Origin: Priestia megaterium
GTDB lineage: Bacteria > Bacillota > Bacilli > Bacillales > Bacillaceae_H
Assembly: GCF_009497655.1 (NCBI RefSeq)
Contig: NZ_CP023317.1
Span: 1,517,501-1,581,500 of the forward strand
Reading direction: 5' to 3'
Length of the DNA: 64,000 nt
Shown: piece by piece, positions 1 through 64,000 of the stretch
Numbering within the stretch: position 1 is the stretch's first letter
Layout: each line of letters begins with the position of its first letter
The notes under the pieces: generated by a model
The model's input: the letters and a program-made list of their open reading frames with translations, nothing else
Told to the model about the DNA's origin: nothing
The model's database searches: none
Program-made: the position numbers and the translations under genes

Positions 1-795
1 AGTTTAGATATATTAATGGTGGAAAAACAGCAGGCAAAAGCCCTTTATCACGAATACGTAAACAAACGAAGCTATTATGATGAAAAGACGGATGAAGAGA
101 GTAAAAATCTTTATTATCGAGGTACTCTCTTTGAAAGAGAAGCCATGCAAGCTTTGTTAACGGAAACGCATCAGCATTTGCTGAGTTATTCGCCGCATAA
201 ATATGTATATCCATGGGTGGATCTACAGGAGAATGGAGAGCTGAAGAGTCTGTATTCAGGGAAAGGTATGGATCCGTTAGAAGCGATACAGCAAGATATT
301 GATGCACTTCAGTCGCTTAGTCACTCATCTGTTTCAAGCAATGATATACTGCTAAACTGTGAGCACGTTGTCCCGCAATCTTGGTTTGGAAAACAAGAGC
401 CTATGAGAGGCGATTTGCATCATTTGTTTGCGTGTGAACCTTCTTGTAACAGCCGAAGAGGTAATTCCTCTTATATTGACTTCCCGGATTATACACCGGA
501 AGTTAAGCAATCAGATGTGAAAGAAGGGTGCGGCAAATCAGAAAAAGGTAAGTTTGAACCCGAATATGGAAAAGGAATTGTCGCTCGAGCTACGCTTTAT
601 TTTTTAATTCGCTATCATAATAAAATTGACTCTTCACGAGTAGATCTTCCTCTTTTACTAAAATGGCATGAAGAATTTACCGTTTCACTTTATGAAAAAC
701 ATCGCAATGCAGCAATTTTTGAATTGCAAGGCAATCGAAATCTTTTTATCGATTTTCCTGACAAAGCAGCTACATTAATGAATTCGGCTTTCTAA
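1..795 (+). CDS. Endonuclease I family nuclease (5' end probably outside window)
   Basis: Predicted DNA/RNA-cleaving nuclease of the endonuclease I (EndA/YurI) family. The family core is visible as CEHVVPQSWF followed by DLHHLFACEPSCNSRRGN, which supplies the His/Asn metal-binding residues of the beta-beta-alpha-metal fold. The frame is open from base 1. The first ATG is at base 16 but has no ribosome binding site in the 15 bases before it, so the gene may begin upstream of the window. No signal peptide is seen in the visible part, whereas YurI is secreted; the missing N-terminus could hold one. A strong terminator follows directly. The family call is firm; localisation is unknown. Confidence 0.82.
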   Translation, partial: SLDILMVEKQQAKALYHEYVNKRSYYDEKTDEESKNLYYRGTLFEREAMQALLTETHQHLLSYSPHKYVYPWVDLQENGELKSLYSGKGMDPLEAIQQDIDALQSLSHSSVSSNDILLNCEHVVPQSWFGKQEPMRGDLHHLFACEPSCNSRRGNSSYIDFPDYTPEVKQSDVKEGCGKSEKGKFEPEYGKGIVARATLYFLIRYHNKIDSSRVDLPLLLKWHEEFTVSLYEKHRNAAIFELQGNRNLFIDFPDKAATLMNSAF

Positions 796-801
796 AATAA
801 A

Positions 802-838
802 AAAGGAGCTCCGTTTCTATTCGAAACGGAGCTCCTTT
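802..838. terminator. Bidirectional hairpin terminator
   Basis: Arms of 16 bases (802-817 and 823-838) around a 5-base loop, A-rich on one side and T-rich on the other. It can end both the nuclease gene and the convergent MarR gene. Confidence 0.85.
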
Positions 839-845
839 AGGTATC

Positions 846-1307
846 CTAATAAGAAAATCCATATTTATCGCTCAAAAGGGCATCCATTTTATTTAACAAG
901 CGAAAATATTCTTCTTGTTCTTCTACAGTTAGAGCTGCTAGCATATCTTTTAAAAATACATTTCGCTTCTCTGTAATCATTGAAACAAGCTGTTTGGATT
1001 CATCGGTCAATGAAACCCACACGACTCTCCGGTCTTTTTCGTCTCGCACGCGCTGAATGAGAGATTCTTCTTCCAATTGATTTAATAAGCTAGTTGTAGC
1101 GCCCGAGGTTAAGTGAAGTTTATTTGAAATATCTGCCACCATATACTTTGTACCGCTGGCAATGTAGTTTAAGATATAAAACTTAGTGGGTGTTAAGTGA
1201 TAAGGCTGTGTTTTTAATGTTTCTTCGACTAAATGTCGCATATATTGAAAAAAAGATGTGTTAATTTGGTAAAGGTGCTCAATTTTTGATTCTACATTGT
1301 TATCCAT
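846..1307 (-). CDS. MarR family transcriptional regulator (YhbI-like)
   Basis: 153-residue winged-helix repressor. The family pattern is clear: a recognition region (ADISNKLHLTSGATTSLLNQLEEESLI) followed by the wing motif RVRDEKDRRVVWVSLT. The frame is open further upstream, but the start at 1307 is preferred because AAGGAG lies 12 bases before it, while the ATG at 1319 directly abuts that site. It is transcribed away from an EmrA/EmrB-type efflux pair, so the likely role is to repress the pump and itself from the shared region 1308-1586. The arrangement resembles B. subtilis yhbI-yhbJ-yhcA. The inducer cannot be told from sequence. Confidence 0.85.
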   Translation of the reverse strand: MDNNVESKIEHLYQINTSFFQYMRHLVEETLKTQPYHLTPTKFYILNYIASGTKYMVADISNKLHLTSGATTSLLNQLEEESLIQRVRDEKDRRVVWVSLTDESKQLVSMITEKRNVFLKDMLAALTVEEQEEYFRLLNKMDALLSDKYGFSY

Positions 1308-1424
1308 GCTAGCTTCCATCTCCTTGTACACTACGGACATATATAAACTAACTCTAAAATAAAATGAAACAATTGTAAAGGATGGCAATGATTATCTTTA
1401 ACCATCGTTATTATTTTTAAATTA

Positions 1425-1532
1425 ATATCTTTACGAAAAAATATCTTTATGATAAAGTTATTTAGGTGGTTAACCAAATAGATGATTATAAAGAAACATA
1501 TCTCCTAATAGATGGAGATAATATCTTTATGA
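1425..1532. promoter_or_regulatory. Candidate MarR operator region with repeated 12-mers
   Basis: The 12-mer ATATCTTTAYGA occurs at 1425, 1441 and 1521, at intervals of 16 and 80 bases. The middle copy extends into the perfect inverted repeat CTTTATGATAAAG (1445-1457). Two more symmetric sequences lie between: TGGTTAACCA (1467-1476) and TATCTCC/GGAGATA arms (1499-1505 and 1514-1520). The position between a divergent MarR gene and the efflux genes suggests repressor binding. This is inferred from position and symmetry only. Confidence 0.5.
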
Positions 1533-1586
1533 AAAAGCTATATAAAAAAGTAATTTCATTAGTGAAGTATTAAGGAGGAGTAATGA

Positions 1587-2225
1587 ATGTCTAGAAGTCG
1601 CTTAATGGTAACAAATTTTATTGGAATCATCGTTATTTTAGCTTTATTAATTGGAGGAGGATATTATTACGTTCAAAAATCGAACTATATTACAACGGAT
1701 AACGCTAAAGTATCTGGAGATGTATACAACGTAGTTGCACCTGCAGCAGGTAAGGTAGCAAGCTGGACAGTGGAAGAAGGAAATGATGTATCAAAAGATG
1801 CTGAAATTGCTAAGATTCAAGCTGAAAAAGGCTCTGTAGCTGCTACAGTACCAGCAGATGGAAAAATTATTCAAACAAATGTAAAAGAAAATCAAATGGT
1901 TCAAGCTGGACAGCAAATTGCAACCGAAGTAGATATGAAAGATCTATTTATCGTAGCGAATATCAAAGAGGATCAGCTTAAGGATATTAAAGAGGGCGAC
2001 GATGTAGATGTAACAGTAGATGGAGACAGTGGTACAAAAATTGACGGTAAAGTTGAAGAAGTGGGATATGCAACTAATTCACTTTCAGCTTTAACATCGA
2101 ACTCAAGCTCAGATGGAAACTACACAAAAGTATCTCAAACGGTTCCTGTAAAAATCTCTATTTCCAATTATTCAGAGCATGTGCTACCAGGAATGAACGC
2201 TGAAGTAAAAATTTCAAAAGACTAA
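1587..2225 (+). CDS. HlyD/EmrA-type membrane fusion protein (YhbJ-like)
   Basis: 212-residue periplasmic-adaptor homologue that in a Gram-positive would sit on the outer face of the membrane next to an MFS pump. It has one N-terminal membrane segment (residues about 8-27), then a lipoyl-like half (YITTDNAKVSGDVYNVVAPAAGKV, continuing to about residue 110) and a beta-barrel part ending GMNAEVKIS. It is about half the length of E. coli EmrA, because the long coiled-coil hairpin is missing; this matches the short Bacillus form. The ribosome binding site AAGGAGGAG precedes the ATG. The MFS gene starts 33 bases downstream, so the two are probably one operon. Confidence 0.85.
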   Translation: MSRSRLMVTNFIGIIVILALLIGGGYYYVQKSNYITTDNAKVSGDVYNVVAPAAGKVASWTVEEGNDVSKDAEIAKIQAEKGSVAATVPADGKIIQTNVKENQMVQAGQQIATEVDMKDLFIVANIKEDQLKDIKEGDDVDVTVDGDSGTKIDGKVEEVGYATNSLSALTSNSSSDGNYTKVSQTVPVKISISNYSEHVLPGMNAEVKISKD

Positions 2226-2258
2226 TTCTTACTACAACAGTTCAAGAAGGGAGGAAAT

Positions 2259-3884
2259 ATGATGACAGCCAGTATAGAAAACACAAGTGATGGATCCATC
2301 AAAAAGCATATTCCGCTATTGATTGTTTTAATGCTTGGTTTGTTTCTTGCAATATTAAATCAAACGTTACTAAACGTAGCCATCCCGCATTTAATTACTG
2401 AGTTTGGCGTAACCGCAAATACAGCTCAGTGGTTGTTAACTGGATATATGCTTGTGAACGGGGCGTTAATTCCGCTTTCAGCTTTTTTAATTGAACGATT
2501 TGGTGTGCGTCGCTTGTTCTTATTTGCAATGGTTTGTTTTACAGTAGGGTCATTGATTTGCGGAATTGCACCTACATTTTCGATTATGCTTACCGGCCGT
2601 TTAATTCAAGCTATTGGCGGAGGTGTCTTATCGCCTCTTGTTATGACCATTATTGTGTTTATTTTCCCTCCTCACATGCGAGGAAAAGGGATGGGTATTT
2701 TTGGATTAGCCATGATGTTCGCACCGGCTATTGGTCCAACATTATCTGGATGGGTTATTCAAAACTATGATTGGCACATCCTTTTTAACGGCATGGTGCC
2801 ATTAGGTGCGATTGTATTAATTATTGCTTTCTTTCAATTAAAAGACATTCAGCCTCCAAAGGATGTAAAAGTTCACATGCCTTCGGTTGTGACATCACTT
2901 GCAGGTATGGGATTATTGCTTTACGGATTTAGTGAAGCTGGAAATGACGGCTGGACGGATTCAGTTGTTCTTTCTACAATCATTGGCGGGGCAGTTCTTT
3001 TAATTATATTTGTTCTTCAACAAATTAAATCTGAAAAGCCGCTATTGGATATGCGCGTGTTTAAATATAATATTTTTTCACTATCAAATATTATTAGTAT
3101 TGCGATTACAATCAGTATGTACGCAGGTATGTTCTTGCTTCCAATTTACTTGCAAAATATCCGCGGATATTCTGCTTTTGATTCAGGACTGCTGTTGCTT
3201 CCTGGCGCACTTGTTATGCTGGTTATGTCCCCGATTTCAGGTACATTGTTTGATAAAGTGGGACCTCGTCCGCTAGCAATCGTTGGTATGCTCATTACAT
3301 CTATTTCAACGTTTGAATTTACGAAGCTGACGATGGATACACCATTTAATCATATTTTAGCGATTTATATTATCCGCTCGTTCGGTATGTCACTGTTAAT
3401 GATGCCAATTATGACAGCGGGTTTAAATCAGCTTCCGCAGCGACTAAGCAGTCACGGAACGTCAATGTCTAATACGCTTCGTCAAGTAAGTGGTTCAATT
3501 GGTATTAGTTTAATGACGACCATTTTTACAAACCGTACAACGTATCATGTAAATGAAATCAGCAGTTCCATGAATACGTCTGATCCATTCTTTATGAATA
3601 GCTTTCATTTATTTGTACAAAAAGTAGCTGCTACTTTGCATTTATCACAAGATCAAGCTCAGCAGCAAGCGCTGACGATTTTATCTGGAAAAATGACGCA
3701 GCAAGGTACGATTCAAGGTATTAACGATGCCTTTTACTGGGCAACAGCGATTTCTGTTATCGGTTTAATTTTAAGTTTCTTCCTTCGTGACGTACGTAAA
3801 GATAAAGTAGTCGAAGAAAAGAAATCAAAAGCTCAAGAGGAAGATATTCGTATGCTTCCAGCTCCAAAAAGTATAAATTCATAA
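2259..3884 (+). CDS. MFS multidrug efflux transporter, DHA2/EmrB family (YhcA-like)
   Basis: 541-residue integral membrane protein with about 14 predicted hydrophobic segments. Drug:H+ antiporter signatures include NQTLLNVAIPHL near residue 38, the loop motif ERFGVRRLFL, and GRLIQAIGGGVLSPLV with the antiporter motif-C glycines in the following helix (GLAMMFAPAIGPTLSGW). It probably exports hydrophobic toxicants by proton exchange with the preceding EmrA-like adaptor. A GGGAGG site precedes tandem ATGs at 2259/2262. Substrates cannot be predicted. Confidence 0.9.
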   Translation: MMTASIENTSDGSIKKHIPLLIVLMLGLFLAILNQTLLNVAIPHLITEFGVTANTAQWLLTGYMLVNGALIPLSAFLIERFGVRRLFLFAMVCFTVGSLICGIAPTFSIMLTGRLIQAIGGGVLSPLVMTIIVFIFPPHMRGKGMGIFGLAMMFAPAIGPTLSGWVIQNYDWHILFNGMVPLGAIVLIIAFFQLKDIQPPKDVKVHMPSVVTSLAGMGLLLYGFSEAGNDGWTDSVVLSTIIGGAVLLIIFVLQQIKSEKPLLDMRVFKYNIFSLSNIISIAITISMYAGMFLLPIYLQNIRGYSAFDSGLLLLPGALVMLVMSPISGTLFDKVGPRPLAIVGMLITSISTFEFTKLTMDTPFNHILAIYIIRSFGMSLLMMPIMTAGLNQLPQRLSSHGTSMSNTLRQVSGSIGISLMTTIFTNRTTYHVNEISSSMNTSDPFFMNSFHLFVQKVAATLHLSQDQAQQQALTILSGKMTQQGTIQGINDAFYWATAISVIGLILSFFLRDVRKDKVVEEKKSKAQEEDIRMLPAPKSINS

Positions 3885-3945
3885 AGTGCTATAGAATCAA
3901 AAGTTCATCATAAAACATGTTGGAGAGAAAGGGGCGGTGAGGTGG

Positions 3946-4374
3946 ATGGATCCATTGATATTTGGTGAAGAAATTCAAAGAATTTCAATATCTTTAAACA
4001 AAAAAGTAATGACAAATGTAAAAAGCCTTTTACAGTATTACAGAATTACCCCTTTTCAATATCATATTTTACTGATTGTTGAACGTGCACGTACAATGCC
4101 TGTGACCAAAGTGGCAGACGAAATGAAGGCGAGTCCAAGCGTTATCACAGCATCAATTACACGTTTGTATGAACTGAATCTTGTGGAGCGCTACCATTCA
4201 AAAGAAGATCGGCGTAAAGTTATGGTTGAGCTTACGAACAAGGGAAAACAAGTGATTCAAGCGGCTGAGAAAGACATGCAGCAAAGGGTTGAAAAACTGT
4301 TTGCATGCTATAAAGAAGAAGAGCAGCAGCAATTTCTTACGCTCTGTCGGCAGCTAGATGAACATGTGACTTGA
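3946..4374 (+). CDS. MarR family transcriptional regulator, second copy at the efflux locus
   Basis: 142-residue winged-helix protein with the MarR recognition segment (KVADEMKASPSVITASITRLYELNLV) and wing YHSKEDRRKVMVELT. It follows the EmrB-type gene by 61 bases in the same direction and is probably co-transcribed, giving the pump a downstream regulator besides the divergent one. Start choice is uncertain: ATG at 3946 has AAAGGGG 11 bases upstream, and an in-frame GTG at 3937 is also possible. It is clearly different in sequence from the other MarR protein, so it is not a recent tandem duplicate. Confidence 0.82.
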   Translation: MDPLIFGEEIQRISISLNKKVMTNVKSLLQYYRITPFQYHILLIVERARTMPVTKVADEMKASPSVITASITRLYELNLVERYHSKEDRRKVMVELTNKGKQVIQAAEKDMQQRVEKLFACYKEEEQQQFLTLCRQLDEHVT

Positions 4375-4418
4375 AGAGGAATAAAAAAAGTATATTGAGT
4401 TATGCGGAGTGAGTGTAA

Positions 4419-4616
4419 ATGGATAAAGAGATGGTAAAAAACATTCGAAAAAACTACAATATGAATCAGCGAAACTTCGCTCAAGCAGTGAACTGCAGTT
4501 TTTCTTTAATCGCCCTGGTTGAAGTTGGGAAGAGAAGAGTAACAAAAAACTTAGAAGACAAAATTAAGCAAGCATTTCAATTGAACGATCATGATTTAAA
4601 ATCACTGCAGGGCTAA
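4419..4616 (+). CDS. Small XRE-type helix-turn-helix protein
   Basis: 65-residue Cro/C1-type DNA-binding protein consisting of the HTH domain only: NIRKNYNMNQRNFAQAVNCS, then a recognition helix (FSLIALVEVGKRRVTKNLEDKIKQAF). It starts 45 bases after the MarR gene and is followed by a terminator, so it may be the last gene of the efflux operon. Its target is unknown. Confidence 0.75.
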   Translation: MDKEMVKNIRKNYNMNQRNFAQAVNCSFSLIALVEVGKRRVTKNLEDKIKQAFQLNDHDLKSLQG

Positions 4617-4619
4617 TAA

Positions 4620-4656
4620 AAAAAGTAGGTGTGAAACGAGCGCACCTACTTTTTTT
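4620..4656. terminator. Bidirectional hairpin terminator
   Basis: Arms AGTAGGTG (4624-4631) and CACCTACT (4643-4650) lie inside A and T runs. It ends the XRE gene on the plus strand and overlaps the 3' end of the small gene on the minus strand. Confidence 0.85.
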
Positions 4657-4780
4657 CGTGTTGTTTTTTTGTAAGCGGATCTACGGTATGTTTATAATCA
4701 TAAGCTTTTGAGGTGGTAACTACGCACAGCAGTAAAATAACAAATACAATGATAATAGAGAGCGTAATAATGATGATCAT
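4646..4780 (-). CDS. YtzI-like tiny membrane protein
   Basis: 44-residue protein starting MIIIITLSIIIVFVILLLCV, a single membrane helix, followed by a short cytoplasmic-type tail with SKAYDYKHTVDPL. The AYxYKHTVD segment is what I recall of the YtzI family of Bacillus small membrane proteins. The ribosome binding site AAAGGA lies 9 bases upstream of the ATG. The stop codon lies inside the shared terminator. Function is unknown. Confidence 0.6.
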   Translation of the reverse strand: MIIIITLSIIIVFVILLLCVVTTSKAYDYKHTVDPLTKKQHEKK

Positions 4781-4908
4781 ATAAAACGTCCTTTCTTTTT
4801 CTTATTACGTATGCTTTCGGTCTTATTGGTAAAATTCCTTCTTTCTCCACATAGTGCAGAAACGACAAACGCATACTAATAACAGTCTAGAATAAAGGAG
4901 TGTTCATT

Positions 4909-5070
4909 ATGAATGAAAAAGAGTTGAAGAAACAATTAAAAAAGGTAGCAGATTATCCTGCATCTAAAGCAGATGGAGTGGACGAAGAGTTTTCGCGTGA
5001 ATTAGCAGACCAAGACGATTTAGAAGCACAGGCTAGAGCGAACGCTGCAGATGAAAGACAAAAAAAATAA
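4909..5070 (+). CDS. YfhD-like small acidic protein
   Basis: 53-residue hydrophilic, charged protein. The central part ADGVDEEFSRELADQDDLEA followed by QARANAADERQ resembles the YfhD family (D-x-E-F-S-x-E-L-A-D, E-A-x-A-R-A). The start is supported by AAAGGAG 8 bases before the ATG, and a terminator follows. The gene is monocistronic. The family function is not established; the composition suggests a soluble protein without a catalytic fold. Confidence 0.6.
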   Translation: MNEKELKKQLKKVADYPASKADGVDEEFSRELADQDDLEAQARANAADERQKK

Positions 5071-5075
5071 TAACT

Positions 5076-5103
5076 AGACGCGCTTTCTGAAAAAAGCGCG
5101 TCT
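5076..5103. terminator. Hairpin terminator
   Basis: AGACGCGCTTT (5076-5086) pairs with AAAGCGCGTCT (5093-5103). It separates the small YfhD-like gene from the convergent siderophore importer operon. Confidence 0.8.
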
Positions 5104-5108
5104 GCTTA

Positions 5109-6116
5109 TTATTTTTTCAAAAGCAAATAAACAAAATAAGGAGCACCTATTACGGCCGCGATAATTCCTGCTGGTACGCCGTTAGGATTTGCAATGTTAT
5201 GTCCTATAGTATCAGCAATCAGCAAAAGCCAGCCGCCAAGTAGAATAGCAACGGGAATAAAAAGCTGACTTCTCGGTCCTACTAAGCCTTTAGCAATATG
5301 AGGAGCAAGAAGTCCAATAAAAGCCACGCCGCCCGTCACTGAAACCGCGGCTGCCGCTAATGCCACCGCGGCTAAAAGCAATGTTACACGTTCTTTCTCC
5401 AGAGAAATTCCGACTCCAATAGCTGCAGCTTCATTTAAATTAAAAATGTTTAATGAGTTTGCTTTGTACAATATAAAAGGAATCAAGACAAGAAGCCAAG
5501 GTAGAAGAGCCCATATAAAAGTCCAGTCTGTCCCCCAGATGCTCCCTGCAATCCATTTAGCAATAAAATCAACTTTAACCCGATCAGCTGATGACATAAT
5601 CACCACCATCATTCCAGAAAGAGCCATTGAAAAACCTACGCCTGTTAAAATCAACTTTACAGGCTGCAGTCCTTGGCTTTTACTATATGCACAAAGATAG
5701 ATAAGACCAGCTGTCAACAAGGCGCCGATAAAGCCTACTAGCGGAAGGGCATAAACGAAAGAGCCCGCTTCAATTGGGAAAAATAAAAAGAACACAGCAA
5801 TTGCGGCTCCTGCTCCTGAATTAATTCCTATAATCCCAGGTTCCGCTAAATCATTGCGCGTAACACCTTGTAAGATAGCTCCTGATAAAGCTAGAGCCAT
5901 TCCTGCTAGAAGCGTAATGATAATCCGCGGAAGTCGAATTGAAAAAAGGACGAACTCATCTGTAAAATTCCCTTTGCCAAAAAGAGTAGGAAACACTTTA
6001 TTGTAAGGAAGGGGTGCATCACCGAGCCCCATTCCTATCACAACCGTTCCAAGAATCAAAACAGTGAGCAGCATCATAATTATTCGTTGTTTTCTAATAA
6101 GCGCTGGGTGAATCAT
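5109..6116 (-). CDS. fhuG: Iron-hydroxamate ABC permease, FecCD family (FhuG-like)
   Basis: 335-residue permease subunit with about 9-10 hydrophobic segments. The FecCD signature is RLPRIIITLLAGMALALSGA, then ILQGVTRNDLAEPGIIGIN, and the ATPase-coupling segment GPRSQLFIPVAILLGG lies near the C-terminus. It is the last gene of the four-gene importer operon. Its ATG overlaps the stop of the preceding permease gene by 4 bases, indicating translational coupling. It pairs with that permease to form the transmembrane channel. Confidence 0.88.
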   Translation of the reverse strand: MIHPALIRKQRIIMMLLTVLILGTVVIGMGLGDAPLPYNKVFPTLFGKGNFTDEFVLFSIRLPRIIITLLAGMALALSGAILQGVTRNDLAEPGIIGINSGAGAAIAVFFLFFPIEAGSFVYALPLVGFIGALLTAGLIYLCAYSKSQGLQPVKLILTGVGFSMALSGMMVVIMSSADRVKVDFIAKWIAGSIWGTDWTFIWALLPWLLVLIPFILYKANSLNIFNLNEAAAIGVGISLEKERVTLLLAAVALAAAAVSVTGGVAFIGLLAPHIAKGLVGPRSQLFIPVAILLGGWLLLIADTIGHNIANPNGVPAGIIAAVIGAPYFVYLLLKK

Positions 6117-7123
6117 GAGAATGCTTTTCCTCCTTTACGAACAATGACTAAAAAGAAAGGTAAACCAATCATCGATACAATTGCTGCTATCGGTGTTTCA
6201 TAAGGAGCACTGACCGTTCGAGCCAATGTATCAGCGAGCAGCATAAACGCTGCGCCAGTGATAGCGGACATAGGGATAATATAACGATAGTCAGTTCCTA
6301 CAATTCCTCGTACAATATGAGGAATCATCAAGCCGATAAACACCATGTTTCCCACTAGCGCAACAGAAGCACCCGCAAGAAGAATCATGACGACAAATAA
6401 AATGGTTTTGACTTTTGTCGTTTGCTGGCCCAATCCTACAGCCACTTCTTCATTTAAACTCAGAATAGTAAGCTGCCGAGAAAGCAAAAGGGCAATGAAT
6501 ATACCGCCGAGGATAAAAGGAACAATGATTTGAAGCTGTTCCCAAGAAGTGCCTACCATTCCCCCAGCAGTCCACATCGATATATCTTTTGAAATTTTGA
6601 AATAAATACCAACGCCTTCTCCAATGGCATAAAGAAATGCTGAAACGGCAGCTCCCGCTAGTACAATTCGAAGCGGAGAAAATCCTCCTCTTTTTAGAGC
6701 AGCAATCCCAAACACTAGGATTGCGCCAACCCCGGCTCCTATAAAGCAAGCAATCGTAATACCCAAATAATTTATAGCAGGGATCAAGGCAATTGTTACA
6801 GCTAAAGCCGCATTTGCGCCAGACGTTAACCCTAAAAGTCCTGGATCTGCAAGTGGGTTTCTTGTCATACCTTGCATAATAGCCCCTGATACTGATAAAG
6901 CAGCCCCCACAAAAACAGCGGCGATTTCACGAGGTAAACGAATATCTCTGATGATCGAAATCTGTTCGTTTACACTGCTTGATGAAAGTGCTAGCCATAC
7001 ATCTTTTATCGATATGTCAGCAGCGCCAAAAACCATTGAAGAAACAAACATTATGATGAATACGAGCAGCATACCTATTAATTTGTATAAAAAAGGAACG
7101 AAACGCTGATTGTCTTTTTTCAT
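6113..7123 (-). CDS. fhuB: Iron-hydroxamate ABC permease, FecCD family (FhuB-like)
   Basis: 336-residue permease with FecCD hallmarks: RDIRLPREIAAVFVGAALSV, then SGAIMQGMTRNPLADPGLLGL, and a C-terminal segment GTDYRYIIPMSAITGA. About nine hydrophobic helices. It is similar in length and motif order to the next permease, as expected for a heterodimer. It is separated from the binding-protein gene by 81 bases that contain a strong hairpin, so it is probably expressed less than the binding protein. Confidence 0.88.
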   Translation of the reverse strand: MKKDNQRFVPFLYKLIGMLLVFIIMFVSSMVFGAADISIKDVWLALSSSSVNEQISIIRDIRLPREIAAVFVGAALSVSGAIMQGMTRNPLADPGLLGLTSGANAALAVTIALIPAINYLGITIACFIGAGVGAILVFGIAALKRGGFSPLRIVLAGAAVSAFLYAIGEGVGIYFKISKDISMWTAGGMVGTSWEQLQIIVPFILGGIFIALLLSRQLTILSLNEEVAVGLGQQTTKVKTILFVVMILLAGASVALVGNMVFIGLMIPHIVRGIVGTDYRYIIPMSAITGAAFMLLADTLARTVSAPYETPIAAIVSMIGLPFFLVIVRKGGKAFS

Positions 7124-7169
7124 AACACACCCATCTTTTCATGTAAGAATAAATTTAGTAAAACAAAGT

Positions 7170-7197
7170 AAGAGGAATTCTAAAAAGAATTCCTCTT
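7170..7197 (-). promoter_or_regulatory. Intercistronic hairpin between binding-protein and permease genes
   Basis: AAGAGGAATTC (7170-7180) and GAATTCCTCTT (7187-7197) form an 11-base-pair stem with a 6-base loop just after the lipoprotein stop codon. Such hairpins often protect the upstream mRNA or cause partial termination, giving more binding protein than permease. The role is inferred. Confidence 0.6.
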
Positions 7198-7204
7198 GAA
7201 TGAA

Positions 7205-8125
7205 TTACTTGCCAAGAAATTTTTGAGTAAAGAAATCTAGTTGATAATCTAATGTGATTGGATCATTAAAATAAAATTCTTTTGCATTTGCTTCAAATAC
7301 GTGATTATTCTTTACAGCAGGAATATTTTTGTACGTATCTGTTTTCTCAAATGATGTATCTCCATCTTGGTTTTTGCTAAAGATTAAATAATCTCCGGCA
7401 TATTCAGGAAGAACTTCTGGCGAAATCGCATAGTATCCATCTTTCAAAGCCATTTTCTTTACTTTCTCCGGCATTTTTAATTTCATTTCTTGATAAAGAA
7501 TCTCCGTTCCGCGTCCCCAGTTATCCCCAAACACATAAAGCTGCTTGTCAAAGTTCTCAATAACTGAAACCGTGCTATCTTCGCCAATTTTAGCTTTGAT
7601 ATCAGAACCAGCTTTTGCCGCACGCTTTTTAAAGTCGTCTACCCATGATTGTGCTTCTTTTTCTTTATTTAATAGCTTTCCAATTTCTACATGCTGAGTA
7701 AGGTAATCTACTTTATCGTATGTATACGTGACAGTAGGGGCAATTTTTTTCAATTTATCAATATTTTTTGTAGTAGATAAGCCAATAATTAAGTCAGGCT
7801 TTAATTCAATGATCTTTTCTAAATTTTCGTCTGATACTTCTTCCACGCCTTTTAATTTCTTTTCAAAGCGGGGATTCATTTTAGACCATGAGTCTACTCC
7901 GACAATGTTAACACCTAAAGAAAGTACGTTACCTGCATAGGAACCTAACACAACAACACGTTTCGGATTAGCCGGAACTTTTACAGGGCCGTCTTCAGAT
8001 TGATATGTGATCGTCTTGGATTCGCTGTTTTTGCTAGAATCATTTTTGCTTTCAGTTGAACCGCTGCTGCAGGCACTAATAAGTAATACGAATATAAGCA
8101 TGAATGGAAGCAATAATTTTTTCAT
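7205..8125 (-). CDS. fhuD: Iron-hydroxamate siderophore-binding lipoprotein (FhuD/YxeB-like)
   Basis: 306-residue class III substrate-binding lipoprotein. The signal peptide ends in the lipobox LISAC (Cys about residue 19), followed by a Ser/Lys/Asn-rich linker. The mature part carries GPVKVPANPKRVVVLGSYAG, IIELKPDLIIGLS and YVFGDNWGRG, patterns that match B. subtilis FhuD more than the catecholate receptor FeuA. It probably captures Fe-hydroxamates; schizokinen, a hydroxamate made by P. megaterium, is a candidate but unproven. Its ATG abuts the ATPase stop codon. Confidence 0.85.
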   Translation of the reverse strand: MKKLLLPFMLIFVLLISACSSGSTESKNDSSKNSESKTITYQSEDGPVKVPANPKRVVVLGSYAGNVLSLGVNIVGVDSWSKMNPRFEKKLKGVEEVSDENLEKIIELKPDLIIGLSTTKNIDKLKKIAPTVTYTYDKVDYLTQHVEIGKLLNKEKEAQSWVDDFKKRAAKAGSDIKAKIGEDSTVSVIENFDKQLYVFGDNWGRGTEILYQEMKLKMPEKVKKMALKDGYYAISPEVLPEYAGDYLIFSKNQDGDTSFEKTDTYKNIPAVKNNHVFEANAKEFYFNDPITLDYQLDFFTQKFLGK

Positions 8126-8920
8126 TTAGTTATCTCCTCTTAATAAGTTATACGTGATGCACATTGGTTTATTTGTTCTCGGATCTCGTCCAATTTCAGC
8201 GTCGATATGAAACACTTTTTTTAGAACGTCCTGCGTAATGACTTCTTCACATTTTCCGGCTTTGACAATTTCACCATCTTTTAAAGCGATAATATAATCC
8301 GCAAAGCGAGCGGCTTGATTTAGATCATGAAGCACCATTACAACTGTACGTCCCTGCTCTTTGTTTAATTTTTGAAGCAGCTCAAGCACTTCTAACTGAT
8401 GAGCCATATCCAAGTAGGTAGTCGGCTCATCAAGAAATATAATATCGGTTTCTTGAGCTAAAGCCATCGCAATCCACACTCGCTGGCGCTGACCGCCTGA
8501 AAGAGAATCTACAGGACGAAACTTGTAATCTTTTGTTCCGGTTACTTCAAGAGCCCAGTCAATCGTTTGATAATCTTCTTTTGATAGACGCCCAAACCCC
8601 TTTTGATAGGGAAATCGCCCATAAGATACAAGTTCTCCCACCGTTAAGCCTTTAGCACTTTCAGGGGTTTGAGGGAGAATAGCCATTTTTTTAGCGAGTG
8701 CTTTTGTATGTTCTGTTGAAATGTTTTCGCCGTCTAAAATAACGGAACCGGATTGATGAGAAATAATGCGGGTAATGGCTTTCAAAAGCGTTGATTTGCC
8801 GCATCCGTTTGAACCAATAATTGTAGTAATCTTTTTGTCTGGAATGTTAACGCTTAAATTCTTTACTATTAGACGTTCACCATAACTAATATGTAATTTC
8901 TCTGTATATAGGCGAACCAT
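8126..8920 (-). CDS. fhuC: Iron-siderophore ABC transporter ATPase (FhuC/YusV-like)
   Basis: 264-residue ATP-binding subunit. Walker A GSNGCGKSTLL, Q-loop LPQTP, signature LSGGQRQRVWIAMALAQ, Walker B IIFLDEPT and the H-loop VLHDLNQA are all present. The frame continues upstream, but 8920 is chosen because GGAGGG lies 7 bases before it and the upstream part holds a Fur box. It is the first gene of the importer operon, unlike B. subtilis where fhuD is transcribed apart from fhuBGC. It energises the two permeases downstream. Confidence 0.88.
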   Translation of the reverse strand: MVRLYTEKLHISYGERLIVKNLSVNIPDKKITTIIGSNGCGKSTLLKAITRIISHQSGSVILDGENISTEHTKALAKKMAILPQTPESAKGLTVGELVSYGRFPYQKGFGRLSKEDYQTIDWALEVTGTKDYKFRPVDSLSGGQRQRVWIAMALAQETDIIFLDEPTTYLDMAHQLEVLELLQKLNKEQGRTVVMVLHDLNQAARFADYIIALKDGEIVKAGKCEEVITQDVLKKVFHIDAEIGRDPRTNKPMCITYNLLRGDN

Positions 8921-8957
8921 ATCTGACCCTCCGTTTACATTTAATACAACAAATACT

Positions 8958-8972
8958 TGATAATGATTATCA
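8958..8972. promoter_or_regulatory. Fur box (perfect match) of the siderophore importer
   Basis: TGATAATGATTATCA matches the Bacillus Fur 7-1-7 consensus TGATAATNATTATCA at every position. It lies 38 bases upstream of the ATPase start, so the whole importer operon should be repressed when iron is plentiful. Confidence 0.9.
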
Positions 8973-9064
8973 GTATCGTTTACTTTACATACTATAATTC
9001 GAACGTTTCCGGATGTCAATAGTTATTTTTATTGTCAAAACGTTGAAGAAGATGTATATTTAAA

Positions 9065-9079
9065 TGAGAATGATAATCA
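9065..9079. promoter_or_regulatory. Fur box of the divergent flavoprotein gene
   Basis: TGAGAATGATAATCA differs from the Fur 7-1-7 consensus at two of fifteen positions and lies 31 bases before the start of the oxidoreductase gene. It is separate from the perfect box on the other side of the intergenic region, so the two transcripts have their own operators. Confidence 0.8.
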
Positions 9080-9109
9080 ATGACAATTGATTACAAGGAG
9101 TGAACGTGC

Positions 9110-10159
9110 ATGATACACAATGAACTTTTTGATGTGACAATTATAGGCGGGGGACCGGCTGGCCTTTATTCTGCCTTTTATAGCGGGCTAAGGGAAATGA
9201 AAACAAAGCTGATTGAATATCAGCCAAAACTAGGCGGAAAACTTCACGTTTATCCTGAAAAAATGATTTGGGATGTAGGGGGCCAAACGCCTATTTCCGG
9301 TGCGAAGCTTATTGAACAGCTTGTGGAACAAGGGCTGACGTTTGATCCGACTGTTGTTTTAGATGAGAAGATTGAATCCATTTCTCGCTTGAAAGATGGT
9401 ATTTTCCAGCTGACGGGTTCTTCAGGTGAACATCATTACTCTAAGACCATTATCCTTGCTGTTGGAGGAGGTATTTTAAATCCGCAAAAGCTCAAAATTG
9501 AAGGAGCAGAACGATTTGAAATATCAAACTTAAACTATACGGTTAAATCTCTGCAGCATTTTAAAAATAAAACGGTGATTGTTTCCGGGGGAGGCAATTC
9601 AGCCATTGATTGGGCAAATGAGCTAGAGCCCGTTGCTAAAAAGGTATATATTACGTACCGAAACAGTGAACTAAACGGTCATGAAGCACAAGTAAGACAA
9701 TTAATAAACAGTTCGGCTCGGTGTCTGCTTAACACATCTATTACAAAATTAGTGGCTGATGCGACGCATGAATTTATTGAAAAAGTTGAGCTGACTAATC
9801 ATCAAACCGGTGAGGTTTCTTATTTATCGATTGAAGAAGTTATCATTAATCACGGTTATAAAAGAGATACAGAGCTGTTAAAAAACAGCGAACTACATAT
9901 CAAAACCATTGATGACTATTACGTTGCAGGTAATGCAGCAAGCGAAACGTCTGTAGAAGGTGTATATGCAGCTGGAGATATTCTCATGCACGAAGGAAAA
10001 GTCCATTTGATTACCGGCGCTTTTCAAGATGCTGCTAATGCCGTAAACAAAGCAAAACAATTCGTTCACCCCTCTGCTGCTAAGACAGCTATGGTTTCTT
10101 CTCATAATGAAGTATTTAAAAAGCGTAATTCAATACTAATTAAACAAATGATGAAGTAA
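9110..10159 (+). CDS. Ferredoxin/flavodoxin-NADP reductase-like flavoprotein (YcgT/YumC family)
   Basis: 349-residue FAD/NAD(P)H oxidoreductase of thioredoxin-reductase fold. The FAD site GGGPAGLYSA is at residues about 13-22 and the NAD(P) site SGGGNSAIDWANE about 160-172; a C-terminal FAD contact is in AAGDILMHEGKVHLI. The CxxC redox pair of thioredoxin reductase is absent, which points to the ferredoxin-NADP reductase branch. AAGGAG precedes the ATG. Placed under its own Fur box and divergent from the siderophore importer, it probably supplies electrons for releasing iron from imported Fe(III)-siderophore, as proposed for Fur-controlled YcgT. Confidence 0.82.
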   Translation: MIHNELFDVTIIGGGPAGLYSAFYSGLREMKTKLIEYQPKLGGKLHVYPEKMIWDVGGQTPISGAKLIEQLVEQGLTFDPTVVLDEKIESISRLKDGIFQLTGSSGEHHYSKTIILAVGGGILNPQKLKIEGAERFEISNLNYTVKSLQHFKNKTVIVSGGGNSAIDWANELEPVAKKVYITYRNSELNGHEAQVRQLINSSARCLLNTSITKLVADATHEFIEKVELTNHQTGEVSYLSIEEVIINHGYKRDTELLKNSELHIKTIDDYYVAGNAASETSVEGVYAAGDILMHEGKVHLITGAFQDAANAVNKAKQFVHPSAAKTAMVSSHNEVFKKRNSILIKQMMK

Positions 10160-10253
10160 AGCGAGGTGCAGTGTGCATGTCGCTTCCTTCTCTACGGTGG
10201 AATTATCTACATAGATAGGCAGGGAACGAAAAAAGAAAAGAGAAATATAATAA

Positions 10254-10268
10254 AAGAAAACGCTTACA
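10254..10268 (+). promoter_or_regulatory. Candidate cre (CcpA) site
   Basis: AAGAAAACGCTTACA matches the cre consensus WTGNAANCGNWNNCW at 14 of 15 positions (the T at position 2 is A). It lies 46 bases upstream of the methionine gamma-lyase start, inside an otherwise featureless 154-base gap. Based on the motif only. Confidence 0.45.
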
Positions 10269-10313
10269 TTTTTAAAAATGACACAGCGCTTGTTTGCATA
10301 AGGGGGAAGCCGT

Positions 10314-11501
10314 ATGAACGAAAAAAAGAAATATCAGTTTGAAACAAAAGCCATTCACGCAGGGTACGAATCAAAACATCATTTTGATAGTTTAGCTCCA
10401 CCTATTTATCAAACGTCTACATTTACATTTTCATCTCTAGAACAAGGTGCAAACCGATTTAGCGGAGAAGAAAATGGTTATGTATATTCTCGGTTATCTA
10501 ATCCGACGGTCACCATTTTAGAAGAGCGTATGGCACAGCTTGAAGAAGGCGAAGCCGCTTTGGCATTTGGATCAGGAATGGCTGCAGTATCGGCTGTATT
10601 AATTGGACTTACAAAAGCAGGCGATCATATTTTATGTTCTAAAGGAGTGTATGGATGCACGTTTGGTTTACTGGAAATGCTTGAGGAAAAATATCAAATC
10701 CATCATTCTTTTTCCAACTTGGAAACTGAGGAAGAAATTCTTGCTGCTATCAAAGAAGATACAGCATGTATTTATATTGAAACACCGATTAACCCGACTA
10801 TGACTTTAGTAGATTTAGAGTTAGTGACTTGTATCGCCAAACAAAAAGGAATTCCCGTGGTAGTAGACAATACCTTTTCAACTCCTTATTTGCAGCAGCC
10901 GCTGAAGCTTGGATGCGACTTAGTTATTCATAGCGCAACTAAATTTATTGGTGGACACGGAGATGTTGTGGCAGGAATTGTAGTAGGGGACAAAGAGGTT
11001 ATTTCCGTACTGCGCAAAACGACGCAAAAAGATATTGGAGGTATTCTTTCACCATTTGATGCGTGGCTGTTACTCCGAGGCTTAAAAACACTGGCCGTTC
11101 GAATGGATCGCCACTGTGAGAATGCTGAACATATCGCAAAACAATTAAGTCTCCATCCCAAGGTAAAAGCCGTTTATTATCCAGGGGATAAAAACAGCAC
11201 TGCTTATTCTCTCATGAAAAAGCAAATGAAAAAAGGAGGGGGGCTTCTCTCTTTTGAAGTGGAAGGCGGTTATAAAGAAACCGTAAAAGTGGTGAATCAG
11301 CTTAAGCTCATTTCCATCGCGGTGAGTCTTGGCGATGCTGAAACACTTATTCAGCATCCTGCCTCGATGACGCATGCAGTTGTGCCGGAAGAAGCTCGAA
11401 AAGAAATGGGCATCTCAAATGAACTTCTTCGTTTATCAGTTGGGCTGGAAGCTTGGGAAGATATTATGAGAGATTTACAGCAGGCATTAGATAGTATATA
11501 A
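10314..11501 (+). CDS. mdeA: L-methionine gamma-lyase
   Basis: 395-residue PLP enzyme of the Cys/Met metabolism family. It is expected to split methionine to methanethiol, ammonia and 2-oxobutyrate. The PLP lysine is in SATKFIGGHGD (Lys about 210) and the phosphate-binding Tyr in YVYSRLSNPT (about 58). The segment GVYGCTFGLL (about 111-120) carries the Cys that distinguishes methionine gamma-lyase from cystathionine lyases, and the length equals that of the Pseudomonas enzyme (398). RBS AAGGGGGAAG. Single gene with its own terminator. Cystathionine or homocysteine lyase activity cannot be excluded. Confidence 0.85.
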   Translation: MNEKKKYQFETKAIHAGYESKHHFDSLAPPIYQTSTFTFSSLEQGANRFSGEENGYVYSRLSNPTVTILEERMAQLEEGEAALAFGSGMAAVSAVLIGLTKAGDHILCSKGVYGCTFGLLEMLEEKYQIHHSFSNLETEEEILAAIKEDTACIYIETPINPTMTLVDLELVTCIAKQKGIPVVVDNTFSTPYLQQPLKLGCDLVIHSATKFIGGHGDVVAGIVVGDKEVISVLRKTTQKDIGGILSPFDAWLLLRGLKTLAVRMDRHCENAEHIAKQLSLHPKVKAVYYPGDKNSTAYSLMKKQMKKGGGLLSFEVEGGYKETVKVVNQLKLISIAVSLGDAETLIQHPASMTHAVVPEEARKEMGISNELLRLSVGLEAWEDIMRDLQQALDSI

Positions 11502-11504
11502 AAA

Positions 11505-11540
11505 AACAGCGCTTGGAGGAATTTCAAGCGCTGTTTTTTA
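11505..11540 (+). terminator. Hairpin terminator after methionine gamma-lyase gene
   Basis: ACAGCGCTTG (11506-11515) and CAAGCGCTGT (11525-11534) with a 9-base loop and a following T run. Confidence 0.88.
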
Positions 11541-11701
11541 TGTTAACCGTATGTAGTTGTAGTTACTCATACCTCCTTCTTTGCCAGTGGAACTTTATCT
11601 GCATCTCTAGACAAATGTCCTAGACAGAAGGGGTGCCTTTCAATAGACTAGAGGTTATCTGTGAAAATACAATATTTAAGTAAGGAAGGTGCTCTGCTAT
11701 T

Positions 11702-12946
11702 ATGCTTCATAATCCAACTGGAAAAAAACGTCTAGGATTAGCGTTTCTTCTCAGCACGCTTGCGATATTAGGTCCGCTTAATATCGATATGTATTTGCCA
11801 AGTTTTCCTGCTATTGCTGATCATTTAGATGCGCGAGCTTCACTTGTACAGCTTAGCTTAACATCGTGTTTACTAGGACTTGCCGTTGGTCAAATCGTGA
11901 TTGGTCCAATCAGTGATGCAAAGGGACGAAAAGGACCTTTACTCATCTCCATCTCTTTATTTATGTTATCGTCATTGCTCTGTGCACTGGCTCCTACTAT
12001 CACGGCTTTAGTTATCGCACGCTTTTTGCAGGGGTTTACGGCTTCGGCAGGAGTTGTTCTTTCTCGCGCCATTGTCAGAGACGTCTTTAGCGGAAGAGAA
12101 CTTACGAAGTTTTTTGCTCTGTTAATGGTTATCAATGCCTTTGCACCAATGATAGCACCAATGGCCGGAGGTGCTATTTTACTTCTTCCTTTTGCAAGCT
12201 GGCATACTATTTTCTTGTTTTTAAGTTTAATAGGTCTTTTAATTGTTTTAACAATCTCAATGCGTTTAAAAGAAACTTTGCCCATTGAAAATAGAACACC
12301 AAGTTCAATTGGTCATTCTGTTCGCACAATGGGCAGTTTATTACAAGACCGTTCTTTTATTGGGTATGCCCTAATTATCGGACTGGTCCATGGAGGAAGC
12401 TTTGCTTATGTATCAGGCACTCCATTTGTCTATCAAGGGATATACCATGTTTCTCCGCAAGTTTTTAGCATTTTGTTTGGTATTAACGGCTTGGCTATTG
12501 TGACTGGAAGCTTTATTATTGGGCGCTTTAGCGGAATTATCCATGAAAGAAGCCTGCTTCGCATTGCCGTGATTACGGCTGTAAGTGCTACTAGCGTACT
12601 TCTTATCATGACTATGCTTAAAGGACCGCTTGCTACGATTGTTATTCCCATTTTTATTTACATGATCTCTATAGGAATGACGATCACAGGCTCGGTGACA
12701 TTGGCAATGAAAAATCAAGGACATAGAGCAGGGAGTGCGAGTGCCGTGTTAGGTATGCTTCCATTAACTTTAGGATCAATTGTTTCTCCTTTAGTAGGGA
12801 TTAACGAAACAACAGCGATTCCGATGGCTGCTATCTTATTTAGTACGGCGCTTTTAGGTTTTGTAGCTTTCTTTACGTTAACTAAAAACAAGAAAGAAGC
12901 AGAAAAGTGCGAAGTTAACGAGTTTAAAACGGAGGTTTCTCCGTAA
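11702..12946 (+). CDS. Bcr/CflA family MFS drug transporter (YdgK-like)
   Basis: 414-residue transporter with 12 hydrophobic segments. The N-terminal signature GPLNIDMYLPSFPAIADHL is typical of the Bcr/CflA group (bicyclomycin/chloramphenicol/sulfonamide export). The MFS loop motif appears as GPISDAKGRKGPLL, and the antiporter helix as RAIVRDVFSG and APMIAPMAGGAILL. RBS AAGGAAGG lies well spaced from the ATG. It stands alone between two terminators. Substrate unknown; proton-driven export is inferred from the family. Confidence 0.87.
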   Translation: MLHNPTGKKRLGLAFLLSTLAILGPLNIDMYLPSFPAIADHLDARASLVQLSLTSCLLGLAVGQIVIGPISDAKGRKGPLLISISLFMLSSLLCALAPTITALVIARFLQGFTASAGVVLSRAIVRDVFSGRELTKFFALLMVINAFAPMIAPMAGGAILLLPFASWHTIFLFLSLIGLLIVLTISMRLKETLPIENRTPSSIGHSVRTMGSLLQDRSFIGYALIIGLVHGGSFAYVSGTPFVYQGIYHVSPQVFSILFGINGLAIVTGSFIIGRFSGIIHERSLLRIAVITAVSATSVLLIMTMLKGPLATIVIPIFIYMISIGMTITGSVTLAMKNQGHRAGSASAVLGMLPLTLGSIVSPLVGINETTAIPMAAILFSTALLGFVAFFTLTKNKKEAEKCEVNEFKTEVSP

Positions 12947-12969
12947 TCGCTTTTTGGATTGTTTTAAAA

Positions 12970-13008
12970 GCATCACTCCTTTGTGAAAAGGAGTGATGCA
13001 AATTTATT
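12970..13008 (+). terminator. Hairpin terminator
   Basis: 13-base arms 12970-12982 and 12987-12999 (GCATCACTCCTTT and its complement) followed by AAATTTATT. Confidence 0.82.
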
Positions 13009-13064
13009 CAAGTATTGGATAATATATGCTAACCTTAGGGCATGATCGAAAGGAGTGGATAATA

Positions 13065-13907
13065 ATGAGTAAAGTAATTCCTGAAATAACCCTTAATGAC
13101 GGGGTAACCTTGCCTGCTATAGGTTTTGGTACATACAAGCTTAACGGAAATGAAGGAGTCAACGCTATAACGAGTGCGATTGATGTAGGGTATCGTTTAA
13201 TCGATACTGCTTATAATTACGAAAATGAAGGCACTGTGGGGCAAGCTCTCCGAAAAACACCGGTTTCTAGACAAGAACTATTTGTTACCTCTAAACTCCC
13301 AGGGCGATACCATACGTATGACAAAGCAATTCCTACCATTCAAGAATCTTTATATCGGGCGAATTTAGACTATTACGATTTGTATCTTATTCATTGGCCT
13401 AATCCTAAACAAGATCATTATGTAGAAGCTTGGCAAGCACTGATTGATGCGAAGCGCTGGGGCTTGATTCGTTCAATTGGTGTTTGTAATTTTCTTCCCG
13501 AGCATATTGAGCGCTTGGAAAAAGAGACCGGCATTTTACCAAGCATCAATCAAATAGAACTGCATCCTTTTTTTAATCAACATCAATATCGAAATTGGTA
13601 TCAAGAGAAAAATATTCAAATTGAATCTTGGAGTCCACTAGGACGAGCGAGTGCTGTTTTAGAAAATGAAACAATTAAACAAATTGCAGACCGTCATAAT
13701 AAGACAGTTTCACAAGTGATTTTGCGATGGCATTATCAGCTAGGCGCCATTTCAATCCCAAAATCGTCATCTCGCAAGCGGCAGCTTGAAAACATATCGA
13801 TTTTTTCATTTTCTTTAGATGAAACGGAGATGAATATTCTTTCAAAATTGAACCGCGAAGATGGAAGACTTAATAATCAAGACCCCGCTGTCTATGAAGA
13901 ATTTTAA
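13065..13907 (+). CDS. Aldo/keto reductase
   Basis: 280-residue NADPH-dependent (beta/alpha)8-barrel reductase. The catalytic tetrad is visible: Asp47 and Tyr52 in DTAYNYENE, Lys77 in TSKLPG and His110 in LIHWP. The NADP-binding end has IPKSSSRKRQLEN. The start at 13065 is chosen because AAAGGAG lies 10 bases upstream; the reading frame extends to 13026 without a ribosome site. The 2,5-diketogluconate reductase/glyoxal-reductase type group is likely. The physiological substrate is not predictable. Transcribed alone. Confidence 0.87.
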   Translation: MSKVIPEITLNDGVTLPAIGFGTYKLNGNEGVNAITSAIDVGYRLIDTAYNYENEGTVGQALRKTPVSRQELFVTSKLPGRYHTYDKAIPTIQESLYRANLDYYDLYLIHWPNPKQDHYVEAWQALIDAKRWGLIRSIGVCNFLPEHIERLEKETGILPSINQIELHPFFNQHQYRNWYQEKNIQIESWSPLGRASAVLENETIKQIADRHNKTVSQVILRWHYQLGAISIPKSSSRKRQLENISIFSFSLDETEMNILSKLNREDGRLNNQDPAVYEEF

Positions 13908-13913
13908 CGATAA

Positions 13914-13944
13914 GGCCTCACTTATTTTTTAAGTGAGGCTTTTC
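13914..13944 (+). terminator. Hairpin terminator
   Basis: GCCTCACTTA (13915-13924) pairs with TAAGTGAGGC (13930-13939), followed by TTTTC. Confidence 0.85.
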
Positions 13945-14046
13945 TTCTAAGATTTTTAGTTATGTAAGCTTGAAAATAGTCCGTTTAGTTCTAACGATTG
14001 TAAGAGAAAATGTGTTAAAATATTCCGAAAAAAGGAGTGGTGAACC

Positions 14047-14532
14047 ATGGAAAAAGTAGTAAAAGCGATTCAAGACGAATATCCGGATGATTTTGCATGG
14101 TGTTACGGCTGCGGCCGATTAAATCAAGACGGCTATCATTTTCGGACAGGATGGCTAGGAGAAAAAACAATTACCCTTTATACACCTAAGCCTGAACATA
14201 CAGCTATACCAGGATTTGTATATGGCGGACTTCTTGCATCACTGATTGATTGTCATGGAACAGGCTCTGCATCTCTTGCTCTATACCGTAAAAATGGCTG
14301 CGAAATAGGAGATTCAGCAGAGCCGCCGCGGTTTGTTACCGGTTCTCTCCACGTAGATTTTAAAAAACCAACGCCACAGGGTGAAGTACTAAAAGCGATA
14401 GGAACGGTTGAAGAAATTCACCCGAAGAAATGGAAAGTTAAAACAGAAGTATACGCGAATGATATCGTTGTTGCGACTGGAGAAGTTGTGGCAGTGGTGA
14501 TGCCAAATACGTTTAAACGAAAAGAAGACTAA
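14047..14532 (+). CDS. PaaI/hotdog-fold acyl-CoA thioesterase
   Basis: 161-residue single hotdog domain. The central helix region GFVYGGLLASLIDCHGTGSA is the thioesterase 'hot dog' helix, with the Asp-Cys-His stretch at the expected catalytic position. GSLHVDFKKPTPQGEVLKAIG is the following beta sheet. A Cys-rich N-terminal stretch CYGCGRLNQDGYHF is shared by a subgroup of these proteins. Start supported by AAAGGAG 9 bases upstream. The acyl-CoA substrate is unknown. A small unknown gene follows by 38 bases and may be co-transcribed. Confidence 0.8.
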   Translation: MEKVVKAIQDEYPDDFAWCYGCGRLNQDGYHFRTGWLGEKTITLYTPKPEHTAIPGFVYGGLLASLIDCHGTGSASLALYRKNGCEIGDSAEPPRFVTGSLHVDFKKPTPQGEVLKAIGTVEEIHPKKWKVKTEVYANDIVVATGEVVAVVMPNTFKRKED

Positions 14533-14570
14533 AAAATGCAAAACAGTTACATAAAAGGGGAGGAAAAGGT

Positions 14571-14819
14571 ATGGGTAAATGTAATTTAGACCACTCGGTA
14601 GAAGATGTACAGCAGAAGTTTAACGCGCAGTCACAGTGGCTGCCAGAAGATATTCGTTCATTATTTCATGAGTTTCTCGTGCGAAACCCTTCGCAAACAA
14701 CATTAAACGAGATGTTTCATTTGCTGAAGAAATATGATTTGGTTGATGAACAAGAAAGAAAAGAGCGAGATCGAAAAATCAAATGGCTGATATTAAATAA
14801 AGAAGATACGAAGATTTAA
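14571..14819 (+). CDS. Conserved small protein of unknown function
   Basis: 82-residue soluble, mainly helical and charged protein: SQWLPEDIRSLFHEFL, then LNEMFHLLKKYDLVDEQERK. RBS GGGGAGGAAAAGG stands just before the ATG. I do not recognise a family. It is in the same direction as the thioesterase gene, which ends 38 bases upstream, and is followed by an intergenic repeat. Confidence 0.65.
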   Translation: MGKCNLDHSVEDVQQKFNAQSQWLPEDIRSLFHEFLVRNPSQTTLNEMFHLLKKYDLVDEQERKERDRKIKWLILNKEDTKI

Positions 14820-14869
14820 TTTTTTAAGTGACATAGATTTAGCCAGGTGAAGTTATTTGAAACATGTAC

Positions 14870-14968
14870 AAAAAGAGGATGGAACACGAATGTTTTAGTT
14901 AAAGGAAGGTCCGAACAATGTATCATTCGGATCTTTCCATTGTTTTAGTTATGTCTCAATCTCTTTTT
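14870..14968. repeat. Palindromic intergenic repeat, copy A
   Basis: About 99 bases with terminal inverted repeats: left end AAAAAGAGGATGGAACA, complement of right end AAAAAGAGATTGAGACA. A central hairpin is formed by GGTCCGAA and TTCGGATC. The word GTTTTAGTT is repeated in both halves. Related copies lie at 44.7 and 51.0 kb. It resembles the RAGGCTGGGACA-type intergenic palindromes I recall from many Firmicutes, possibly MITE-derived. It fills the gap between the small gene and zwf. Confidence 0.65.
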
Positions 14969-15001
14969 ATAGATTAGAAATAATCTAGGGTAATTATAAA
15001 A

Positions 15002-16516
15002 CTACCACCACTTAAACCCATCTTCTTCTAACAAATGCTTTGAAGCTGTTGGTCCCATTGTACCAGCAGAGTAAAAATGAAGAGGAAAGCCCTCATTGTT
15101 AAAAGCTTCTAAAATAGGCTGCACCCATTTCCAAGATAATTCAACTTCTTCCCAATGAGCAAAAAATGTGGAGTCTCCCTGTAGAGCATCAAATAACAGC
15201 AGTTCATAAGCTTCTGGTACTTCTTTTTGATTTGTGGAGAAATTGATAAAAATAGGTTCGATTTTATTGCCATTCAAAGGATTTTTGCTGTTTAATTGCA
15301 GCGAAATACCTTCATTTGGGCTGATTTCGACAACTAAAAGGTTAGGAATGATTTCATCGGCTGTATAAACCTCCTTTAAAGGATGTTTAAATTCAATGAC
15401 GATACGCGTGCATTTTTTACTCATTCTTTTTCCCGTGCGAAGATAGAAAGGCACTCCTTTCCAAAGCTCATGATCAATCCATACCCGGACTGCTATAAAT
15501 GTGTCATTGACGGAAGCAGCATTGATGCCGGGCTCTTCTTTATATCCTATAACGGAACGATTTTGGATTTTTCCCGCTTCGTATTGACCTCTTATGACGT
15601 TCGAATGGATAACCTCTTTTTGTAGAGGGCGAAGGCTTTTCATAATTTTTATCTTTTGTTGGCGAGTCTTTGCGATGTTAAGTGTCTTTGGCAGCTGCAT
15701 GGCAGTCATCATAAGCATTTGAAGCATATGGTTTTGGAACATATCCCTAATTGCACCGGACTGATCATAGTAAGGCGCTCTTTCTTCTACACCAACTGTT
15801 TCACTAGCTGTAATTTGGACATTTGCAACGTAGTGATGATTCCATAGTGCTTGTAAAATAGGGTTTGCAGCTGCTAGAGCCTCCAAATTTTGAATCATTG
15901 GTTTTCCCAGATAGTGGTCGATACGATAAATCTCTTCTTCATTGAACGTTTCAGTAAGCTTTTGATTTAACACTTGAGCAGATTGTAAATCGTGTCCGAA
16001 AGGCTTTTCGATAATAAGACGTTTCCAGCCTTTTGTAGATCCTAATCCGCCGCTATTTATATTTGAAGCAATAACGTCTACAAATTCAGGAGCCACTGAT
16101 AAATAGAAAAGACGATTTTCAGGAATATTTAATTCTGCTTCACCTTCTTGAATAGCATGCAGCAACTGGTCATATCCATCACTGTTGGTAACATCCATTT
16201 TATGATAGCGAACTGTCTTAAGAAATTCTTTTATCTTGGATTCACCTTGGCTAAAGCGCCTTGAAAAAGTCTTTACGGATTCTCCTACATATATTTGAAA
16301 GGCATCATTAGACCAGTTGCTTCTACCCGTACCAACAATAGAAAAGGAAGAAGGCAGCTTTTTATCTAAAAATAAATTATATAACGCAGGAAAAATTTTT
16401 CTTTTAGCTAAATCTCCTGTTGCTCCAAATAAGATAAAGGTCATGGAATCCACTTCTAACGCTTGTGGTAAATGAGACTTGAGACAATTATCACGTGAAC
16501 GAGCTACGCTGTCCAA
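15002..16516 (-). CDS. zwf: Glucose-6-phosphate 1-dehydrogenase
   Basis: 504-residue NADP-dependent enzyme that oxidises glucose 6-phosphate to 6-phosphogluconolactone. Nucleotide-binding motif LFGATGDLAKRK is at residues 29-40, and the substrate/catalytic motif RIDHYLGKPMIQ near residue 197. The full-length C-terminal part ends in GPTASKHLLEEDGFKWW. The start is TTG with AAAGGAGG 7 bases upstream. It is divergent from the formaldehyde regulator gene hxlR; the shared gap holds AGTGTCTA motifs. In the ribulose monophosphate context it supplies NADPH and pentose phosphate for a dissimilatory cycle; that link is inference. Confidence 0.92.
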   Translation of the reverse strand: MDSVARSRDNCLKSHLPQALEVDSMTFILFGATGDLAKRKIFPALYNLFLDKKLPSSFSIVGTGRSNWSNDAFQIYVGESVKTFSRRFSQGESKIKEFLKTVRYHKMDVTNSDGYDQLLHAIQEGEAELNIPENRLFYLSVAPEFVDVIASNINSGGLGSTKGWKRLIIEKPFGHDLQSAQVLNQKLTETFNEEEIYRIDHYLGKPMIQNLEALAAANPILQALWNHHYVANVQITASETVGVEERAPYYDQSGAIRDMFQNHMLQMLMMTAMQLPKTLNIAKTRQQKIKIMKSLRPLQKEVIHSNVIRGQYEAGKIQNRSVIGYKEEPGINAASVNDTFIAVRVWIDHELWKGVPFYLRTGKRMSKKCTRIVIEFKHPLKEVYTADEIIPNLLVVEISPNEGISLQLNSKNPLNGNKIEPIFINFSTNQKEVPEAYELLLFDALQGDSTFFAHWEEVELSWKWVQPILEAFNNEGFPLHFYSAGTMGPTASKHLLEEDGFKWW

Positions 16517-16612
16517 TTGATCTCCTCCTTTATTTTAACGGTCTATTGCAGTGAATATAGTCTTTTACCATCTTTACAGATTACAGTATAGCAGGTACAA
16601 TTTTCCTTTATA

Positions 16613-16642
16613 AGTAGACACTTTATTTTCATATAGTGTCTA
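16613..16642. promoter_or_regulatory. Candidate HxlR operator between zwf and hxlR
   Basis: TAGACACT (16615-16622) and AGTGTCTA (16635-16642) are exact inverted copies, with centres 20 bases apart. On the minus strand the first extends to AAGTGTCTACTT, nearly identical to AAGTGCCTACTT before hxlA. The location between divergent zwf and hxlR suggests one HxlR dimer site serving both. Not proven. Confidence 0.5.
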
Positions 16643-16680
16643 AAACTATACTATTACGCATAAAAAGGGAGGAAAAAGGA

Positions 16681-17046
16681 TTGAGCAGACTTTTTAGCAA
16701 AACGTTTAACTGTGAAAAGGAATTAACGTTGACGATTATTGGAGGCAAGTGGAAAATGTTGATTATGTGGCATCTAGGAAAAGAAGGAACAAAGCGATTT
16801 GGTGAGTTAAAATCTATGATGCCGGGAATTACTCAGCGAATGTTAGTAAGTCAGCTGCGAGAATTAGAAGAAGATCAAATCGTTCACCGAAAAGTCTATC
16901 CGGTTGTACCTCCAAAAGTTGAATATTCCTTGACTGAGCACGGGAGAAGCTTGATGCCCATTCTTGAAAGCATGGACGAGTGGGGAAAAAATTATATGGA
17001 AACCTTTATAGAACCTGAAATGAATAACTCCACACATATGGGATAA
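16681..17046 (+). CDS. hxlR: HxlR, formaldehyde-responsive activator of the RuMP genes
   Basis: 121-residue winged-helix regulator of the HxlR family. The core [20 protein letters not shown], then [16 protein letters not shown] and [17 protein letters not shown], is almost identical in pattern to B. subtilis HxlR, including the conserved Cys that reacts with formaldehyde. TTG at 16681 is chosen because GGGAGG lies about 8-9 bases before it; an upstream GTG at 16636 lacks a ribosome site and overlaps the operator motif. In B. subtilis HxlR activates hxlAB upon formaldehyde stress. Here hxlA follows 203 bases downstream. Confidence 0.9.
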
Positions 17047-17145
17047 AATCTTTTCTTGAGAAGGTTACAAAAACGCCTTTATTATTCAGAATTTTCTAAA
17101 ATAAATACAAGTGATAAGATACACCGAAGCATCCATAGTATATTT

Positions 17146-17177
17146 TTAGTGACTATATGTTTTAAAAGTGCCTACTT
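17146..17177 (+). promoter_or_regulatory. Candidate HxlR operator upstream of hxlA
   Basis: AGTGACTA (17148-17155) and AGTGCCTA (17167-17174) lie 19 bases apart, centre to centre, about 75 bases upstream of hxlA. The second is part of AAGTGCCTACTT, matching the zwf/hxlR box at 11 of 12 bases. The spacing suits an activator bound on one face of the helix. Confidence 0.5.
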
Positions 17178-17249
17178 TTTTTTTGAAAGTAACGGTTTTA
17201 CAATGAATTCATGCTAGGCAACCCCATTTAATGAAGGAGTGAAGCAGGT

Positions 17250-17891
17250 ATGGAACTTCAATTAGCATTGGATCTTGTAAATATTTCAGAGGCAAAAGAA
17301 GTAGTGCAGGAGGTTCAAGAGTATATCGATATTGTAGAAATTGGTACTCCGGTTGTGATTAACGAAGGGCTAAAAGCAGTCAAAGAAATCAAGGAAGCAT
17401 TTCCGTCTTTAAAGGTATTAGCTGATTTAAAAATTATGGATGCAGGTGCTTATGAAGTCATGAAAGCTTCTGAAGCGGGTGCTAGTATTATTACCATACT
17501 TGGCGCTACTAACGATTCGACTATAAAAGGCGCTGTAGAAGAGGCCAAAAAACAAGGAACACAAATTCTTGTCGATATGATTAATGTAAAAAACCTTGAA
17601 CAACGTGCAAAAGAAGTCGATGCACTCGGTGTTGACTATATTTGTGTACACACAGGGTATGATCTTCAAGCTGAAGGAGAGACTCCGTTTGAGCAGCTTC
17701 AAACGATTAAACGAGTTGTGAAAAATGCAAAAACAGCGGTGGCAGGAGGTATTAAACTGAATACACTTCCTGAAGTCGTGCAGTCACAGCCGGATCTTGT
17801 GATTGTAGGCGGGGGGATTACAAGTGAAAAAGACAAAAGAAACGTTGCAGAAGAAATGAAAAAAGTAGTCAAACAAGCAACTTTGGTCTAA
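17250..17891 (+). CDS. hxlA: 3-hexulose-6-phosphate synthase
   Basis: 213-residue (beta/alpha)8 enzyme of the OMP-decarboxylase superfamily that condenses formaldehyde with ribulose 5-phosphate to 3-hexulose 6-phosphate. It begins MELQLALDLVNI like B. subtilis HxlA. It carries the Asp-x-Lys-x-x-Asp motif in LADLKIMDAGAYE, the HTGYD segment (HxGxD) and the phosphate-binding ends AVAGGIKLNTLPEV and LVIVGGGI. RBS GAAGGAG. In B. subtilis hxlB (isomerase) follows directly; here a terminator follows and no isomerase gene occurs in the window, so HxlB must be encoded elsewhere for the pathway to work. Confidence 0.93.
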   Translation: MELQLALDLVNISEAKEVVQEVQEYIDIVEIGTPVVINEGLKAVKEIKEAFPSLKVLADLKIMDAGAYEVMKASEAGASIITILGATNDSTIKGAVEEAKKQGTQILVDMINVKNLEQRAKEVDALGVDYICVHTGYDLQAEGETPFEQLQTIKRVVKNAKTAVAGGIKLNTLPEVVQSQPDLVIVGGGITSEKDKRNVAEEMKKVVKQATLV

Positions 17892-17945
17892 AAATAAGCA
17901 AAAGTATTTAAGCCTTCAAAATTAATTAATCGGTAAATGGTTTAA

Positions 17946-17982
17946 AAAGAAGATAGCTAAGTTATTTTAGCTATCTTCTTTC
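17946..17982 (+). terminator. Hairpin terminator after hxlA
   Basis: AAGAAGATAGCTAA (17947-17960) and TTAGCTATCTTCTT (17967-17980) form a 14-base-pair stem followed by T residues. It separates hxlA from the betaine cluster. Confidence 0.85.
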
Positions 17983-18169
17983 CGTCATTTTTGGTATAAC
18001 CATTCATTGATAAGTGTCATTTTGACAGATAGATAGTTTCTTTAAAATTCGTTATTCGAGAGAAAAAAACAGCGATTTTTCTGGGATTTTAAAGTTAAGA
18101 AAGCGTTATCCGAACATTAGCGGAAGAAAGTGCAAAAAAAATCTATGTCACACTTTTTAACAAAATACT

Positions 18170-18198
18170 TTGAAAATTAAGAAAATTAAAAATATAAT
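18170..18198 (+). promoter_or_regulatory. SigA-type promoter of the demethylation gene cluster
   Basis: TTGAAA (18170-18175) and TATAAT (18193-18198) are spaced by 17 bases and lie about 50 bases before the dimethylglycine-oxidase-like gene. A weak cre-like sequence, AAGAAAGCGTTATCC (18097-18111, 13 of 15 consensus positions), lies upstream. Nothing else is seen in the rest of the 360-base gap 17892-18251. Confidence 0.6.
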
Positions 18199-18251
18199 TA
18201 ACTATCGACAATATTTAACACCTTCAAACCAAAAAAGGAGGGAGATATGAA

Positions 18252-20678
18252 GTGATGAAACATAAGAAAATAGTAGTGATAGGAGCTGGAATTGTCGGGT
18301 GCAGCATTGCCTACTATTTAAGTAAAATGGGGCAACGAAACATAACAGTGATTGAGCAAGGCCCTTTGCTAGAAACAGGAGGATCTACCTCTCACGCTCC
18401 GGGGCTTGTATTTCAGCTTAGCTTTTCAAAAATCCTGACAACACTAGCTTCTCAAACAGTCGAGACCTTTAAAGAGTTGAGTACAGATGAACAGCGCTCG
18501 TTTTATCCTGTCGGCAGTTTAGAAGTTGCCCGTACACCAGAGCGATTAGAAGATCTAAAGAGAAAGGCTGGTGTTGCCAGCTCATGGGGAATCGAAGCTT
18601 TTCTTCTTTCACCGCAGGAATGCGCGGAAAAAAATTCGTTGATTTGTCCTGATCGTATTTGCGGAGGTCTCTATGTTCCGTCAGACGGTATTGCTAAACC
18701 TTTGCATGCCGTTGATAAAATGATTCGTTTTTCTAAAGAGTGCGGAGTAGAGTTTTACGGTCATACAGAAGTGACGGATATTGAAGTGACAAAGGGTCAA
18801 GTAAAAGCAGTGTACACAAGTGTCGGGAAATTCGAAGCAGATGTAATCGTATGCTGTGCTGGATTTTGGGGACCTCGCATCGGAGAAATGGTCGGTGTAA
18901 CGATCCCTCTTCAGCCAATGGCTCATCAATATGTGTTTACAAATGATTTACTTGAGTTGAACGGAGAAACGGAAGAAGCCGCCACTCCTCTTATTCGAGA
19001 TCAAGATAATTCAATTTATTTTCGTCAAGTAGAAAAAGGGCTTGGGATTGGATCATATCAGCATGAGCCGTTTCCAGTCGAACTCAGTGATATTACAAAA
19101 TACGGAGAAACAAAAGAAATGCCTTCTGTTAAACCTTTTACACCAAAAGATTTTGAAAAACCGTGGGAAGATTCAATAGAGTTAATTCCGGCATTAAAAC
19201 AAACGGGAATAAAAAAAGGAATGAACGGCATTTTTTCATTCACGCCCGATGGTATGCCGCTGCTTGGTGAATCACAAACGGTACAGGGATTTTGGGTAGC
19301 AGAAGCTATATGGGTAACGCACTCTGCAGGTGTCGCAAAACAAATGGCTGAATGGATGATGAATGGTGCGCCGACTGTGGATTTAGAGCTATGCGACATT
19401 AATCGTTTCGATACGTATGCATGCAGCCCTGCTTATTACAAACAGCGGTCTATTGAAGAGTATGAAGAGGTTTATAGTATTCACCATCCATTTATGCAGC
19501 GAAAAGTATCGCGAAACATGCGCGTGAGTCCATTTTATATGCGTCAACAAGAACTGAAAGCTTATTTTAATGAAAAAGCAGGATGGGAGCAGCCCCAGTG
19601 GTATGAAGCTAACTATCCGCTTATATCTACTTATGAAAAGATGATGGTAATAAGAAATGGATGGGCTGCTGAACATTGGTCACCAATTATTGAAGCTGAA
19701 CATTTGCATACTCGTCAGCACGCAGCTCTTTACGATACAACGGCAGCAAAGAAAAGGTTAGAAATTAAAGGAGAAGGAGCTCTCCAGTTTTTACAGAAGC
19801 TAACGACAGGAAATATAGACATTGCAGTAGGTCAAAGCATACGCACGTGTATGTTGCATGAGCGAGGCGGCATAAAAGATCAAATAACGGTTATTCGCAA
19901 AAATATATCCACTTTCTTGATTGTTTGTACGGGAGCTGTAGAAGCAAGCTGGATTCAAAAACACGTGCCACACAGCGATCAAGTTGTTTTTCAAGATGTA
20001 ACGTCAGGGACATGCAGTTTAGCATTAATTGGCCCTAAAGCTACAGGAGTAATGAAGTCCATGGTTCAACGCTCAGACCTTGGCAACACTTGGATTGAAG
20101 GGCAAGCGAAAACGCTGTTTATCGAAAATGTTTCAGTCCTTGCTCTGCGTGATTCCTGCGGGGGAATGGAGAGCTGGGAATTAATTACGACTTCCGATCA
20201 AGGTCTGAATTTATGGGATTTATTAATGGAAGAAGGACAGCCTTATCAGCTGATTGCTGGGGGAGACCGAGCTCTTGAAAACCTTCGAATTGAATCTTTT
20301 TCGTTAAAAAGCGGGAAAGACTTTTGGAGCGAACATCATCCATATGAAGTCGACCTTCATGAAATGGTTGATTTAACAAAACCAGTTTTTATTGGAAAAG
20401 AGGCATTGCTTGATCGTCAGCGAAAAGATTCTGAAACAGTATTAGCGACGCTCGTATTAGATGATCCTTCAGCGATAGTAATGGGATATGAACCGGTCTT
20501 TTATGGAGAAACGGCCCTCGGATTTGTGACAAGTGCTGGCTATTCATACAGCTTAGGCAAAGGAATTGTACACACCTTATTATCTCAAGCTGTACATGAA
20601 GAAATGGTTTTAGAAGTTGAATACTTTGGTCAGCGTTATAAAGCAGCAATGATGACACACTCCCCAGCGGTAGTTTAA
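18252..20678 (+). CDS. Dimethylglycine oxidase-like flavoenzyme with GcvT-type C-terminal domain
   Basis: 808-residue two-domain protein like Arthrobacter dimethylglycine oxidase (about 830). The N-terminal DAO domain has the FAD fold VVIGAGIVGCSIAYYLS (8-24) and GGSTSHAPGLVFQ, whose His48 corresponds to the His that binds FAD covalently in this family. The C-terminal half (about 430-800) is a GcvT/aminomethyltransferase domain that in the family binds tetrahydrofolate. Here it deviates: GGIKDQITV has Gln544 where relatives have Asp, and the usual GExGWE appears as GGMESWE (637-643). Expected reaction: N,N-dimethylglycine to sarcosine plus formaldehyde. GTG start with GGAGGG 8 bases upstream. 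First gene of the betaine cluster. Confidence 0.82.
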   Translation: MMKHKKIVVIGAGIVGCSIAYYLSKMGQRNITVIEQGPLLETGGSTSHAPGLVFQLSFSKILTTLASQTVETFKELSTDEQRSFYPVGSLEVARTPERLEDLKRKAGVASSWGIEAFLLSPQECAEKNSLICPDRICGGLYVPSDGIAKPLHAVDKMIRFSKECGVEFYGHTEVTDIEVTKGQVKAVYTSVGKFEADVIVCCAGFWGPRIGEMVGVTIPLQPMAHQYVFTNDLLELNGETEEAATPLIRDQDNSIYFRQVEKGLGIGSYQHEPFPVELSDITKYGETKEMPSVKPFTPKDFEKPWEDSIELIPALKQTGIKKGMNGIFSFTPDGMPLLGESQTVQGFWVAEAIWVTHSAGVAKQMAEWMMNGAPTVDLELCDINRFDTYACSPAYYKQRSIEEYEEVYSIHHPFMQRKVSRNMRVSPFYMRQQELKAYFNEKAGWEQPQWYEANYPLISTYEKMMVIRNGWAAEHWSPIIEAEHLHTRQHAALYDTTAAKKRLEIKGEGALQFLQKLTTGNIDIAVGQSIRTCMLHERGGIKDQITVIRKNISTFLIVCTGAVEASWIQKHVPHSDQVVFQDVTSGTCSLALIGPKATGVMKSMVQRSDLGNTWIEGQAKTLFIENVSVLALRDSCGGMESWELITTSDQGLNLWDLLMEEGQPYQLIAGGDRALENLRIESFSLKSGKDFWSEHHPYEVDLHEMVDLTKPVFIGKEALLDRQRKDSETVLATLVLDDPSAIVMGYEPVFYGETALGFVTSAGYSYSLGKGIVHTLLSQAVHEEMVLEVEYFGQRYKAAMMTHSPAVV

Positions 20679-20708
20679 TTGATCAATCGAAAGGCAGGAG
20701 AAATGCAG

Positions 20709-21869
20709 ATGTCAACACATTATGATGTCATTATTATCGGATTAGGAGCTATGGGGAGTACGGCTGCTTATCAGCTCGCCAAAAAAGGGCAGCGGGTATT
20801 GGGGTTAGAACAATACGGTCCTGCTCATGATCTAGGATCGAGTCACGGCGGTTCTAGAATTATTCGGCAGTCGTATTTTGAAGACCCTGCTTATGTTCCA
20901 TTGTTGCTTCGCGCCTACGAATTGTGGAATGAAATTGAAAGAGAAAGCGGTCAAGAAATTCTTACGGTTACCGGTGGACTTATGATGGGACCTCCTGATA
21001 GCTTGACGGTTTCTGGAAGCATCGAAAGCTCTAAACAGTGGAATCTTGCGTATGAGATTCTAGAAGCAAAGGATATTTACAAACGGTTTCCGGTATTTAC
21101 ACCTTCACCTGCTACGGTTGCTCTATATGAAGAAAAAGCTGGATTCGTTAGGCCGGAAGCAAGCGTATATACTCACCTTCTTCAAGCAGAAAAATACGGA
21201 GCTGAGCTTCATTTTTTTGAAGAAGTGGTGTCGTGGGAAGCCCATCCTTCTGGTGAAGGCGTGCGTGTTGTAACAGCTAATGGAATATATGAAGCTGGAA
21301 AAATCATTATTTCTGCAGGCGCCTGGGCACCCGATTTATTACGGGAATTAGGTGTTAGCTTACAAGTAGAGCGTCATGTGCAAATGTTTTTTGAACCAAC
21401 ACAAGGAATAGACGTTTTTTCAGTGGGAAAACAGCCGATTTATATTTGGGAAGCAGATGATTATGTACAGTTGTATGGTTTCCCTTCTTTTGGATTAAAG
21501 GCTGAAGGAGCAAAAGTGGCGTTTTTCCGAAAAGGAACGGCGTGTACGCCGGAAACGATTGATCGAAATATATATGAAGATGAAGTGAACATGATGCGGC
21601 ACTATCTAGCTCAAGGTCTTCCGCAGCTCAACGGTCGGTTTTTACAAGGGAAAACGTGCATGTATACCAATACACCAGATGAACATTTTGTCATTTCGCT
21701 GCATCCTGAATATCCTCAAGTAGCAATTGCAGCGGGATTTTCCGGACATGGTTTTAAGTTTGCAAGCGTAGTAGGAGAGATTTTAGCAGATTTAGTGACA
21801 GAGGGAAAAACCAATCACCCAATTGATTTGTTTGCTCCGCAGCGATTTGCGGCGAACAAAATAGTATAA
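20709..21869 (+). CDS. soxA: Monomeric sarcosine oxidase
   Basis: 386-residue flavoenzyme that demethylates sarcosine to glycine, formaldehyde and H2O2. FAD-binding motif IIIGLGAMGSTAAYQLA; GSSHGGSRIIRQSYFED matches the flavin-contact region of Bacillus MSOX. The covalent-flavin Cys is in TCMYTNTPDEHF (Cys317), and the substrate/oxygen-site Lys is in FSGHGFKFA. Length fits MSOX (389). The start at 20709 has GGAG 8 bases upstream; in-frame ATG/TTG codons before it are too close to or upstream of that site. The preceding gene ends 30 bases upstream. An N-methyltryptophan oxidase role is less likely given the neighbours. Confidence 0.87.
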   Translation: MSTHYDVIIIGLGAMGSTAAYQLAKKGQRVLGLEQYGPAHDLGSSHGGSRIIRQSYFEDPAYVPLLLRAYELWNEIERESGQEILTVTGGLMMGPPDSLTVSGSIESSKQWNLAYEILEAKDIYKRFPVFTPSPATVALYEEKAGFVRPEASVYTHLLQAEKYGAELHFFEEVVSWEAHPSGEGVRVVTANGIYEAGKIIISAGAWAPDLLRELGVSLQVERHVQMFFEPTQGIDVFSVGKQPIYIWEADDYVQLYGFPSFGLKAEGAKVAFFRKGTACTPETIDRNIYEDEVNMMRHYLAQGLPQLNGRFLQGKTCMYTNTPDEHFVISLHPEYPQVAIAAGFSGHGFKFASVVGEILADLVTEGKTNHPIDLFAPQRFAANKIV

Positions 21870-21935
21870 ATCGTCGTCAGCTCTTGCGAATGGTTCTATT
21901 TAAATGTTTCTAAAGAAGCGAAGGAGGAATAGCAG

Positions 21936-23084
21936 ATGGTTATGGAACATGGTTTAGTAAATGATAATGGGAGACTTGAGCCCACGTTGAAAGGAGAGCT
22001 GTATACATCTTCGGACATTTTTAAGTTAGAAAAAGATCATATATTTTCTAAATCATGGAGTTTAGTTGCATTTGAATACGAAATAGCAGAACCAGGACAA
22101 TATATTACAACGAGAGTTGAAGGCGAAAATATTTTAATTACTAGAGGAAAAGACCATATACTGCGAGGATTTTTAAACGTATGTCGGCATCGAGGAGCTA
22201 AGCTGTGCAGCCAAGCATCCGGTAAAGCAGGGGTCATTCGCTGTCCGTATCATTCGTGGAGCTATAGCTTAGATGGTGATTTAGTAGGTGTTCCTAACAC
22301 AAGCCACTGTCGAGAAGAACTCGTGCATAACGAAAGTTACGGACTAACATCCGTTCACATTGAAGTGTGGCACGGCATGGTTTGGGTTAATTTATCAGAC
22401 AATCCGATATCTGTTGAATATCAGCTAGACGCACAAATTTTTGATCGTTTTGGAGAGCTTTATACGTTTGCTAGGTATGAAATTCAAAATTTAAAATCCG
22501 CTCATCGTGAAGAGTACGAAGTCGAGGCAAACTGGAAGCTTATTGTAGAAAACTTTCAAGAATGTTATCACTGTTCCTCTATTCACCCTGAGCTTACGGC
22601 AACGCTCCCTGAATTTCGTTCGGGAGTCGGCACTCAAAATTCAGTAGGCGGTGGAGCTAAGTTTGGCAATGAGTTAGAAGGTTTTTCAATTAGCGGGAAA
22701 GGAAGCCGTCCTATGTTAAAAGGGTTGCTTCCTGAAGATGACCGCACGTATTTTGGCATTACCGTTCTGCCGCTTGTATTTATCAACTTAACACCGGATC
22801 ACGTTATTATTCATCGTATTATTCCAATCAGTGCAGAAAAGTCCAAAGTAATTTGCGAATGGTTATTCGACCCGGAAGAAATGGCTAAGCCTGATTTTGA
22901 CCCAAAAGATGCCGTGGAATTATTTCACCGCGTTAATTTACAAGATTTTGAAGCGTGTGAGTGGTGTCAAGAAAATATGAGCTCAAAATCTTATAAAGAA
23001 GGAGGGATTTTAGTACCTATCGAACAGCACGTTTCGCATTTTTACAATTATGTATTAGAAGCAATCGGTATGAAGGTCGAATAG
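21936..23084 (+). CDS. gbcA: Rieske non-heme iron oxygenase, glycine betaine demethylase type (GbcA-like)
   Basis: 382-residue alpha subunit of a ring-hydroxylating-type oxygenase. Rieske 2Fe-2S ligands are Cys83 and His85 (CRHRGAKLC) and Cys103 and His106 (CPYHSWSY). The mononuclear iron ligands His212 and His217 are in ENFQECYHCSSIHPEL, with the third ligand Asp likely in VNLQDFEACEWCQ. GbcA and choline monooxygenase are the relatives with this pattern. Expected reaction: glycine betaine plus O2 to dimethylglycine plus formaldehyde. RBS AGGAGG. It lies between sarcosine oxidase and the betaine transporter. No reductase partner (GbcB) is encoded nearby. Confidence 0.82.
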   Translation: MVMEHGLVNDNGRLEPTLKGELYTSSDIFKLEKDHIFSKSWSLVAFEYEIAEPGQYITTRVEGENILITRGKDHILRGFLNVCRHRGAKLCSQASGKAGVIRCPYHSWSYSLDGDLVGVPNTSHCREELVHNESYGLTSVHIEVWHGMVWVNLSDNPISVEYQLDAQIFDRFGELYTFARYEIQNLKSAHREEYEVEANWKLIVENFQECYHCSSIHPELTATLPEFRSGVGTQNSVGGGAKFGNELEGFSISGKGSRPMLKGLLPEDDRTYFGITVLPLVFINLTPDHVIIHRIIPISAEKSKVICEWLFDPEEMAKPDFDPKDAVELFHRVNLQDFEACEWCQENMSSKSYKEGGILVPIEQHVSHFYNYVLEAIGMKVE

Positions 23085-23095
23085 TAAATAGAAGC

Positions 23096-23126
23096 GGTCT
23101 GGCACATTATCTCGGTGTGCCAGACC
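23096..23126 (+). promoter_or_regulatory. Intercistronic hairpin in the betaine cluster
   Basis: GGTCTGGCACA (23096-23106) pairs with TGTGCCAGACC (23116-23126) around a 9-base loop. There is no following T run, so it is more likely an mRNA stability or partial-termination element than a full terminator between the oxygenase and transporter genes. Confidence 0.55.
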
Positions 23127-23165
23127 ATCTCTAACAATCTACTTTAAAAATAAGGGGGAAATAAA

Positions 23166-24419
23166 TTGAGTACAAGCTCTAAACTAACAGAACCCATTAT
23201 CCGCGTTACCGATGTTTCAAAAGTGTTTGGCCGTCAAAAAGAACAGGCTCTTAAGCTGAGAGAGTCTGGACAAAGTAAATATGAAGTCGAACAAGCTACT
23301 AAGACAACCGTTGCTATTTACAATGCTCATTTCGAAGTGAAAAAGGGAGAAACCTTTGTGTTAATTGGATTATCAGGAAGCGGTAAATCTACTTTACTTC
23401 GATGTTTGAACGGACTTATAGAACCAACAGAAGGGACGGTATATCTAGAAAATACAGATATTTCTCATATGCCAAAAAGACAGCTTCAGCAAGTACGAAG
23501 AAATAAAATTGGAATGGTATTCCAAAATGTAGGCCTTCTTCCAAACCGCACCGTAATTGACAATATTACGTTCGGTCTAGAAATTCAAGGCGTATCAGCA
23601 AGCGAAAGGGAAAAGCGAGGGAAAGAGGCGCTTGAAATGGTGGGGTTAAATGGACAAGCTTATAAAAGAATTTATGAATTATCAGGAGGTATGCAGCAGC
23701 GGGTTGGATTAGCGAGAGCCCTTGCTTCTGAACAAGAGATTTTGCTGATGGATGAGCCTTTTTCGGCGTTAGATCCTCTTATTCGAAGAGATATGCAAAA
23801 GCTATTTCTTGATATTCAAGGAGAAGTACAAAAAACAGTTATCTTTGTAACGCATGATCTAGATGAAGCATTAACTTTAGGGCACCGGGCTGCCGTAATG
23901 AAAGACGGAGAGATTGTACAGCTTGGAACGGCTGAAGATATTTTAAGTCAACCCGCAACCGATTATGTAAAACTGCTTGTTCAAGACGTTAATTACGGCA
24001 AAATCCGCCTTGCTAAAGACGCTGTTATTCCGGTAGAAACGGCTGCCTATGAGTATGAATCACCACAAGTTATATTAAGAAGAATGAGAACCAATCATTT
24101 ATCTACGATTTTTGTTCTTGATAGTTCTGACCGCTTATTAGGTATGATGAGCATCTATACAGTGATGGAGCTTATTGAAGCTCATAAGCATGATTTAAAA
24201 GGAAAAGCATTGACACAGCCGCATTGCGTCAATCCTGATATGTCTTTACAAGAAATGATTCCTCTATTTACAGACAGTCATTCGCCTGTAGTAATTGTTG
24301 ATAATCATCATCGCCTACAAGGTATGATTTCCCCGAGCACTCTTATTGCAAATCTCACTGAACGTATTGCAGTGACCGAGCAGCAAGAAGTTAAATCATA
24401 TCAAGTGGAGGTTCGATAA
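23166..24419 (+). CDS. opuAA: Glycine betaine/proline ABC transporter ATPase with CBS domains (OpuAA-like)
   Basis: 417-residue ATPase of the OpuA/ProU family. Walker A GLSGSGKSTLLRCLN, signature LSGGMQQRVGLARALA, Walker B ILLMDEPFSALDPLIRRDMQ and the H-loop FVTHDLDEA are present. Two C-terminal CBS units (about 285-400: LRRMRTNHLSTIFVLD and MIPLFTDSHSPVVIVDN) may sense ionic strength, as in other OpuA proteins. TTG start with AAGGGGGAA upstream. Length equals B. subtilis OpuAA (418). Next to demethylation enzymes it may serve catabolism as well as osmoprotection. Confidence 0.9.
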   Translation: MSTSSKLTEPIIRVTDVSKVFGRQKEQALKLRESGQSKYEVEQATKTTVAIYNAHFEVKKGETFVLIGLSGSGKSTLLRCLNGLIEPTEGTVYLENTDISHMPKRQLQQVRRNKIGMVFQNVGLLPNRTVIDNITFGLEIQGVSASEREKRGKEALEMVGLNGQAYKRIYELSGGMQQRVGLARALASEQEILLMDEPFSALDPLIRRDMQKLFLDIQGEVQKTVIFVTHDLDEALTLGHRAAVMKDGEIVQLGTAEDILSQPATDYVKLLVQDVNYGKIRLAKDAVIPVETAAYEYESPQVILRRMRTNHLSTIFVLDSSDRLLGMMSIYTVMELIEAHKHDLKGKALTQPHCVNPDMSLQEMIPLFTDSHSPVVIVDNHHRLQGMISPSTLIANLTERIAVTEQQEVKSYQVEVR

Positions 24420-24421
24420 AT

Positions 24422-25285
24422 ATGATGGTGAATGCTGCGATGATTCCTCGTATTCCTTTAGATAAATGGGCAAATTCATTTGTTGATTACATGATTGATA
24501 GTTTTTCAGGTGTATTTACTGGAATCAACCAGATAATGACCAGTTTAATCAGCAGCCTTGAATGGGCATTGACAGCCTCTCCTCCGCTAGTAACTGTCCT
24601 TGTTTTTGTTCTATTAGCGCTATGGTTGACAGATTGGAAGATAGCTGCATTTACGTGTTTTGGGTTACTTCTTATTATTAGCTTGGATTTATGGGAAGCA
24701 TCAATGCTGACCTTATCTCTCGTTTTAGCTTCTACGATTATCTCACTTTTATTCGGCGTTCCTTTAGGCATATTATCACACCGCTTTAACAAAGTGGGGG
24801 CAGTCATAAAGCCTATTCTTGATATTATGCAAACGATGCCTGCTTTTGTTTACTTAATTCCTTCCGTACTTTTATTTGGATTAGGGAATGTTACAGCTCT
24901 TATTGCTACGTTTATTTTCGCAATGCCGCCTGCCGTTCGTCTGACGCTGCTTGGGCTTCAGCAAGTTCCGCACACCACTTTAGAAGCAGCGGAAGCTTTT
25001 GGAGCGACAGAATGGCAAAAATTAATTAAAGTCCAGCTGCCGCTCGCTTTGCCTATGATTATGTCGGGTGTAAACCAAGTTATTATGCTATCACTTTCGA
25101 TGGTTGTTATTTCTTCCATGGTCGGTGCGGGAGGCCTAGGTGCAGAGGTATTACGAAGCATCAGTATGCTGGATGTAGGCTTAGGGTTTATCGGTGGGAT
25201 TGCGGTTGTTATTATTGCCGTTATCTTAGATCGTTTAACGCATCTTTCTACTCGAAAAAGCCAAGATATTCAATCAAGCAAATAA
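24422..25285 (+). CDS. opuAB: Glycine betaine ABC transporter permease (OpuAB/ProW-like)
   Basis: 287-residue membrane subunit with about six to seven hydrophobic helices. The inner-membrane-component signature for ATPase coupling is EAAEAFGATEWQKLIKVQLPLALP. The N-terminal part PLDKWANSFVDYMID is typical of ProW/OpuAB. It starts 2 bases after the ATPase stop codon, showing tight coupling; GGAGG lies within the end of the ATPase gene. Confidence 0.9.
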   Translation: MMVNAAMIPRIPLDKWANSFVDYMIDSFSGVFTGINQIMTSLISSLEWALTASPPLVTVLVFVLLALWLTDWKIAAFTCFGLLLIISLDLWEASMLTLSLVLASTIISLLFGVPLGILSHRFNKVGAVIKPILDIMQTMPAFVYLIPSVLLFGLGNVTALIATFIFAMPPAVRLTLLGLQQVPHTTLEAAEAFGATEWQKLIKVQLPLALPMIMSGVNQVIMLSLSMVVISSMVGAGGLGAEVLRSISMLDVGLGFIGGIAVVIIAVILDRLTHLSTRKSQDIQSSK

Positions 25286-25306
25286 AATGGATAAAGGTGG
25301 GATTAG

Positions 25307-26188
25307 ATGAAACATTCAAAAAAAATTTCTTTTATTATGCTAACAATCGTCGTCATGCTGCTTGTCTCTGCATGCGGAAATAGCAATACGGCAAGCGGCA
25401 CGACGACTAAAAAAGAAATTACAATTGGGTACATACCATGGGACGAAGCCGTAGCCGTTACGTTTTTATGGAAGGAATTATTAGAGGAAAAAGGCTATAA
25501 AGTTAAAGCAGTTCAAAGTGACGTAGCCCCGCTTTTCTCAGGAGTTGCTCAAGGAAATATTGATTTATTTTTGGATGTATGGATGCCTACTACCCATAGT
25601 TCTTACATGAAAAGATTCGGAAAACAAGTAGACGTTCTCGGCACTTGGTACGATCAAGCAGACAGCGGATTAGCCGTTCCCGACTATGTAGACGCGCAGT
25701 CGATAGGTGATTTAAAAAATAAGAAAGGGGAGTTTAACGGAAAGATTATTAGCATTGAACCGGGATCTGGAATCAATGGTCTTACGAAAGACCATGCCAT
25801 GCCCAGCTATGGGTTAACAGACTGGAATTTAGTAGAGAGCAGTACAGCTGCGATGCTATCGGAATTGGATAAAGCCATTGCTAATAAAGAACCTATTGTT
25901 GTTACGTTATGGCGCCCGCACTGGGCTTTTGAAAAGTATAATCTCAGATACTTAAAAGATCCCAAAAATACGATGAATCCAACTGGACCTGAGAAAATAC
26001 AGTCAATCAGTAAAAAAGCTTTTAAGGAAGATTATCCAGAAGCAGCAAAGTGGCTTAAAGATTTTTCGATTAGCGCTGATCAATTGGCATCATTAGAATC
26101 AGAAATTAACAGTGCAAAAGACGAAACAAAAGGCGTGAAAAACTGGATTTCTAAAAATAAGAAAGTGACGGAAAGCTGGGTAAAGTAA
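25307..26188 (+). CDS. opuAC: Glycine betaine-binding lipoprotein (OpuAC-like)
   Basis: 293-residue extracellular binding protein anchored by the lipobox LVSAC. The mature protein begins its domain with KKEITIGYIPWDEAVAVTFLW; Trp residues in PWDE, DVWMPTTHSSY and TLWRPHWAFEKYN can form the aromatic box that holds the trimethylammonium group. Length equals B. subtilis OpuAC. It is 21 bases after the permease gene and followed by a terminator, completing a three-subunit importer. Confidence 0.9.
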   Translation: MKHSKKISFIMLTIVVMLLVSACGNSNTASGTTTKKEITIGYIPWDEAVAVTFLWKELLEEKGYKVKAVQSDVAPLFSGVAQGNIDLFLDVWMPTTHSSYMKRFGKQVDVLGTWYDQADSGLAVPDYVDAQSIGDLKNKKGEFNGKIISIEPGSGINGLTKDHAMPSYGLTDWNLVESSTAAMLSELDKAIANKEPIVVTLWRPHWAFEKYNLRYLKDPKNTMNPTGPEKIQSISKKAFKEDYPEAAKWLKDFSISADQLASLESEINSAKDETKGVKNWISKNKKVTESWVK

Positions 26189-26194
26189 TAAAAA

Positions 26195-26240
26195 GGCTGT
26201 CTCTTAGGCAAGTTATTGACTAAGAGGCATTTTTTTGTGG
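26195..26240 (+). terminator. Terminator at the end of the betaine cluster
   Basis: CTCTTAG and CTAAGAG arms around a 12-base loop, followed by GCATTTTTTT. Confidence 0.75.
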
Positions 26241-26317
26241 TGATATACCTATTTTTGTATAAAGCTTATCTCTTTTATGGAAATGGGCATCCTACATTAA
26301 AAGGATGGTGAAAGGCA

Positions 26318-27370
26318 GTGGCAATCGATAGAATCTGTACAATCGGACCTGTTAGTAATAAGAAAGATGTACTAGAGAGACTGTTGGAAAAAGGAATGAC
26401 AATTGCTCGGCTGAATTTATCTCATGGGTCGCATGAAAGTCATAAAACAATTATAGATACGTTAAGATCTTTAAATTCCTCTATTCAAATTTTAGGAGAT
26501 TTACAAGGTCCTAAAATTAGACTTGGAGTGATAAAGTCAAAAGAAATAGTGTTAAAAGAAGGCGCATCTTTTATTTTATATACAGAGCAGATGTCAGGAA
26601 ATGAAAAAGGAGCCAGCGTTGACTATAAGGGTATCGTGAAGGATGTTCAAACAGGAAGCAAAATCTTAATCAATGACGGTCAAGTAGAACTGGCTGTTGA
26701 AGGAGTAGAAGAAGATACACTTGTCACAAAGGTAAAAAAGGGCGGATCTATTTCGTCTCATAAAGGCGTGAATTTGCCAGGTGCTCGCGTCGGTTTGCCG
26801 GCCATTACTGAAAAAGACAAAAAAGACATCGTATTCTTATTGAAAGAAAAAGTAGATTTTCTTGCTTGTTCGTTCGTAAGAACCCCTGAACATTTAAAAG
26901 ACATTAAAGATTTTATCCATTTAAAACATCTAAATGCACCAAAGCTGATTGCGAAAGTGGAAACAATGGAAGCTATAGAAAATTTCAAGCAAATATGTGA
27001 AGAAGGCGATGGAATTATGATTGCACGAGGAGATTTAGGGGTAGAGCTACCGTATGAATGGATTCCTTTGCTCCAAAAAATATTAATTCATGAATGCAGC
27101 TTGCACGATAAATATGTGATCACCGCGACACAAATGCTTCAATCAATGGTGAGCAGCGCAATTCCTACAAGAGCCGAGGTGACGGATGTGTTTCAGGCAG
27201 TACTGGACGGCACGAATGCAGTGATGCTTTCTGCTGAAACAGCAGCTGGGAAATATCCGATTGAAAGCATGGAAACACTTTATAAAGTATCACATCTTGC
27301 TGAAACGATTCAAAATAAAAGAGTTGCGAGCTCCGCAGAGATTTTGGCAATGTTAAAGAGCTCGAGATAA
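26318..27370 (+). CDS. Short pyruvate kinase paralogue lacking the C-terminal domain
   Basis: 350-residue protein covering only the catalytic barrel and B domain of pyruvate kinase. Present: ICTIGPVS, ARLNLSHGSHE, GDLQGPKIRLG, the catalytic Lys in LIAKVETMEAIENF, the metal/phosphate region IMIARGDLGVELPYEWIP, ATQMLQSM and PTRAEVTDVFQAVLDGTNAVMLSAETAAGKYP. Bacillus housekeeping Pyk is about 585 residues, with a C-domain and a PEP-utiliser-like extension; both are absent, although the frame ends cleanly with its own stop. GTG start with AAGGATGG 7 bases upstream. It may be an active unregulated enzyme or a specialised paralogue. Confidence 0.82.
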   Translation: MAIDRICTIGPVSNKKDVLERLLEKGMTIARLNLSHGSHESHKTIIDTLRSLNSSIQILGDLQGPKIRLGVIKSKEIVLKEGASFILYTEQMSGNEKGASVDYKGIVKDVQTGSKILINDGQVELAVEGVEEDTLVTKVKKGGSISSHKGVNLPGARVGLPAITEKDKKDIVFLLKEKVDFLACSFVRTPEHLKDIKDFIHLKHLNAPKLIAKVETMEAIENFKQICEEGDGIMIARGDLGVELPYEWIPLLQKILIHECSLHDKYVITATQMLQSMVSSAIPTRAEVTDVFQAVLDGTNAVMLSAETAAGKYPIESMETLYKVSHLAETIQNKRVASSAEILAMLKSSR

Positions 27371-27862
27371 AAAGTACAGCAAGTAGATATGTAAGTTTAA
27401 AAAATATATTTAAATTAAAAAAAGTGGCAATGTTTTCTACTATCCAAGTACAATTCAATTAATGAATGCTTTGCATTTTGCATATAAGTATTTATACCTA
27501 TGTTGTCATAATTTATGTGATTCCCCAAAGCATAAATTACTTTTCATTACCTTATTGTGTACAAATATATTATGAGATAAGCCCATGCCTGTACAGGCAT
27601 GGGCTTATCTTTATATGGCGTTTTAAAACGTCAATTTCTAATTGGGGAATTAATCTTCACCTCTTGCACAATAAATATTCTTCTGTACAAAAATAGAGTG
27701 TATAATAGGAATGTTGACTTGATAGGAAAAAGAGAGAAGCCTTATCAAGCAAAGGAAGATGGAGTGGAGAGTGTGTACTGAAAGTGAAATTGTCCAGCGG
27801 CAAAAATAAACATGTTTTTCGAATGCTTCTAGAAGAATATCTAGAATGAAAGTAGGAACATT
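27371..27862. other. 492-base gene-free gap with one perfect palindrome
   Basis: Between the short pyruvate kinase and the hybrid kinase gene. Apart from the palindrome at 27575-27610 no gene is supported: the short open frames on both strands lack ribosome binding sites. The right part (about 27620-27862) should hold the promoter of the kinase operon; GTGTATAATAGG near 27697-27708 contains a good -10 (TATAAT). Confidence 0.5.
27575..27610. terminator. 36-base perfect palindrome, probable bidirectional terminator
   Basis: Two 18-base arms meet without any spacer at the central GTAC (27591-27594). As RNA it would form a GC-rich stem (GCCCATGCCT/AGGCATGGGC) with a GUAC loop, followed by a T-rich stretch. 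It lies 205 bases after the pyruvate kinase stop, unusually far for its terminator. Confidence 0.55.
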
Positions 27863-30616
27863 ATGGAAAAGAAAATGAGGTTTGGCATCAAATCCAAAAT
27901 TATTATTGGATATTTAATTGTTATTGTCTGTTTATTTATTGCATTTATTGTTTTAAACAGTCAAATTTCATCTTTGCAAAAAGAGCGAAATTTTATCATT
28001 GATCATGATATTGAAGTCCATGATCTGACCAATCGAATTGAAAAGCACCTGCTTGATATGGAAACCGGACAAAGAGGCTATATTATTACAGGAGAAGCGA
28101 GTTACTTAGAACCTTATAACAGTGCAGCAACAAGTTGGGAAAAAGATTATAATGCGCTGTATCAGCTTCTAAATAATAATCCAAATCAGCAGGAGAAACT
28201 GGAGAAGATTAAAGGAAGTATTCAAGACTGGATTGAAGCTGCTGGTGAACCGACCATTGCATTAAAAAAAGAAAATAATACAAAAGAGCTTCAGCAATTT
28301 TTTGAGAAAGATCCTGGGCGCCAGTATATGGACGATATACGCAGCCAGTTTACTTCTTTTAGAAATGTAGAGAAAAAATCGACTGAAACAAGAGCAACAG
28401 AGTTAGACGAGAAAAATCAAAAAATTAAAATTGGACTTTACGGTTTGCTGTTATTCGTTACGCTTATTTCACTTGCTATCGCTATTGTGTTGTCTAATTC
28501 TATTGTGAATACGATTAAAGAAGTTACGCAAACGATCAAACGAATTACGGCTTCAAAAGGCGAGCTAAAAGGAAGAATTAAAGTTCGATCTAATGATGAA
28601 ATTAAAGATTTAGGGCTAGCCACGAACGCGTTGTTAGAAAATATTGAAGAGCGAAACTGGCTTCAAACGAACATTGCTCATGCTGTAACGATGTACCAAG
28701 GCATAGCATCTGTAGACAAGCTTGCGGAAAAATTTCTCTTTACGGTTTCAGAAATGACACAAGCTTCTTTCGGAGCATTTTATGTTCGAGAGGAAAATGA
28801 TAAAGGAAACTTATTCGTCAAACAAGCTGCTTTTGCAGATAGAAAAGGCGACGCGGGAAGAGAGAGCTTTTTGATAGGCGAAGGGCTCATTGGACAAGCT
28901 GCTTTAGAGAAAAGAACCTTTGTCATAAACGATGTACCTGACACGTACCAGCTCATTACTTCAGGATTAGGAGACGTAAAACCTAAGAGTATTTTTATTG
29001 TACCCGTCTTGTTTGAAGATGAAGTAATTGCTGTTATCGAGCTTGCATCGCTGCACGAGTTTACAGTTTTAGAGCAAGAACTTATTAGTCAAGTGATTGA
29101 AACGTTTGGTCTCACTATCAATGGCGTAATTAGACGTATGGAAATTGCTCGTCTATTAAAAGAATCTCAGGCGATGACAGAAGAGCTCCAAGCTCAGTCT
29201 GAAGAACTTCAAACACAATCAGAAGAACTGCAAATGCAGTCTGAAGAGCTGCGTATGATTAATGAACAGCTAGAAGAAAGAACAAAAGACGCAGAAGAAA
29301 AATCGTTTGAATTAGAGGCTGCAAAAGAAGATTTAGAAGAAAAAGCGCATCAGCTGGAGTTGAATTCTCAATATAAATCTGAATTTCTTGCTAATATGTC
29401 GCATGAGCTTCGAACACCACTTAACAGCATTCTTATTCTGTCTGAAATGCTTGAGGAAAACGCAGCTAAAACGCTATCTGAAGATGAAGAAGAATACGCT
29501 CGTATTATTCATTCTTCAGGAAAAGACTTGCTCGCGTTAATCAACGATATCTTGGATTTATCAAAAGTAGAGTCTGGAAAACTAGATATTTTACTAGCTG
29601 AGATGAATATGAGTGAGCTTCCAGATCAAATCGAACGTAATTTCAGCCACGTTGCTGAACAGAAAAACGTACAATTGAAAATTAATAAAGCACAAGATGT
29701 ACCGGACATCATTCACACAGATGAAAAGAGATTCCAGCAAATTGTGAAAAATCTTTTATCAAATGCATTTAAATTTACAGAATCGGGATCTGTCACAGTA
29801 TCCATTCAACGAGTAGCTGACCATCGTCTTACAACAGCTATGCGTACAGTTGATACGGATTGCTGGCTAGAAATAGCTGTAGCTGATACAGGGATTGGTA
29901 TACCAAAAGAAAAGCATCAGCTTATCTTTGAAGCGTTTCAGCAGGCAGATGGAGCTACGGTCCGCAAGTACGGAGGAACGGGACTTGGCTTATCTATTTG
30001 CAGTGAGTTTGCAAAATTATTGGGCGGCTGGATTTCTCTAAGCAGTGAAGTAGGAAAAGGAAGTACGTTTACGCTATACCTTCCTAGCCTCTCTAATGGT
30101 CTTATTGACTATGAAAAAGTGAATTTTGCATATGAAGAAGTAGCGGTATCTGTAGAAGAAGCTGAACCTGAAGCAGAAATAACTGAAATTGATCATCCTG
30201 TACAACCAGTTGAATCTTCACTGCAAGATGGTGAAAATGTGTTTCAAGATAAGCGAGTGCTCATCGTAGATGATGACCAGCGCAACATCTTTGCCTTAAA
30301 AACTGCGCTAGCTAAACAAGGTATGACCATTATGACAGCTCATAACGGAATAGAGTGTCTTGAAATGATGGAAAATAGTGAACCATTTGATCTCATTTTA
30401 ATGGATATTATGATGCCGCAAATGGATGGATATGAAGCCATGCAGAAAATTAGAGGAGAGCTAAAGCTCGTTGATTTGCCTATTATTGCATTAACCGCTA
30501 AAGCGATGAAAAACGATCGTGAAAAATGCTTGGAAGCTGGAGCTTCAGATTATATCAGTAAACCTTTAGATTTAAATCAGCTGTTCTCCGTTATGCGTGT
30601 ATGGCTAGTAAATTAA
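27863..30616 (+). CDS. rsbK: Hybrid sensor histidine kinase, RsbK-like
   Basis: 917-residue membrane kinase. Order: membrane helix (about 10-28), extracytoplasmic CHASE3 domain (about 40-180, with METGQRGYIITGEASYLEPY), second helix (about 192-212), HAMP (about 213-265), GAF (about 280-425), long Gln/Glu-rich coiled coil (about 430-505), HisKA with His514 in SHELRTPLNS, HATPase with NLLSNAFKFT and GTGLGLSI, and a C-terminal receiver with Asp848 in LMDIMMPQMDG. This architecture and the following CheR and REC-PP2C genes match the B. cereus RsbK-RsbM-RsbY pathway that activates SigB. GAAAGTAGG lies before the ATG. Confidence 0.85.
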   Translation: MEKKMRFGIKSKIIIGYLIVIVCLFIAFIVLNSQISSLQKERNFIIDHDIEVHDLTNRIEKHLLDMETGQRGYIITGEASYLEPYNSAATSWEKDYNALYQLLNNNPNQQEKLEKIKGSIQDWIEAAGEPTIALKKENNTKELQQFFEKDPGRQYMDDIRSQFTSFRNVEKKSTETRATELDEKNQKIKIGLYGLLLFVTLISLAIAIVLSNSIVNTIKEVTQTIKRITASKGELKGRIKVRSNDEIKDLGLATNALLENIEERNWLQTNIAHAVTMYQGIASVDKLAEKFLFTVSEMTQASFGAFYVREENDKGNLFVKQAAFADRKGDAGRESFLIGEGLIGQAALEKRTFVINDVPDTYQLITSGLGDVKPKSIFIVPVLFEDEVIAVIELASLHEFTVLEQELISQVIETFGLTINGVIRRMEIARLLKESQAMTEELQAQSEELQTQSEELQMQSEELRMINEQLEERTKDAEEKSFELEAAKEDLEEKAHQLELNSQYKSEFLANMSHELRTPLNSILILSEMLEENAAKTLSEDEEEYARIIHSSGKDLLALINDILDLSKVESGKLDILLAEMNMSELPDQIERNFSHVAEQKNVQLKINKAQDVPDIIHTDEKRFQQIVKNLLSNAFKFTESGSVTVSIQRVADHRLTTAMRTVDTDCWLEIAVADTGIGIPKEKHQLIFEAFQQADGATVRKYGGTGLGLSICSEFAKLLGGWISLSSEVGKGSTFTLYLPSLSNGLIDYEKVNFAYEEVAVSVEEAEPEAEITEIDHPVQPVESSLQDGENVFQDKRVLIVDDDQRNIFALKTALAKQGMTIMTAHNGIECLEMMENSEPFDLILMDIMMPQMDGYEAMQKIRGELKLVDLPIIALTAKAMKNDREKCLEAGASDYISKPLDLNQLFSVMRVWLVN

Positions 30617-30634
30617 GCGGGGTATGAAACATAA

Positions 30635-31489
30635 ATGGATATGAAGCACCTAGATTTAAGTGAAGACTTAGTTATGAATAAAAAAACAGATTTAGAGATC
30701 GATTTACTGCTGACGGCTATTTATCGATTAACGGGATTCGATTTCAGACAGTACGCTAAATCTTCTATTTGTCGCCGAGTCTATAATCGAATGAAAATTG
30801 AACGTATTCCAACCGTGTCTCGATTGTTAGAAAAAGCGATTCACGAAGAAGAATTTATGAATCAGCTTTTAAATGATTTTTCAATAAATGTAACAGAGAT
30901 GTTTCGCGATCCAAGCTTTTTTAAAGCATTTCGCACAAAAGTGATTCCGGTATTAAAGGATTATCCGGAAATTCGCATTTGGCACGCTGGCTGTGCAACG
31001 GGCGAAGAGGTATTTTCTATGGCGATTCTTTTAGAAGAAGAAGGGTTAATGGATAAAACGGTCATTTACGCAACCGATATGAACGAAGATGTATTAGAAA
31101 AAGCAAAACAAGGCGCCTTTTCTTTACGTAAAATGAAGTCATATACAAAAAATTATATTCAAGCCGGGGGAAAGAATGCCTTCTCGGAATATTATCAAAC
31201 GGATCATCACTATGCATATTTTCATCCGTCGCTGTTAAAAAATATTATCTTTGCTCAGCATAATTTAGTCACGGATCAGTCATTTAATGAATTTCACGTC
31301 ATCATTTGCCGAAACGTCCTTATTTATTTTACAGCTCAGCTGCAAAATCAAGTGTATAATTTATTTTCAGAAAGCCTGTGTGTAAAAGGGTTTCTTGGGC
31401 TTGGCGATAAAGAAACGCTTCGCTTTGCTGAGGGAGCAGCTTCTTATATTGAGTTTGCAGGGAACGAGCGCATCTATCAAAAGCAATAA
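30635..31489 (+). CDS. rsbM: CheR-type methyltransferase, RsbM-like
   Basis: 284-residue SAM-dependent protein glutamate methyltransferase. It has the N-terminal CheR helical domain (about 20-80), SAM-binding motif IWHAGCATGEEVFSMAILL, acidic loop YATDMNEDVLEKAK, and the motif VIICRNVLIYF. It lies 18 bases after the hybrid kinase gene, hence one operon. There are no chemotaxis genes and no CheB here. In B. cereus RsbM methylates RsbK and damps SigB activation; the same role is inferred. Confidence 0.82.
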   Translation: MDMKHLDLSEDLVMNKKTDLEIDLLLTAIYRLTGFDFRQYAKSSICRRVYNRMKIERIPTVSRLLEKAIHEEEFMNQLLNDFSINVTEMFRDPSFFKAFRTKVIPVLKDYPEIRIWHAGCATGEEVFSMAILLEEEGLMDKTVIYATDMNEDVLEKAKQGAFSLRKMKSYTKNYIQAGGKNAFSEYYQTDHHYAYFHPSLLKNIIFAQHNLVTDQSFNEFHVIICRNVLIYFTAQLQNQVYNLFSESLCVKGFLGLGDKETLRFAEGAASYIEFAGNERIYQKQ

Positions 31490-31517
31490 AAAAAGACCTC
31501 ATTGTGAGGTCTTTTTT
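31489..31517. terminator. Bidirectional terminator between rsbM-like and rsbY-like genes
   Basis: 13-base arms (31489-31501 and 31505-31517) with a TTG loop, A-run and T-run at the flanks. It serves two convergent genes. Confidence 0.88.
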
Positions 31518-31518
31518 A

Positions 31519-32658
31519 TTATGCTTGTGCTTGAATCATAAGCACGCACATGTCATCAGGCTGATTTAACTTTTGTTCTTCTGAGAAAATTTCATTCATA
31601 AATGCCTGCGGATTTGTCCATTTTTGTTCAGTAAGTTGTTGAAGACGAAGAGCAGATTCATTTTCGCAAGGGCCCATCGATTCAAGAGCTCCGTCTGTAA
31701 ATAGCAAAATTTGCACATCGTTCTCAAAGCTGACAACAGATTTCTGAACGTCCATTTCTTCAAAAAACCCTACAGGGCAGCTTCCTCGTTGAAGAGGAAC
31801 GAGCGTATGTTCATCCACTAACATATAACCTTCTGGGTGCCCGGCATTCACATATTCTACTGTCTTAGCTTCCGTATCAATCACTAAATAAATAGCAGTG
31901 AAATAGTAAGGAATTTCATCTTTTTCGCTGTGCAATAATTCCATGTAGCGATTCAACTCTGTAATAACCTGCTCAGGGTCTATGAGGGACTTGATAGCTT
32001 CTCTGAGCACAGACGAAATAAACATACAAACAAGCGAGGCAGAGATGCCGTGCCCCATCATATCAAAAAGAATAATACCGTACCGGTGCTCGTCAATTTT
32101 GTGCCAATAGTACATATCACCCGCTAATTTAAAAGAAGGATAATATGAAACTTCCATTTGAATATCTTTCTCTCGTAAAGGGGGGCTGAGTAAGTTTTGC
32201 TGTACGTGCGTAGCTAAATCTAACTCAGTTTGAATTTTCTTTTCATGTTCCGTGTGCCAGTCAATTTCTGCTTTAAGGCGTAAGGCTACCCGCATACGAG
32301 CCAGCAGTTCCACTTTATTAATCGGCTTTGTGACGTAATCTGTTCCGCCAGCGTCTAGAGCTTCTACTAATTTGCTGCTGTCTTCTAGGGCTGTGACAAA
32401 GATAATTGGAATATGTTTTAAGCGTTCTACCTGTTGAATTCGCCTGCAGGCTTCGATTCCATCAATTTCGGGCATCATAATATCAAGTAAAATCAAATCG
32501 ACCGAATTCGTTTTTGAGTTCTCATCGTCCAGGTTAAGATAGTCAAAAAGCGCATGGGCAGACGTAAGAGACACACAGTTATCGTAGCCAGCGCCTTTTA
32601 GAATTTTTTCAATCACAAATAGATTGACTTGATTGTCATCTACGAGAAGAATGGTCAT
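31519..32658 (-). CDS. rsbY: Response regulator with PP2C phosphatase output, RsbY-like
   Basis: 379-residue protein. The N-terminal receiver has Asp8/Asp9, phospho-acceptor Asp59 in LILLDIMMPEIDG and the FVTALED and TKPINK switch residues. A linker helix leads to a PP2C/SpoIIE-type phosphatase domain (about 165-379) with metal-binding Asps in LAGDMYYWHKI and ILFDMMGHGISASLV. It is convergent with the kinase/methyltransferase operon. Expected role: when phosphorylated by the hybrid kinase it dephosphorylates RsbV to free SigB. The rsbV-rsbW-sigB genes are not in the window. AAGGGGAAAT ribosome site. Confidence 0.85.
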   Translation of the reverse strand: MTILLVDDNQVNLFVIEKILKGAGYDNCVSLTSAHALFDYLNLDDENSKTNSVDLILLDIMMPEIDGIEACRRIQQVERLKHIPIIFVTALEDSSKLVEALDAGGTDYVTKPINKVELLARMRVALRLKAEIDWHTEHEKKIQTELDLATHVQQNLLSPPLREKDIQMEVSYYPSFKLAGDMYYWHKIDEHRYGIILFDMMGHGISASLVCMFISSVLREAIKSLIDPEQVITELNRYMELLHSEKDEIPYYFTAIYLVIDTEAKTVEYVNAGHPEGYMLVDEHTLVPLQRGSCPVGFFEEMDVQKSVVSFENDVQILLFTDGALESMGPCENESALRLQQLTEQKWTNPQAFMNEIFSEEQKLNQPDDMCVLMIQAQA

Positions 32659-32808
32659 GCTTTATTTCCCCTTATTATGTTTGAAGACTATTGATTGAGT
32701 ATGTAGTTTTCAAGCATTTTTTATACTTTTTCTGTTTTTCTATTTATCTATTATACAGAAAACACAGCGTTTAGGGTATTTTTTAAGATTATTCTTTTCT
32801 ATTAAAAA

Positions 32809-32846
32809 AGTCACTTGTCCCCAGAAAAGGAGACAAGTGACTTTTT
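32809..32846. terminator. Hairpin terminator of the LysE gene
   Basis: GTCACTTGTC (32810-32819) pairs with GACAAGTGAC (32832-32841). The A/T-run flanks allow termination from the minus strand and possibly the plus strand. Confidence 0.82.
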
Positions 32847-33459
32847 ATAGCAACTTGTATAACGCAAATATCCCGAAAGTCAGTACCACCGCTCCCGAAA
32901 TACGATTTACCCAGATCAAGCTGTTATTCGTAAACTTCGACCGGGCAAGACTAATAGCAAAACTGAGCGAAAGCCACCAGCAGGCCGATCCTAAAAATAC
33001 GCCTGCAACCATTGTCAGCGCAGAAGCAACATCAAATGCTGATTTACTAATGCCTACACCAGAAAACACGCCAATAAAAAATAAGATCGTCATTGGATTC
33101 GTAACCGTTAAAAAGAGAACGGATGTATACGAACGAAGCAACCCTTCTCCTTTAGCAGCAGCAGCGTGCTCTGCAGGCTGAGAACGAAAAGTTTGTACAC
33201 CTAAATAGCATAAAAATAATCCCCCAATCAGCTGAAGCCAAATCTTTTGGGTTAATAAAAAGGTTGTAATGAACGTTAGGCCAAACGCAGCGATGCATCC
33301 ATAAAGAGCATCTGCTGTAGCTGCTCCCAGCCCGGATACAAACCCGTGTAATCGCCCTTTAGATAACGTGCGATTGATGCATAAAATACCAATGGGACCG
33401 ACGGGAGCAGCAACGGAAAAACCGATCACTAACCCCTTTAGAAAATAAAATAAGTTCAT
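32845..33459 (-). CDS. LysE family amino acid exporter
   Basis: 204-residue membrane protein with six hydrophobic segments. Family signature GFSVAAPVGPIGILCINRTL at the N-terminus and VTNPMTILFFIGVFSG in the middle (the conserved NP motif of LysE/RhtB carriers). The start has GGAG about 8 bases upstream. Expected to export an amino acid or derivative. A second, distinct LysE protein is encoded at 53.4 kb. Confidence 0.85.
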   Translation of the reverse strand: MNLFYFLKGLVIGFSVAAPVGPIGILCINRTLSKGRLHGFVSGLGAATADALYGCIAAFGLTFITTFLLTQKIWLQLIGGLFLCYLGVQTFRSQPAEHAAAAKGEGLLRSYTSVLFLTVTNPMTILFFIGVFSGVGISKSAFDVASALTMVAGVFLGSACWWLSLSFAISLARSKFTNNSLIWVNRISGAVVLTFGIFALYKLL

Positions 33460-33748
33460 CTTTTACGTTGCTCCTATGAAGTTTTTCTTTAGTATAGTAC
33501 AAAAGCAATTATGAATGAAGCTAATTTTGAGAAAGGTGTTAACGCATGTTTTTAGTCTGTTCGGGTACATCATAATGGTGTGATAGAAAACATTATTAGT
33601 GATTTTATTTTAATCATTAAAAAGTTCAAAGACTAAATTATTTTACACAGAAAATTAAATGTAGTAAAATAATTCACTGTTACATATATAGAAAGATCTA
33701 CCACTATAAAGTAGTCATTCGTAATGAGATGAAGAGAGGTTAGTCATC

Positions 33749-35122
33749 ATGAGTAATCTGTTTGCAAAAAAAGATGTTAATAAGCTGTTAGAGGAAAATG
33801 CAGCAAAAGAATCAACTAAGACACTAGGGTTATTTGATGTTATTTTGATGGGAGTAGGAGCAACCATTGGGACAGGAGTTCTGGTTATAGCAGGACTAGT
33901 TGCCGCCAGGGATGCAGGGCCCTCGGTCTCCGTTTCATTTATTATTTCTGCAATAGCCTGTATTCTTGTTGCGTTGTGCTATGCAGAATTTGGTTCAGCT
34001 GTTCCAAGTTCAGGAGGCGCATATACATACATATATGTTTCATTAGGAAAATTTGTAGCGCATTTAATAGGGTGGTCCATTGTAGGATGCTATACGGTGT
34101 CTTTAGCGTCTGTAGCAGGCGGATGGTCTTCTTACATAAATAATGTGCTTACTGAGTTTGGTATTAGACTTCCTGAATCGTTAACCGCCATACCGAGCGA
34201 CGGAGGTATCATTAACCTTCCGGCAGTATTTATTGTGCTGTGCATGTCGTTTTTATTAACAAGAGGGGTAAAAGAAAGTAAAAAAATAAATAACTTAATG
34301 GTTTTAATCAAGATAGGTATTGTTCTTTTATTTGTAGCCGTCGGCGTCTTTTTTATTCATACAAATAACTGGCACCCATTTACTCCTTTTGGTGTGAAAG
34401 GGATCTTTGCAGGCGCAGCTTCCGTCTTTTTCGCTTATAACGGATTTGATGCCATTTCTACTTCGGCAGAAGAAGTGAAAAATCCGCAAAGAAACTTGCC
34501 GCTAGGTATTTTGATTGCACTGAGTGTTTGTGCAGTCATTTACGTAGTCATTGGATTAGTATTAACAGGGATGGTTCCTTATAAAGAGCTAAACGTGGGC
34601 GATGCGTTATCATATGCGCTCAATAGCGTTGGACAAGAATGGGCAGCGCTTATTGTATCTATAGGAGCAGTTATTGGTATAATGGCCGTCGTGTTTGCTT
34701 ATTTGTTTGTTGTGCCCCGCATACTGATGTCAATGAGCCATGATGGATTATTGCCGTCTCTTTTTGCGAAAGTGAACCGAAAAAATAGCGAGCCTGTCAT
34801 ATCTACATGGCTTGTGGGGGCGTTAGGCGCGATCGTAGCTGGTTTTGTTGATTTAAAACAGCTGGCGGATTTAGCAAATATGCTAGCGATTGTTACGTTT
34901 GCTGCCGTTTCATTTTCAATTTTGGCTCTGCGAAAAACTCAGCCTAATTTAAAGCGCGGTTTCAAAGTACCTTTTGTGCCATTCATTCCGATTCTTGCTA
35001 TTCTTTGCTGTATCTTTCTTATGTTTAACTTATCAATGGTAACGTGGATGTACTCAATCGGCTGGATGCTGATTGGCGTCTTTATTTACGTTGGATACGC
35101 CAGAAAGAACAAGAGCGTTTAA
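33749..35122 (+). CDS. APC family amino acid permease, CAT type (YfnA-like)
   Basis: 457-residue permease with 12 hydrophobic segments. The unwound helix 1 motif is GVGATIGTGVLVIAG, and YAEFGSAVPSSGGAYTY is the consensus of the cationic amino acid transporter group. FFAYNGFDAISTSAEEVKNPQR is the helix 6 to helix 7 motif. Length and order fit B. subtilis YfnA (461); the YfnB-like phosphatase gene nearby repeats part of the B. subtilis yfnB-yfnA neighbourhood. The 289-base gap before it shows only AT-rich DNA. RBS AAGAGAGG. Confidence 0.85.
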   Translation: MSNLFAKKDVNKLLEENAAKESTKTLGLFDVILMGVGATIGTGVLVIAGLVAARDAGPSVSVSFIISAIACILVALCYAEFGSAVPSSGGAYTYIYVSLGKFVAHLIGWSIVGCYTVSLASVAGGWSSYINNVLTEFGIRLPESLTAIPSDGGIINLPAVFIVLCMSFLLTRGVKESKKINNLMVLIKIGIVLLFVAVGVFFIHTNNWHPFTPFGVKGIFAGAASVFFAYNGFDAISTSAEEVKNPQRNLPLGILIALSVCAVIYVVIGLVLTGMVPYKELNVGDALSYALNSVGQEWAALIVSIGAVIGIMAVVFAYLFVVPRILMSMSHDGLLPSLFAKVNRKNSEPVISTWLVGALGAIVAGFVDLKQLADLANMLAIVTFAAVSFSILALRKTQPNLKRGFKVPFVPFIPILAILCCIFLMFNLSMVTWMYSIGWMLIGVFIYVGYARKNKSV

Positions 35123-35123
35123 C

Positions 35124-35159
35124 AAAAAGACTCTAAGCCAACGAGCTAGAGTCTTTTTT
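35124..35159 (+). terminator. Hairpin terminator
   Basis: AAAAAGACTCTA (35124-35135) and TAGAGTCTTTTTT (35147-35159) with an 11-base loop. Confidence 0.87.
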
Positions 35160-35293
35160 GTGTATATATTTCTTTTGAAAGGGATCTATGAACATAACGT
35201 AAAAATTAAAATTTTATTCGGGACATATGTCCTTTTTATTTTGGGAAGTGTTATTGTTTAATAAAAAGAAACCGTTATGATGGAGAGGAAAAC

Positions 35294-35986
35294 ATGAGGG
35301 AAATTACGAGTGAGAAACAACTGCTGGAGTATATAAATACTTATAAATTAGAGTCAGTTTTCAAGAAAGACTTACTACCGCATTTGTCACTGTATGATGT
35401 GGAGGCAGGAGAACGTCTTTGTTCTCAAGGAGATGCGTCTCATTGTTTGTACATACTGGTGAAAGGCAAGGTTAAAGTTTATACCATATCGCCCGAAGGC
35501 AAGACGCTTGTTCTTTCCTTTAAACAGCCCCTTGAAGTGATAGGCGATATTGAGTATGTACAGGATGTTGATATTATGAATACGGTTGAAGCCGTTTCAC
35601 CTTTAGTTGTAATTGGTATACCATACAAACAATTAAAACAGCATGCGAGCGATGATCCACAGCTGCTGACGTTTTTACTGGAAATGCTCACAAAAAAGTT
35701 TTGCGCAAAATCGAACTCGCTCAGCTTTAATTTAATGTACCCAGTTGAAGTGCGGCTGGCTAGCTACTTGCTCTCTATTTTTTGTGAAGAATCACATTTG
35801 GTTATGGATCAAAAAACAGAAAGCCTAAAAGATATAGCCAATTTAATCGGAACGACTTACCGGCATTTAAATCGTGTTCTTCAGAAATTTGTAGCGCAAG
35901 GAGTTATTGAAAAACAGAAAGGCTCTATTATTCTCAAAGATAAAGAAAAACTGAGCTGTCTAGCAAACGACAATATATACGAGTAG
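35294..35986 (+). CDS. Crp/Fnr family transcriptional regulator (YeiL-like)
   Basis: 230-residue regulator with an N-terminal cyclic-nucleotide-binding-like beta barrel (about 18-120: AGERLCSQGDASHCLYILVKG, LEVIGDIEYV), a dimerisation helix and a C-terminal winged helix (SLKDIANLIGTTYRHLNRVLQKFVAQGVI). The FNR-type N-terminal iron-sulfur Cys cluster is absent; the few Cys residues are scattered. Ligand unknown. It starts 37 bases before the HAD phosphatase gene, so both may be one transcript. RBS TGGAGAGG. Confidence 0.83.
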   Translation: MREITSEKQLLEYINTYKLESVFKKDLLPHLSLYDVEAGERLCSQGDASHCLYILVKGKVKVYTISPEGKTLVLSFKQPLEVIGDIEYVQDVDIMNTVEAVSPLVVIGIPYKQLKQHASDDPQLLTFLLEMLTKKFCAKSNSLSFNLMYPVEVRLASYLLSIFCEESHLVMDQKTESLKDIANLIGTTYRHLNRVLQKFVAQGVIEKQKGSIILKDKEKLSCLANDNIYE

Positions 35987-36022
35987 AAAAAGCAATAGAT
36001 TAGTTGAAGGGGAGAGAGAAGA

Positions 36023-36739
36023 ATGAAAACATACAGAACGCTTCTATTTGACATTGATAATACGCTTTTAGATTTTAACGCAGCCGAAGAGCAGGCTTTA
36101 CAGCTTCTTTTTGCTAACCACAATATTCCGCTGACTGATGAAAGCAAAAAACGTTATAGTTTGATAAACCAGGGGTTATGGACAGCTTTTGAAGAAAATA
36201 AAATAAGCCGTGAGCAAGTTGTAAATACTCGCTTTTCTACTCTATGTAAAGAATATGGAATAGAGAAAGACGGAAAGCTGCTTGAAGCAGAGTACCGAAC
36301 GTATTTGAACAATGGCCATCAGCTAATTGACGGAGCAATTGAGGTAATTAAAAAACTGAGCTGTCACTATGAATTATATGTTGTTACAAATGGCGTATCG
36401 GCTACTCAATATAAGCGCCTTCAGGACTCAGGTCTATATCCTTATTTTAAAGAAGTATTTGTTTCAGAAGATACGGGCTTTCAAAAACCTATGAAGGAAT
36501 ATTTTGATTATGTTTTTTCACGTATAAAAGAGCTGTCCGTACATGAAACATTAATTGTTGGAGATTCTTTGAGTGCAGACATTCAAGGCGGGCAGCTAGC
36601 CGGTATTGATACGTGCTGGTTTAATCCTCAGGAAAAAAAGAATGATACAAATTGGAATTCAACCTATGAAATAGGAAGGCTTCAAGAGCTTTATACCCTG
36701 CTGAATGTAAATAATGAAGTAGCTTCGGTACAAGTATAA
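36023..36739 (+). CDS. yfnB: HAD phosphatase, YjjG/YfnB nucleotidase type
   Basis: 238-residue haloacid dehalogenase hydrolase. Motif I DIDNTLLDF (nucleophile Asp10, acid Asp12), motif II VVTNG, motif III Lys in GFQKPMKEYF and motif IV VGDSLSADIQGG. The cap insertion after motif I places it in the YjjG/YfnB group, which hydrolyses nucleoside monophosphates, including noncanonical pyrimidine nucleotides. RBS GAAGGGGAG. A terminator follows. Confidence 0.83.
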   Translation: MKTYRTLLFDIDNTLLDFNAAEEQALQLLFANHNIPLTDESKKRYSLINQGLWTAFEENKISREQVVNTRFSTLCKEYGIEKDGKLLEAEYRTYLNNGHQLIDGAIEVIKKLSCHYELYVVTNGVSATQYKRLQDSGLYPYFKEVFVSEDTGFQKPMKEYFDYVFSRIKELSVHETLIVGDSLSADIQGGQLAGIDTCWFNPQEKKNDTNWNSTYEIGRLQELYTLLNVNNEVASVQV

Positions 36740-36763
36740 AAGTGTATAAACGTTAGAAAACGC

Positions 36764-36810
36764 AAAAAGCGCCAACCCTGTTCTTTAAATAAAACGGTTT
36801 GGCGCTTTTT
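36764..36810 (+). terminator. Hairpin terminator
   Basis: AAAAAGCGCCAA (36764-36775) and TTGGCGCTTTTT (36799-36810); the 23-base interior is AT-rich. Confidence 0.82.
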
Positions 36811-36960
36811 CTGTTTTATAGATTTCAAAGGGCTTAAAATACGCTAGGGATATCGGTCTAGGTAAAGTAATCAATACAAATTTAAACAGTTTTATCCCAA
36901 AAGCAATAGGGTATTTTACCAATATCCCAGATAAAGTAAGTAACTAGGAGGTCGTAAAAG

Positions 36961-38649
36961 ATGATTAATGGCAAAAGTTTATCTCGTTCAGGAAAGAGTT
37001 CATATAGAAGAGAAACAGCCGTTGGAAAAACAGGAATGGTAGCCAGTGCCCATCCAATTGCAACCGACGCCGGAGAACAGGTACTAAGAGCTGGAGGTAA
37101 TGCAATTGATGCAGCAATTGCCGTTCAGTTTGGGCTCAACGTTGGAGAACCGATGATGACCGGTATTGGAGGCAGCGGCTTTTTTATGGTATACCACAAT
37201 GAAAGCAAAACAACTAAAATTTTTGACGGACATTCTCAGGCTCCTAAAGCAGCTTATCCTGAAATGTTTCTTGATGAAAATAAAGAAGTTATTCCGTTTA
37301 GAAAGCGTTCTACTCATGCAACGGCAATTGGAATTCCAGGGATTTTAAAGGCGATGGAAGCAGCTCGTAAAGAGTATGGAACAAAACCCCTTGCTGAATT
37401 AATTGAACCGGCTGCCAAAGCAGCAGAAGCGGGTGTGGAAACAAACTGGGTGCTTGGAGATATTTTAAAAACATATGCCTATCGACTAGGAGAACATGCT
37501 AAGCAGCTATATTCTCCAAACGGCAAGCCTATGCAAGAAGGAGATATGATTAATAAAAAAGATCTTGCTAAAACATTCCGCATTCTTCAAGAAAAAGGTA
37601 TCGAGGCTTTTTATGAAGGTGAAATTGCAGAAGCCATTATTTCAACGATAAAAGAGCACGGCGGTTTTATGGAACTGTCAGATTTGAAAGAATACCAGAT
37701 TAAGATTGATGAACCCGTGTGGGGAGATTATAAAGGATACCGAATTGCTTCTTCCAACATGCCTAGTGCAGGAGGAGCTACGGTGCTGCAAATTTTAAAG
37801 CTATTAGAGAACTTCGATGTGTCTCAGTACGACGTGAAATCGTGGGAAAAGTATTATTTGTTTGCAGAAGCTATGCGCATTGCATTTTCAGATAAAATTG
37901 CATTCTCTGGAGATCCAGCCTACAGTGACATTCCATTAAAAGGGCTTTTAAATGACGAATATATAAAGGAACGTCAAAAATTAATTAATTGGAAGCATAA
38001 AAATGAGAAAGTTGATTTTGGCAACCCGTGGGATTATGAGAAAGGCCAAAAAGTGAACGTTGTGCGTCAGCCTTATGAACCTGAACGTGAGCTTAGTGAA
38101 ACAACTCACTTCACGGTAGTTGACCGCTGGGGCAATATTGTCGCTTGTACATCAACTGTGGAACATCCTTTTGGTACAGGAATTATGGTTAAAGACCATG
38201 GATTTTTACTCAACAACGAGCTTACTGATTTTGATGCTATTCCTGGAGGGCTAAACCAAGCGGATGCAGGAAAGCGTCCGGTTAGCTGTAAAAGCCCAAC
38301 CATCGTTTTTAAAGACAGTGAACCTGTACTCACTTTAGGGTCTCCGGGCGGACCAACCATTGTAGGCTCTGTGTTCCAAACGCTTATGAATGTCTTAGAC
38401 TATGGAATGGATATAAAAGAAGCGATTGAAGAACCAAGAATTTTTAATAGTACAGGATCACTTATCGGTTGGGAAGCCGGAGTGGATATGAATGCCAAAG
38501 GAGAGCTAGAAGCCATGGGGTTTAATTTTGGAGATGAGCCATTCCCAATCGGAAATGTTCAAGGTATTCAAATTGATAAAGAAAACGGCCGTTTATTTGG
38601 AGCAGCTGATTCCAGCCGTGAAGGAAAAGCAACTGGCTTAGACTCTTAA
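36961..38649 (+). CDS. Gamma-glutamyltransferase family protein (YwrD-like, cytoplasmic)
   Basis: 562-residue Ntn-hydrolase precursor. The self-cleavage site and nucleophile is Thr381 in SETTHFTVVDRWGN. Other family segments: GNAIDAAIAVQFGLNVGEPMM, TGIGGSGFFMVY and GKRPVSCKSPTIVF with LTLGSPGGPTIV, the oxyanion/GG region. There is no signal peptide, unlike secreted Ggt, so this is closer to B. subtilis YwrD. It would cleave or transfer gamma-glutamyl groups in the cytoplasm. RBS AGGAGG lies 7-8 bases before the ATG. Monocistronic. Confidence 0.87.
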   Translation: MINGKSLSRSGKSSYRRETAVGKTGMVASAHPIATDAGEQVLRAGGNAIDAAIAVQFGLNVGEPMMTGIGGSGFFMVYHNESKTTKIFDGHSQAPKAAYPEMFLDENKEVIPFRKRSTHATAIGIPGILKAMEAARKEYGTKPLAELIEPAAKAAEAGVETNWVLGDILKTYAYRLGEHAKQLYSPNGKPMQEGDMINKKDLAKTFRILQEKGIEAFYEGEIAEAIISTIKEHGGFMELSDLKEYQIKIDEPVWGDYKGYRIASSNMPSAGGATVLQILKLLENFDVSQYDVKSWEKYYLFAEAMRIAFSDKIAFSGDPAYSDIPLKGLLNDEYIKERQKLINWKHKNEKVDFGNPWDYEKGQKVNVVRQPYEPERELSETTHFTVVDRWGNIVACTSTVEHPFGTGIMVKDHGFLLNNELTDFDAIPGGLNQADAGKRPVSCKSPTIVFKDSEPVLTLGSPGGPTIVGSVFQTLMNVLDYGMDIKEAIEEPRIFNSTGSLIGWEAGVDMNAKGELEAMGFNFGDEPFPIGNVQGIQIDKENGRLFGAADSSREGKATGLDS

Positions 38650-38659
38650 TATTAAAAAG

Positions 38660-38714
38660 ATGCATCATACGCTCCCTCTTTTATAAGAAGGGATGGCGTA
38701 TGATGCATTAAAAA
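38660..38714 (+). terminator. Hairpin terminator after the GGT gene
   Basis: ATGCATCATACGC (38660-38672) and GCGTATGATGCAT (38696-38708), with a further partly paired interior. Adenines before and after limit the T run, so efficiency is uncertain. Confidence 0.7.
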
Positions 38715-38811
38715 AGATAAAAATATGTAGGTAAAAAGAAGGAATATTTTTTTCAGAAAACATACTTTAGACCTTTATTAGCATCATCCTAATCTCCAGA
38801 AAGGAAAAAAA

Positions 38812-38826
38812 ATAGAACGTTTTCAT
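38812..38826 (-). promoter_or_regulatory. Candidate cre (CcpA) site upstream of sacB
   Basis: On the minus strand ATGAAAACGTTCTAT matches WTGNAANCGNWNNCW at 14 of 15 positions. It is about 410 bases before sacB, far for direct repression unless the promoter is distal. Confidence 0.4.
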
Positions 38827-39148
38827 GTCCGAATAATAAAAAAGAGTACTGATTTTTCAAGATATTGATGAAAACAAAATGATTGGAAAGCATAAAAAAA
38901 GGAATAGCGCTTTCAATGCTAGAAAGATAGAGTATTTAATCGTGTAAAGAGTATAAAACGCAACGGCTGGAAAACGTAGTTTGGAATGTAAAAAAAGTCG
39001 TACCCTTTTTTTGAAAAACGGTTACATAAAAAGTCTCTTGCACGTAAACTTTGGTCCTAGTTACAGCTCAATGAAAAAGATGAAAATGAGAAATAGCTAC
39101 ATTTGGCACGTTTGACTTTCGTCATTTATCCAAGTAATCTTTTGGTTG

Positions 39149-39166
39149 AACGGAACCGGTTCTGTT
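39149..39166. promoter_or_regulatory. Operator-like palindrome before sacB
   Basis: AACGGAACCGGTTCTGTT is an 18-base inverted repeat with a single mismatched pair and a central CCGG, lying 69 bases before the sacB start. The form (GAACC/GGTTC half-sites) suits a LacI- or ROK-type sugar regulator. No such regulator is encoded in the window. Confidence 0.5.
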
Positions 39167-39234
39167 TTCGGATTTTTAATAGCTAATTGAATTAATAAAT
39201 TTATATTCTTTACTAACCCAAAAGGAGAAAACAT

Positions 39235-40689
39235 ATGAAAATGAAACGAGTTGCTAAGCATACAACTGCTGCTACATTGGCTGCAGCCCTACTAGTAGGC
39301 GGAGGATACCAAACATTTGCTAAAGGAAACGACAGCAAAGACTTTAATAACAGCTACGGAATTTCGCATATTACTCGCGATAATATGGTGAAAATTCCAC
39401 AGCAGCAAAACAGTGATCAGTTTAAAGTTCCTGCTTTTGACGAATCAACTATTAAAAACATTGCTTCTGCTAAGGGAAAAGATGCATCGGGAAATACAAT
39501 TGACTTAGATGTATGGGACAGCTGGCCATTACAAAATGCTGACGGAACAGTGGCGACTTATCATGGATATCAAATTGTGTTTGCCCTAGCAGGTGATCCA
39601 AAAGATTCGAATGACACGTCTGTTTATCTTTTCTATAAAAAAGCTGGAGACAAATCGATTGACAGCTGGAAAAACGCTGGAAGAGTGTTTAAAGACAGCG
39701 ATAAATTCGTTCCGAATGACCCGCACCTTAAAAATCAAACACAAGAATGGTCTGGTTCTGCCACATTAACGAAAGATGGTAAAGTTCGTTTATTCTACAC
39801 GGATTATTCAGGTAAACAATACGGAAAACAAACGTTAACGACAGCTCAAGTGAACATGTCTCAGCCAAACGATAATACGTTAAAAGTTGACGGAGTAGAA
39901 GATTACAAGTCAATCTTTGATGGTGACGGAAAGATTTATCAAACGGTTCAGCAGTTTATTGATGAAGGCGGTTATGACACAGGGGATAACCATACGCTAA
40001 GAGATCCTCATTACATAGAAGACAATGGACATAAGTACCTTGTTTTCGAAGCTAACACTGGAACAGAAGATGGCTATCAAGGCGAAGACTCTCTATATAA
40101 CAGAGCATACTACGGAGGAAACAATCCTTTCTTCCAATCTGAAAAGAAAAAGCTTCTTGAAGGATCTAATAAAGAAAAAGCTTCTTTAGCAAACGGGGCT
40201 TTGGGCATTATTGAGTTAAATGATGACTATACGCTCAAAAAAGTAATGAAGCCGCTTATCACATCAAATACAGTTACAGACGAAATTGAACGTGCAAACA
40301 TTTTCAAAAAAGATGGAAAATGGTACTTGTTCACTGATTCTCGCGGATCTAAAATGACGATTGATGGAATCGGACAAGATGATGTGTATATGCTAGGCTA
40401 TGTTTCAAATACGTTAACAGGAAAATATAAGCCTTTAAATGATACGGGATTAGTTCTTCATATGGATTTAGATCCTAATGATAAAACATTTACGTATTCT
40501 CACTTTGCCGTACCGCAAACAAAAGGTAATAATGTTGTTATTACAAGCTACATGACAAACAGAGGCTTTTATGAAGACAACCACTCTACATTTGCACCAA
40601 GCTTCTTAGTAAATATTGACGGTTCAAAAACATCTGTTGTAAAAGATAGCGTTCTTGAACAAGGTCAGTTAACAGTGGATGAAGACTAA
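39235..40689 (+). CDS. sacB: Levansucrase
   Basis: 484-residue secreted GH68 enzyme that splits sucrose and polymerises fructose to levan. Signal peptide residues 1-29 (ends GGYQTFA). Catalytic residues are visible: nucleophile Asp95 in VWDSWPLQ, transition-state Asp in LRDPHYIED and acid/base Glu in DEIERANIF. The Asp95 position and length are those of the characterised B. megaterium SacB. Calcium-site and substrate motifs EWSGSA and YTDYSG are present. RBS AAAGGAG. It is followed by a strong terminator and levB. Confidence 0.96.
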   Translation: MKMKRVAKHTTAATLAAALLVGGGYQTFAKGNDSKDFNNSYGISHITRDNMVKIPQQQNSDQFKVPAFDESTIKNIASAKGKDASGNTIDLDVWDSWPLQNADGTVATYHGYQIVFALAGDPKDSNDTSVYLFYKKAGDKSIDSWKNAGRVFKDSDKFVPNDPHLKNQTQEWSGSATLTKDGKVRLFYTDYSGKQYGKQTLTTAQVNMSQPNDNTLKVDGVEDYKSIFDGDGKIYQTVQQFIDEGGYDTGDNHTLRDPHYIEDNGHKYLVFEANTGTEDGYQGEDSLYNRAYYGGNNPFFQSEKKKLLEGSNKEKASLANGALGIIELNDDYTLKKVMKPLITSNTVTDEIERANIFKKDGKWYLFTDSRGSKMTIDGIGQDDVYMLGYVSNTLTGKYKPLNDTGLVLHMDLDPNDKTFTYSHFAVPQTKGNNVVITSYMTNRGFYEDNHSTFAPSFLVNIDGSKTSVVKDSVLEQGQLTVDED

Positions 40690-40705
40690 GCCCTTTGCAA
40701 TAGCA

Positions 40706-40749
40706 ACAAAAGAAAATGGTGATTGTAATCACCATTTTCTTTTGTTTTA
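40706..40749 (+). terminator. Strong hairpin between sacB and levB
   Basis: 19-base arms (40706-40724, 40727-40745) with a 2-base loop and a TTTTA tail. Readthrough or a separate promoter is needed for levB. Confidence 0.87.
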
Positions 40750-40785
40750 TTCGATGTAGACAAAAAAGAGAAAGGCGGGGTTTGT

Positions 40786-42351
40786 TTGAAGAAAAAAGGT
40801 GCTTATAAATGGATAACGCTTGCCGTTCTTTTAGTTGTAATAGCCGGACTCATTATAGCAGGCGTATCCAAAAAAGAGGATACAAAAGATCGAGGAAAAG
40901 ACAAAGGAAATAAAAGTGAATCCACTTATCGCCCGGTGTATCATTTTAGCACGCCTGATAAATGGAAAAATGATCCTCAAAAGCCCATTTATTTTGACGG
41001 AGAGTATCATTACTATTACTTATACAATCATGATTACCCTAAAGGGAACGGGACGGAATGGCGACATGCAACGTCTAAAGATTTGGTTCATTGGAAAGAT
41101 AAAGGAGTAGCTATTCCAAAGTATACAAATAAAAATGGCGATATATGGTCCGGATCCGTTATAGAAGATAAAGAGAACACAGCAGGTTTTGGTAAAGGCG
41201 CAATTGTAGCGATTATGACCCAGCCTTCTGCTGATGGACAAAAGCAAGAACAGTATTTATGGTATAGCACCGATAGAGGAAAAACCTTTAAATCATATAG
41301 CAAAAATCCTATCATGCCTAATCCAGGCACCAAAGATTTTCGAGATCCCAAAGTCATATGGGATAATGAACATGATAAGTGGGTTCTCGTCATGTCAGAA
41401 GGTGAAAAAATCGGATTTTATGAATCTTCTAATCTAAAGGATTGGACGTATACGGGAGGATTTGTCACTAAAGATATTGGCATTACAGAATGTCCAGATC
41501 TTTTTCAAATGAAGGCGGATGACGGGACAGTTAAGTGGGTTCTCGGGACAAGTGCAAATGGAAAAGAAAGCGGAAAGCCAAACACCTATGCTTATTGGAC
41601 AGGAAATTACGATGGAACAACATTCACTCCCGATATGGATGAGCCGCAATGGCTAGATCATGGTTTTGATTGGTACGGAGCAGTCACGTTTAAAGACGGT
41701 AAAAATGAGGATTCTTTAGAAAAACGCTACGCTTTTGCATGGATGAACAACTGGGATTATCCAGATAAGACACCAACGATGAAAGATGGGTTTAACGGAT
41801 TCGATTCAGTAACCCGTGAAATTACGCTTTCAAAACAAGACGATGATCAGTACAGCCTGTTATCAAAGCCTGTCGAAGAATTAAATCAGCTAACTGATTC
41901 AACAAATTCTCTCAAGCAAGTAGAAGTAAACGGAGAGAAAAAGTTAAAGATAAAAGGTGAAGCTTATCAGCTTGATACAGATATTTCATGGTCAGATGCA
42001 GAAAATGTAGGCTTACGACTTCGAGAGTCCGCAGATCAAAAGCGGCACATTGATGTCGGGGTTTTTGCAAAAGATAACGTCTCATATGTGAATAGAAGCT
42101 ATAGTAATCAGCCTGATCAAAGCAAAAAATATGTGGAAAGCCGCGATTACTTTGATGCAGGCAAGAAAAATGTTCATTTGAAGATATTGGTAGATAAAAC
42201 AAGTATTGAAGTCTTTATTGATGATGGAAAAACCGTACATTCTAGCGAGGTGTTTCCTCGTCACAACGACCAAGGAATTACACTTTTTTCCCAAGGAGGA
42301 ACGTCTTTCTTTAAGAACATAGAAATCAAACGTTTTCGTTCCAGTCAGTAA
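40786..42351 (+). CDS. levB: Endo-levanase, GH32 (LevB/YveB-like)
   Basis: 521-residue glycoside hydrolase that cuts levan internally into oligofructosides. An N-terminal hydrophobic segment (residues about 8-27) without a clear cleavage site suggests membrane anchoring or an uncleaved signal. GH32 motifs: nucleophile Asp in KWKNDPQKP (a variant of WMNDPNG), FRDPKVIW, and acid/base Glu in TECPDLFQM. A beta-sandwich domain occupies about 370-521. TTG start with AAAGGCGGGG upstream. Length matches B. subtilis LevB (516), which is also encoded after sacB. Confidence 0.9.
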   Translation: MKKKGAYKWITLAVLLVVIAGLIIAGVSKKEDTKDRGKDKGNKSESTYRPVYHFSTPDKWKNDPQKPIYFDGEYHYYYLYNHDYPKGNGTEWRHATSKDLVHWKDKGVAIPKYTNKNGDIWSGSVIEDKENTAGFGKGAIVAIMTQPSADGQKQEQYLWYSTDRGKTFKSYSKNPIMPNPGTKDFRDPKVIWDNEHDKWVLVMSEGEKIGFYESSNLKDWTYTGGFVTKDIGITECPDLFQMKADDGTVKWVLGTSANGKESGKPNTYAYWTGNYDGTTFTPDMDEPQWLDHGFDWYGAVTFKDGKNEDSLEKRYAFAWMNNWDYPDKTPTMKDGFNGFDSVTREITLSKQDDDQYSLLSKPVEELNQLTDSTNSLKQVEVNGEKKLKIKGEAYQLDTDISWSDAENVGLRLRESADQKRHIDVGVFAKDNVSYVNRSYSNQPDQSKKYVESRDYFDAGKKNVHLKILVDKTSIEVFIDDGKTVHSSEVFPRHNDQGITLFSQGGTSFFKNIEIKRFRSSQ

Positions 42352-42395
42352 ATTCCCTATTTTTAAAAAAGGGAGCAGAATATCACCTTATTATG

Positions 42396-42420
42396 GTTTA
42401 GGACTCGTTAAAAAGGGTAT
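42396..42420 (+). promoter_or_regulatory. SigB-type promoter of the ferritin-like gene
   Basis: GTTTAG (42396-42401) and GGGTAT (42415-42420) with 13 bases between match the SigB consensus GTTTAA-N13-15-GGGTAT with one mismatch. It is 37 bases before the start codon. Confidence 0.65.
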
Positions 42421-42457
42421 ATGCCTACTAACAGTAAATGAAAGGGTGTTTATTCAA

Positions 42458-42892
42458 ATGGAAGAGAAAATGAGACAACTAATAGAGGGACTTAATACCG
42501 ATTTAGCGGGTGAATATTCGGCGGTTATTCAGTACACTTACTATGCGTCTACAGTAACTGGCCTAGAATATCAAATTTTAAAACCTTTCTTTGAAGGAGA
42601 AATTCCTGACGAGCAAGGGCATGCCCTTTATTTATCAGAAAAAATCAAAAACCTTGGCGGTGAGCCAACAACAAAGCCAGCTGAGGTGAAGCACGTCTCA
42701 AACGTGACGGAAATGCTTAAAGAAGCGAGCAAGGCTGAAAAAGAAACGATCCAGCGCTACGAAGAGCGTAAAAAACAAGCAGAAGAGTTAGGATTAACAG
42801 AGCTTGTTGTCAAACTTGAGGATATGATTGCAGATGAAACAAATCATATGGAAGAAATGGAACGTTTATTAAAAGATCCCCGACTAAGTTAA
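42458..42892 (+). CDS. Ferritin-like di-iron protein (bacterioferritin-type)
   Basis: 144-residue four-helix bundle. Glu/His metal ligands occur in the ferritin spacing: GEYSAVIQY, then DEQGHALYLSEKI (Glu-x-x-His), ETIQRYEER, and ADETNHMEEMERLL (Glu-x-x-His). Likely an iron-storing or peroxide-detoxifying protein of the ferritin/Dps superfamily. ATG 42458 is preferred: AAAGGGTG lies 9 bases upstream, whereas an in-frame GTG at 42446 is part of that site. The SigB-type promoter fits a general stress role. Confidence 0.8.
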   Translation: MEEKMRQLIEGLNTDLAGEYSAVIQYTYYASTVTGLEYQILKPFFEGEIPDEQGHALYLSEKIKNLGGEPTTKPAEVKHVSNVTEMLKEASKAEKETIQRYEERKKQAEELGLTELVVKLEDMIADETNHMEEMERLLKDPRLS

Positions 42893-42907
42893 TCATACAA
42901 AATACGT

Positions 42908-42946
42908 AAAAAGCATCCCGTAACACCTGTTACGGGATGCTTTTTG
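42908..42946 (+). terminator. Hairpin terminator
   Basis: 17-base arms starting AAAAAGCATCCCGTAAC with a T run at the 3' end. The following stretch to 43193 holds no gene. Confidence 0.88.
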
Positions 42947-43193
42947 TGGTTTGAAAAAGAAATAAAACATCATGTACGCATGTTTTTATAAATGAGAGGA
43001 AAGTCATATTTTTGAAATTCTCTATCGCTTTGAAAAATTTTATAGTAAAATAATTATTTGGCTGCATATGGCAGTAACTATATGCGGAGCATCACATACA
43101 TATAAAGGCTAAAAGGGTATAAGTATATTGAAACCGCTTTTATCTTCTGTAAAAAAAACGATGGTATGCCCGCAGTTGCAAGGAGAGAAAGAG

Positions 43194-44654
43194 ATGAGGA
43201 AACGAATCATGACAGCGCTGCTGCTTGTCACTGTTTTAGCTGCAATGGAAGGAACCATTGTCAGTACGGCTGTTCCAAGAATTACAAGTGATTTGTCGGG
43301 TATTGAGCTAGTTAGCTGGGTATATGCCATTTATATGCTGACAACCGCTGTATCTACACCTATATACGGAAAGTTAGCGGATTTATTCGGCCGCAAAAAA
43401 GTTATGCTTGTTGGAATTATTATTTTCTTAATCGGATCTATACTTTGCGGGCTTAGCTTTTCGATGCAACAATTAATTGTCTACAGAGCAATCCAAGGGC
43501 TAGGCGCCGGGGTCGTTATGCCCCTTACAATGATTATTATTGGCGACTTGTATGAAGAAGCAAAAGAAAGAGCCAAAGCCCAAGGTTGGATTAGCGCAGT
43601 TTGGGGAGTTGCTGGAGTTCTCGGTCCTCTTCTTGGGGGATTTTTAGTCGATACGCTGTCTTGGCGCTATATTTTCTTTTTAAATATACCGTTTGGACTA
43701 ATGGCTTTTATTGTTCTTCTAGTAAACTATAAAGAAGAAGTGGTAAAAGAAAAACGCTATATCGATTACATTGGAGCGGTGACGTTTTCAGTTGGAACCA
43801 TTGCATTTTTATACGCGCTTTTAACCGGAAGTCAGCATCAAAACTGGGGAGATCCGATCATTATAGGATTATTTGTTCTAGCTGTTCTGACATTCATGGG
43901 CTTTATTTATATCGAAAAGAAATCGCCGGAACCTCTTATTCCGCTTGAGCTGTTTTCTATTCGAAGTGTATCTGTTATAAACTTATTAACACTTCTTGTC
44001 GGGTCAGTAGTTATTAGTATTACGGTTTACCTTCCAATTTGGAGCCAAGGAGTGATGGGAAAAAGTGCAACCGCTGCCGGTTTTGTGTTAATGCCCATGC
44101 CAGTATGCTGGACAATTGGTTCACTGCTTTCAGGGAATTTAGTAGGGCGTCTTAAAACGCACTCCATCCTTACGCTAGGAACGGCAATCGTAAGTACGGC
44201 ATGTTTTATGCTGTTTTTAGTCTCCACGCACTCACCCGTATTTTTAATTTATGTAGCCGTTGGGGTTCTTGGGTTAGGAATGGGGATTATTACGCCTATC
44301 TTTATGTTAGTTATTCAATCAGCAGTCCCAGCTAGCAAAAGAGGAGTAGCGGTGGCTCTTAATACGTTTACAAATACATTTAGTCAAACGCTAGGTTCCG
44401 CAGTGTTTGGTACAATCTTTAACTTAGTGACGCTTTCACAGGCAAAGAAATTAGGGCAAGAAAATTTAAATGCTTCGTTTGAGACAGGCGGAGTACCGTC
44501 AGAAGAACTGTCAAAGCTGCATGAAATTCTTGCATCAGGTGTTCACATTATTTACAGTGGAACGTTTTTAGCTGCTTTACTAAGCTTTGCTGTCTCATGC
44601 TTATTAGTAAAAAACGGCCATAAAAAAATAAAGAACATATCTGTGCAAAAGTAA
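43194..44654 (+). CDS. MFS drug transporter, DHA2 family (Bmr3/YusP-like)
   Basis: 486-residue transporter with 14 hydrophobic segments. AMEGTIVSTAVPRITSDL is the DHA2 helix 1 motif, GKLADLFGRKKVMLVG the MFS loop 2-3 motif and VWGVAGVLGPLLGGFLVD the antiporter motif C. ATG 43194 is chosen because AAGGAGAG lies 8 bases before it; the frame continues upstream without support. Substrate unknown. Confidence 0.87.
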   Translation: MRKRIMTALLLVTVLAAMEGTIVSTAVPRITSDLSGIELVSWVYAIYMLTTAVSTPIYGKLADLFGRKKVMLVGIIIFLIGSILCGLSFSMQQLIVYRAIQGLGAGVVMPLTMIIIGDLYEEAKERAKAQGWISAVWGVAGVLGPLLGGFLVDTLSWRYIFFLNIPFGLMAFIVLLVNYKEEVVKEKRYIDYIGAVTFSVGTIAFLYALLTGSQHQNWGDPIIIGLFVLAVLTFMGFIYIEKKSPEPLIPLELFSIRSVSVINLLTLLVGSVVISITVYLPIWSQGVMGKSATAAGFVLMPMPVCWTIGSLLSGNLVGRLKTHSILTLGTAIVSTACFMLFLVSTHSPVFLIYVAVGVLGLGMGIITPIFMLVIQSAVPASKRGVAVALNTFTNTFSQTLGSAVFGTIFNLVTLSQAKKLGQENLNASFETGGVPSEELSKLHEILASGVHIIYSGTFLAALLSFAVSCLLVKNGHKKIKNISVQK

Positions 44655-44656
44655 CG

Positions 44657-44798
44657 GAAGAGACTGTTACAAAAGTAGTTTAATTGAAGGACAATCCGAA
44701 CGAGTTTGAGTAAGGACCAAACTCGTTCGGATTTTTTTATTGGTAGGTGAATGTAGGTGCTTTTAGCTGTTGAATTAGTTATGCATTAGTCTCTTTTC
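44657..44798. repeat. Palindromic intergenic repeat, copy B, with terminator core
   Basis: About 140 bases. Left end GGAAGAGACTGTTACAAAAGT and the complement of the right end GAAAAGAGACTAATGCATAA are inverted repeats. The core AATCCGAACGAGTTTG (44693-44708) pairs with 44718-44733 and runs into seven T residues, forming a strong terminator for the MFS gene. Related to copies A and C. Confidence 0.65.
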
Positions 44799-44969
44799 TA
44801 AAAGAATTATCAAAGAGAGAAAAGAAAAAAGATATTGTCTAATAACGTTCGGGAAAAATCGTTAACAGAAGGACGGATTTTTATTATTGCCGAAAATTTC
44901 TTATTTTTTGTTTTTTTAGTATGGACATTTACTTGGTTGTTGATTATTATAAATTCTATAAGTATTGAT

Positions 44970-44984
44970 TTTTAAGCGCTTACA
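44970..44984 (+). promoter_or_regulatory. Candidate cre (CcpA) site upstream of kbl
   Basis: TTTTAAGCGCTTACA matches the cre consensus at 14 of 15 positions and contains the symmetric core AAGCGCTT. It is 133 bases before the kbl start. The rest of 44799-45116 is AT-rich promoter-like DNA with no gene. Confidence 0.5.
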
Positions 44985-45116
44985 AAAGAAACATTTGTCT
45001 TTCTCAGGAATACACTTGATTTTTAATTCATATACTACAAGTGCTTAGATTAATCTTTTAATGGGGAAAAGAGAAGTTTATAAGACGTGTTGAACAACAA
45101 TGAGGGGGTATGGAAG

Positions 45117-46307
45117 ATGACAAGCAGACGTTTAAAAGAATTCTTGAATAATAATTTAGAAGATTTAAAAGATAAAGGGCTATACAACGTCATTAATCCA
45201 GTAGAGGGACCAAATGGACCTTTGATTCAAATTGATGGAAAACAATTAATTAATTTATCATCCAACAACTATTTGGGGCTTGCTACAGACGAAAGGCTTA
45301 TTAACGCGTCCAACGAAGCCACTGAAAAATACGGGGTGGGAGCTGGAGCTGTCCGAACGATTAATGGAACTCTAGATATTCATATTAAGCTAGAGGAAAA
45401 GCTTGCCGAGTTTAAGCATACGGAAGCAGCTATAGCTTACCAATCTGGCTTTAACTGCAATATGGCAGCCATCTCTGCAGTTATGGATAAACATGACGCG
45501 ATTTTATCAGATGAGCTGAATCACGCTTCAATTATTGACGGGTGTCGGCTATCAAAAGCAAAAATTATTCCTTACAAACATTCGGATATGGAAGATCTCC
45601 GTGCAAAAGCAGGCGAAGCACAAAAGTCCGGTGCCTATAATAAAATAATGGTAATTACCGACGGTGTATTCTCAATGGATGGAGACATTGCTAAGCTTCC
45701 GGAAATTGTAGAAATCGCACAGGAATTTGATTTAATCACATACGTAGATGATGCTCACGGATCGGGCGTATTAGGTAACGGTATGGGGACAGTCAAACAT
45801 TTTGGCTTATCTGAAAAAGTAGACTTCCAAATTGGAACATTGTCAAAAGCGATTGGAGCTGTAGGCGGATACGTAGCTGGAAAAAAAGACTTAATTGACT
45901 GGTTGAAAGTACGAAGCCGCCCGTTTTTATTCTCGACTGCTATTACACCAGGCACGGCTGCTGCATGTATTAAAGCGATTGAAATTCTAAGCACAAGTAC
46001 AGAGCTGCAGGATCAAATGTGGGAAAACAGCCGTTATTTAAAGCAAGGATTAAAAGAGCTGGGCTTTGATACCGGCGAAAGTGAAACACCTATTACTCCG
46101 TGCATTATAGGAGATGAAAATCAAACGCAGATTTTTAGTGAGAGATTAATAGAAGAAGGGGTATACGCTAAATCAATTGTTTTCCCTACCGTTCCAAGAG
46201 GAACAGGACGCGTTCGCAATATGCCAACGGCTGCTCATACAAAAGAAATGTTAGATGAAGCACTTCGTATCTACAAAAAAGTAGGCAAGGAAATGAAATT
46301 AATCTAA
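45117..46307 (+). CDS. kbl: Glycine C-acetyltransferase (2-amino-3-ketobutyrate CoA ligase)
   Basis: 396-residue PLP enzyme of the alpha-oxoamine synthase family; converts 2-amino-3-oxobutyrate and CoA to glycine and acetyl-CoA. Motifs: [44 protein letters not shown] and the PLP Lys in [13 protein letters not shown]. The start at 45117 has AGGGGG 8 bases upstream; the frame runs further upstream without a ribosome site. It lies 37 bases before the threonine dehydrogenase gene; together they degrade threonine. Confidence 0.93.
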
Positions 46308-46344
46308 ACGTTGAATCTAAGCAGTACATGAGGAGGATATTGAG

Positions 46345-47304
46345 ATGAAAAAAGTATTAATAACGGGGTCTCTAGGACAAATCGGTTCTGAATTAACAAT
46401 GAAAATGAGAGAGATATATGGTTCAGAAAATATTATTGCCACTGATATTCGCAAGACGACGAGCGATGTTGTGACTTCAGGTCCATTCGAGATTTTAGAC
46501 GTAACGGATCAGACTGCGTTATTTACGATCGCCGAAAAGCATAAAGTCGATACGGTTATTCACTTGGCTGCGCTGTTATCAGCGACAGCCGAGCAAAAGC
46601 CGCTTCTAGCTTGGAATCTAAATATGGGCGGATTAGTAAACGCGCTCGAAGTAGCTCGTGAGCTGAAGTGCCAATTTTTTACTCCAAGTTCAATTGGTGC
46701 ATTTGGTCCAACGACTCCAAAAGACTGGACGCCGCAGGATACAATTCAACGTCCTACCACGATGTATGGTGTTAATAAAGTAGCGGGTGAATTACTTTGC
46801 GATTACTATCACCATAAATTCGGAGTAGATACACGAGGGCTACGTTTTCCAGGCTTAATTTCATACGTAACGCCTCCAGGTGGAGGGACAACGGACTACG
46901 CTGTTGAAATTTATTATGAAGCCGTTAAACATAAGCGCTATACGTCTTATATCGACAAAGGAACCTATATGGATATGATGTATATGCCTGACGCACTAAA
47001 CGCTGTCATCCAACTAATGGAAGCAGACGGTTCTAAGCTGAAGCATCGAAATTCATTTAACGTTTCTGCCATGAGCTTTGATCCAGAACAAATGGCAGCT
47101 GAAATCAGAAAAACAATTCCGGAATTTGTGCTGAACTACCAAGTAGATCCTGTTCGACAAGCAATTGCTGAAAGCTGGCCCAACCATATAGATTCCAGCT
47201 GTGCGAAAGAAGAGTGGGGATTTAAAGCAGAATATAACCTAGAAAAAATGACGAGAGAGATGCTGGGAAAGTTAAAAGTTGAATCACAGCTTGTCTTAAC
47301 GTAA
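46345..47304 (+). CDS. tdh: L-threonine 3-dehydrogenase, SDR/epimerase-like type
   Basis: 319-residue NAD-dependent short-chain dehydrogenase. NAD fold [14 protein letters not shown] at the N-terminus, catalytic Ser in [11 protein letters not shown] and Tyr/Lys in [28 protein letters not shown] is the substrate-domain stretch seen in the Flavobacterium/staphylococcal type enzyme. It oxidises threonine to 2-amino-3-oxobutyrate, the substrate of Kbl. This is the non-zinc type, unlike B. subtilis Tdh. RBS GAGGAGG. Confidence 0.88.
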
Positions 47305-47326
47305 GTAGAGAAAAATGATTTCTTCC

Positions 47327-47355
47327 TTGACAATAAAGTAAGCGCTTACTAAAAG
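47327..47355 (+). promoter_or_regulatory. hutP promoter overlapped by a cre site
   Basis: TTGACA (47327-47332) and TAAAAG (47350-47355) are 17 bases apart. Between and over them lies AAGTAAGCGCTTACT (47336-47350), 14 of 15 matches to the cre consensus with the palindromic core GTAAGCGCTTAC. CcpA bound here would block RNA polymerase, so hutP should be glucose-repressed. Confidence 0.6.
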
Positions 47356-47511
47356 GTGAGTTACTTGTTGCAAGTTCTACTTCGTAACAGTGGTGGACAG
47401 TACACATAGATTCTCTGACCCTTTAAGTGAGCGCTCGTTCGCTGAATAATCAGCACCCTTTTAGGTACCGTCTGTTAAAATAATAAGGGGATAGAAGGGA
47501 GGGAATGACAG

Positions 47512-47976
47512 TTGAACAATAAATTTCAACAAGTTAATGATTTTTCAATGGGAAGATTAACATCTTTACTCGTTCTTTTACATAATACGGAACTAGCTGA
47601 AGGTATTGAAAAGGAAATCAATGAGAGAGGATATAGCTATACAGTTGGAAAAGTCGGAGCGATGGAGCTGTCTAAAGTTGTGGCCGCAATTGAAACGAGC
47701 GCCAAGACAAACAATATTATTAATGCCCAGTCGTACCGGGAAGTCCACGCTCTTTATCATGCTATACTTGAAGCTATTCAAGGAGTTAGTCGAGGAACGC
47801 TGCAGCTAGGTGATATTTTACGGACGGTAGGACTCACATTTTCAATTGTGCGCGGAAAAATTGAGTTCTCAGGATCAAGCGAGGAATGGATTAGCGTTTG
47901 TGTGTATGGAACGATAGGTGCACCGAAAAAAGGCTTTGAACATGATACGTTAGGTTTTGGTTTTAACCATATTTAA
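47512..47976 (+). CDS. hutP: HutP, histidine-dependent RNA-binding antiterminator
   Basis: 154-residue protein closely following B. subtilis HutP. The metal/histidine ligands are kept: His79 and His83 in EVHALYHAILEAI and His144 in GFEHDTLGFGFNHI. Core KVGAMELSKVVAAIETSAK and GDILRTVGLTF are typical. HutP with L-histidine and Mg2+ binds UAG-type triplets in hut mRNA to prevent termination. TTG start, GGGAGGG 8 bases upstream. No hutH or other hut gene follows: the next gene is an MFS carrier with PyrR-type leader, so its target must be elsewhere or non-canonical. Confidence 0.92.
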   Translation: MNNKFQQVNDFSMGRLTSLLVLLHNTELAEGIEKEINERGYSYTVGKVGAMELSKVVAAIETSAKTNNIINAQSYREVHALYHAILEAIQGVSRGTLQLGDILRTVGLTFSIVRGKIEFSGSSEEWISVCVYGTIGAPKKGFEHDTLGFGFNHI

Positions 47977-48100
47977 AAATAATGGACAAAATAGTATGAA
48001 CGTAAAAAGTGAGAGATGCACATAGCTGCTTTAAAAAAGATATTTTTCTTATTGAAAGCTTTTGTGCGGCGTGTTAACATAATGATTAATATAATAATTG

Positions 48101-48131
48101 CCTTTAAGACGGTCCAGAGAGGCCGAAAAGG
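48101..48131 (+). promoter_or_regulatory. PyrR RNA-binding loop 1
   Basis: The DNA form of the conserved PyrR loop, GGTCCAGAGAGGCC (48111-48124), fits ARUCCNGNGAGGYU except that the closing A-U is a G-C pair, a compensatory change. The upper stem is CGG/CCG and the lower stem CCTTT (48101-48105)/AAAGG (48127-48131). PyrR with UMP or UTP would stabilise this anti-antiterminator. Confidence 0.8.
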
Positions 48132-48167
48132 ACGGATCACTTATTTACTGCTTCTATGCCTATCTGT

Positions 48168-48200
48168 GCCCTTTTGCCCTCTGCGACAAAAGGGCTTTTA
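48168..48200 (+). terminator. Attenuator terminator following PyrR loop 1
   Basis: GCCCTTTTG (48168-48176) pairs with CAAAAGGGC (48187-48195), followed by TTTT. The first arm can instead pair with GGCCGAAAAGG in the PyrR loop (48121-48131), forming an antiterminator. This is the usual PyrR attenuation layout. Confidence 0.75.
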
Positions 48201-48212
48201 TGCGTTACGTAC

Positions 48213-48248
48213 CTCTTTTAAACGAAGTCCAGAGAGGCTTCAAAAGAG
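48213..48248 (+). promoter_or_regulatory. PyrR RNA-binding loop 2
   Basis: AGTCCAGAGAGGCT (48226-48239) matches the PyrR consensus ARUCCNGNGAGGYU perfectly. Upper stem GAAG/CTTC; lower stem CTCTTTT (48213-48219)/AAAAGAG (48242-48248). A weaker hairpin GAATGGA/TCCATTC (48248-48254, 48269-48275) follows without a T run, so the output of the second loop is unclear. Confidence 0.8.
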
Positions 48249-48330
48249 AATGGACATATGTTATTTTATCCATTCCTTCAAAAAAGAAAGAGCGTTGATA
48301 CAGAAAGAATACAGTGGAGGGTGGAACAAC

Positions 48331-49551
48331 ATGAATTATCGTAACAAGACAGTTGTAGCATCAGTAGCAGGTTTGACGTTAGAAGGGATGGACATTATGT
48401 TTATCTCGTTTGCTATGTCAATGATTATCGCTGAATTTCACATTGATTTAGCAACGGGTGGACTTATTTCTTCTATTACGAATATAGGAATGCTGATAGG
48501 CGGAGTCATCTTCGGAATTTTAGCAGATAAATTTGGAAGAGTGCGGGTTTTTACCTACACGGTTCTTCTATTTGCAGTCGGAACGGCATTAACAGGTTTT
48601 GCAGCAAATGTTGAACAAGTGTATGCTTCACGATTTATTGCCGGAATTGGGGCTGGAGGAGAGTACGGAATCGGTATGGCTCTTGTTGCAGAAGCGTGGC
48701 CGAAACATAAGCAAGGAAGAGCTTCATCTTATGTTAGTATTGGCGCACAATTTGGAGTTATTCTTGCGGCGCTTTTAAGTTCTCTGATCCTGCCGATTTT
48801 CGGATGGAGAGCGCTGTTTTTTGTCGGAATTATCCCCGTCATTTTTGCTTTTATCGTACGAAAAAATTTAAACGAATCTCCTGAGTGGTTAAAAGCTCAA
48901 AAAGAGAAAACAGCCGTTGTTAAAAATAATGGCAAGCTACGTCAACTATTTGCTACGCCTAAGACGGCGATGACGACTATTTCTCTGGCAGTGATGGCTA
49001 CCGTTCAAATTGCAGGCTATAACGGACTCATGATATGGCTTCCGTCTATGCTTCAGCAATCACAAGGACTCTCTGTTTCAAGTTCAGCTCTTTGGACAAT
49101 CAGTACAGCCGTTGGAATGATTATAGGCATGCTAACATTTGGTCAATTTATGGATCGTTTTGGTTCGAAGCGTACTTTTGGAATTTTTCTTCTCGCTTCA
49201 GCGTGTGCGGTATTTTTATACTCGTATGCCGAAGGAAGTGCAGGGCTGCTTATAGGAGGAGCTGTTGTCGGATTTTTCTCAAACGGAATGTTCGCAGGAT
49301 ACGGAGCCTTGATCAGCAGTCACTATTCGGTAGAAGTTCGCAGTACTGCAACGAACACTATTTTTAACTTCGGGAGAGCGCTCGGAGGGTTGTCACCCAT
49401 TCTTGTCGGCTATCTTTTGCAAAGCTATGATATGACGGTAGCGATGACGTACTTGGCGGGGCTGTACTGTATTTCGTTTATTTTTATGATGAGTCTTAAA
49501 AAAACGGGAGAAAAGAACGTGAAACAAATGAACGCTCAATCTGCTCTTTAA
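48331..49551 (+). CDS. MFS transporter, aromatic acid:H+ symporter (AAHS) type, with PyrR-type leader
   Basis: 406-residue carrier with 12 hydrophobic segments. TLEGMDIMFISFAMSMIIAEF resembles the helix 1 D-x-x-D/E region of AAHS carriers; GILADKFGRVRVF is the MFS loop motif, and GGEYGIGMALVAEAWPKHKQGRA the motif typical of AAHS and sugar/acid porters. ATG 48331 with GGAGG about 10 bases upstream is the start; the frame continues upstream into the attenuator and should not be included. Control by PyrR suggests a pyrimidine-related substrate; orotate, a heteroaromatic carboxylate, is my inference. A nicotinate or benzoate-type substrate is possible. Confidence 0.83.
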   Translation: MNYRNKTVVASVAGLTLEGMDIMFISFAMSMIIAEFHIDLATGGLISSITNIGMLIGGVIFGILADKFGRVRVFTYTVLLFAVGTALTGFAANVEQVYASRFIAGIGAGGEYGIGMALVAEAWPKHKQGRASSYVSIGAQFGVILAALLSSLILPIFGWRALFFVGIIPVIFAFIVRKNLNESPEWLKAQKEKTAVVKNNGKLRQLFATPKTAMTTISLAVMATVQIAGYNGLMIWLPSMLQQSQGLSVSSSALWTISTAVGMIIGMLTFGQFMDRFGSKRTFGIFLLASACAVFLYSYAEGSAGLLIGGAVVGFFSNGMFAGYGALISSHYSVEVRSTATNTIFNFGRALGGLSPILVGYLLQSYDMTVAMTYLAGLYCISFIFMMSLKKTGEKNVKQMNAQSAL

Positions 49552-49583
49552 CATAAAAAATAGATTCTATGCTTTTCTGGAAA

Positions 49584-49616
49584 AAACCGCGCTTACTCAA
49601 AAGGGCGGTTTTTTTG
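49584..49616 (+). terminator. Hairpin terminator
   Basis: AAAACCGC and GCGGTTTT arms followed by TTT, about 35 bases after the carrier stop codon. Confidence 0.72.
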
Positions 49617-49817
49617 AGTGTATAAAAAATAAGTTCAGGTGTTAGATGATTGTTTCTTTCACAGATGCTTTATTAACAAAGACGTCCACAGTATCTATAA
49701 AAATATTTATGGATAAGCAGCTATTTTCTAATTTGTATTATAGTAATTCCTCTCTTACAATATGATGTGTAAGGCGGAAACAGAAAATACTATCTTTATT
49801 TACAGGAGGACGTTACT

Positions 49818-50483
49818 ATGTCTAAACATATATTAATGGTCGTAACAACGGCTGACAAAATGAAAGAAAATCATCCAACAGGCCTTTGGCTTTCTGAATT
49901 TGGTGAAGCGTACGTAGAGTTTGAAAAAGCTGGATTTACGATTACTGTAGCAAGTCCTCTAGGAGGAAAAGCGCCGGTGGATGCTCGCAGCCTTGAAGGA
50001 GAGACTTCTCAAGAAATCTTAAATACAGCTAAGCATCTAGAGAATACCCTAAAACTTGATACAATTACAGACAGTGCTAAATTTGATGCTGTTTTCTTAC
50101 CAGGCGGTCATGGCACAATGTTTGATCTGCCAGATAATCAAACGCTTCATGCTTTAATTCGTGAACTATACGAAGGAGACAAAGTAGTAGCCGCTGTATG
50201 CCATGGACCCGCAGGCTTAGTAGGTGTTACATTATCAGATGAAAAGCCGTTGGTGGAAGGAAAAGATGTCGCTGCGTTTACAGATGATGAAGAACGTGAA
50301 ACAACATTAGACCGCTTCATGCCGTTTCTTTTGGAAACACGCCTGCGTGAACTTGGTGCAAATGTAGTAACTGCTCCAAACTGGACCGATAATGTACAAG
50401 CAGATGGCAACCTAATAACAGGTCAAAATCCTCAGTCAACAATCAGTGTAGCAAAAGCAGTCGTGAAACAATTATTAAACTAA
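49818..50483 (+). CDS. DJ-1/PfpI superfamily protein (Hsp31/glyoxalase III-like)
   Basis: 221-residue single-domain protein. The nucleophile elbow AAVCHGPAGLVG gives Cys128 and adjacent His129; Glu27 in LWLSEFGEAYVEF and LPGGHGTMFDLP complete the Hsp31-like active site. Related proteins act as glutathione-independent glyoxalases or deglycases. RBS AGGAGG. Monocistronic with its own terminator. The exact activity is uncertain. Confidence 0.83.
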   Translation: MSKHILMVVTTADKMKENHPTGLWLSEFGEAYVEFEKAGFTITVASPLGGKAPVDARSLEGETSQEILNTAKHLENTLKLDTITDSAKFDAVFLPGGHGTMFDLPDNQTLHALIRELYEGDKVVAAVCHGPAGLVGVTLSDEKPLVEGKDVAAFTDDEERETTLDRFMPFLLETRLRELGANVVTAPNWTDNVQADGNLITGQNPQSTISVAKAVVKQLLN

Positions 50484-50488
50484 GATGT

Positions 50489-50520
50489 AAAAAAGCCTGT
50501 AGGACTACAGGCTTTTTTAT
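50489..50520 (+). terminator. Hairpin terminator
   Basis: AAAAAAGCCTGTAG pairs with CTACAGGCTTTTTT across a 2-base GA loop; typical A/T flanks. Confidence 0.85.
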
Positions 50521-50681
50521 TAACAGCATCAACAAAGACCGCCGTAGATAATGTGTATGTTTTGCTGTTTTGGACTAGAGAGATCCATCATCATACAAAA
50601 AATATGATGGTCAGTGTAATGAATACAAAAAGAGGGAAGCTTTTTATGGAGACTATTTTTTAAAAGAAATGAGGAAAAATG

Positions 50682-50972
50682 ATGTCAGAAGTTATTATTA
50701 ACGCCATTTTACAAGCCAAGCCAGGAAAAGAAGAAGAGCTTCGATCAGAGTTAGTAAAAGTTATTGAACCATCAAGAGAAGAAAAAGGATGTATTCAATA
50801 CATTCTCCACCAGGATACAGACAAAGCAGGCACATTTGTTTTTTATGAGAAATGGAAAAGCAAAGAAGATGTTGAAGCTCACATTGAAACACCTCACTAT
50901 CAACAATACAGACAGCAAACAGAACCGTTAATTGAAAGCAGAGCAGTACATCGTTTACAAGAAGTACGTTAA
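50682..50972 (+). CDS. Antibiotic biosynthesis monooxygenase (ABM) family protein, YgiN-like
   Basis: 96-residue ferredoxin-fold protein with one ABM domain: IINAILQAKPGKEEELRSEL, CIQYILHQDTDKAGTFVFYE, WKSKEDVEAHIETPHY. Relatives are cofactor-free quinol oxidases or small haem/quinone-related enzymes. The second of two tandem ATG codons is preferred (GAGG 7 bases upstream). It precedes repeat copy C. Confidence 0.78.
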   Translation: MSEVIINAILQAKPGKEEELRSELVKVIEPSREEKGCIQYILHQDTDKAGTFVFYEKWKSKEDVEAHIETPHYQQYRQQTEPLIESRAVHRLQEVR

Positions 50973-50973
50973 T

Positions 50974-51263
50974 AAAAAGAAGCTGGAACAAAAGTGTTTT
51001 AGTTGAAGGAAGATCCGAACGAGTAATCGAGATTCTTGATGGAGAATCAAACTCGTTCGGATTTTTTTGTGGTTATGGTGAATATGAGTTTCATTTAGTG
51101 AGACCAAGCAGAAGCGTAAGCGATGAGGAGGCTAATCGACCGCACGCAGAAAGAAAAGGCTTGCAGGGAAATCAACAGCGGAATAACAAATAACCCATAC
51201 TAAGTCCTTTATCCCATTTGTTTATCTTTAGATGGGATTGATTTCGTTATGACTCAATCTCTG
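50974..51263. repeat. Palindromic intergenic repeat, copy C, long form
   Basis: Left end AAAAAGAAGCTGGAACAAAAG, right end TTATGACTCAATCTCTG. The core GATCCGAACGAGT/ACTCGTTCGGATTTTTTT forms a nested terminator hairpin (51012-51068). Unlike copies A and B it carries about 110 extra bases between core and right end (about 51100-51200) that resemble a second Bacillaceae extragenic repeat type (the GGAAATCAACAGCGGAA word). The rest of the gap to 51452 contains no gene I can support. Confidence 0.6.
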
Positions 51264-51452
51264 TTTGTTATAAAGAACTAAAAAGCTGCAGAGGAAAAAA
51301 ATTTCAGCTGCAAAAAGCCGATTGGAAAAGGGATAAGGCTGTGGAAGAAACAAAAAATAATACCAGTGGTGTTTGAGAAGCAGACAGGCGGGTAGATAAA
51401 AACTAGATGACATAGTTCAATAATTAACAAACTAAAAGGAGAGATCAAATCA

Positions 51453-52892
51453 ATGCGTACAAATTTAAAACACTTTATTAACGGAGAATGGGTTGAATCA
51501 ACAGGAAGCGAAACGTCAGATGTGATCAATCCTGCTACTGAAAAATCAATTGGTAAAATTAGCTTAGGTACAAAAGAAGATCTAGATAAAGCCGTGGCAG
51601 CAGCTAAAGCAGCCCTTCCCACATTTTCAAGAACAACAAAAGAAGAGCGAATTAAAATGCTTCGCAATATTGCAAAAGGATATGAAAAGCGTAAACAGGA
51701 GCTTATTGAAGTTATGACTGAAGAGCTTGGCGCTCCTTTAAAAATTTCAGAAGAAGTGCACTATGAAATGGGACTTAGCCACTTTAAAGAAGCAGCTAAT
51801 GCGCTTGAAGATTACACATTTGAAAAAGATCATGGAAGCTACAAGGTTGTAAAAGAGTCTATTGGAGTAAGCGGACTTATTACACCATGGAACTTCCCAA
51901 CAAATCAAACGTCTACTAAAATTGCAGGAGCTATCGCAGCAGGAAGTCCAATGGTATTAAAACCATCAGAACTTACACCGTATGCAGCGATGATATTAGC
52001 AGAAATCATTGATGAAGCTGGTGTACCAAAAGGTGCCTTTAACCTTGTAAACGGAACGGGAAGCACAATCGGTGACGGTATTAGTTCTCACCCGGACATT
52101 GATTTTGTATCATTTACAGGATCAGGTGCTGTAGGCGAGAAAATTATGCAAAACGCTGCTAAAACAATCAAAAAAGTAGCCCTTGAGCTAGGCGGGAAAT
52201 CACCGCTAGTTGTATTAGAGGATGCGGATGTAGAAGAAGCGGCTAAAATAGCAGTTTCACACATTGCAATGAATACAGGGCAAGTATGTACGGCAGCAAC
52301 GCGCATTATCATTCCTGCCTCTATGAAAGAAAAATTTGAAGAAGCAGTGAAGAAAGTTCTACCATCATTCCCAGTTGGTGATCCGTTAGATAAAGACAAC
52401 GTAACTGGACCGCTCGTAGCGGAAAAACAGTGGGATCGCGTACAGGATTATATTCAAAAAGGAATGGATGAAGGTGCAAAGCTTCTTACTGGCGGAACGG
52501 GCAAACCGGACGGCTTAGAGACAGGGTACTTTGTTAAACCGACAGTCTTTACTGACGTTTCAAATGATATGGTTATTGCACAAGAAGAAATCTTCGGACC
52601 TGTAACAACTATTATTACGTATGATGATCTAGAGCAAGCTCTTGAAATTGCAAATGATACAGTTTATGGACTTGCAGGCTATGCGGTCGGAAAAGACCAA
52701 GAAACACTTGACTATGTTGCTAAAAACATTAGAGCTGGTCAAATCATCGTTAACGATGCCGAGCAAGACAGAGCTGCGCCATTCGGCGGATTCAAACAAT
52801 CTGGTATTGGACGCGAGTGGGGAGCATTTGGTATTGAAGAATATCTAGAGCCAAAAGCGATCATGGGCGTTAAAGTTCCGGCAAAAGTATAA
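51453..52892 (+). CDS. NAD(P)-dependent aldehyde dehydrogenase
   Basis: 479-residue ALDH. The catalytic Cys279 is in GQVCTAATR and the general base Glu245 in LELGGKSPLVV; NAD site ITPWNFPTNQ and FTGSGAVGEKI; C-terminal motif APFGGFKQSGIGREWG. RBS AAGGAGAG. It stands alone between a repeat and twin terminators. The substrate cannot be assigned; a betaine-aldehyde or general detoxifying role is possible. Confidence 0.88.
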   Translation: MRTNLKHFINGEWVESTGSETSDVINPATEKSIGKISLGTKEDLDKAVAAAKAALPTFSRTTKEERIKMLRNIAKGYEKRKQELIEVMTEELGAPLKISEEVHYEMGLSHFKEAANALEDYTFEKDHGSYKVVKESIGVSGLITPWNFPTNQTSTKIAGAIAAGSPMVLKPSELTPYAAMILAEIIDEAGVPKGAFNLVNGTGSTIGDGISSHPDIDFVSFTGSGAVGEKIMQNAAKTIKKVALELGGKSPLVVLEDADVEEAAKIAVSHIAMNTGQVCTAATRIIIPASMKEKFEEAVKKVLPSFPVGDPLDKDNVTGPLVAEKQWDRVQDYIQKGMDEGAKLLTGGTGKPDGLETGYFVKPTVFTDVSNDMVIAQEEIFGPVTTIITYDDLEQALEIANDTVYGLAGYAVGKDQETLDYVAKNIRAGQIIVNDAEQDRAAPFGGFKQSGIGREWGAFGIEEYLEPKAIMGVKVPAKV

Positions 52893-52899
52893 TTAATGT

Positions 52900-52934
52900 A
52901 AAAAAAGAAGGGAGTTTTTCTCCTTTCTTTTTTT
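52900..52934 (+). terminator. First of two tandem terminators after ALDH gene
   Basis: 15-base arms AAAAAAAGAAGGGAG and CTCCTTTCTTTTTTT with a 5-base loop. Confidence 0.83.
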
Positions 52935-52947
52935 AGGATAAAGGATT

Positions 52948-52985
52948 AAAAGCTCTAAGAACGCAGTGTGTTCTTAGAGCTTTTT
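52948..52985 (+). terminator. Second tandem terminator
   Basis: AAAAGCTCTAAGAAC (52948-52962) and GTTCTTAGAGCTTTTT (52970-52985). Confidence 0.83.
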
Positions 52986-53034
52986 CAGATTTGTTTATCT
53001 GGAAGTGAGAAAACAGTTATGTTTATTACTCTTA

Positions 53035-53271
53035 TTAAAAATTTTGCTGAATAGCTTGCTGTGCTTCGCGTAAATGTCTTAAGTGTTCTTCCATTCGTTT
53101 TAATTCTTTATCACCAGACGCCGCTTCTTTTTGTTCATTAATTTGCTGCTGAACCATATTCAACTGCATTTGAGCTTTTTGAAAATTGGCTGCATCCAAA
53201 TTCATCTGCCCTTGACAAACAGCCTGTTCAGCTAATTGTAATGCTTCTTTAATATGAGTGTATGAATTCAT
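53035..53271 (-). CDS. Small coiled-coil protein, DUF2564/2524-like
   Basis: 78-residue, Gln/Glu-rich helical protein: YTHIKEALQLAEQAVCQGQM, then NFQKAQMQLNMVQQQINEQK. The heptad-like pattern suggests a helical hairpin or coiled coil. AGAAGG lies 9-10 bases before ATG 53271; an in-frame GTG at 53280 is closer to that site. It is similar in character to small Bacillus proteins of the DUF2564 or DUF2524 kind, but I cannot decide which. Function unknown. Confidence 0.65.
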   Translation of the reverse strand: MNSYTHIKEALQLAEQAVCQGQMNLDAANFQKAQMQLNMVQQQINEQKEAASGDKELKRMEEHLRHLREAQQAIQQNF

Positions 53272-53435
53272 GCTTCTCACCCTTCTGTATAGTATTTACA
53301 GTTAACATGCGCTGGTTCTTCGTAGCTATACAAAAGGATTTAGAAATAAAATAAAAATTACGTAGTACAAGCTAAGCAGGTTGCATAGATTTATCATAGT
53401 TCAATTTATAAAATCTTAGAAGTGATAGAGGGTGG

Positions 53436-54065
53436 ATGTATGTGGGGGCTTTTTTCAGCTATGTATTATTAGGGCTATCATTAGCTGCGCCAATCGGTCC
53501 AATCAATGCAGCTCAGCTTGATAAAGGAATTAAAAGTGGTTTTTTGCATGCTTGGTTCTTAGGTATAGGAGCAACATCGGTTGACGCTCTTTATATGCTT
53601 GTAGTTTATTTTGGATCCGTTCATTTTTTAAGTAGCGATTTTATGAAAACGTTTCTTTTTTCGTTTGGGTGCTTTGTATTAATTTATACAGGTGTTGAGG
53701 GGCTAATGGGTGCAGGGAGGATTACACAGCATAGAAAAACAAACGGTGATTCTGTGTTAAAGTGTTTTTTCTCAGGTTTTTTGCTGTCATTAACGAATCC
53801 GCTTACAATTCTCTTTTGGCTTGGCATTTATGGCTCTGTTTTAGCAAAAACGGCTAATACATATGAAACTGAACAGCTTATCTTATATAGCTGCGCTATT
53901 TTTACGGGAATTCTGGCCTGGGATATTGCGATGGCAGCTTTAGCAAGCACGTTTCGACGATACTTAGCTGCGACGTTTTTAACTGCCGTGTCCGTTGTAT
54001 CGGGGTTATCTTTAATAGGGTTTGGCCTATATTTCGGCTGGCAAGCCGCACAGCAATTAGGCTAA
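53436..54065 (+). CDS. LysE family transporter, second copy
   Basis: 209-residue membrane protein with six hydrophobic segments, LysE signature GLSLAAPIGPINAAQLDKGI and SLTNPLTILFWLGIYGS. Distinct from the LysE protein at 32.8 kb in sequence and strand. The start codon region (AGAGGGTGG ATG) has its ribosome site very close; GTG/ATG alternatives a few codons in are possible. Followed after 119 bases by an amino acid permease. Confidence 0.82.
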   Translation: MYVGAFFSYVLLGLSLAAPIGPINAAQLDKGIKSGFLHAWFLGIGATSVDALYMLVVYFGSVHFLSSDFMKTFLFSFGCFVLIYTGVEGLMGAGRITQHRKTNGDSVLKCFFSGFLLSLTNPLTILFWLGIYGSVLAKTANTYETEQLILYSCAIFTGILAWDIAMAALASTFRRYLAATFLTAVSVVSGLSLIGFGLYFGWQAAQQLG

Positions 54066-54184
54066 AAGAAGTGCTGAATCTAAAGTGTTTTCAGTACGTT
54101 GAAAAATAATAGAAAAGATGCTTCTTTTTACGCATAAATTTTTCAAACTATCACACACTACATCGAAGTGTGAGGAGTGATAGA

Positions 54185-55528
54185 GTGAAAAAGAAAATAG
54201 GCTGCGGAAGTCAAGTTGAAGGGAAATTAAAATGGTGGCAGCTGTCTTTAATCGGAGTAGGATGCATAATCGGCACAGGCTATTTTTTAGGATCAAGTAT
54301 TGCCATAAAAGCAGCCGGGCCCTCTGTTTTAATTGCTTTTTTACTAGCAGGAGTATGCACATTTATTGTATTTGAGGCGCTTGCTAAAATGAGTGCTCAA
54401 GATCCTCAAAAAGGTTCGTTTCGCTCCTATGCTAAAAAAGCTTATGGAAGATGGGCAGGATTTAGCAGCGGATGGGTGTACTGGAGTTCAGAGATGCTGA
54501 TCATGGGGAGTCAGCTCACGGCTTTATCTCTTTTTACACGTTTTTGGTTTGAAGATATTCCACTGTGGGTCTTTGCCTCTATTTATGCTGTTTTAGGCAT
54601 TAGTGTTGTATTAATCGGGACAAAAGGCTTTGAACGAATGGAAAATGTATTTGCTGTCACAAAAGTGGCTGCTATTTTAATGTTTATTGTATTAGCTAGT
54701 CTCGCTTTATTTGGATTTCTTGACGAAGGTGCAAAACAAGGAGTGCCGCGAACGATAAGTGAAGTATTTCCTCATGGATTTTTAGGTTTATGGGGCGCTT
54801 TGCTTTATGCCTTTTATGCTTTCGGCGGCATCGAAGTCATGGGAATCATGACGGTTCGTTTAGAAAAAAAAGAAGACGCACCGAAAGCGGGAAGAAGTAT
54901 GCTTATTCTTCTTGGAATTATTTATATTGTTTCACTGAGTTTAGCTATTTTAATTGTGCCATTTCATGATTTCCATGGAAATCAAAGTCCATTTATAAAG
55001 GCTTTAGAAACATATCATCTTCCATTTTTTCCTCATGTTTTTAATGGAGCAATGATTATTGCGGGTTTCTCAACGATGTCAGCGTCTTTTTTTTCCGTAA
55101 CAACAATGATTGTCACTCTTTCAGAAGATGGAGATGCTCCTGCATTGTTTTCAAAACAAAAACAGAAAAAGCTGCAGTTTCCTTTACCGGCTTTACTTTT
55201 AACAACAGCGGGATTAGTTATTTCTATTGTCCTTTCCTTGCTATTGCCCGGGAAAATTTATGAGTACATTACAACAGCAGCTGGACTGATGCTGATTTAT
55301 AACTGGTTTTTTATTTTAATTTCGTTTCATCGCTTAATTAAACAAACCGTTTGGGATAAAGTAAAACAAGCTGTTGGCCTCTTATTAATCCTGCTAGCAG
55401 TAAGCGGTACGCTGTTAGAATCTGCAAGCAGACCAGGTTTCTTTGCAAGCTTAGGCTTTTTAATTGTTATAAGCCTTGTTATTTTAAAACTGCGCCATAA
55501 GTGGAAAGAAGAAGAAGCCGCTAGTTAA
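54185..55528 (+). CDS. APC family amino acid permease
   Basis: 447-residue permease with about 12 hydrophobic segments. Helix 1 motif LIGVGCIIGTGYFLGS, helix 3 AKKAYGRWAGFSSGWVYW and helix 6 AFYAFGGIEVMGIMTVRLEKKEDAPKA are typical of the AAT/APC group. GTG 54185 is preferred (GAGG 9 bases upstream) over an in-frame codon at 54170. The substrate is unknown. Confidence 0.82.
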   Translation: MKKKIGCGSQVEGKLKWWQLSLIGVGCIIGTGYFLGSSIAIKAAGPSVLIAFLLAGVCTFIVFEALAKMSAQDPQKGSFRSYAKKAYGRWAGFSSGWVYWSSEMLIMGSQLTALSLFTRFWFEDIPLWVFASIYAVLGISVVLIGTKGFERMENVFAVTKVAAILMFIVLASLALFGFLDEGAKQGVPRTISEVFPHGFLGLWGALLYAFYAFGGIEVMGIMTVRLEKKEDAPKAGRSMLILLGIIYIVSLSLAILIVPFHDFHGNQSPFIKALETYHLPFFPHVFNGAMIIAGFSTMSASFFSVTTMIVTLSEDGDAPALFSKQKQKKLQFPLPALLLTTAGLVISIVLSLLLPGKIYEYITTAAGLMLIYNWFFILISFHRLIKQTVWDKVKQAVGLLLILLAVSGTLLESASRPGFFASLGFLIVISLVILKLRHKWKEEEAAS

Positions 55529-55597
55529 CATATATTTAATCTTTATGAGGGACACTATGCACGTTGTACAATTACAAAATAAAAGGTGGTTATGATC

Positions 55598-55738
55598 ATG
55601 CCAAAAAACAAGCAGACTCCTTCTTCACAAGTAGATCAAAAACAAGTAGTAGATGACAAAGCAAAAGCGCTACGAGAAAATAATTATGAAGATGGTCATA
55701 TTCGCAAGATAACTCAAAGCGGGGCAGACGGCCAATAA
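55598..55738 (+). CDS. Tiny hydrophilic protein
   Basis: 46 residues: starts MPKNKQTPSSQVDQKQVVDD and ends with KITQSGADGQ. AAGGTGG lies 8 bases before the ATG and a terminator follows the stop at once, which supports a real gene. No family recognised; the composition resembles small spore- or stress-associated Bacillus proteins. Confidence 0.6.
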   Translation: MPKNKQTPSSQVDQKQVVDDKAKALRENNYEDGHIRKITQSGADGQ

Positions 55739-55740
55739 CA

Positions 55741-55768
55741 AAAAAAGACGCGTTCGCGTCTTTTTTTT
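55741..55768. terminator. Hairpin terminator
   Basis: GACGCG/CGCGTC arms with a 2-base loop between A and T runs; shared by two convergent tiny genes. Confidence 0.82.
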
Positions 55769-55782
55769 GTTGAAGTGTATCC

Positions 55783-55935
55783 TTACCAACGATGAGCTTT
55801 TGCATTACTTCGCAAGATGATGTTCGTTTGAGACATCTCTGTATGTCCATTTACTTGGGACTTTGAACGCTTCGGTCTCGTCCAGTTGTGGCGGAATAGT
55901 TCTGAATGCTGATCTACATGATTTTTATCATTCAT
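55783..55935 (-). CDS. Tiny basic protein
   Basis: 50 residues, Arg/Lys/His/Asn-rich: contains SELFRHNWTRPKRSKSQVNG and ends RSNAKAHRW. GAGG lies 8 bases before this ATG, and another ATG is one codon upstream. It uses the same terminator as the convergent tiny gene. No family recognised; the coding call rests on the ribosome site and terminator placement. Confidence 0.55.
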   Translation of the reverse strand: MNDKNHVDQHSELFRHNWTRPKRSKSQVNGHTEMSQTNIILRSNAKAHRW

Positions 55936-56118
55936 CATAATCACCTCAAGGATAGGATACTTTCACAAGATATTTGCGGTGAAATATCTCTCTTATAGAA
56001 TGGGGTAAAAAAGAAGAAATACACCTAACACTTTTAACCATACATATAAAAGCAGTGCCTATTCATAAACTACAGAAGGCAACTTCTAACTTTAGGTTAA
56101 GCTTCGGATTTATAAGGG

Positions 56119-56152
56119 AAAAACTGCCTTAGTGGGGACTAAGGCAGTTTTT
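56119..56152. terminator. Hairpin terminator of the RNase J gene
   Basis: AAAAACTGCCTTAG (56119-56132) and CTAAGGCAGTTTTT (56139-56152). Confidence 0.86.
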
Positions 56153-56162
56153 GCTGGAGGGA

Positions 56163-57836
56163 TTAAACTTCAATAATGATGGGAAGAATCATAGGTCTTC
56201 TTTTCGTTTGGTTATATAAGAACTGTCCAAGGGTGGTCTTAATTTCTTTTTTCATGATGTTCCATTGGTGAACGTGCGCTTTTTGCAATTGATTTACAAT
56301 TTTAGTCACTTGTCGATTAACGTCTTTTAATAGCTGCTCTGAGTCTCTTGTATAAACAAAACCTCGCGAAATTGTATCTGGACCCGACACAATTTTTCCT
56401 TCCGTTTTATTTAAAGTAATCACAATAACCAGCATGCCATCTTCTGAAAGCTGTTTGCGGTCACGTAAAACCGCATTTCCAACATCCCCAATGCCAAACC
56501 CATCTACATATACATTGCCTGCAGAGATTTTTCTTGTTTGAACAGCTGTTCCGCCCTTGATGTCGACAATATCACCGTTATTTATAATAAAAATGTTCGC
56601 TTTTTCCACCCCTACGGATTCTGCTAATAAGCTGTGGTGATGAAGCATTCGAAACTCACCGTGAATGGGGATAAAATACTTTGGCTTCATCAATGTAGCC
56701 ATTAATTTTAGCTCTTCTTGATAGCCATGTCCTGATACGTGCATGCCTGTTGCGCTTCCTGAACCGTAAATCACATGAGCCCCGAGTATGAAAAGACTGT
56801 CGACAATACGAGAGATATTACGTTCATTGCCAGGAATAGGCCCTGCTGATAAAATGACCGTGTCTTCAGGAAGAATCTCTACTTGTCGATGATTTCCGCT
56901 GGCTAATCTAGATAGAGCGGCCATCGGCTCGCCTTGGCTTCCAGTGCAGAGAATAGCGACTTGTTCAGGCGCAAGTGAATGTACTTCATAAGGTTCAATC
57001 AGCATCCCTTCAGGAATGGTTAAATATCCTTTCTCTAAGGCAACTGATACAACGTTAACCATGCTTCTTCCTAGCAGCGCAAGCTTTCTGTTCGTTTTAA
57101 TCGCTGCATCGACAATTTGCTGTACGCGGTTAACATTCGAGGCGAAAGTAGAAATAATCACTTTTCGCTTTGCTTTACGAAAAGCTTCTTCTATATGTTT
57201 GCCAACTAGCTTTTCTGAAGGTGTAAATCCGGGGCGTTCAGCATTTGTACTTTCTGATATTAAAGCCAGTACACCTTCACTGCCGATTTTCGCCATTTTA
57301 TGAAGATCTGGATATTGGTCGTTAACAGGAGTTAAATCAAACTTAAAATCTCCCGTATGTACAACAGCTCCTTCAGGCGTATGAAAGACAATTCCAAGGC
57401 AATCTGGAATGCTGTGATTCGTTTTAAAAAAAGAAAGCGGAATATTGCCTAATGTAATTTCTGACTCTTCGTTGATTTCAATAAGCTCCGTCTCAGCAGA
57501 TAATTGATGTTCCTGCAGTTTAATATCGATTAATCCGAGTGTAAGGCTTGTTGCATAAATGGGGAGGCTTAACTGTTTTAGAAGATAAGGAATACCTCCG
57601 ATATGATCTTCATGACCATGCGTAACAACCAGTGCTCGAACTTTTTCTCGGTTCTCTTGCAAGTATGTAATATCAGGTATGATCAAATCAATTCCTAATA
57701 AACTTTCGTCAGGGAATTTAGAGCCACAGTCAATTACAATGATGTCATCATCATATTGAACGGCATACATATTTTTTCCTATTTCATTAATGCCCCCTAA
57801 AGCAAAAATGGATAGTGTGTTTCTATTTATACTCAC
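56163..57836 (-). CDS. Ribonuclease J paralogue
   Basis: 557-residue metallo-beta-lactamase/beta-CASP nuclease (RNase J family, J1 is 555). Zinc ligands His73, His75, Asp77, His78 in THGHEDHIGG, a further ligand in VVHTGDFKFD, the beta-CASP motif SAGPIPGNERNISR and IHGEFRMLHHHSLL near residue 370. GTG start with TAGGAGG 8 bases upstream. It would act in 5'-3' exo- and endonucleolytic mRNA processing. It is flanked only by tiny genes, unlike the usual rnjA and rnjB neighbourhoods, so which paralogue it is remains open. Confidence 0.9.
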   Translation of the reverse strand: MSINRNTLSIFALGGINEIGKNMYAVQYDDDIIVIDCGSKFPDESLLGIDLIIPDITYLQENREKVRALVVTHGHEDHIGGIPYLLKQLSLPIYATSLTLGLIDIKLQEHQLSAETELIEINEESEITLGNIPLSFFKTNHSIPDCLGIVFHTPEGAVVHTGDFKFDLTPVNDQYPDLHKMAKIGSEGVLALISESTNAERPGFTPSEKLVGKHIEEAFRKAKRKVIISTFASNVNRVQQIVDAAIKTNRKLALLGRSMVNVVSVALEKGYLTIPEGMLIEPYEVHSLAPEQVAILCTGSQGEPMAALSRLASGNHRQVEILPEDTVILSAGPIPGNERNISRIVDSLFILGAHVIYGSGSATGMHVSGHGYQEELKLMATLMKPKYFIPIHGEFRMLHHHSLLAESVGVEKANIFIINNGDIVDIKGGTAVQTRKISAGNVYVDGFGIGDVGNAVLRDRKQLSEDGMLVIVITLNKTEGKIVSGPDTISRGFVYTRDSEQLLKDVNRQVTKIVNQLQKAHVHQWNIMKKEIKTTLGQFLYNQTKRRPMILPIIIEV

Positions 57837-58052
57837 ACTTAGTTCCTCCTATATTTTCAAAATGAATATGCAGAATTTCTACTCTTAGTATGAACATTTA
57901 TTTCTGGTGCATTCTGTTAAATATGGAGATTTTATTTTTATTCAATATGAGGATGCAAGCAAAAAGAAAAGAAAGTCATTTTCCTAATACTACCTCTTAT
58001 TTTCTTTTTATAACTCCATAAAATATAGACGTTATACATGGAGGTGGATGAA

Positions 58053-58196
58053 ATGAGTAAACAAAATAAAAGCACAAACCAAGGAGTCAGCAGCAGTGCA
58101 GCAGCTTCTGTTGATAATGTGAATAAAAATATTTTATCAAACGATATTCATACAGATGAGCTTCAAAAAGCAAAAGCAAGTCGTCATAACAAATAA
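58053..58196 (+). CDS. Tiny Ser/Asn-rich protein
   Basis: 47 residues: MSKQNKSTNQGVSSSAAASV at the N-terminus and DELQKAKASRHNK at the end. Perfect GGAGGTGG ribosome site 8 bases before the ATG. Hydrophilic, no membrane segment. The composition recalls minor spore proteins, but I do not recognise the family. It is divergent from the RNase J gene. Confidence 0.6.
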   Translation: MSKQNKSTNQGVSSSAAASVDNVNKNILSNDIHTDELQKAKASRHNK

Positions 58197-58264
58197 AAGA
58201 GTGACAGACAAAAGAGCAGCTTTGAGCTGCTCTGGATAAAATAGAGATAGGGAAGTGAAAAAAC

Positions 58265-58411
58265 GTGTCAGAACACAAAAATTCTCAGTATAAAGAAGAA
58301 AATAAGTCAACGCCTAGTCGTCCTCTTGAATATAAAGAACGCGCAAACGAATCAAAGAGTACACGTCAAATGCTGCGCAGTATTCTCGAATATTCAAGTC
58401 GTTATCGTTAA
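58265..58411 (+). CDS. Tiny charged protein
   Basis: 48 residues from a GTG start: SEHKNSQYKEENKSTPSRPL at the start and RQMLRSILEYSSRYR at the end. The ribosome site is weak (GGGAAGTG). It is 68 bases after the previous tiny gene, with a small hairpin between them (58213-58233). No family recognised; coding status is less certain. Confidence 0.45.
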   Translation: MSEHKNSQYKEENKSTPSRPLEYKERANESKSTRQMLRSILEYSSRYR

Positions 58412-58592
58412 CAAATTTTACATATAATCATGGGCATATTTAAAAGGGAATGTCTCGACAAATATAAGGTATAAAGAACCTTTTTTGAAAAAATATATAT
58501 TATTTACAATAAATTTAAAAAAATCATAAATGAACCTGCTATAATCCTCTTGAAAAGACAAGCGTTGCAAAAATTTGAGGGGAGCATTTTAT

Positions 58593-60179
58593 ATGCGGAA
58601 AAAATATAATCGCGTAGGTTATGCCGTTTTGACAATGTGTACAGCTTTATCTATCTCACTGCCTTTTACTACTCATCCAGCATCAGCAGAAAGCGCTGCT
58701 GACCCTGCACCAGAAATTAAAGCTTCTGTTGTAAATGAAAACAATGGTAAAAAAATCTTGTTTGATAATACCCATGGTCAAACGGCGGGTACAGCAGATT
58801 GGGTTATTGACGGAGGTTTTTCTGATTTTGGGAAAGGGCTGGCTGGCAGCGGGTTTGATGTAAAAGAGCTGCGGAAATCTACGCCGATTACATACAGTGA
58901 CCTTAGCGGTTATAGTGTGTTTGTTGTGCCAGAAGCAAATATTCCGTATAAATCTTCTGAACAAGCTGCCCTTTTACAATATGTTCAGAACGGGGGAAGC
59001 GTCTTCTTTATTGCTGATCATTACAATGCAGACCGAAACAAAAACCGCTGGGATTCTTCAGAAGTTTTTAACGGGTACCGTCGTGGAGCATGGACAAACC
59101 CAGCAAAAGGCATGACAACGGAAGAAGCAAACTCTGAGGCAATGCAAAACGTAACAAGTTCTGACTGGTTAGCAAGTAACTTTGGTGTTCGCTTTCGCTA
59201 TAATGCCATTGGTGATGTGACAGCCAATGATATTGTATCTCCTTCTCAAGCATTCGGTATTACGCTAGGTGTTTCCACCGTTGCTATGCATGCTGGTTCT
59301 ACGGTTGCAATTACGGACCCAAACAAAGCAAAAGGAATTGTGTATCTTCCTAAGACAACGGCAAAATGGTCAAATGCTGTAGATCAAGGAGTGTATAACG
59401 GAGGGGGAAGAGCAGAAGGTCCTTTTGCTGCTGTTTCAAAAGTAGGGGCAGGTAAAGCTGCTTTTATAGGAGATTCTTCACCGGTTGAAGATGCTACACC
59501 AAAATATAAACGAGAAGATACAGGATCTTCTAAAACCACATATGACGGATTTAAGGAACAAGACGATTCTACACTGCTTGTAAATATGGTCAATTGGTTA
59601 GCGAAGCAAGAAAGCTATATTTCTTTGAATCAAGTATCAGGACTTCAATTGGATCAAGCTACAGCATTACTTTCGTCGGAAACGCCAAGTCAGTCCACTG
59701 AGCCTCAGCCAGAACCATGGTCAGCACCTACAGCAGGGTATAAATGGTACGATACGTCAACTTTTGCATCTGGTTCATATGGTTATAAAGGTGGAACTAC
59801 GCAACCACCAACTGCTAGTGCTTACACATTTGAACATCAAGCCATTTTACCAACGAGCGGCGTATTCCAAATACGCGTAAAGGTAAGCGGGCTTTCAGCT
59901 AACACTGCGTACAGCACGTTTAATCTAGGTGTATATAACGGATCGGGAACTCAAATTGCTAAAGTCCAAAACGCAGATGGAAGCTGGCCGTCATCCTATG
60001 GATACAGCAGCAATTTTTCAATTACAACGGACGCAGATGGAAATGGAGAAAAGGTTGTAAATGTCCAACTAAATCCAAGTGCAGCGGGGAGTGCTAATCT
60101 CCGTTTACGCCAAAGCAGTACGAACGCATATACAGAAGCTGTAACGGTAGGGAACGTAGCGGTTGAACCACTGCCTTAA
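58593..60179 (+). CDS. Large secreted protein of unknown function with GATase1-like domain
   Basis: 528 residues. Signal peptide with cleavage after THPASA (about residue 32). Residues about 55-350 look like a Rossmann/GATase1-like fold: KILFDNTHGQTAGTADWVID, YSVFVVPEANIPYKSSEQAA, VQNGGSVFFIADH and GAGKAAFIGDSSPVED. A Pro/Ser/Thr-rich linker (about 365-385) leads to a C-terminal beta-sandwich-like domain with Tyr/Gly-rich segments (about 390-528). GGGGAGC lies 7 bases before ATG 58593. There is no catalytic Cys in the GATase-like part, so amidotransferase activity is unlikely. Perhaps an extracellular hydrolase or polysaccharide-binding protein; unassigned. Confidence 0.75.
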   Translation: MRKKYNRVGYAVLTMCTALSISLPFTTHPASAESAADPAPEIKASVVNENNGKKILFDNTHGQTAGTADWVIDGGFSDFGKGLAGSGFDVKELRKSTPITYSDLSGYSVFVVPEANIPYKSSEQAALLQYVQNGGSVFFIADHYNADRNKNRWDSSEVFNGYRRGAWTNPAKGMTTEEANSEAMQNVTSSDWLASNFGVRFRYNAIGDVTANDIVSPSQAFGITLGVSTVAMHAGSTVAITDPNKAKGIVYLPKTTAKWSNAVDQGVYNGGGRAEGPFAAVSKVGAGKAAFIGDSSPVEDATPKYKREDTGSSKTTYDGFKEQDDSTLLVNMVNWLAKQESYISLNQVSGLQLDQATALLSSETPSQSTEPQPEPWSAPTAGYKWYDTSTFASGSYGYKGGTTQPPTASAYTFEHQAILPTSGVFQIRVKVSGLSANTAYSTFNLGVYNGSGTQIAKVQNADGSWPSSYGYSSNFSITTDADGNGEKVVNVQLNPSAAGSANLRLRQSSTNAYTEAVTVGNVAVEPLP

Positions 60180-60187
60180 TAATAGTG

Positions 60188-60214
60188 AAAGCAAGCACTT
60201 GTGCTTGCTTTTTT
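60188..60214 (+). terminator. Hairpin terminator
   Basis: AAAGCAAGCAC and GTGCTTGCTTTTTT with a TT loop. Confidence 0.87.
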
Positions 60215-60326
60215 GTTGTTGTATTTCCTATCTTTGAGGTTAAAGAAACGTCAGAGGAGAGGCTTATCCATAAAGGAGAAATATGATATCTTAGAAGAAA
60301 GAATGAAGTAAAAGGAGTCAGCTAAT

Positions 60327-60551
60327 ATGTCTAAATATAAAGAATTAGAGACAGGTTATCTAATGGATAAAATTAAAGAATACAAAGAATTAATTTGGAG
60401 AGTAGGGCCAGGAAGTGAAAGAACAATAGAAGCTGTTCAAGAGATTCAAGGAATGGAAAAAGAGTTAAAAGCACGGGATGCGGAATTTGAAGCTACGGAT
60501 TGGAAAGCTTTTACTCAGGAAATAAGAGAGAACTACGATTTTATTTATTAA
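60327..60551 (+). CDS. Small helical protein of unknown function
   Basis: 74 residues, charged and helical: ETGYLMDKIKEYKELIWRV and AVQEIQGMEKELKARDAEFE. AAAGGAG stands 9 bases before the ATG. No recognised domain and no membrane segment. Monocistronic. Confidence 0.6.
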   Translation: MSKYKELETGYLMDKIKEYKELIWRVGPGSERTIEAVQEIQGMEKELKARDAEFEATDWKAFTQEIRENYDFIY

Positions 60552-60647
60552 GAAGACACATTTATCATAATGTGCTTGAGATAAATATCTCCAAGTAGAA
60601 GGCTTTCTGTTTTCTACTTGGAAACGATAAAAGTAGTATGAAGACGA

Positions 60648-61379
60648 TTAAGAAAAATGATCCAGTATCAATGAAGCAAGTAATCCAAGTGCAGCAATCA
60701 ATCCTGTAATAGAACCTCCTTCTTCATAGGCCTCTGGCATCATTGTAGAACCTACCATAGCAATAATACCACCGCCGGCAAAAGCAGCAATAGCAGCCAT
60801 AAGTGTCTCAGATGCATGATCTAAAAAAACAAAGCCTGTCCATGAACTAAAAGCTGAAATGAACAAAACAGCTGCCCATAGTAAAAAAATTTTCCTCTTA
60901 GAGAATCCGCTTTTTACTAGACCGGTCGTACTGGACAGTCCTTCAGGAATATTACTTATAAAAATAGCGATAACAAGAAGCCAGCTAACGGTTGCTTTTT
61001 CAATTAAGCTAGCTCCAATCATAATGGACTCTGGGATTGCATCCATGACGGTTCCTATAAATATAGCAATTCCAGAACTATTCGCGGCCATTTGTTTTGT
61101 AGACCTCTTTCTTTTATTCGCTCCTTGACGTGAAATTAGATAGTCTAAAAAAGTAAAAACGACAGCCCCCGCAAGGAACCCAAGAGAAGTAGCTTTTAAC
61201 CCGCCGCTATGAACCGAGTCTCCAAGCAGCTCATAGGTAGATGCTCCAATTAATACACCCGTCCCAAAAGCCATAATATAACCAATTATCTTTTTGCCGA
61301 TAGGCAAAAAAACTGCTGCCAAAGCACCAAGAAGGACAGCTGATCCTGAAATTCCGCCCCACATCGCAGCTTGCCACAT
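60648..61379 (-). CDS. ZIP family divalent metal transporter
   Basis: 243-residue membrane protein with about eight hydrophobic segments. The metal-path helices carry GTVMDAIPESIMIGASL (helix 4 type) and FISNIPEGLSSTTGL (helix 5 type), the His/Glu/Pro-Glu motif of ZIP proteins of the ZupT/GufA group. Start 61379 has GAGGAGG about 9 bases upstream; the frame extends upstream without support. Likely imports zinc or related cations; ZIP members with Asn/Pro/Glu here vary in specificity. Confidence 0.83.
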   Translation of the reverse strand: MWQAAMWGGISGSAVLLGALAAVFLPIGKKIIGYIMAFGTGVLIGASTYELLGDSVHSGGLKATSLGFLAGAVVFTFLDYLISRQGANKRKRSTKQMAANSSGIAIFIGTVMDAIPESIMIGASLIEKATVSWLLVIAIFISNIPEGLSSTTGLVKSGFSKRKIFLLWAAVLFISAFSSWTGFVFLDHASETLMAAIAAFAGGGIIAMVGSTMMPEAYEEGGSITGLIAALGLLASLILDHFS

Positions 61380-61843
61380 GAAAAATCCCTCCTCATCTCT
61401 ATTTTCTATGGATACTTTCCCTAAGAAAAGAAAGAAAAAACGTAAAAGTAGAAAAAAGGAATTTATTCGATTAAGTAATGGTTTCATTTCGTTATCCTTG
61501 TGAAAGAGAGTGTTCCAGCATCCAAGCTGAGACTATATTTATTTTAATATTCATAAAATTTTAATTATACTGAAATAAAAAACTATTTTACGAAAATGAC
61601 TGATTTGACAGAGGTAAATGGTTTACTTAAGTGTTTTTCTGAAAAAAACAATTGTATTTCTGAGGAAAATTTATTATTATAAAATAAGTAATTATACAGT
61701 CGAATAGCTAAAAATAGAAAAAATAGTTTAGTTGTAAAGGTACTAGGTAAAAATGGAATGATTTAAAAACGACAGCTGTTCCATCAGAAACAGAAAGTAT
61801 CTTTCCTAACAGAGCTATAACAAGTTTAGGAGGAGGAAATGGA
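61380..61843. other. 464-base gap between divergent ZIP and APC genes
   Basis: AT-rich, should contain both divergent promoters. I see no gene, no conserved riboswitch and no clear operator. A TTGACA-like element occurs near 61603-61608 (TTGACAGAG) without a good -10 at the right distance. Confidence 0.4.
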
Positions 61844-63229
61844 ATGGCAGACAAAGAGTTAAAAAGAGGCTTAGAATCTCGTCACATTCAAATGATCGCG
61901 CTTGGTGGAACAATTGGCGTTGGATTATTTATGGGATCAGCAAGCACGATTCAATGGACAGGTCCATCGGTATTGCTTGCTTACGCAATTTGCGGAATGT
62001 TTATTTTCTTTATTATGCGTGCTATGGGCGAAATGCTGTACATGGAACCAAGCACAGGTTCATTCGCTACATTTGGCCACAAATATATTCATCCATTAGC
62101 AGGTTATATGGCTGCTTGGAGTAACTGGTTTCAATTTGTAATCGTAGGGATGTCCGAAATTATAGCGGTAGGAGCATATATGCATTACTGGTTCCCTCAT
62201 TTACCAGCTTGGGTGCCTGGTATTATCGCCATGTTGATTTTAGGCACAGCAAACTTAGTTTCAGTGAAATCATTTGGAGAGTTTGAATTTTGGTTTGCGA
62301 TGATTAAAATTGTAACAATTATTTTAATGATTATCGCGGGACTTGGATTAATTTTCTTTGGATTTGGAAATGATGGAGACGCAATCGGGTTATCAAATCT
62401 TTGGGCACACGGAGGCTTCTTTGCAGGGGGATGGTCAGGCTTTTTCTTCGCGCTATCTCTTGTTATTGCAGCTTATCAAGGAGTCGAGCTAATTGGGATT
62501 ACAGCTGGTGAAGCAAAGGATCCTAAAAAAACGTTAACAAGCGCAATTCAAAGCATCATCTGGCGCATTTTAATTTTTTATATTGGCGCTATTTTCGTCA
62601 TCGTGACGGTATATCCTTGGAATGAGTTAGATTCTTTAGGAAGTCCATTTGTATCTACATTTGCTAAAGTTGGTGTTACGGCAGCTGCAGGTATCATTAA
62701 CTTTGTAGTCATTACGGCAGCGATGTCAGGCTGTAATAGCGGAATCTTTAGTGCAGGACGCATGCTTTATACGCTCGGTGTAAACGGTCAAGCACCTAAA
62801 TTCTTTACAAAAATTTCTCGCAACGGCGTTCCAATTTACAGTACGCTCGCTGTTATGATTGGATTAGTAATTGGTGTTATTTTAAACTACATCGCTCCAC
62901 CTAATGTATTTGTTTATGTATACAGTGCTAGCGTGCTTCCTGGAATGATTCCTTGGTTCATTATTCTTATCAGCCAAATTCGTTTCCGTAAAGCTAAAGG
63001 TGCTGAAATGGATAGTCATCCTTTCAAAATGCCTTTTGCGCCTGTAACGAACTATGTAACCATTGCTTTTCTACTAATGGTGCTCGTAGGCATGTGGTTT
63101 AATGATGAAACGCGTATTTCACTTATTGTAGGGGTTATTTTCCTCGCTCTCGTTGTCATTAGTTTTTACGCATTCGGAATCAATAAACGTATGATACCTG
63201 ATACAGAGAACGGTCAAATAAAGAAATAA
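61844..63229 (+). CDS. APC amino acid permease, AAT type (AapA/GabP-like)
   Basis: 461-residue permease with 12 hydrophobic segments. The N-terminal consensus [20 protein letters not shown], then [20 protein letters not shown], is that of the amino acid transporter (AAT) branch. [19 protein letters not shown] and [20 protein letters not shown] are helix 5 and helix 6-7 signatures. Candidates include D-serine/D-alanine/glycine (AapA) or GABA transport. RBS GGAGGAGG. A long perfect terminator follows. Confidence 0.86.
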
Positions 63230-63250
63230 ATATGCTTTTTCATAATCGAA

Positions 63251-63298
63251 AAGCAAAACAAAAAAACGGCTGATAAAAGCCGTTTTTTTGTTTTGCTT
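63251..63298 (+). terminator. Long hairpin terminator
   Basis: Perfect 20-base arms (63251-63270 and 63279-63298) around an 8-base loop; includes AAAAAACGGC and GCCGTTTTTTT. Confidence 0.9.
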
Positions 63299-63319
63299 AA
63301 ATAAAAGACATAAGAAAAA

Positions 63320-63436
63320 ATGTCATTAAATGCACAAAACGAAATACTCGTTCAAATGCAGGAGGAGAACGAGGAAGCAGGAGATGTTATTGATGTATTT
63401 ATGAAAGAGTATAAAACAGAAGAAATTATTAAATAG
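63320..63436 (+). CDS. Possible tiny acidic protein or gene remnant
   Basis: 38 codons, MSLNAQNEILVQMQEENEEA followed by a C-terminal half ending YKTEEIIK. The amino acid pattern looks coding, but there is no ribosome binding site before the ATG. It may be a fragment of a decayed gene. Confidence 0.25.
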   Translation: MSLNAQNEILVQMQEENEEAGDVIDVFMKEYKTEEIIK

Positions 63437-63598
63437 CACGTAATTGAGAAGAATATTGAGTGGTTTTGTTGAATAAATAAAAAGAAAACACCTTTATTTT
63501 TTATTGAAAAAGAAACGGACGTAAGAAAACTTCTTGTTTATCAAGAAGTTTCTTTTGTATCTGAACATTAGTTTGTATACGCAGGTAGGGGAGAGGTG

Positions 63599-63799
63599 AT
63601 GAAGGTGAAAAAAATTGGTGAAGGTCACGTCTTTTTTATTATTCTCGGAGGCCTGTTTATTTTAATAGGTACACTCTTTGCAAATACTTCTGTTTATTTT
63701 CTCATCTCCGGATGGATAGCAGCTGTCTGTTGTTTAGGAATCAGTGCTGTACTAAAGAAAGGAAAAACAAAATCAGTCAGTAAAGAAGATGAGCAATAA
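63599..63799 (+). CDS. Small two-helix membrane protein
   Basis: 66 residues with two membrane segments (about 13-30 HVFFIILGGLFILIGTLF and 33-52) and a Lys/Ser/Glu-rich C-terminal tail. GGGGAG is 5 bases before this ATG; starts at 63596 and 63605 are also possible. No family recognised. Confidence 0.6.
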   Translation: MKVKKIGEGHVFFIILGGLFILIGTLFANTSVYFLISGWIAAVCCLGISAVLKKGKTKSVSKEDEQ

Positions 63800-63835
63800 T
63801 AATTTTTATATAAAGATGGAAATTAAATATATGAA

Positions 63836-63863
63836 AAGGAAGAATGGATATCCATTCTTCCTT
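63836..63863. terminator. Perfect palindrome, terminator of the SASP gene
   Basis: 28-base palindrome with no spacer (centre GGATATCC). On the minus strand it follows the SASP stop codon by 25 bases and runs into TTTTCATATA. Confidence 0.75.
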
Positions 63864-63888
63864 AAGTCATGGTGTGTATGAAATTGTC

Positions 63889-64000
63889 TTAGAAACGTCC
63901 GCCGCCAAGTTGTTGCTCAGCTAATTGTACAAGACGTTTTGTGATTTCGCCGCCTACTGATCCGTTTGCACGTGCAGTAGTGTCAGCTCCTAAATTTACT
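63889..64000 (-). CDS. Alpha/beta-type small acid-soluble spore protein, C-terminal part
   Basis: The last 36 codons before the stop are inside the window: [20 protein letters not shown], then [12 protein letters not shown] and GRF. [20 protein letters not shown] is the conserved C-terminal signature of the DNA-coating alpha/beta SASP of Bacillus spores. The gene continues beyond the right edge. It shows that the organism forms endospores; expression should be in the forespore, but the promoter lies outside. Confidence 0.92.

Follow-up and report, generated by a model that had tools for sequence, protein, structure and literature searches.

At positions 15002-26188 of the window, by which we mean the whole 64,000-nucleotide stretch of Priestia megaterium DNA that was analyzed, zwf, hxlR, hxlA, DMGO, MSOX, a Rieske gene and OpuA-type transporter genes are present as intact ORFs, matching in kind and position the set named by the initial annotation (Table 1). 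All genes from hxlR to the binding protein lie on the forward strand, as that annotation had also noted, and zwf is divergent. The genome has four zwf copies, this one included. No hxlB adjoins the hxlA of the window, which therefore does not form an hxlAB operon; hxlB copies above the family cut-off lie elsewhere in the genome at G000:C1:874599 and 2902973. The hxlA-hxlB pair at 2.9 Mb clears both family cut-offs (212.8 bits versus 200 for hxlA, 221 versus 160 for hxlB). We doubt its role as a formaldehyde locus, since it is only about 30% identical, has no HxlR-type site and has neighbors that resemble sugar-acid genes by eye. With an ATPase above the TIGR01186 cut-off and a protein with an OpuAC domain, the transporter is of the OpuA/ProU type and is predicted to bind betaine. 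A search against Rfam at the gathering threshold gave no matches within the window.

Table 1. Genes and putative regulatory features of the zwf to transporter region (window positions)
Feature	Positions	Strand	Remarks
zwf, glucose-6-phosphate dehydrogenase	15002-16516	-	TIGR00871 550 bits, cut-off 401
HxlR-type promoter site towards zwf	16585-16637	-	0 mismatches to pattern; matrix score 24.8
hxlR, formaldehyde-sensing DUF24/MarR-type activator	16636-17046	+	probable start 16681; FNCEKEL kept
HxlR-type promoter site towards hxlA	17152-17204	+	0 mismatches; matrix score 42.2
hxlA, 3-hexulose-6-phosphate synthase	17250-17891	+	TIGR03128 298.3 bits, cut-off 200
Terminator-like hairpin after hxlA	17946-17981	+	16 pairs, weak T run
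Promoter-like TTGAAA-17-TATAAT before betaine operon	18170-18198	+	only 11-of-12 match of region
Dimethylglycine-oxidase-type flavoprotein (DMGO)	18252-20678	+	DAO, FAO_M, GCV_T, GCV_T_C; changed folate site
Monomeric sarcosine-oxidase-type flavoenzyme (MSOX)	20679-21869	+	
Rieske N-demethylase, probable betaine monooxygenase oxygenase subunit	21936-23084	+	
OpuA/ProV-type transporter ATPase	23166-24419	+	TIGR01186 351.9 bits, cut-off 326.6
Transporter permease	24422-25285	+	
Betaine-type substrate-binding protein	25307-26188	+	OpuAC domain

Demethylating enzymes and the DMGO folate site

The Rieske protein carries the residues of an N-demethylase oxygenase. C83, H85, C103 and H106, which we take to be the Rieske motif CxH..CxxH, and H212, H217 and D337, presumably the His-His-Asp iron site, are invariant in all 14 Rieske proteins compared. 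Because it scores 215.4 bits against the curated cut-off of 670 of the GbcA betaine monooxygenase model (NF058607), the label 'GbcA-like' in the initial annotation is valid only in a broader sense. No GbcB-type FAD/ferredoxin reductase was found, the sole match in this genome to FAD_binding_6 (which we assume to be a domain of GbcB) being a 417-aa frame elsewhere. A TrxB-like reductase adjoins the Rieske gene in three related loci (L013, L019 and L161). The window ORF at 9110-10159 is a weak candidate for the Rieske reductase: it shares 41% identity with the linked reductase of L019, whereas a 76% match is found elsewhere in the genome.

These scores bear on whether the operon might degrade another quaternary ammonium or N-methyl compound, such as proline betaine or carnitine, by a Rieske enzyme of different specificity. 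Besides the sub-threshold GbcA score, the nearest solved relatives of the Rieske protein are carnitine monooxygenase and, lower, 4qup, an entry named demethylase; the MSOX-type protein falls under the TIGR01377 (soxA_mon) cut-off (316.7 versus 479.65 bits) and passes the N-methyltryptophan oxidase model NF008425 (481 versus 257). Its ten best solved relatives, on the other hand, are sarcosine oxidases. A dimethylglycine oxidase shares the operon with this sarcosine-oxidase-type gene, choline dehydrogenase GbsB and betaine-aldehyde dehydrogenase genes (both above cut-off) adjoin the cluster of one relative (L016), and two others (L019 and L161) contain glycine-to-pyruvate genes, making a different substrate improbable. 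Betaine import and three successive demethylations, as first proposed, are supported at the level of sequence.

In addition to the domain architecture, DMGO has H48 and H225, presumably the flavin-site histidines, which are invariant in 11 of 11 proteins. Its folate site is altered: the Glu of GELGWE in GCV_T is lost in all 13 Bacillota DMGOs compared, and is kept in 7/7 others, 2/2 GcvT proteins and human and rat DMGDH. At none of the Tyr, Asp552 and Glu columns does any of the 13 Bacillota proteins have the residue expected of a tetrahydrofolate (THF)-dependent DMGO. Human and rat DMGDH keep only the Glu among these three, both having Glu at the Asp column, and the human protein has Ile at the Tyr column. 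Since human DMGDH is a THF enzyme, the Asp and Tyr changes do not settle the matter, and Asp552 by itself was dropped as proof that folate is lost. Gln at the Asp552 column did not correlate with hxlA linkage (P. abyssalis and P. endophytica have Glu).

Judging by the lost Glu, Bacillota DMGOs may release free formaldehyde. Methylene-THF, which the initial annotation had allowed as a possible product, is disfavored for the window DMGO by these folate-site residues. DMGO could still yield methylene-THF despite the altered site, leaving HxlA to handle formaldehyde from the Rieske and MSOX steps only; the retained domain fold and the mammalian tolerance of Glu at the Asp column fit this. Given the loss of the GELGWE Glu in 13/13 and the lack of linked purU, which was not near the cluster in any of eight genomes and was absent altogether from two, we regard it as rather unlikely.

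HxlR-type sites, transcription units and recurring linkage

The window HxlR is similar to that of B. subtilis (E 4.6e-56) and has the formaldehyde-sensor residues Cys11 and Lys13 in FNCEKEL. In the 64-kb window, the 53-base HxlR-type site occurs upstream of hxlA and zwf and of no other gene, with none found towards DMGO and the betaine operon. Across the genome, a site with zero mismatches precedes only hxlAB, hxlA and zwf, and the reversed-pattern control gave none; two sites with three mismatches each, at 766282 and 2279613, are left out of this count. A looser pattern alone proved nothing because it gave six matches versus four in the reversed control.

The 360-bp gap between hxlA and DMGO holds the hairpin and the promoter-like site of Table 1. 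Taken as classes, the 37 promoter-like sites of the region are close to the number expected from shuffles (31.9 ± 5.1), and the 15 terminator-like sites somewhat exceed theirs (9.8 ± 2.5). The surroundings of the DMGO promoter -10 element (AATATAAT) are common to all seven Priestia DMGO upstream regions examined. We also noticed by eye a TGTCA-like dyad in Priestia DMGO upstream regions, but found no regulator to go with these shared sequences. The zwf-hxlR-hxlA genes and the betaine genes are probably not one transcription unit. The single block of the initial annotation is not the simplest reading and was rejected: zwf runs the other way, an HxlR-type promoter precedes hxlA itself and a terminator-like hairpin follows it, the betaine operon promoter is separate and without such a site, and hxlB is not local.

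The adjacency is not confined to one strain and recurs in several Bacillota lineages. In 10 of 15 Bacillota clusters, representing 6 of 9 lineages with differing layouts, hxlA and the Rieske gene lie no more than 15 kb apart; one linked hxlA (OV166) is broken. Copy number puts the chance of such linkage at about 3% or less per genome, and outside Bacillota none of 71 Rieske loci (median 16.8 kb) contained an hxlA match. The link looks more than chance. A Priestia megaterium plasmid (NZ_CP071467.1) combines hxlB hxlA hxlR, zwf gnd pgi prx trxA trxB, DMGO MSOX Rieske BCCT, gcv, sda and glyA, a set that includes both betaine and glycine-to-pyruvate genes; a BCCT transporter is also found at the L019 cluster. 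HxlR-type sites precede zwf-gnd-pgi and glyA in L161, and glyA in P. endophytica (L211).

It may be asked whether zwf-hxlR-hxlA is instead a general formaldehyde-stress module, here by chance beside an ordinary betaine operon whose methyl groups mostly end up on folate or are handled by formaldehyde dehydrogenases. Cassettes of zwf and hxlA do occur where there is no betaine cluster, in G004 (where the Rieske gene is absent) and on contig C7 of G006, and therefore serve a general formaldehyde response. The promoters are separate, and the retrieved stretch of 5 of the 15 clusters (FJAT-29882, two Robertmurraya and two Sporolactobacillus) lacks any hxl gene or HxlR-type site; the folate-site change is found in these five as well. 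Against a chance neighborhood stand the linkage in six of nine lineages with varied layouts, compared with 0/71 outside Bacillota, the sites ahead of glyA in two relatives and the Glu lost in all 13 DMGOs. We consider this explanation unlikely.

Proposed mechanism and described systems

Our preferred reading, to which we assign a probability of about 0.64, is that a single metabolite couples two regulons: the formaldehyde made by a folate-independent betaine pathway would induce its own ribulose monophosphate (RuMP) sink. From the gene content, the recurring linkage, the HxlR-type sites at hxlA and zwf and the folate-site residue change, all of which were observed, we infer betaine as substrate, free-formaldehyde release, induction and flux. 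The operon at 18252-26188 would import glycine betaine and remove its methyl groups, the Rieske enzyme giving dimethylglycine, the DMGO-type enzyme sarcosine and MSOX glycine. With an altered folate site in DMGO and no folate domain in MSOX, the three methyl groups would all be released as free formaldehyde, and two H2O2 would be formed. HxlR, cross-linked by formaldehyde (Cys-Lys), would activate hxlA and the local zwf copy; HxlA would join formaldehyde to ribulose 5-phosphate, and HxlB, encoded elsewhere, would form fructose 6-phosphate. Regeneration of ribulose 5-phosphate by zwf and a gnd would either oxidize formaldehyde to CO2 with a gain of NAD(P)H or keep the carbon.

The initial annotation had formaldehyde routed into sugar phosphates with zwf feeding the cycle. 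Fixation and the zwf role agree with the sequence and with the HxlR-type promoter shared by zwf and hxlA, but the gene set of the relatives (hxlAB, zwf, gnd and once pgi) is no less consistent with oxidation to CO2 than with assimilation. A bolder version, which we hold tentatively and at slightly less than even odds, is that in Bacillota all methyl groups of betaine are released as free formaldehyde without the use of folate and are oxidized in a dissimilatory RuMP cycle (hxlAB, pgi, zwf, gnd) under HxlR control. HxlR would also control the glycine-to-pyruvate genes, the complete trait could move on a plasmid, and a non-methylotroph would thereby draw energy from the methyl groups of betaine through the cycle of a methylotroph.

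Betaine is an abundant osmolyte, and described aerobic routes send its later methyl groups to folate. If the preferred reading is true, the folate step has been given up and formaldehyde is both a hub and the signal for its own removal; the HxlR regulon takes in, besides hxlAB, the oxidative pentose phosphate pathway and, in relatives, the use of glycine; and work on formaldehyde tolerance or synthetic methylotrophy in Bacillus can draw on a gene set that occurs naturally on a plasmid. We found no description of the gene combination as one system in titles and abstract openings of the open-licence papers retrieved.

Aerobic betaine catabolism in Pseudomonas and Vibrio natriegens uses gbcA, gbcB, dgcAB, soxBDAG, glyA and purU (PMC12093977). 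That route runs, as the one predicted here would, by Rieske demethylation through dimethylglycine, sarcosine, glycine and serine to pyruvate, whereas here DMGO is a single chain without the folate Glu, MSOX is monomeric, purU is unlinked, a GbcB-type reductase was not found and RuMP genes adjoin. In B. subtilis, HxlR/hxlAB is a formaldehyde response (PMC7835342, PMC11577753); the sensor motif is identical and hxlA is shared, but here zwf also has an HxlR-type site and the locus sits with a predicted formaldehyde-producing pathway. RuMP detoxification of demethylation formaldehyde is already known from Burkholderia cepacia TM1, where it removes formaldehyde derived from vanillate (PMC8879981). 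There too, an organism that is not a methylotroph relies on Hps/Phi to deal with the formaldehyde that its growth substrate yields on demethylation; substrate and host differ, and the predicted betaine version is new. Arthrobacter has dmg and soxBDAG-glyA-purU operons (Meskys 2001, as cited in PMC4941409 and PMC11577753). Its DMGO has the same architecture but, unlike that of the window, keeps the folate residues; a plasmid copy of Arthrobacter shows 43.2% identity.

hxlA linkage to the Rieske gene

The initial annotation would have lost ground had hxlA stood beside the betaine genes in this strain alone, and it does not: in 10 of 15 Bacillota clusters, hxlA and the Rieske gene are no more than 15 kb apart. 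The clusters comprise the window, four genus mates (L095-L098), the plasmid locus L161 and the nine Bacillota loci (L011-L019) among the 80 best-scoring Rieske relatives out of 582 confirmed; we left out the Rieske gene of genome G007 (L010; 31% identical, no orthologue) and dropped G285 and G365, whose hxlA coordinates duplicate the ones in the L019 and L011 genomes. The distance is about 4 kb in the window and its four mates, 4 kb in P. abyssalis (hxlA upstream, plus an hxlAB-hxlR-zwf cassette about 6 kb downstream), 4.5 kb in Bacillus sp. OV166, 1.3 kb in Scopulibacillus and 11 kb in P. endophytica (both also with hxlB, zwf and gnd), and 15 kb on the plasmid. The OV166 cluster-side copy is broken into two frames, with intact copies elsewhere in that genome. 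For the five clusters with no hxlA within 15 kb (L013-L016 and L018), the nearest copy is about 70 kb off in L013, provided contig C6 is the same contig, the copies lie on other contigs in L015 and L018, and absence refers to the fetched flanks in L014 and L016.

By lineage the linkage holds in 6 of 9, or in 5 of 8 if the plasmid and P. endophytica are counted once on account of their common gene order; independence of the lineages is incomplete, although layout and orientation vary. Cluster-bearing genomes have one to six hxlA matches, which puts the probability of a copy falling within 15 kb by chance at no more than about 3% per genome. At 1e-8, hxlA was matched in none of the 71 non-Bacillota Rieske loci (L020-L090, median 16.8 kb, among the same best 80 of 582) and in three of the nine loci L011-L019, the P. 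endophytica copy falling just beyond its locus; this control speaks for linkage. Close Rieske orthologues are rare: of 397 genomes searched in the order, 7 carry one at E<=1e-80, and five of those belong to the own genus.

Window transcription and candidate HxlR sites

All genes named initially are intact open reading frames with family matches in agreement, zwf being divergent from hxlR/hxlA. The proposed one-direction block for importing and demethylating betaine and fixing formaldehyde stands as to gene content but probably not as a single transcript: a hairpin and the sole 11-of-12 promoter match in the scanned region separate hxlA from the DMGO gene, so that hxlA is probably transcribed apart from the betaine operon. 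Read-through is possible, given a hairpin with a weak T run and the frequency with which the scan finds such sites by chance. A dyad with AATATAAT before DMGO, common to Priestia, suggests a candidate regulator of the betaine operon; upstream of DMGO lie a PmfR/PucR-like gene in Robertmurraya (L015) and a LysR-type gene in Sporolactobacillus (L014). The pyruvate-kinase-like gene after the transporter is present in one genus mate, partial in another and not found in two.

Coordinates of features in the window and related loci
Feature	Position	Remark
Window	G000:C1:1517501-1581500	genome size 5.24 Mb
Hairpin	window 17946-17981	between hxlA and DMGO
TGTCA-type dyad + AATATAAT	window 18140-18225	before DMGO
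Promoter match	window 18170-18198	11/12
Pyruvate-kinase-like gene	window 26318-27370	PRK06739, 350 aa, immediately 3' of transporter
OV166 split hxlA	L012 4832-5469 = L206 7869-8506	two frames
HxlR-type site, hydrolase/GNAT operon	L161 17568-17620	score 48.4
HxlR-type site, hydrolase/GNAT operon	L019 5863-5915	score 50.1
HxlR-like sites	G000:C1:766282 and 2279613	L212, L213; 3 mismatches
Plasmid locus L161	NZ_CP071467.1 18074-56500	

The window HxlR matches B. subtilis HxlR (7bzd, E 4.6e-56) over an alignment that includes FNCEKEL, the motif within which formaldehyde cross-links Cys11 and Lys13 (PMC7835342). Upstream regions of hxlA share the pattern ACTATNTG-N5-AAAGTGNSTACTT-N21-TANNNT, predicted to be the HxlR site from its position before hxlA/hxlAB; the searched main text does not give the published operator letters. 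With up to three mismatches it occurs five times in the own genome, perfectly upstream of the canonical hxlAB, window hxlA and window zwf and with three mismatches in the other two, and the reversed pattern gave no hit there and one across all 10 genus genomes; the further hits in genus mates were assigned to genes in part. With a matrix built from nine hxlA sites, none from the window, window hxlA scored 42.2 and zwf 24.8, the next best in the 64 kb being -0.1 and the top across 12 random 64-kb sequences 6.3. Sites also precede zwf in L161 (46.4), L143 (36.0), L017 (41.2) and L011 (25.7), glyA in L161 (42.7) and P. endophytica L211 (39.0), where glyA, sda and gcv genes are co-directional, and a carbon-nitrogen hydrolase/GNAT operon divergent from DMGO in L161 and L019. 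No HxlR-type site was found in L013-L016 and L018 (best score -5.9 or lower), or at the three other zwf copies of the window genome in their fetched loci. The L212 and L213 sites, with similar ones in genus mates, probably belong to other DUF24 regulators; by eye, their surroundings hold an HxlR paralogue with an MFS-like ORF and a nearby nitroreductase-like ORF.

DMGO folate site and probable betaine substrate

The DMGO-type protein aligns along its length with dimethylglycine oxidase of Arthrobacter (E 3.4e-205), and the next protein matches monomeric sarcosine oxidases. We aligned 13 Bacillota DMGOs (window, three mates, L161, L011-L016, L018 and L019; L098 and partial L017 left out) with seven others (Arthrobacter, Nonomuraea, two haloarchaea, two alphaproteobacteria, one Propionibacteriales MAG) and two GcvTs, which agree with at least five of the seven at 67 columns. 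At three columns, window R531 (Tyr in the others), Q544 (Asp552 of Arthrobacter DMGO, Ala in 3gsi) and M639 (Glu of GELGWE), the residue is kept in 0/13 Bacillota versus 7/7 other DMGOs and 2/2 GcvTs. From GcvT and DMGO work we take these residues to serve folate. Reading all three changes as folate loss calls for caution because DMGDH of human and rat carries Glu in place of the Asp and lacks the Tyr of the first column, although it keeps the GELGWE Glu. The flavin-site histidines are conserved, and the Bacillota DMGO is likely an active oxidase releasing formaldehyde. This agrees with the placement of purU, reported in other betaine clusters (PMC12093977): of eight genomes searched, six have it either on a different contig or over 1 Mb away from the cluster, and the other two, both Robertmurraya, lack it.

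The 'GbcA-like' oxygenase proved to be of Rieske type without reaching the GbcA-model cut-off, its closest solved structure being carnitine monooxygenase, and family matches bear out an OpuA/ProU-type transporter. A search of the own genome for a GbcB-type reductase as electron donor found none; in L013, L019 and L161 a gene for a TrxB-like reductase lies near the Rieske gene. Neighbours in related clusters point to betaine as substrate: in Sporolactobacillus L016, GbsB choline dehydrogenase (722 bits, cut-off 550), betaine-aldehyde dehydrogenase (707, cut-off 669) and a CudC-type regulator slightly below cut-off (216 vs 218); in P. endophytica L019, a BCCT transporter (betaine model 632, cut-off 650) and GcvPA, GcvPB, GcvT and serine dehydratase alpha subunit, all four above cut-off.

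Predicted route and plasmid block

Betaine demethylation and HxlR/hxlAB are already known. RuMP has been used against vanillate-demethylation formaldehyde in Burkholderia cepacia TM1 (PMC8879981), with betaine as the predicted source here; betaine as nitrogen source supports growth of Bacillus thuringiensis HD73, sox mutants included (PMC4941409), and in SAR11 betaine methyl groups are oxidised along a route proposed to be linked to THF (PMC3160333). Our search of open-licence papers found no description of betaine demethylation combined with RuMP genes. Four elements are new here, each predicted from sequence: the hxlA-Rieske linkage, HxlR-type sites upstream of zwf and glyA, the changed DMGO folate site and the plasmid-borne block.

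Converting betaine to glycine would release three formaldehydes and two H2O2 at the expense of one NAD(P)H. In established RuMP chemistry, hxlAB, pgi, zwf and gnd complete a cycle in which formaldehyde is burned to CO2 and two NAD(P)H are gained. The window zwf/hxlA pair looks like a reduced or booster version because hxlB lies elsewhere in the genome. The hxlA-hxlB pair at 2.9 Mb passes family cut-offs, which, with the chance rates of the promoter and terminator scan, slightly lowers our confidence. We give a probability of roughly 0.64 to a folate-independent betaine pathway whose formaldehyde switches on its own RuMP sink. The broader reading, a folate-free pathway with an HxlR-controlled dissimilatory RuMP cycle, HxlR control of glycine-to-pyruvate genes as well, and possible spread of the whole trait by plasmid, is a more tentative proposal, somewhat short of even odds.

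The Priestia megaterium plasmid, which is mobilizable and comes from a hypersaline site, has within about 29 kb hxlB-hxlA-hxlR, zwf-gnd-pgi-prx-trxA-trxB, DMGO-MSOX-Rieske-BCCT and glyA-sda-gcv; its peroxiredoxin, trxA and trxB, downstream of zwf-gnd-pgi and co-directional with it, could spend NADPH on H2O2. Within the plasmid collection, no other record covers 80% of the stretch from hxl to trxB (near mode); the Rieske gene, searched at E<=1e-70, occurs only in this plasmid and in one Nonomuraea record (45% identical).
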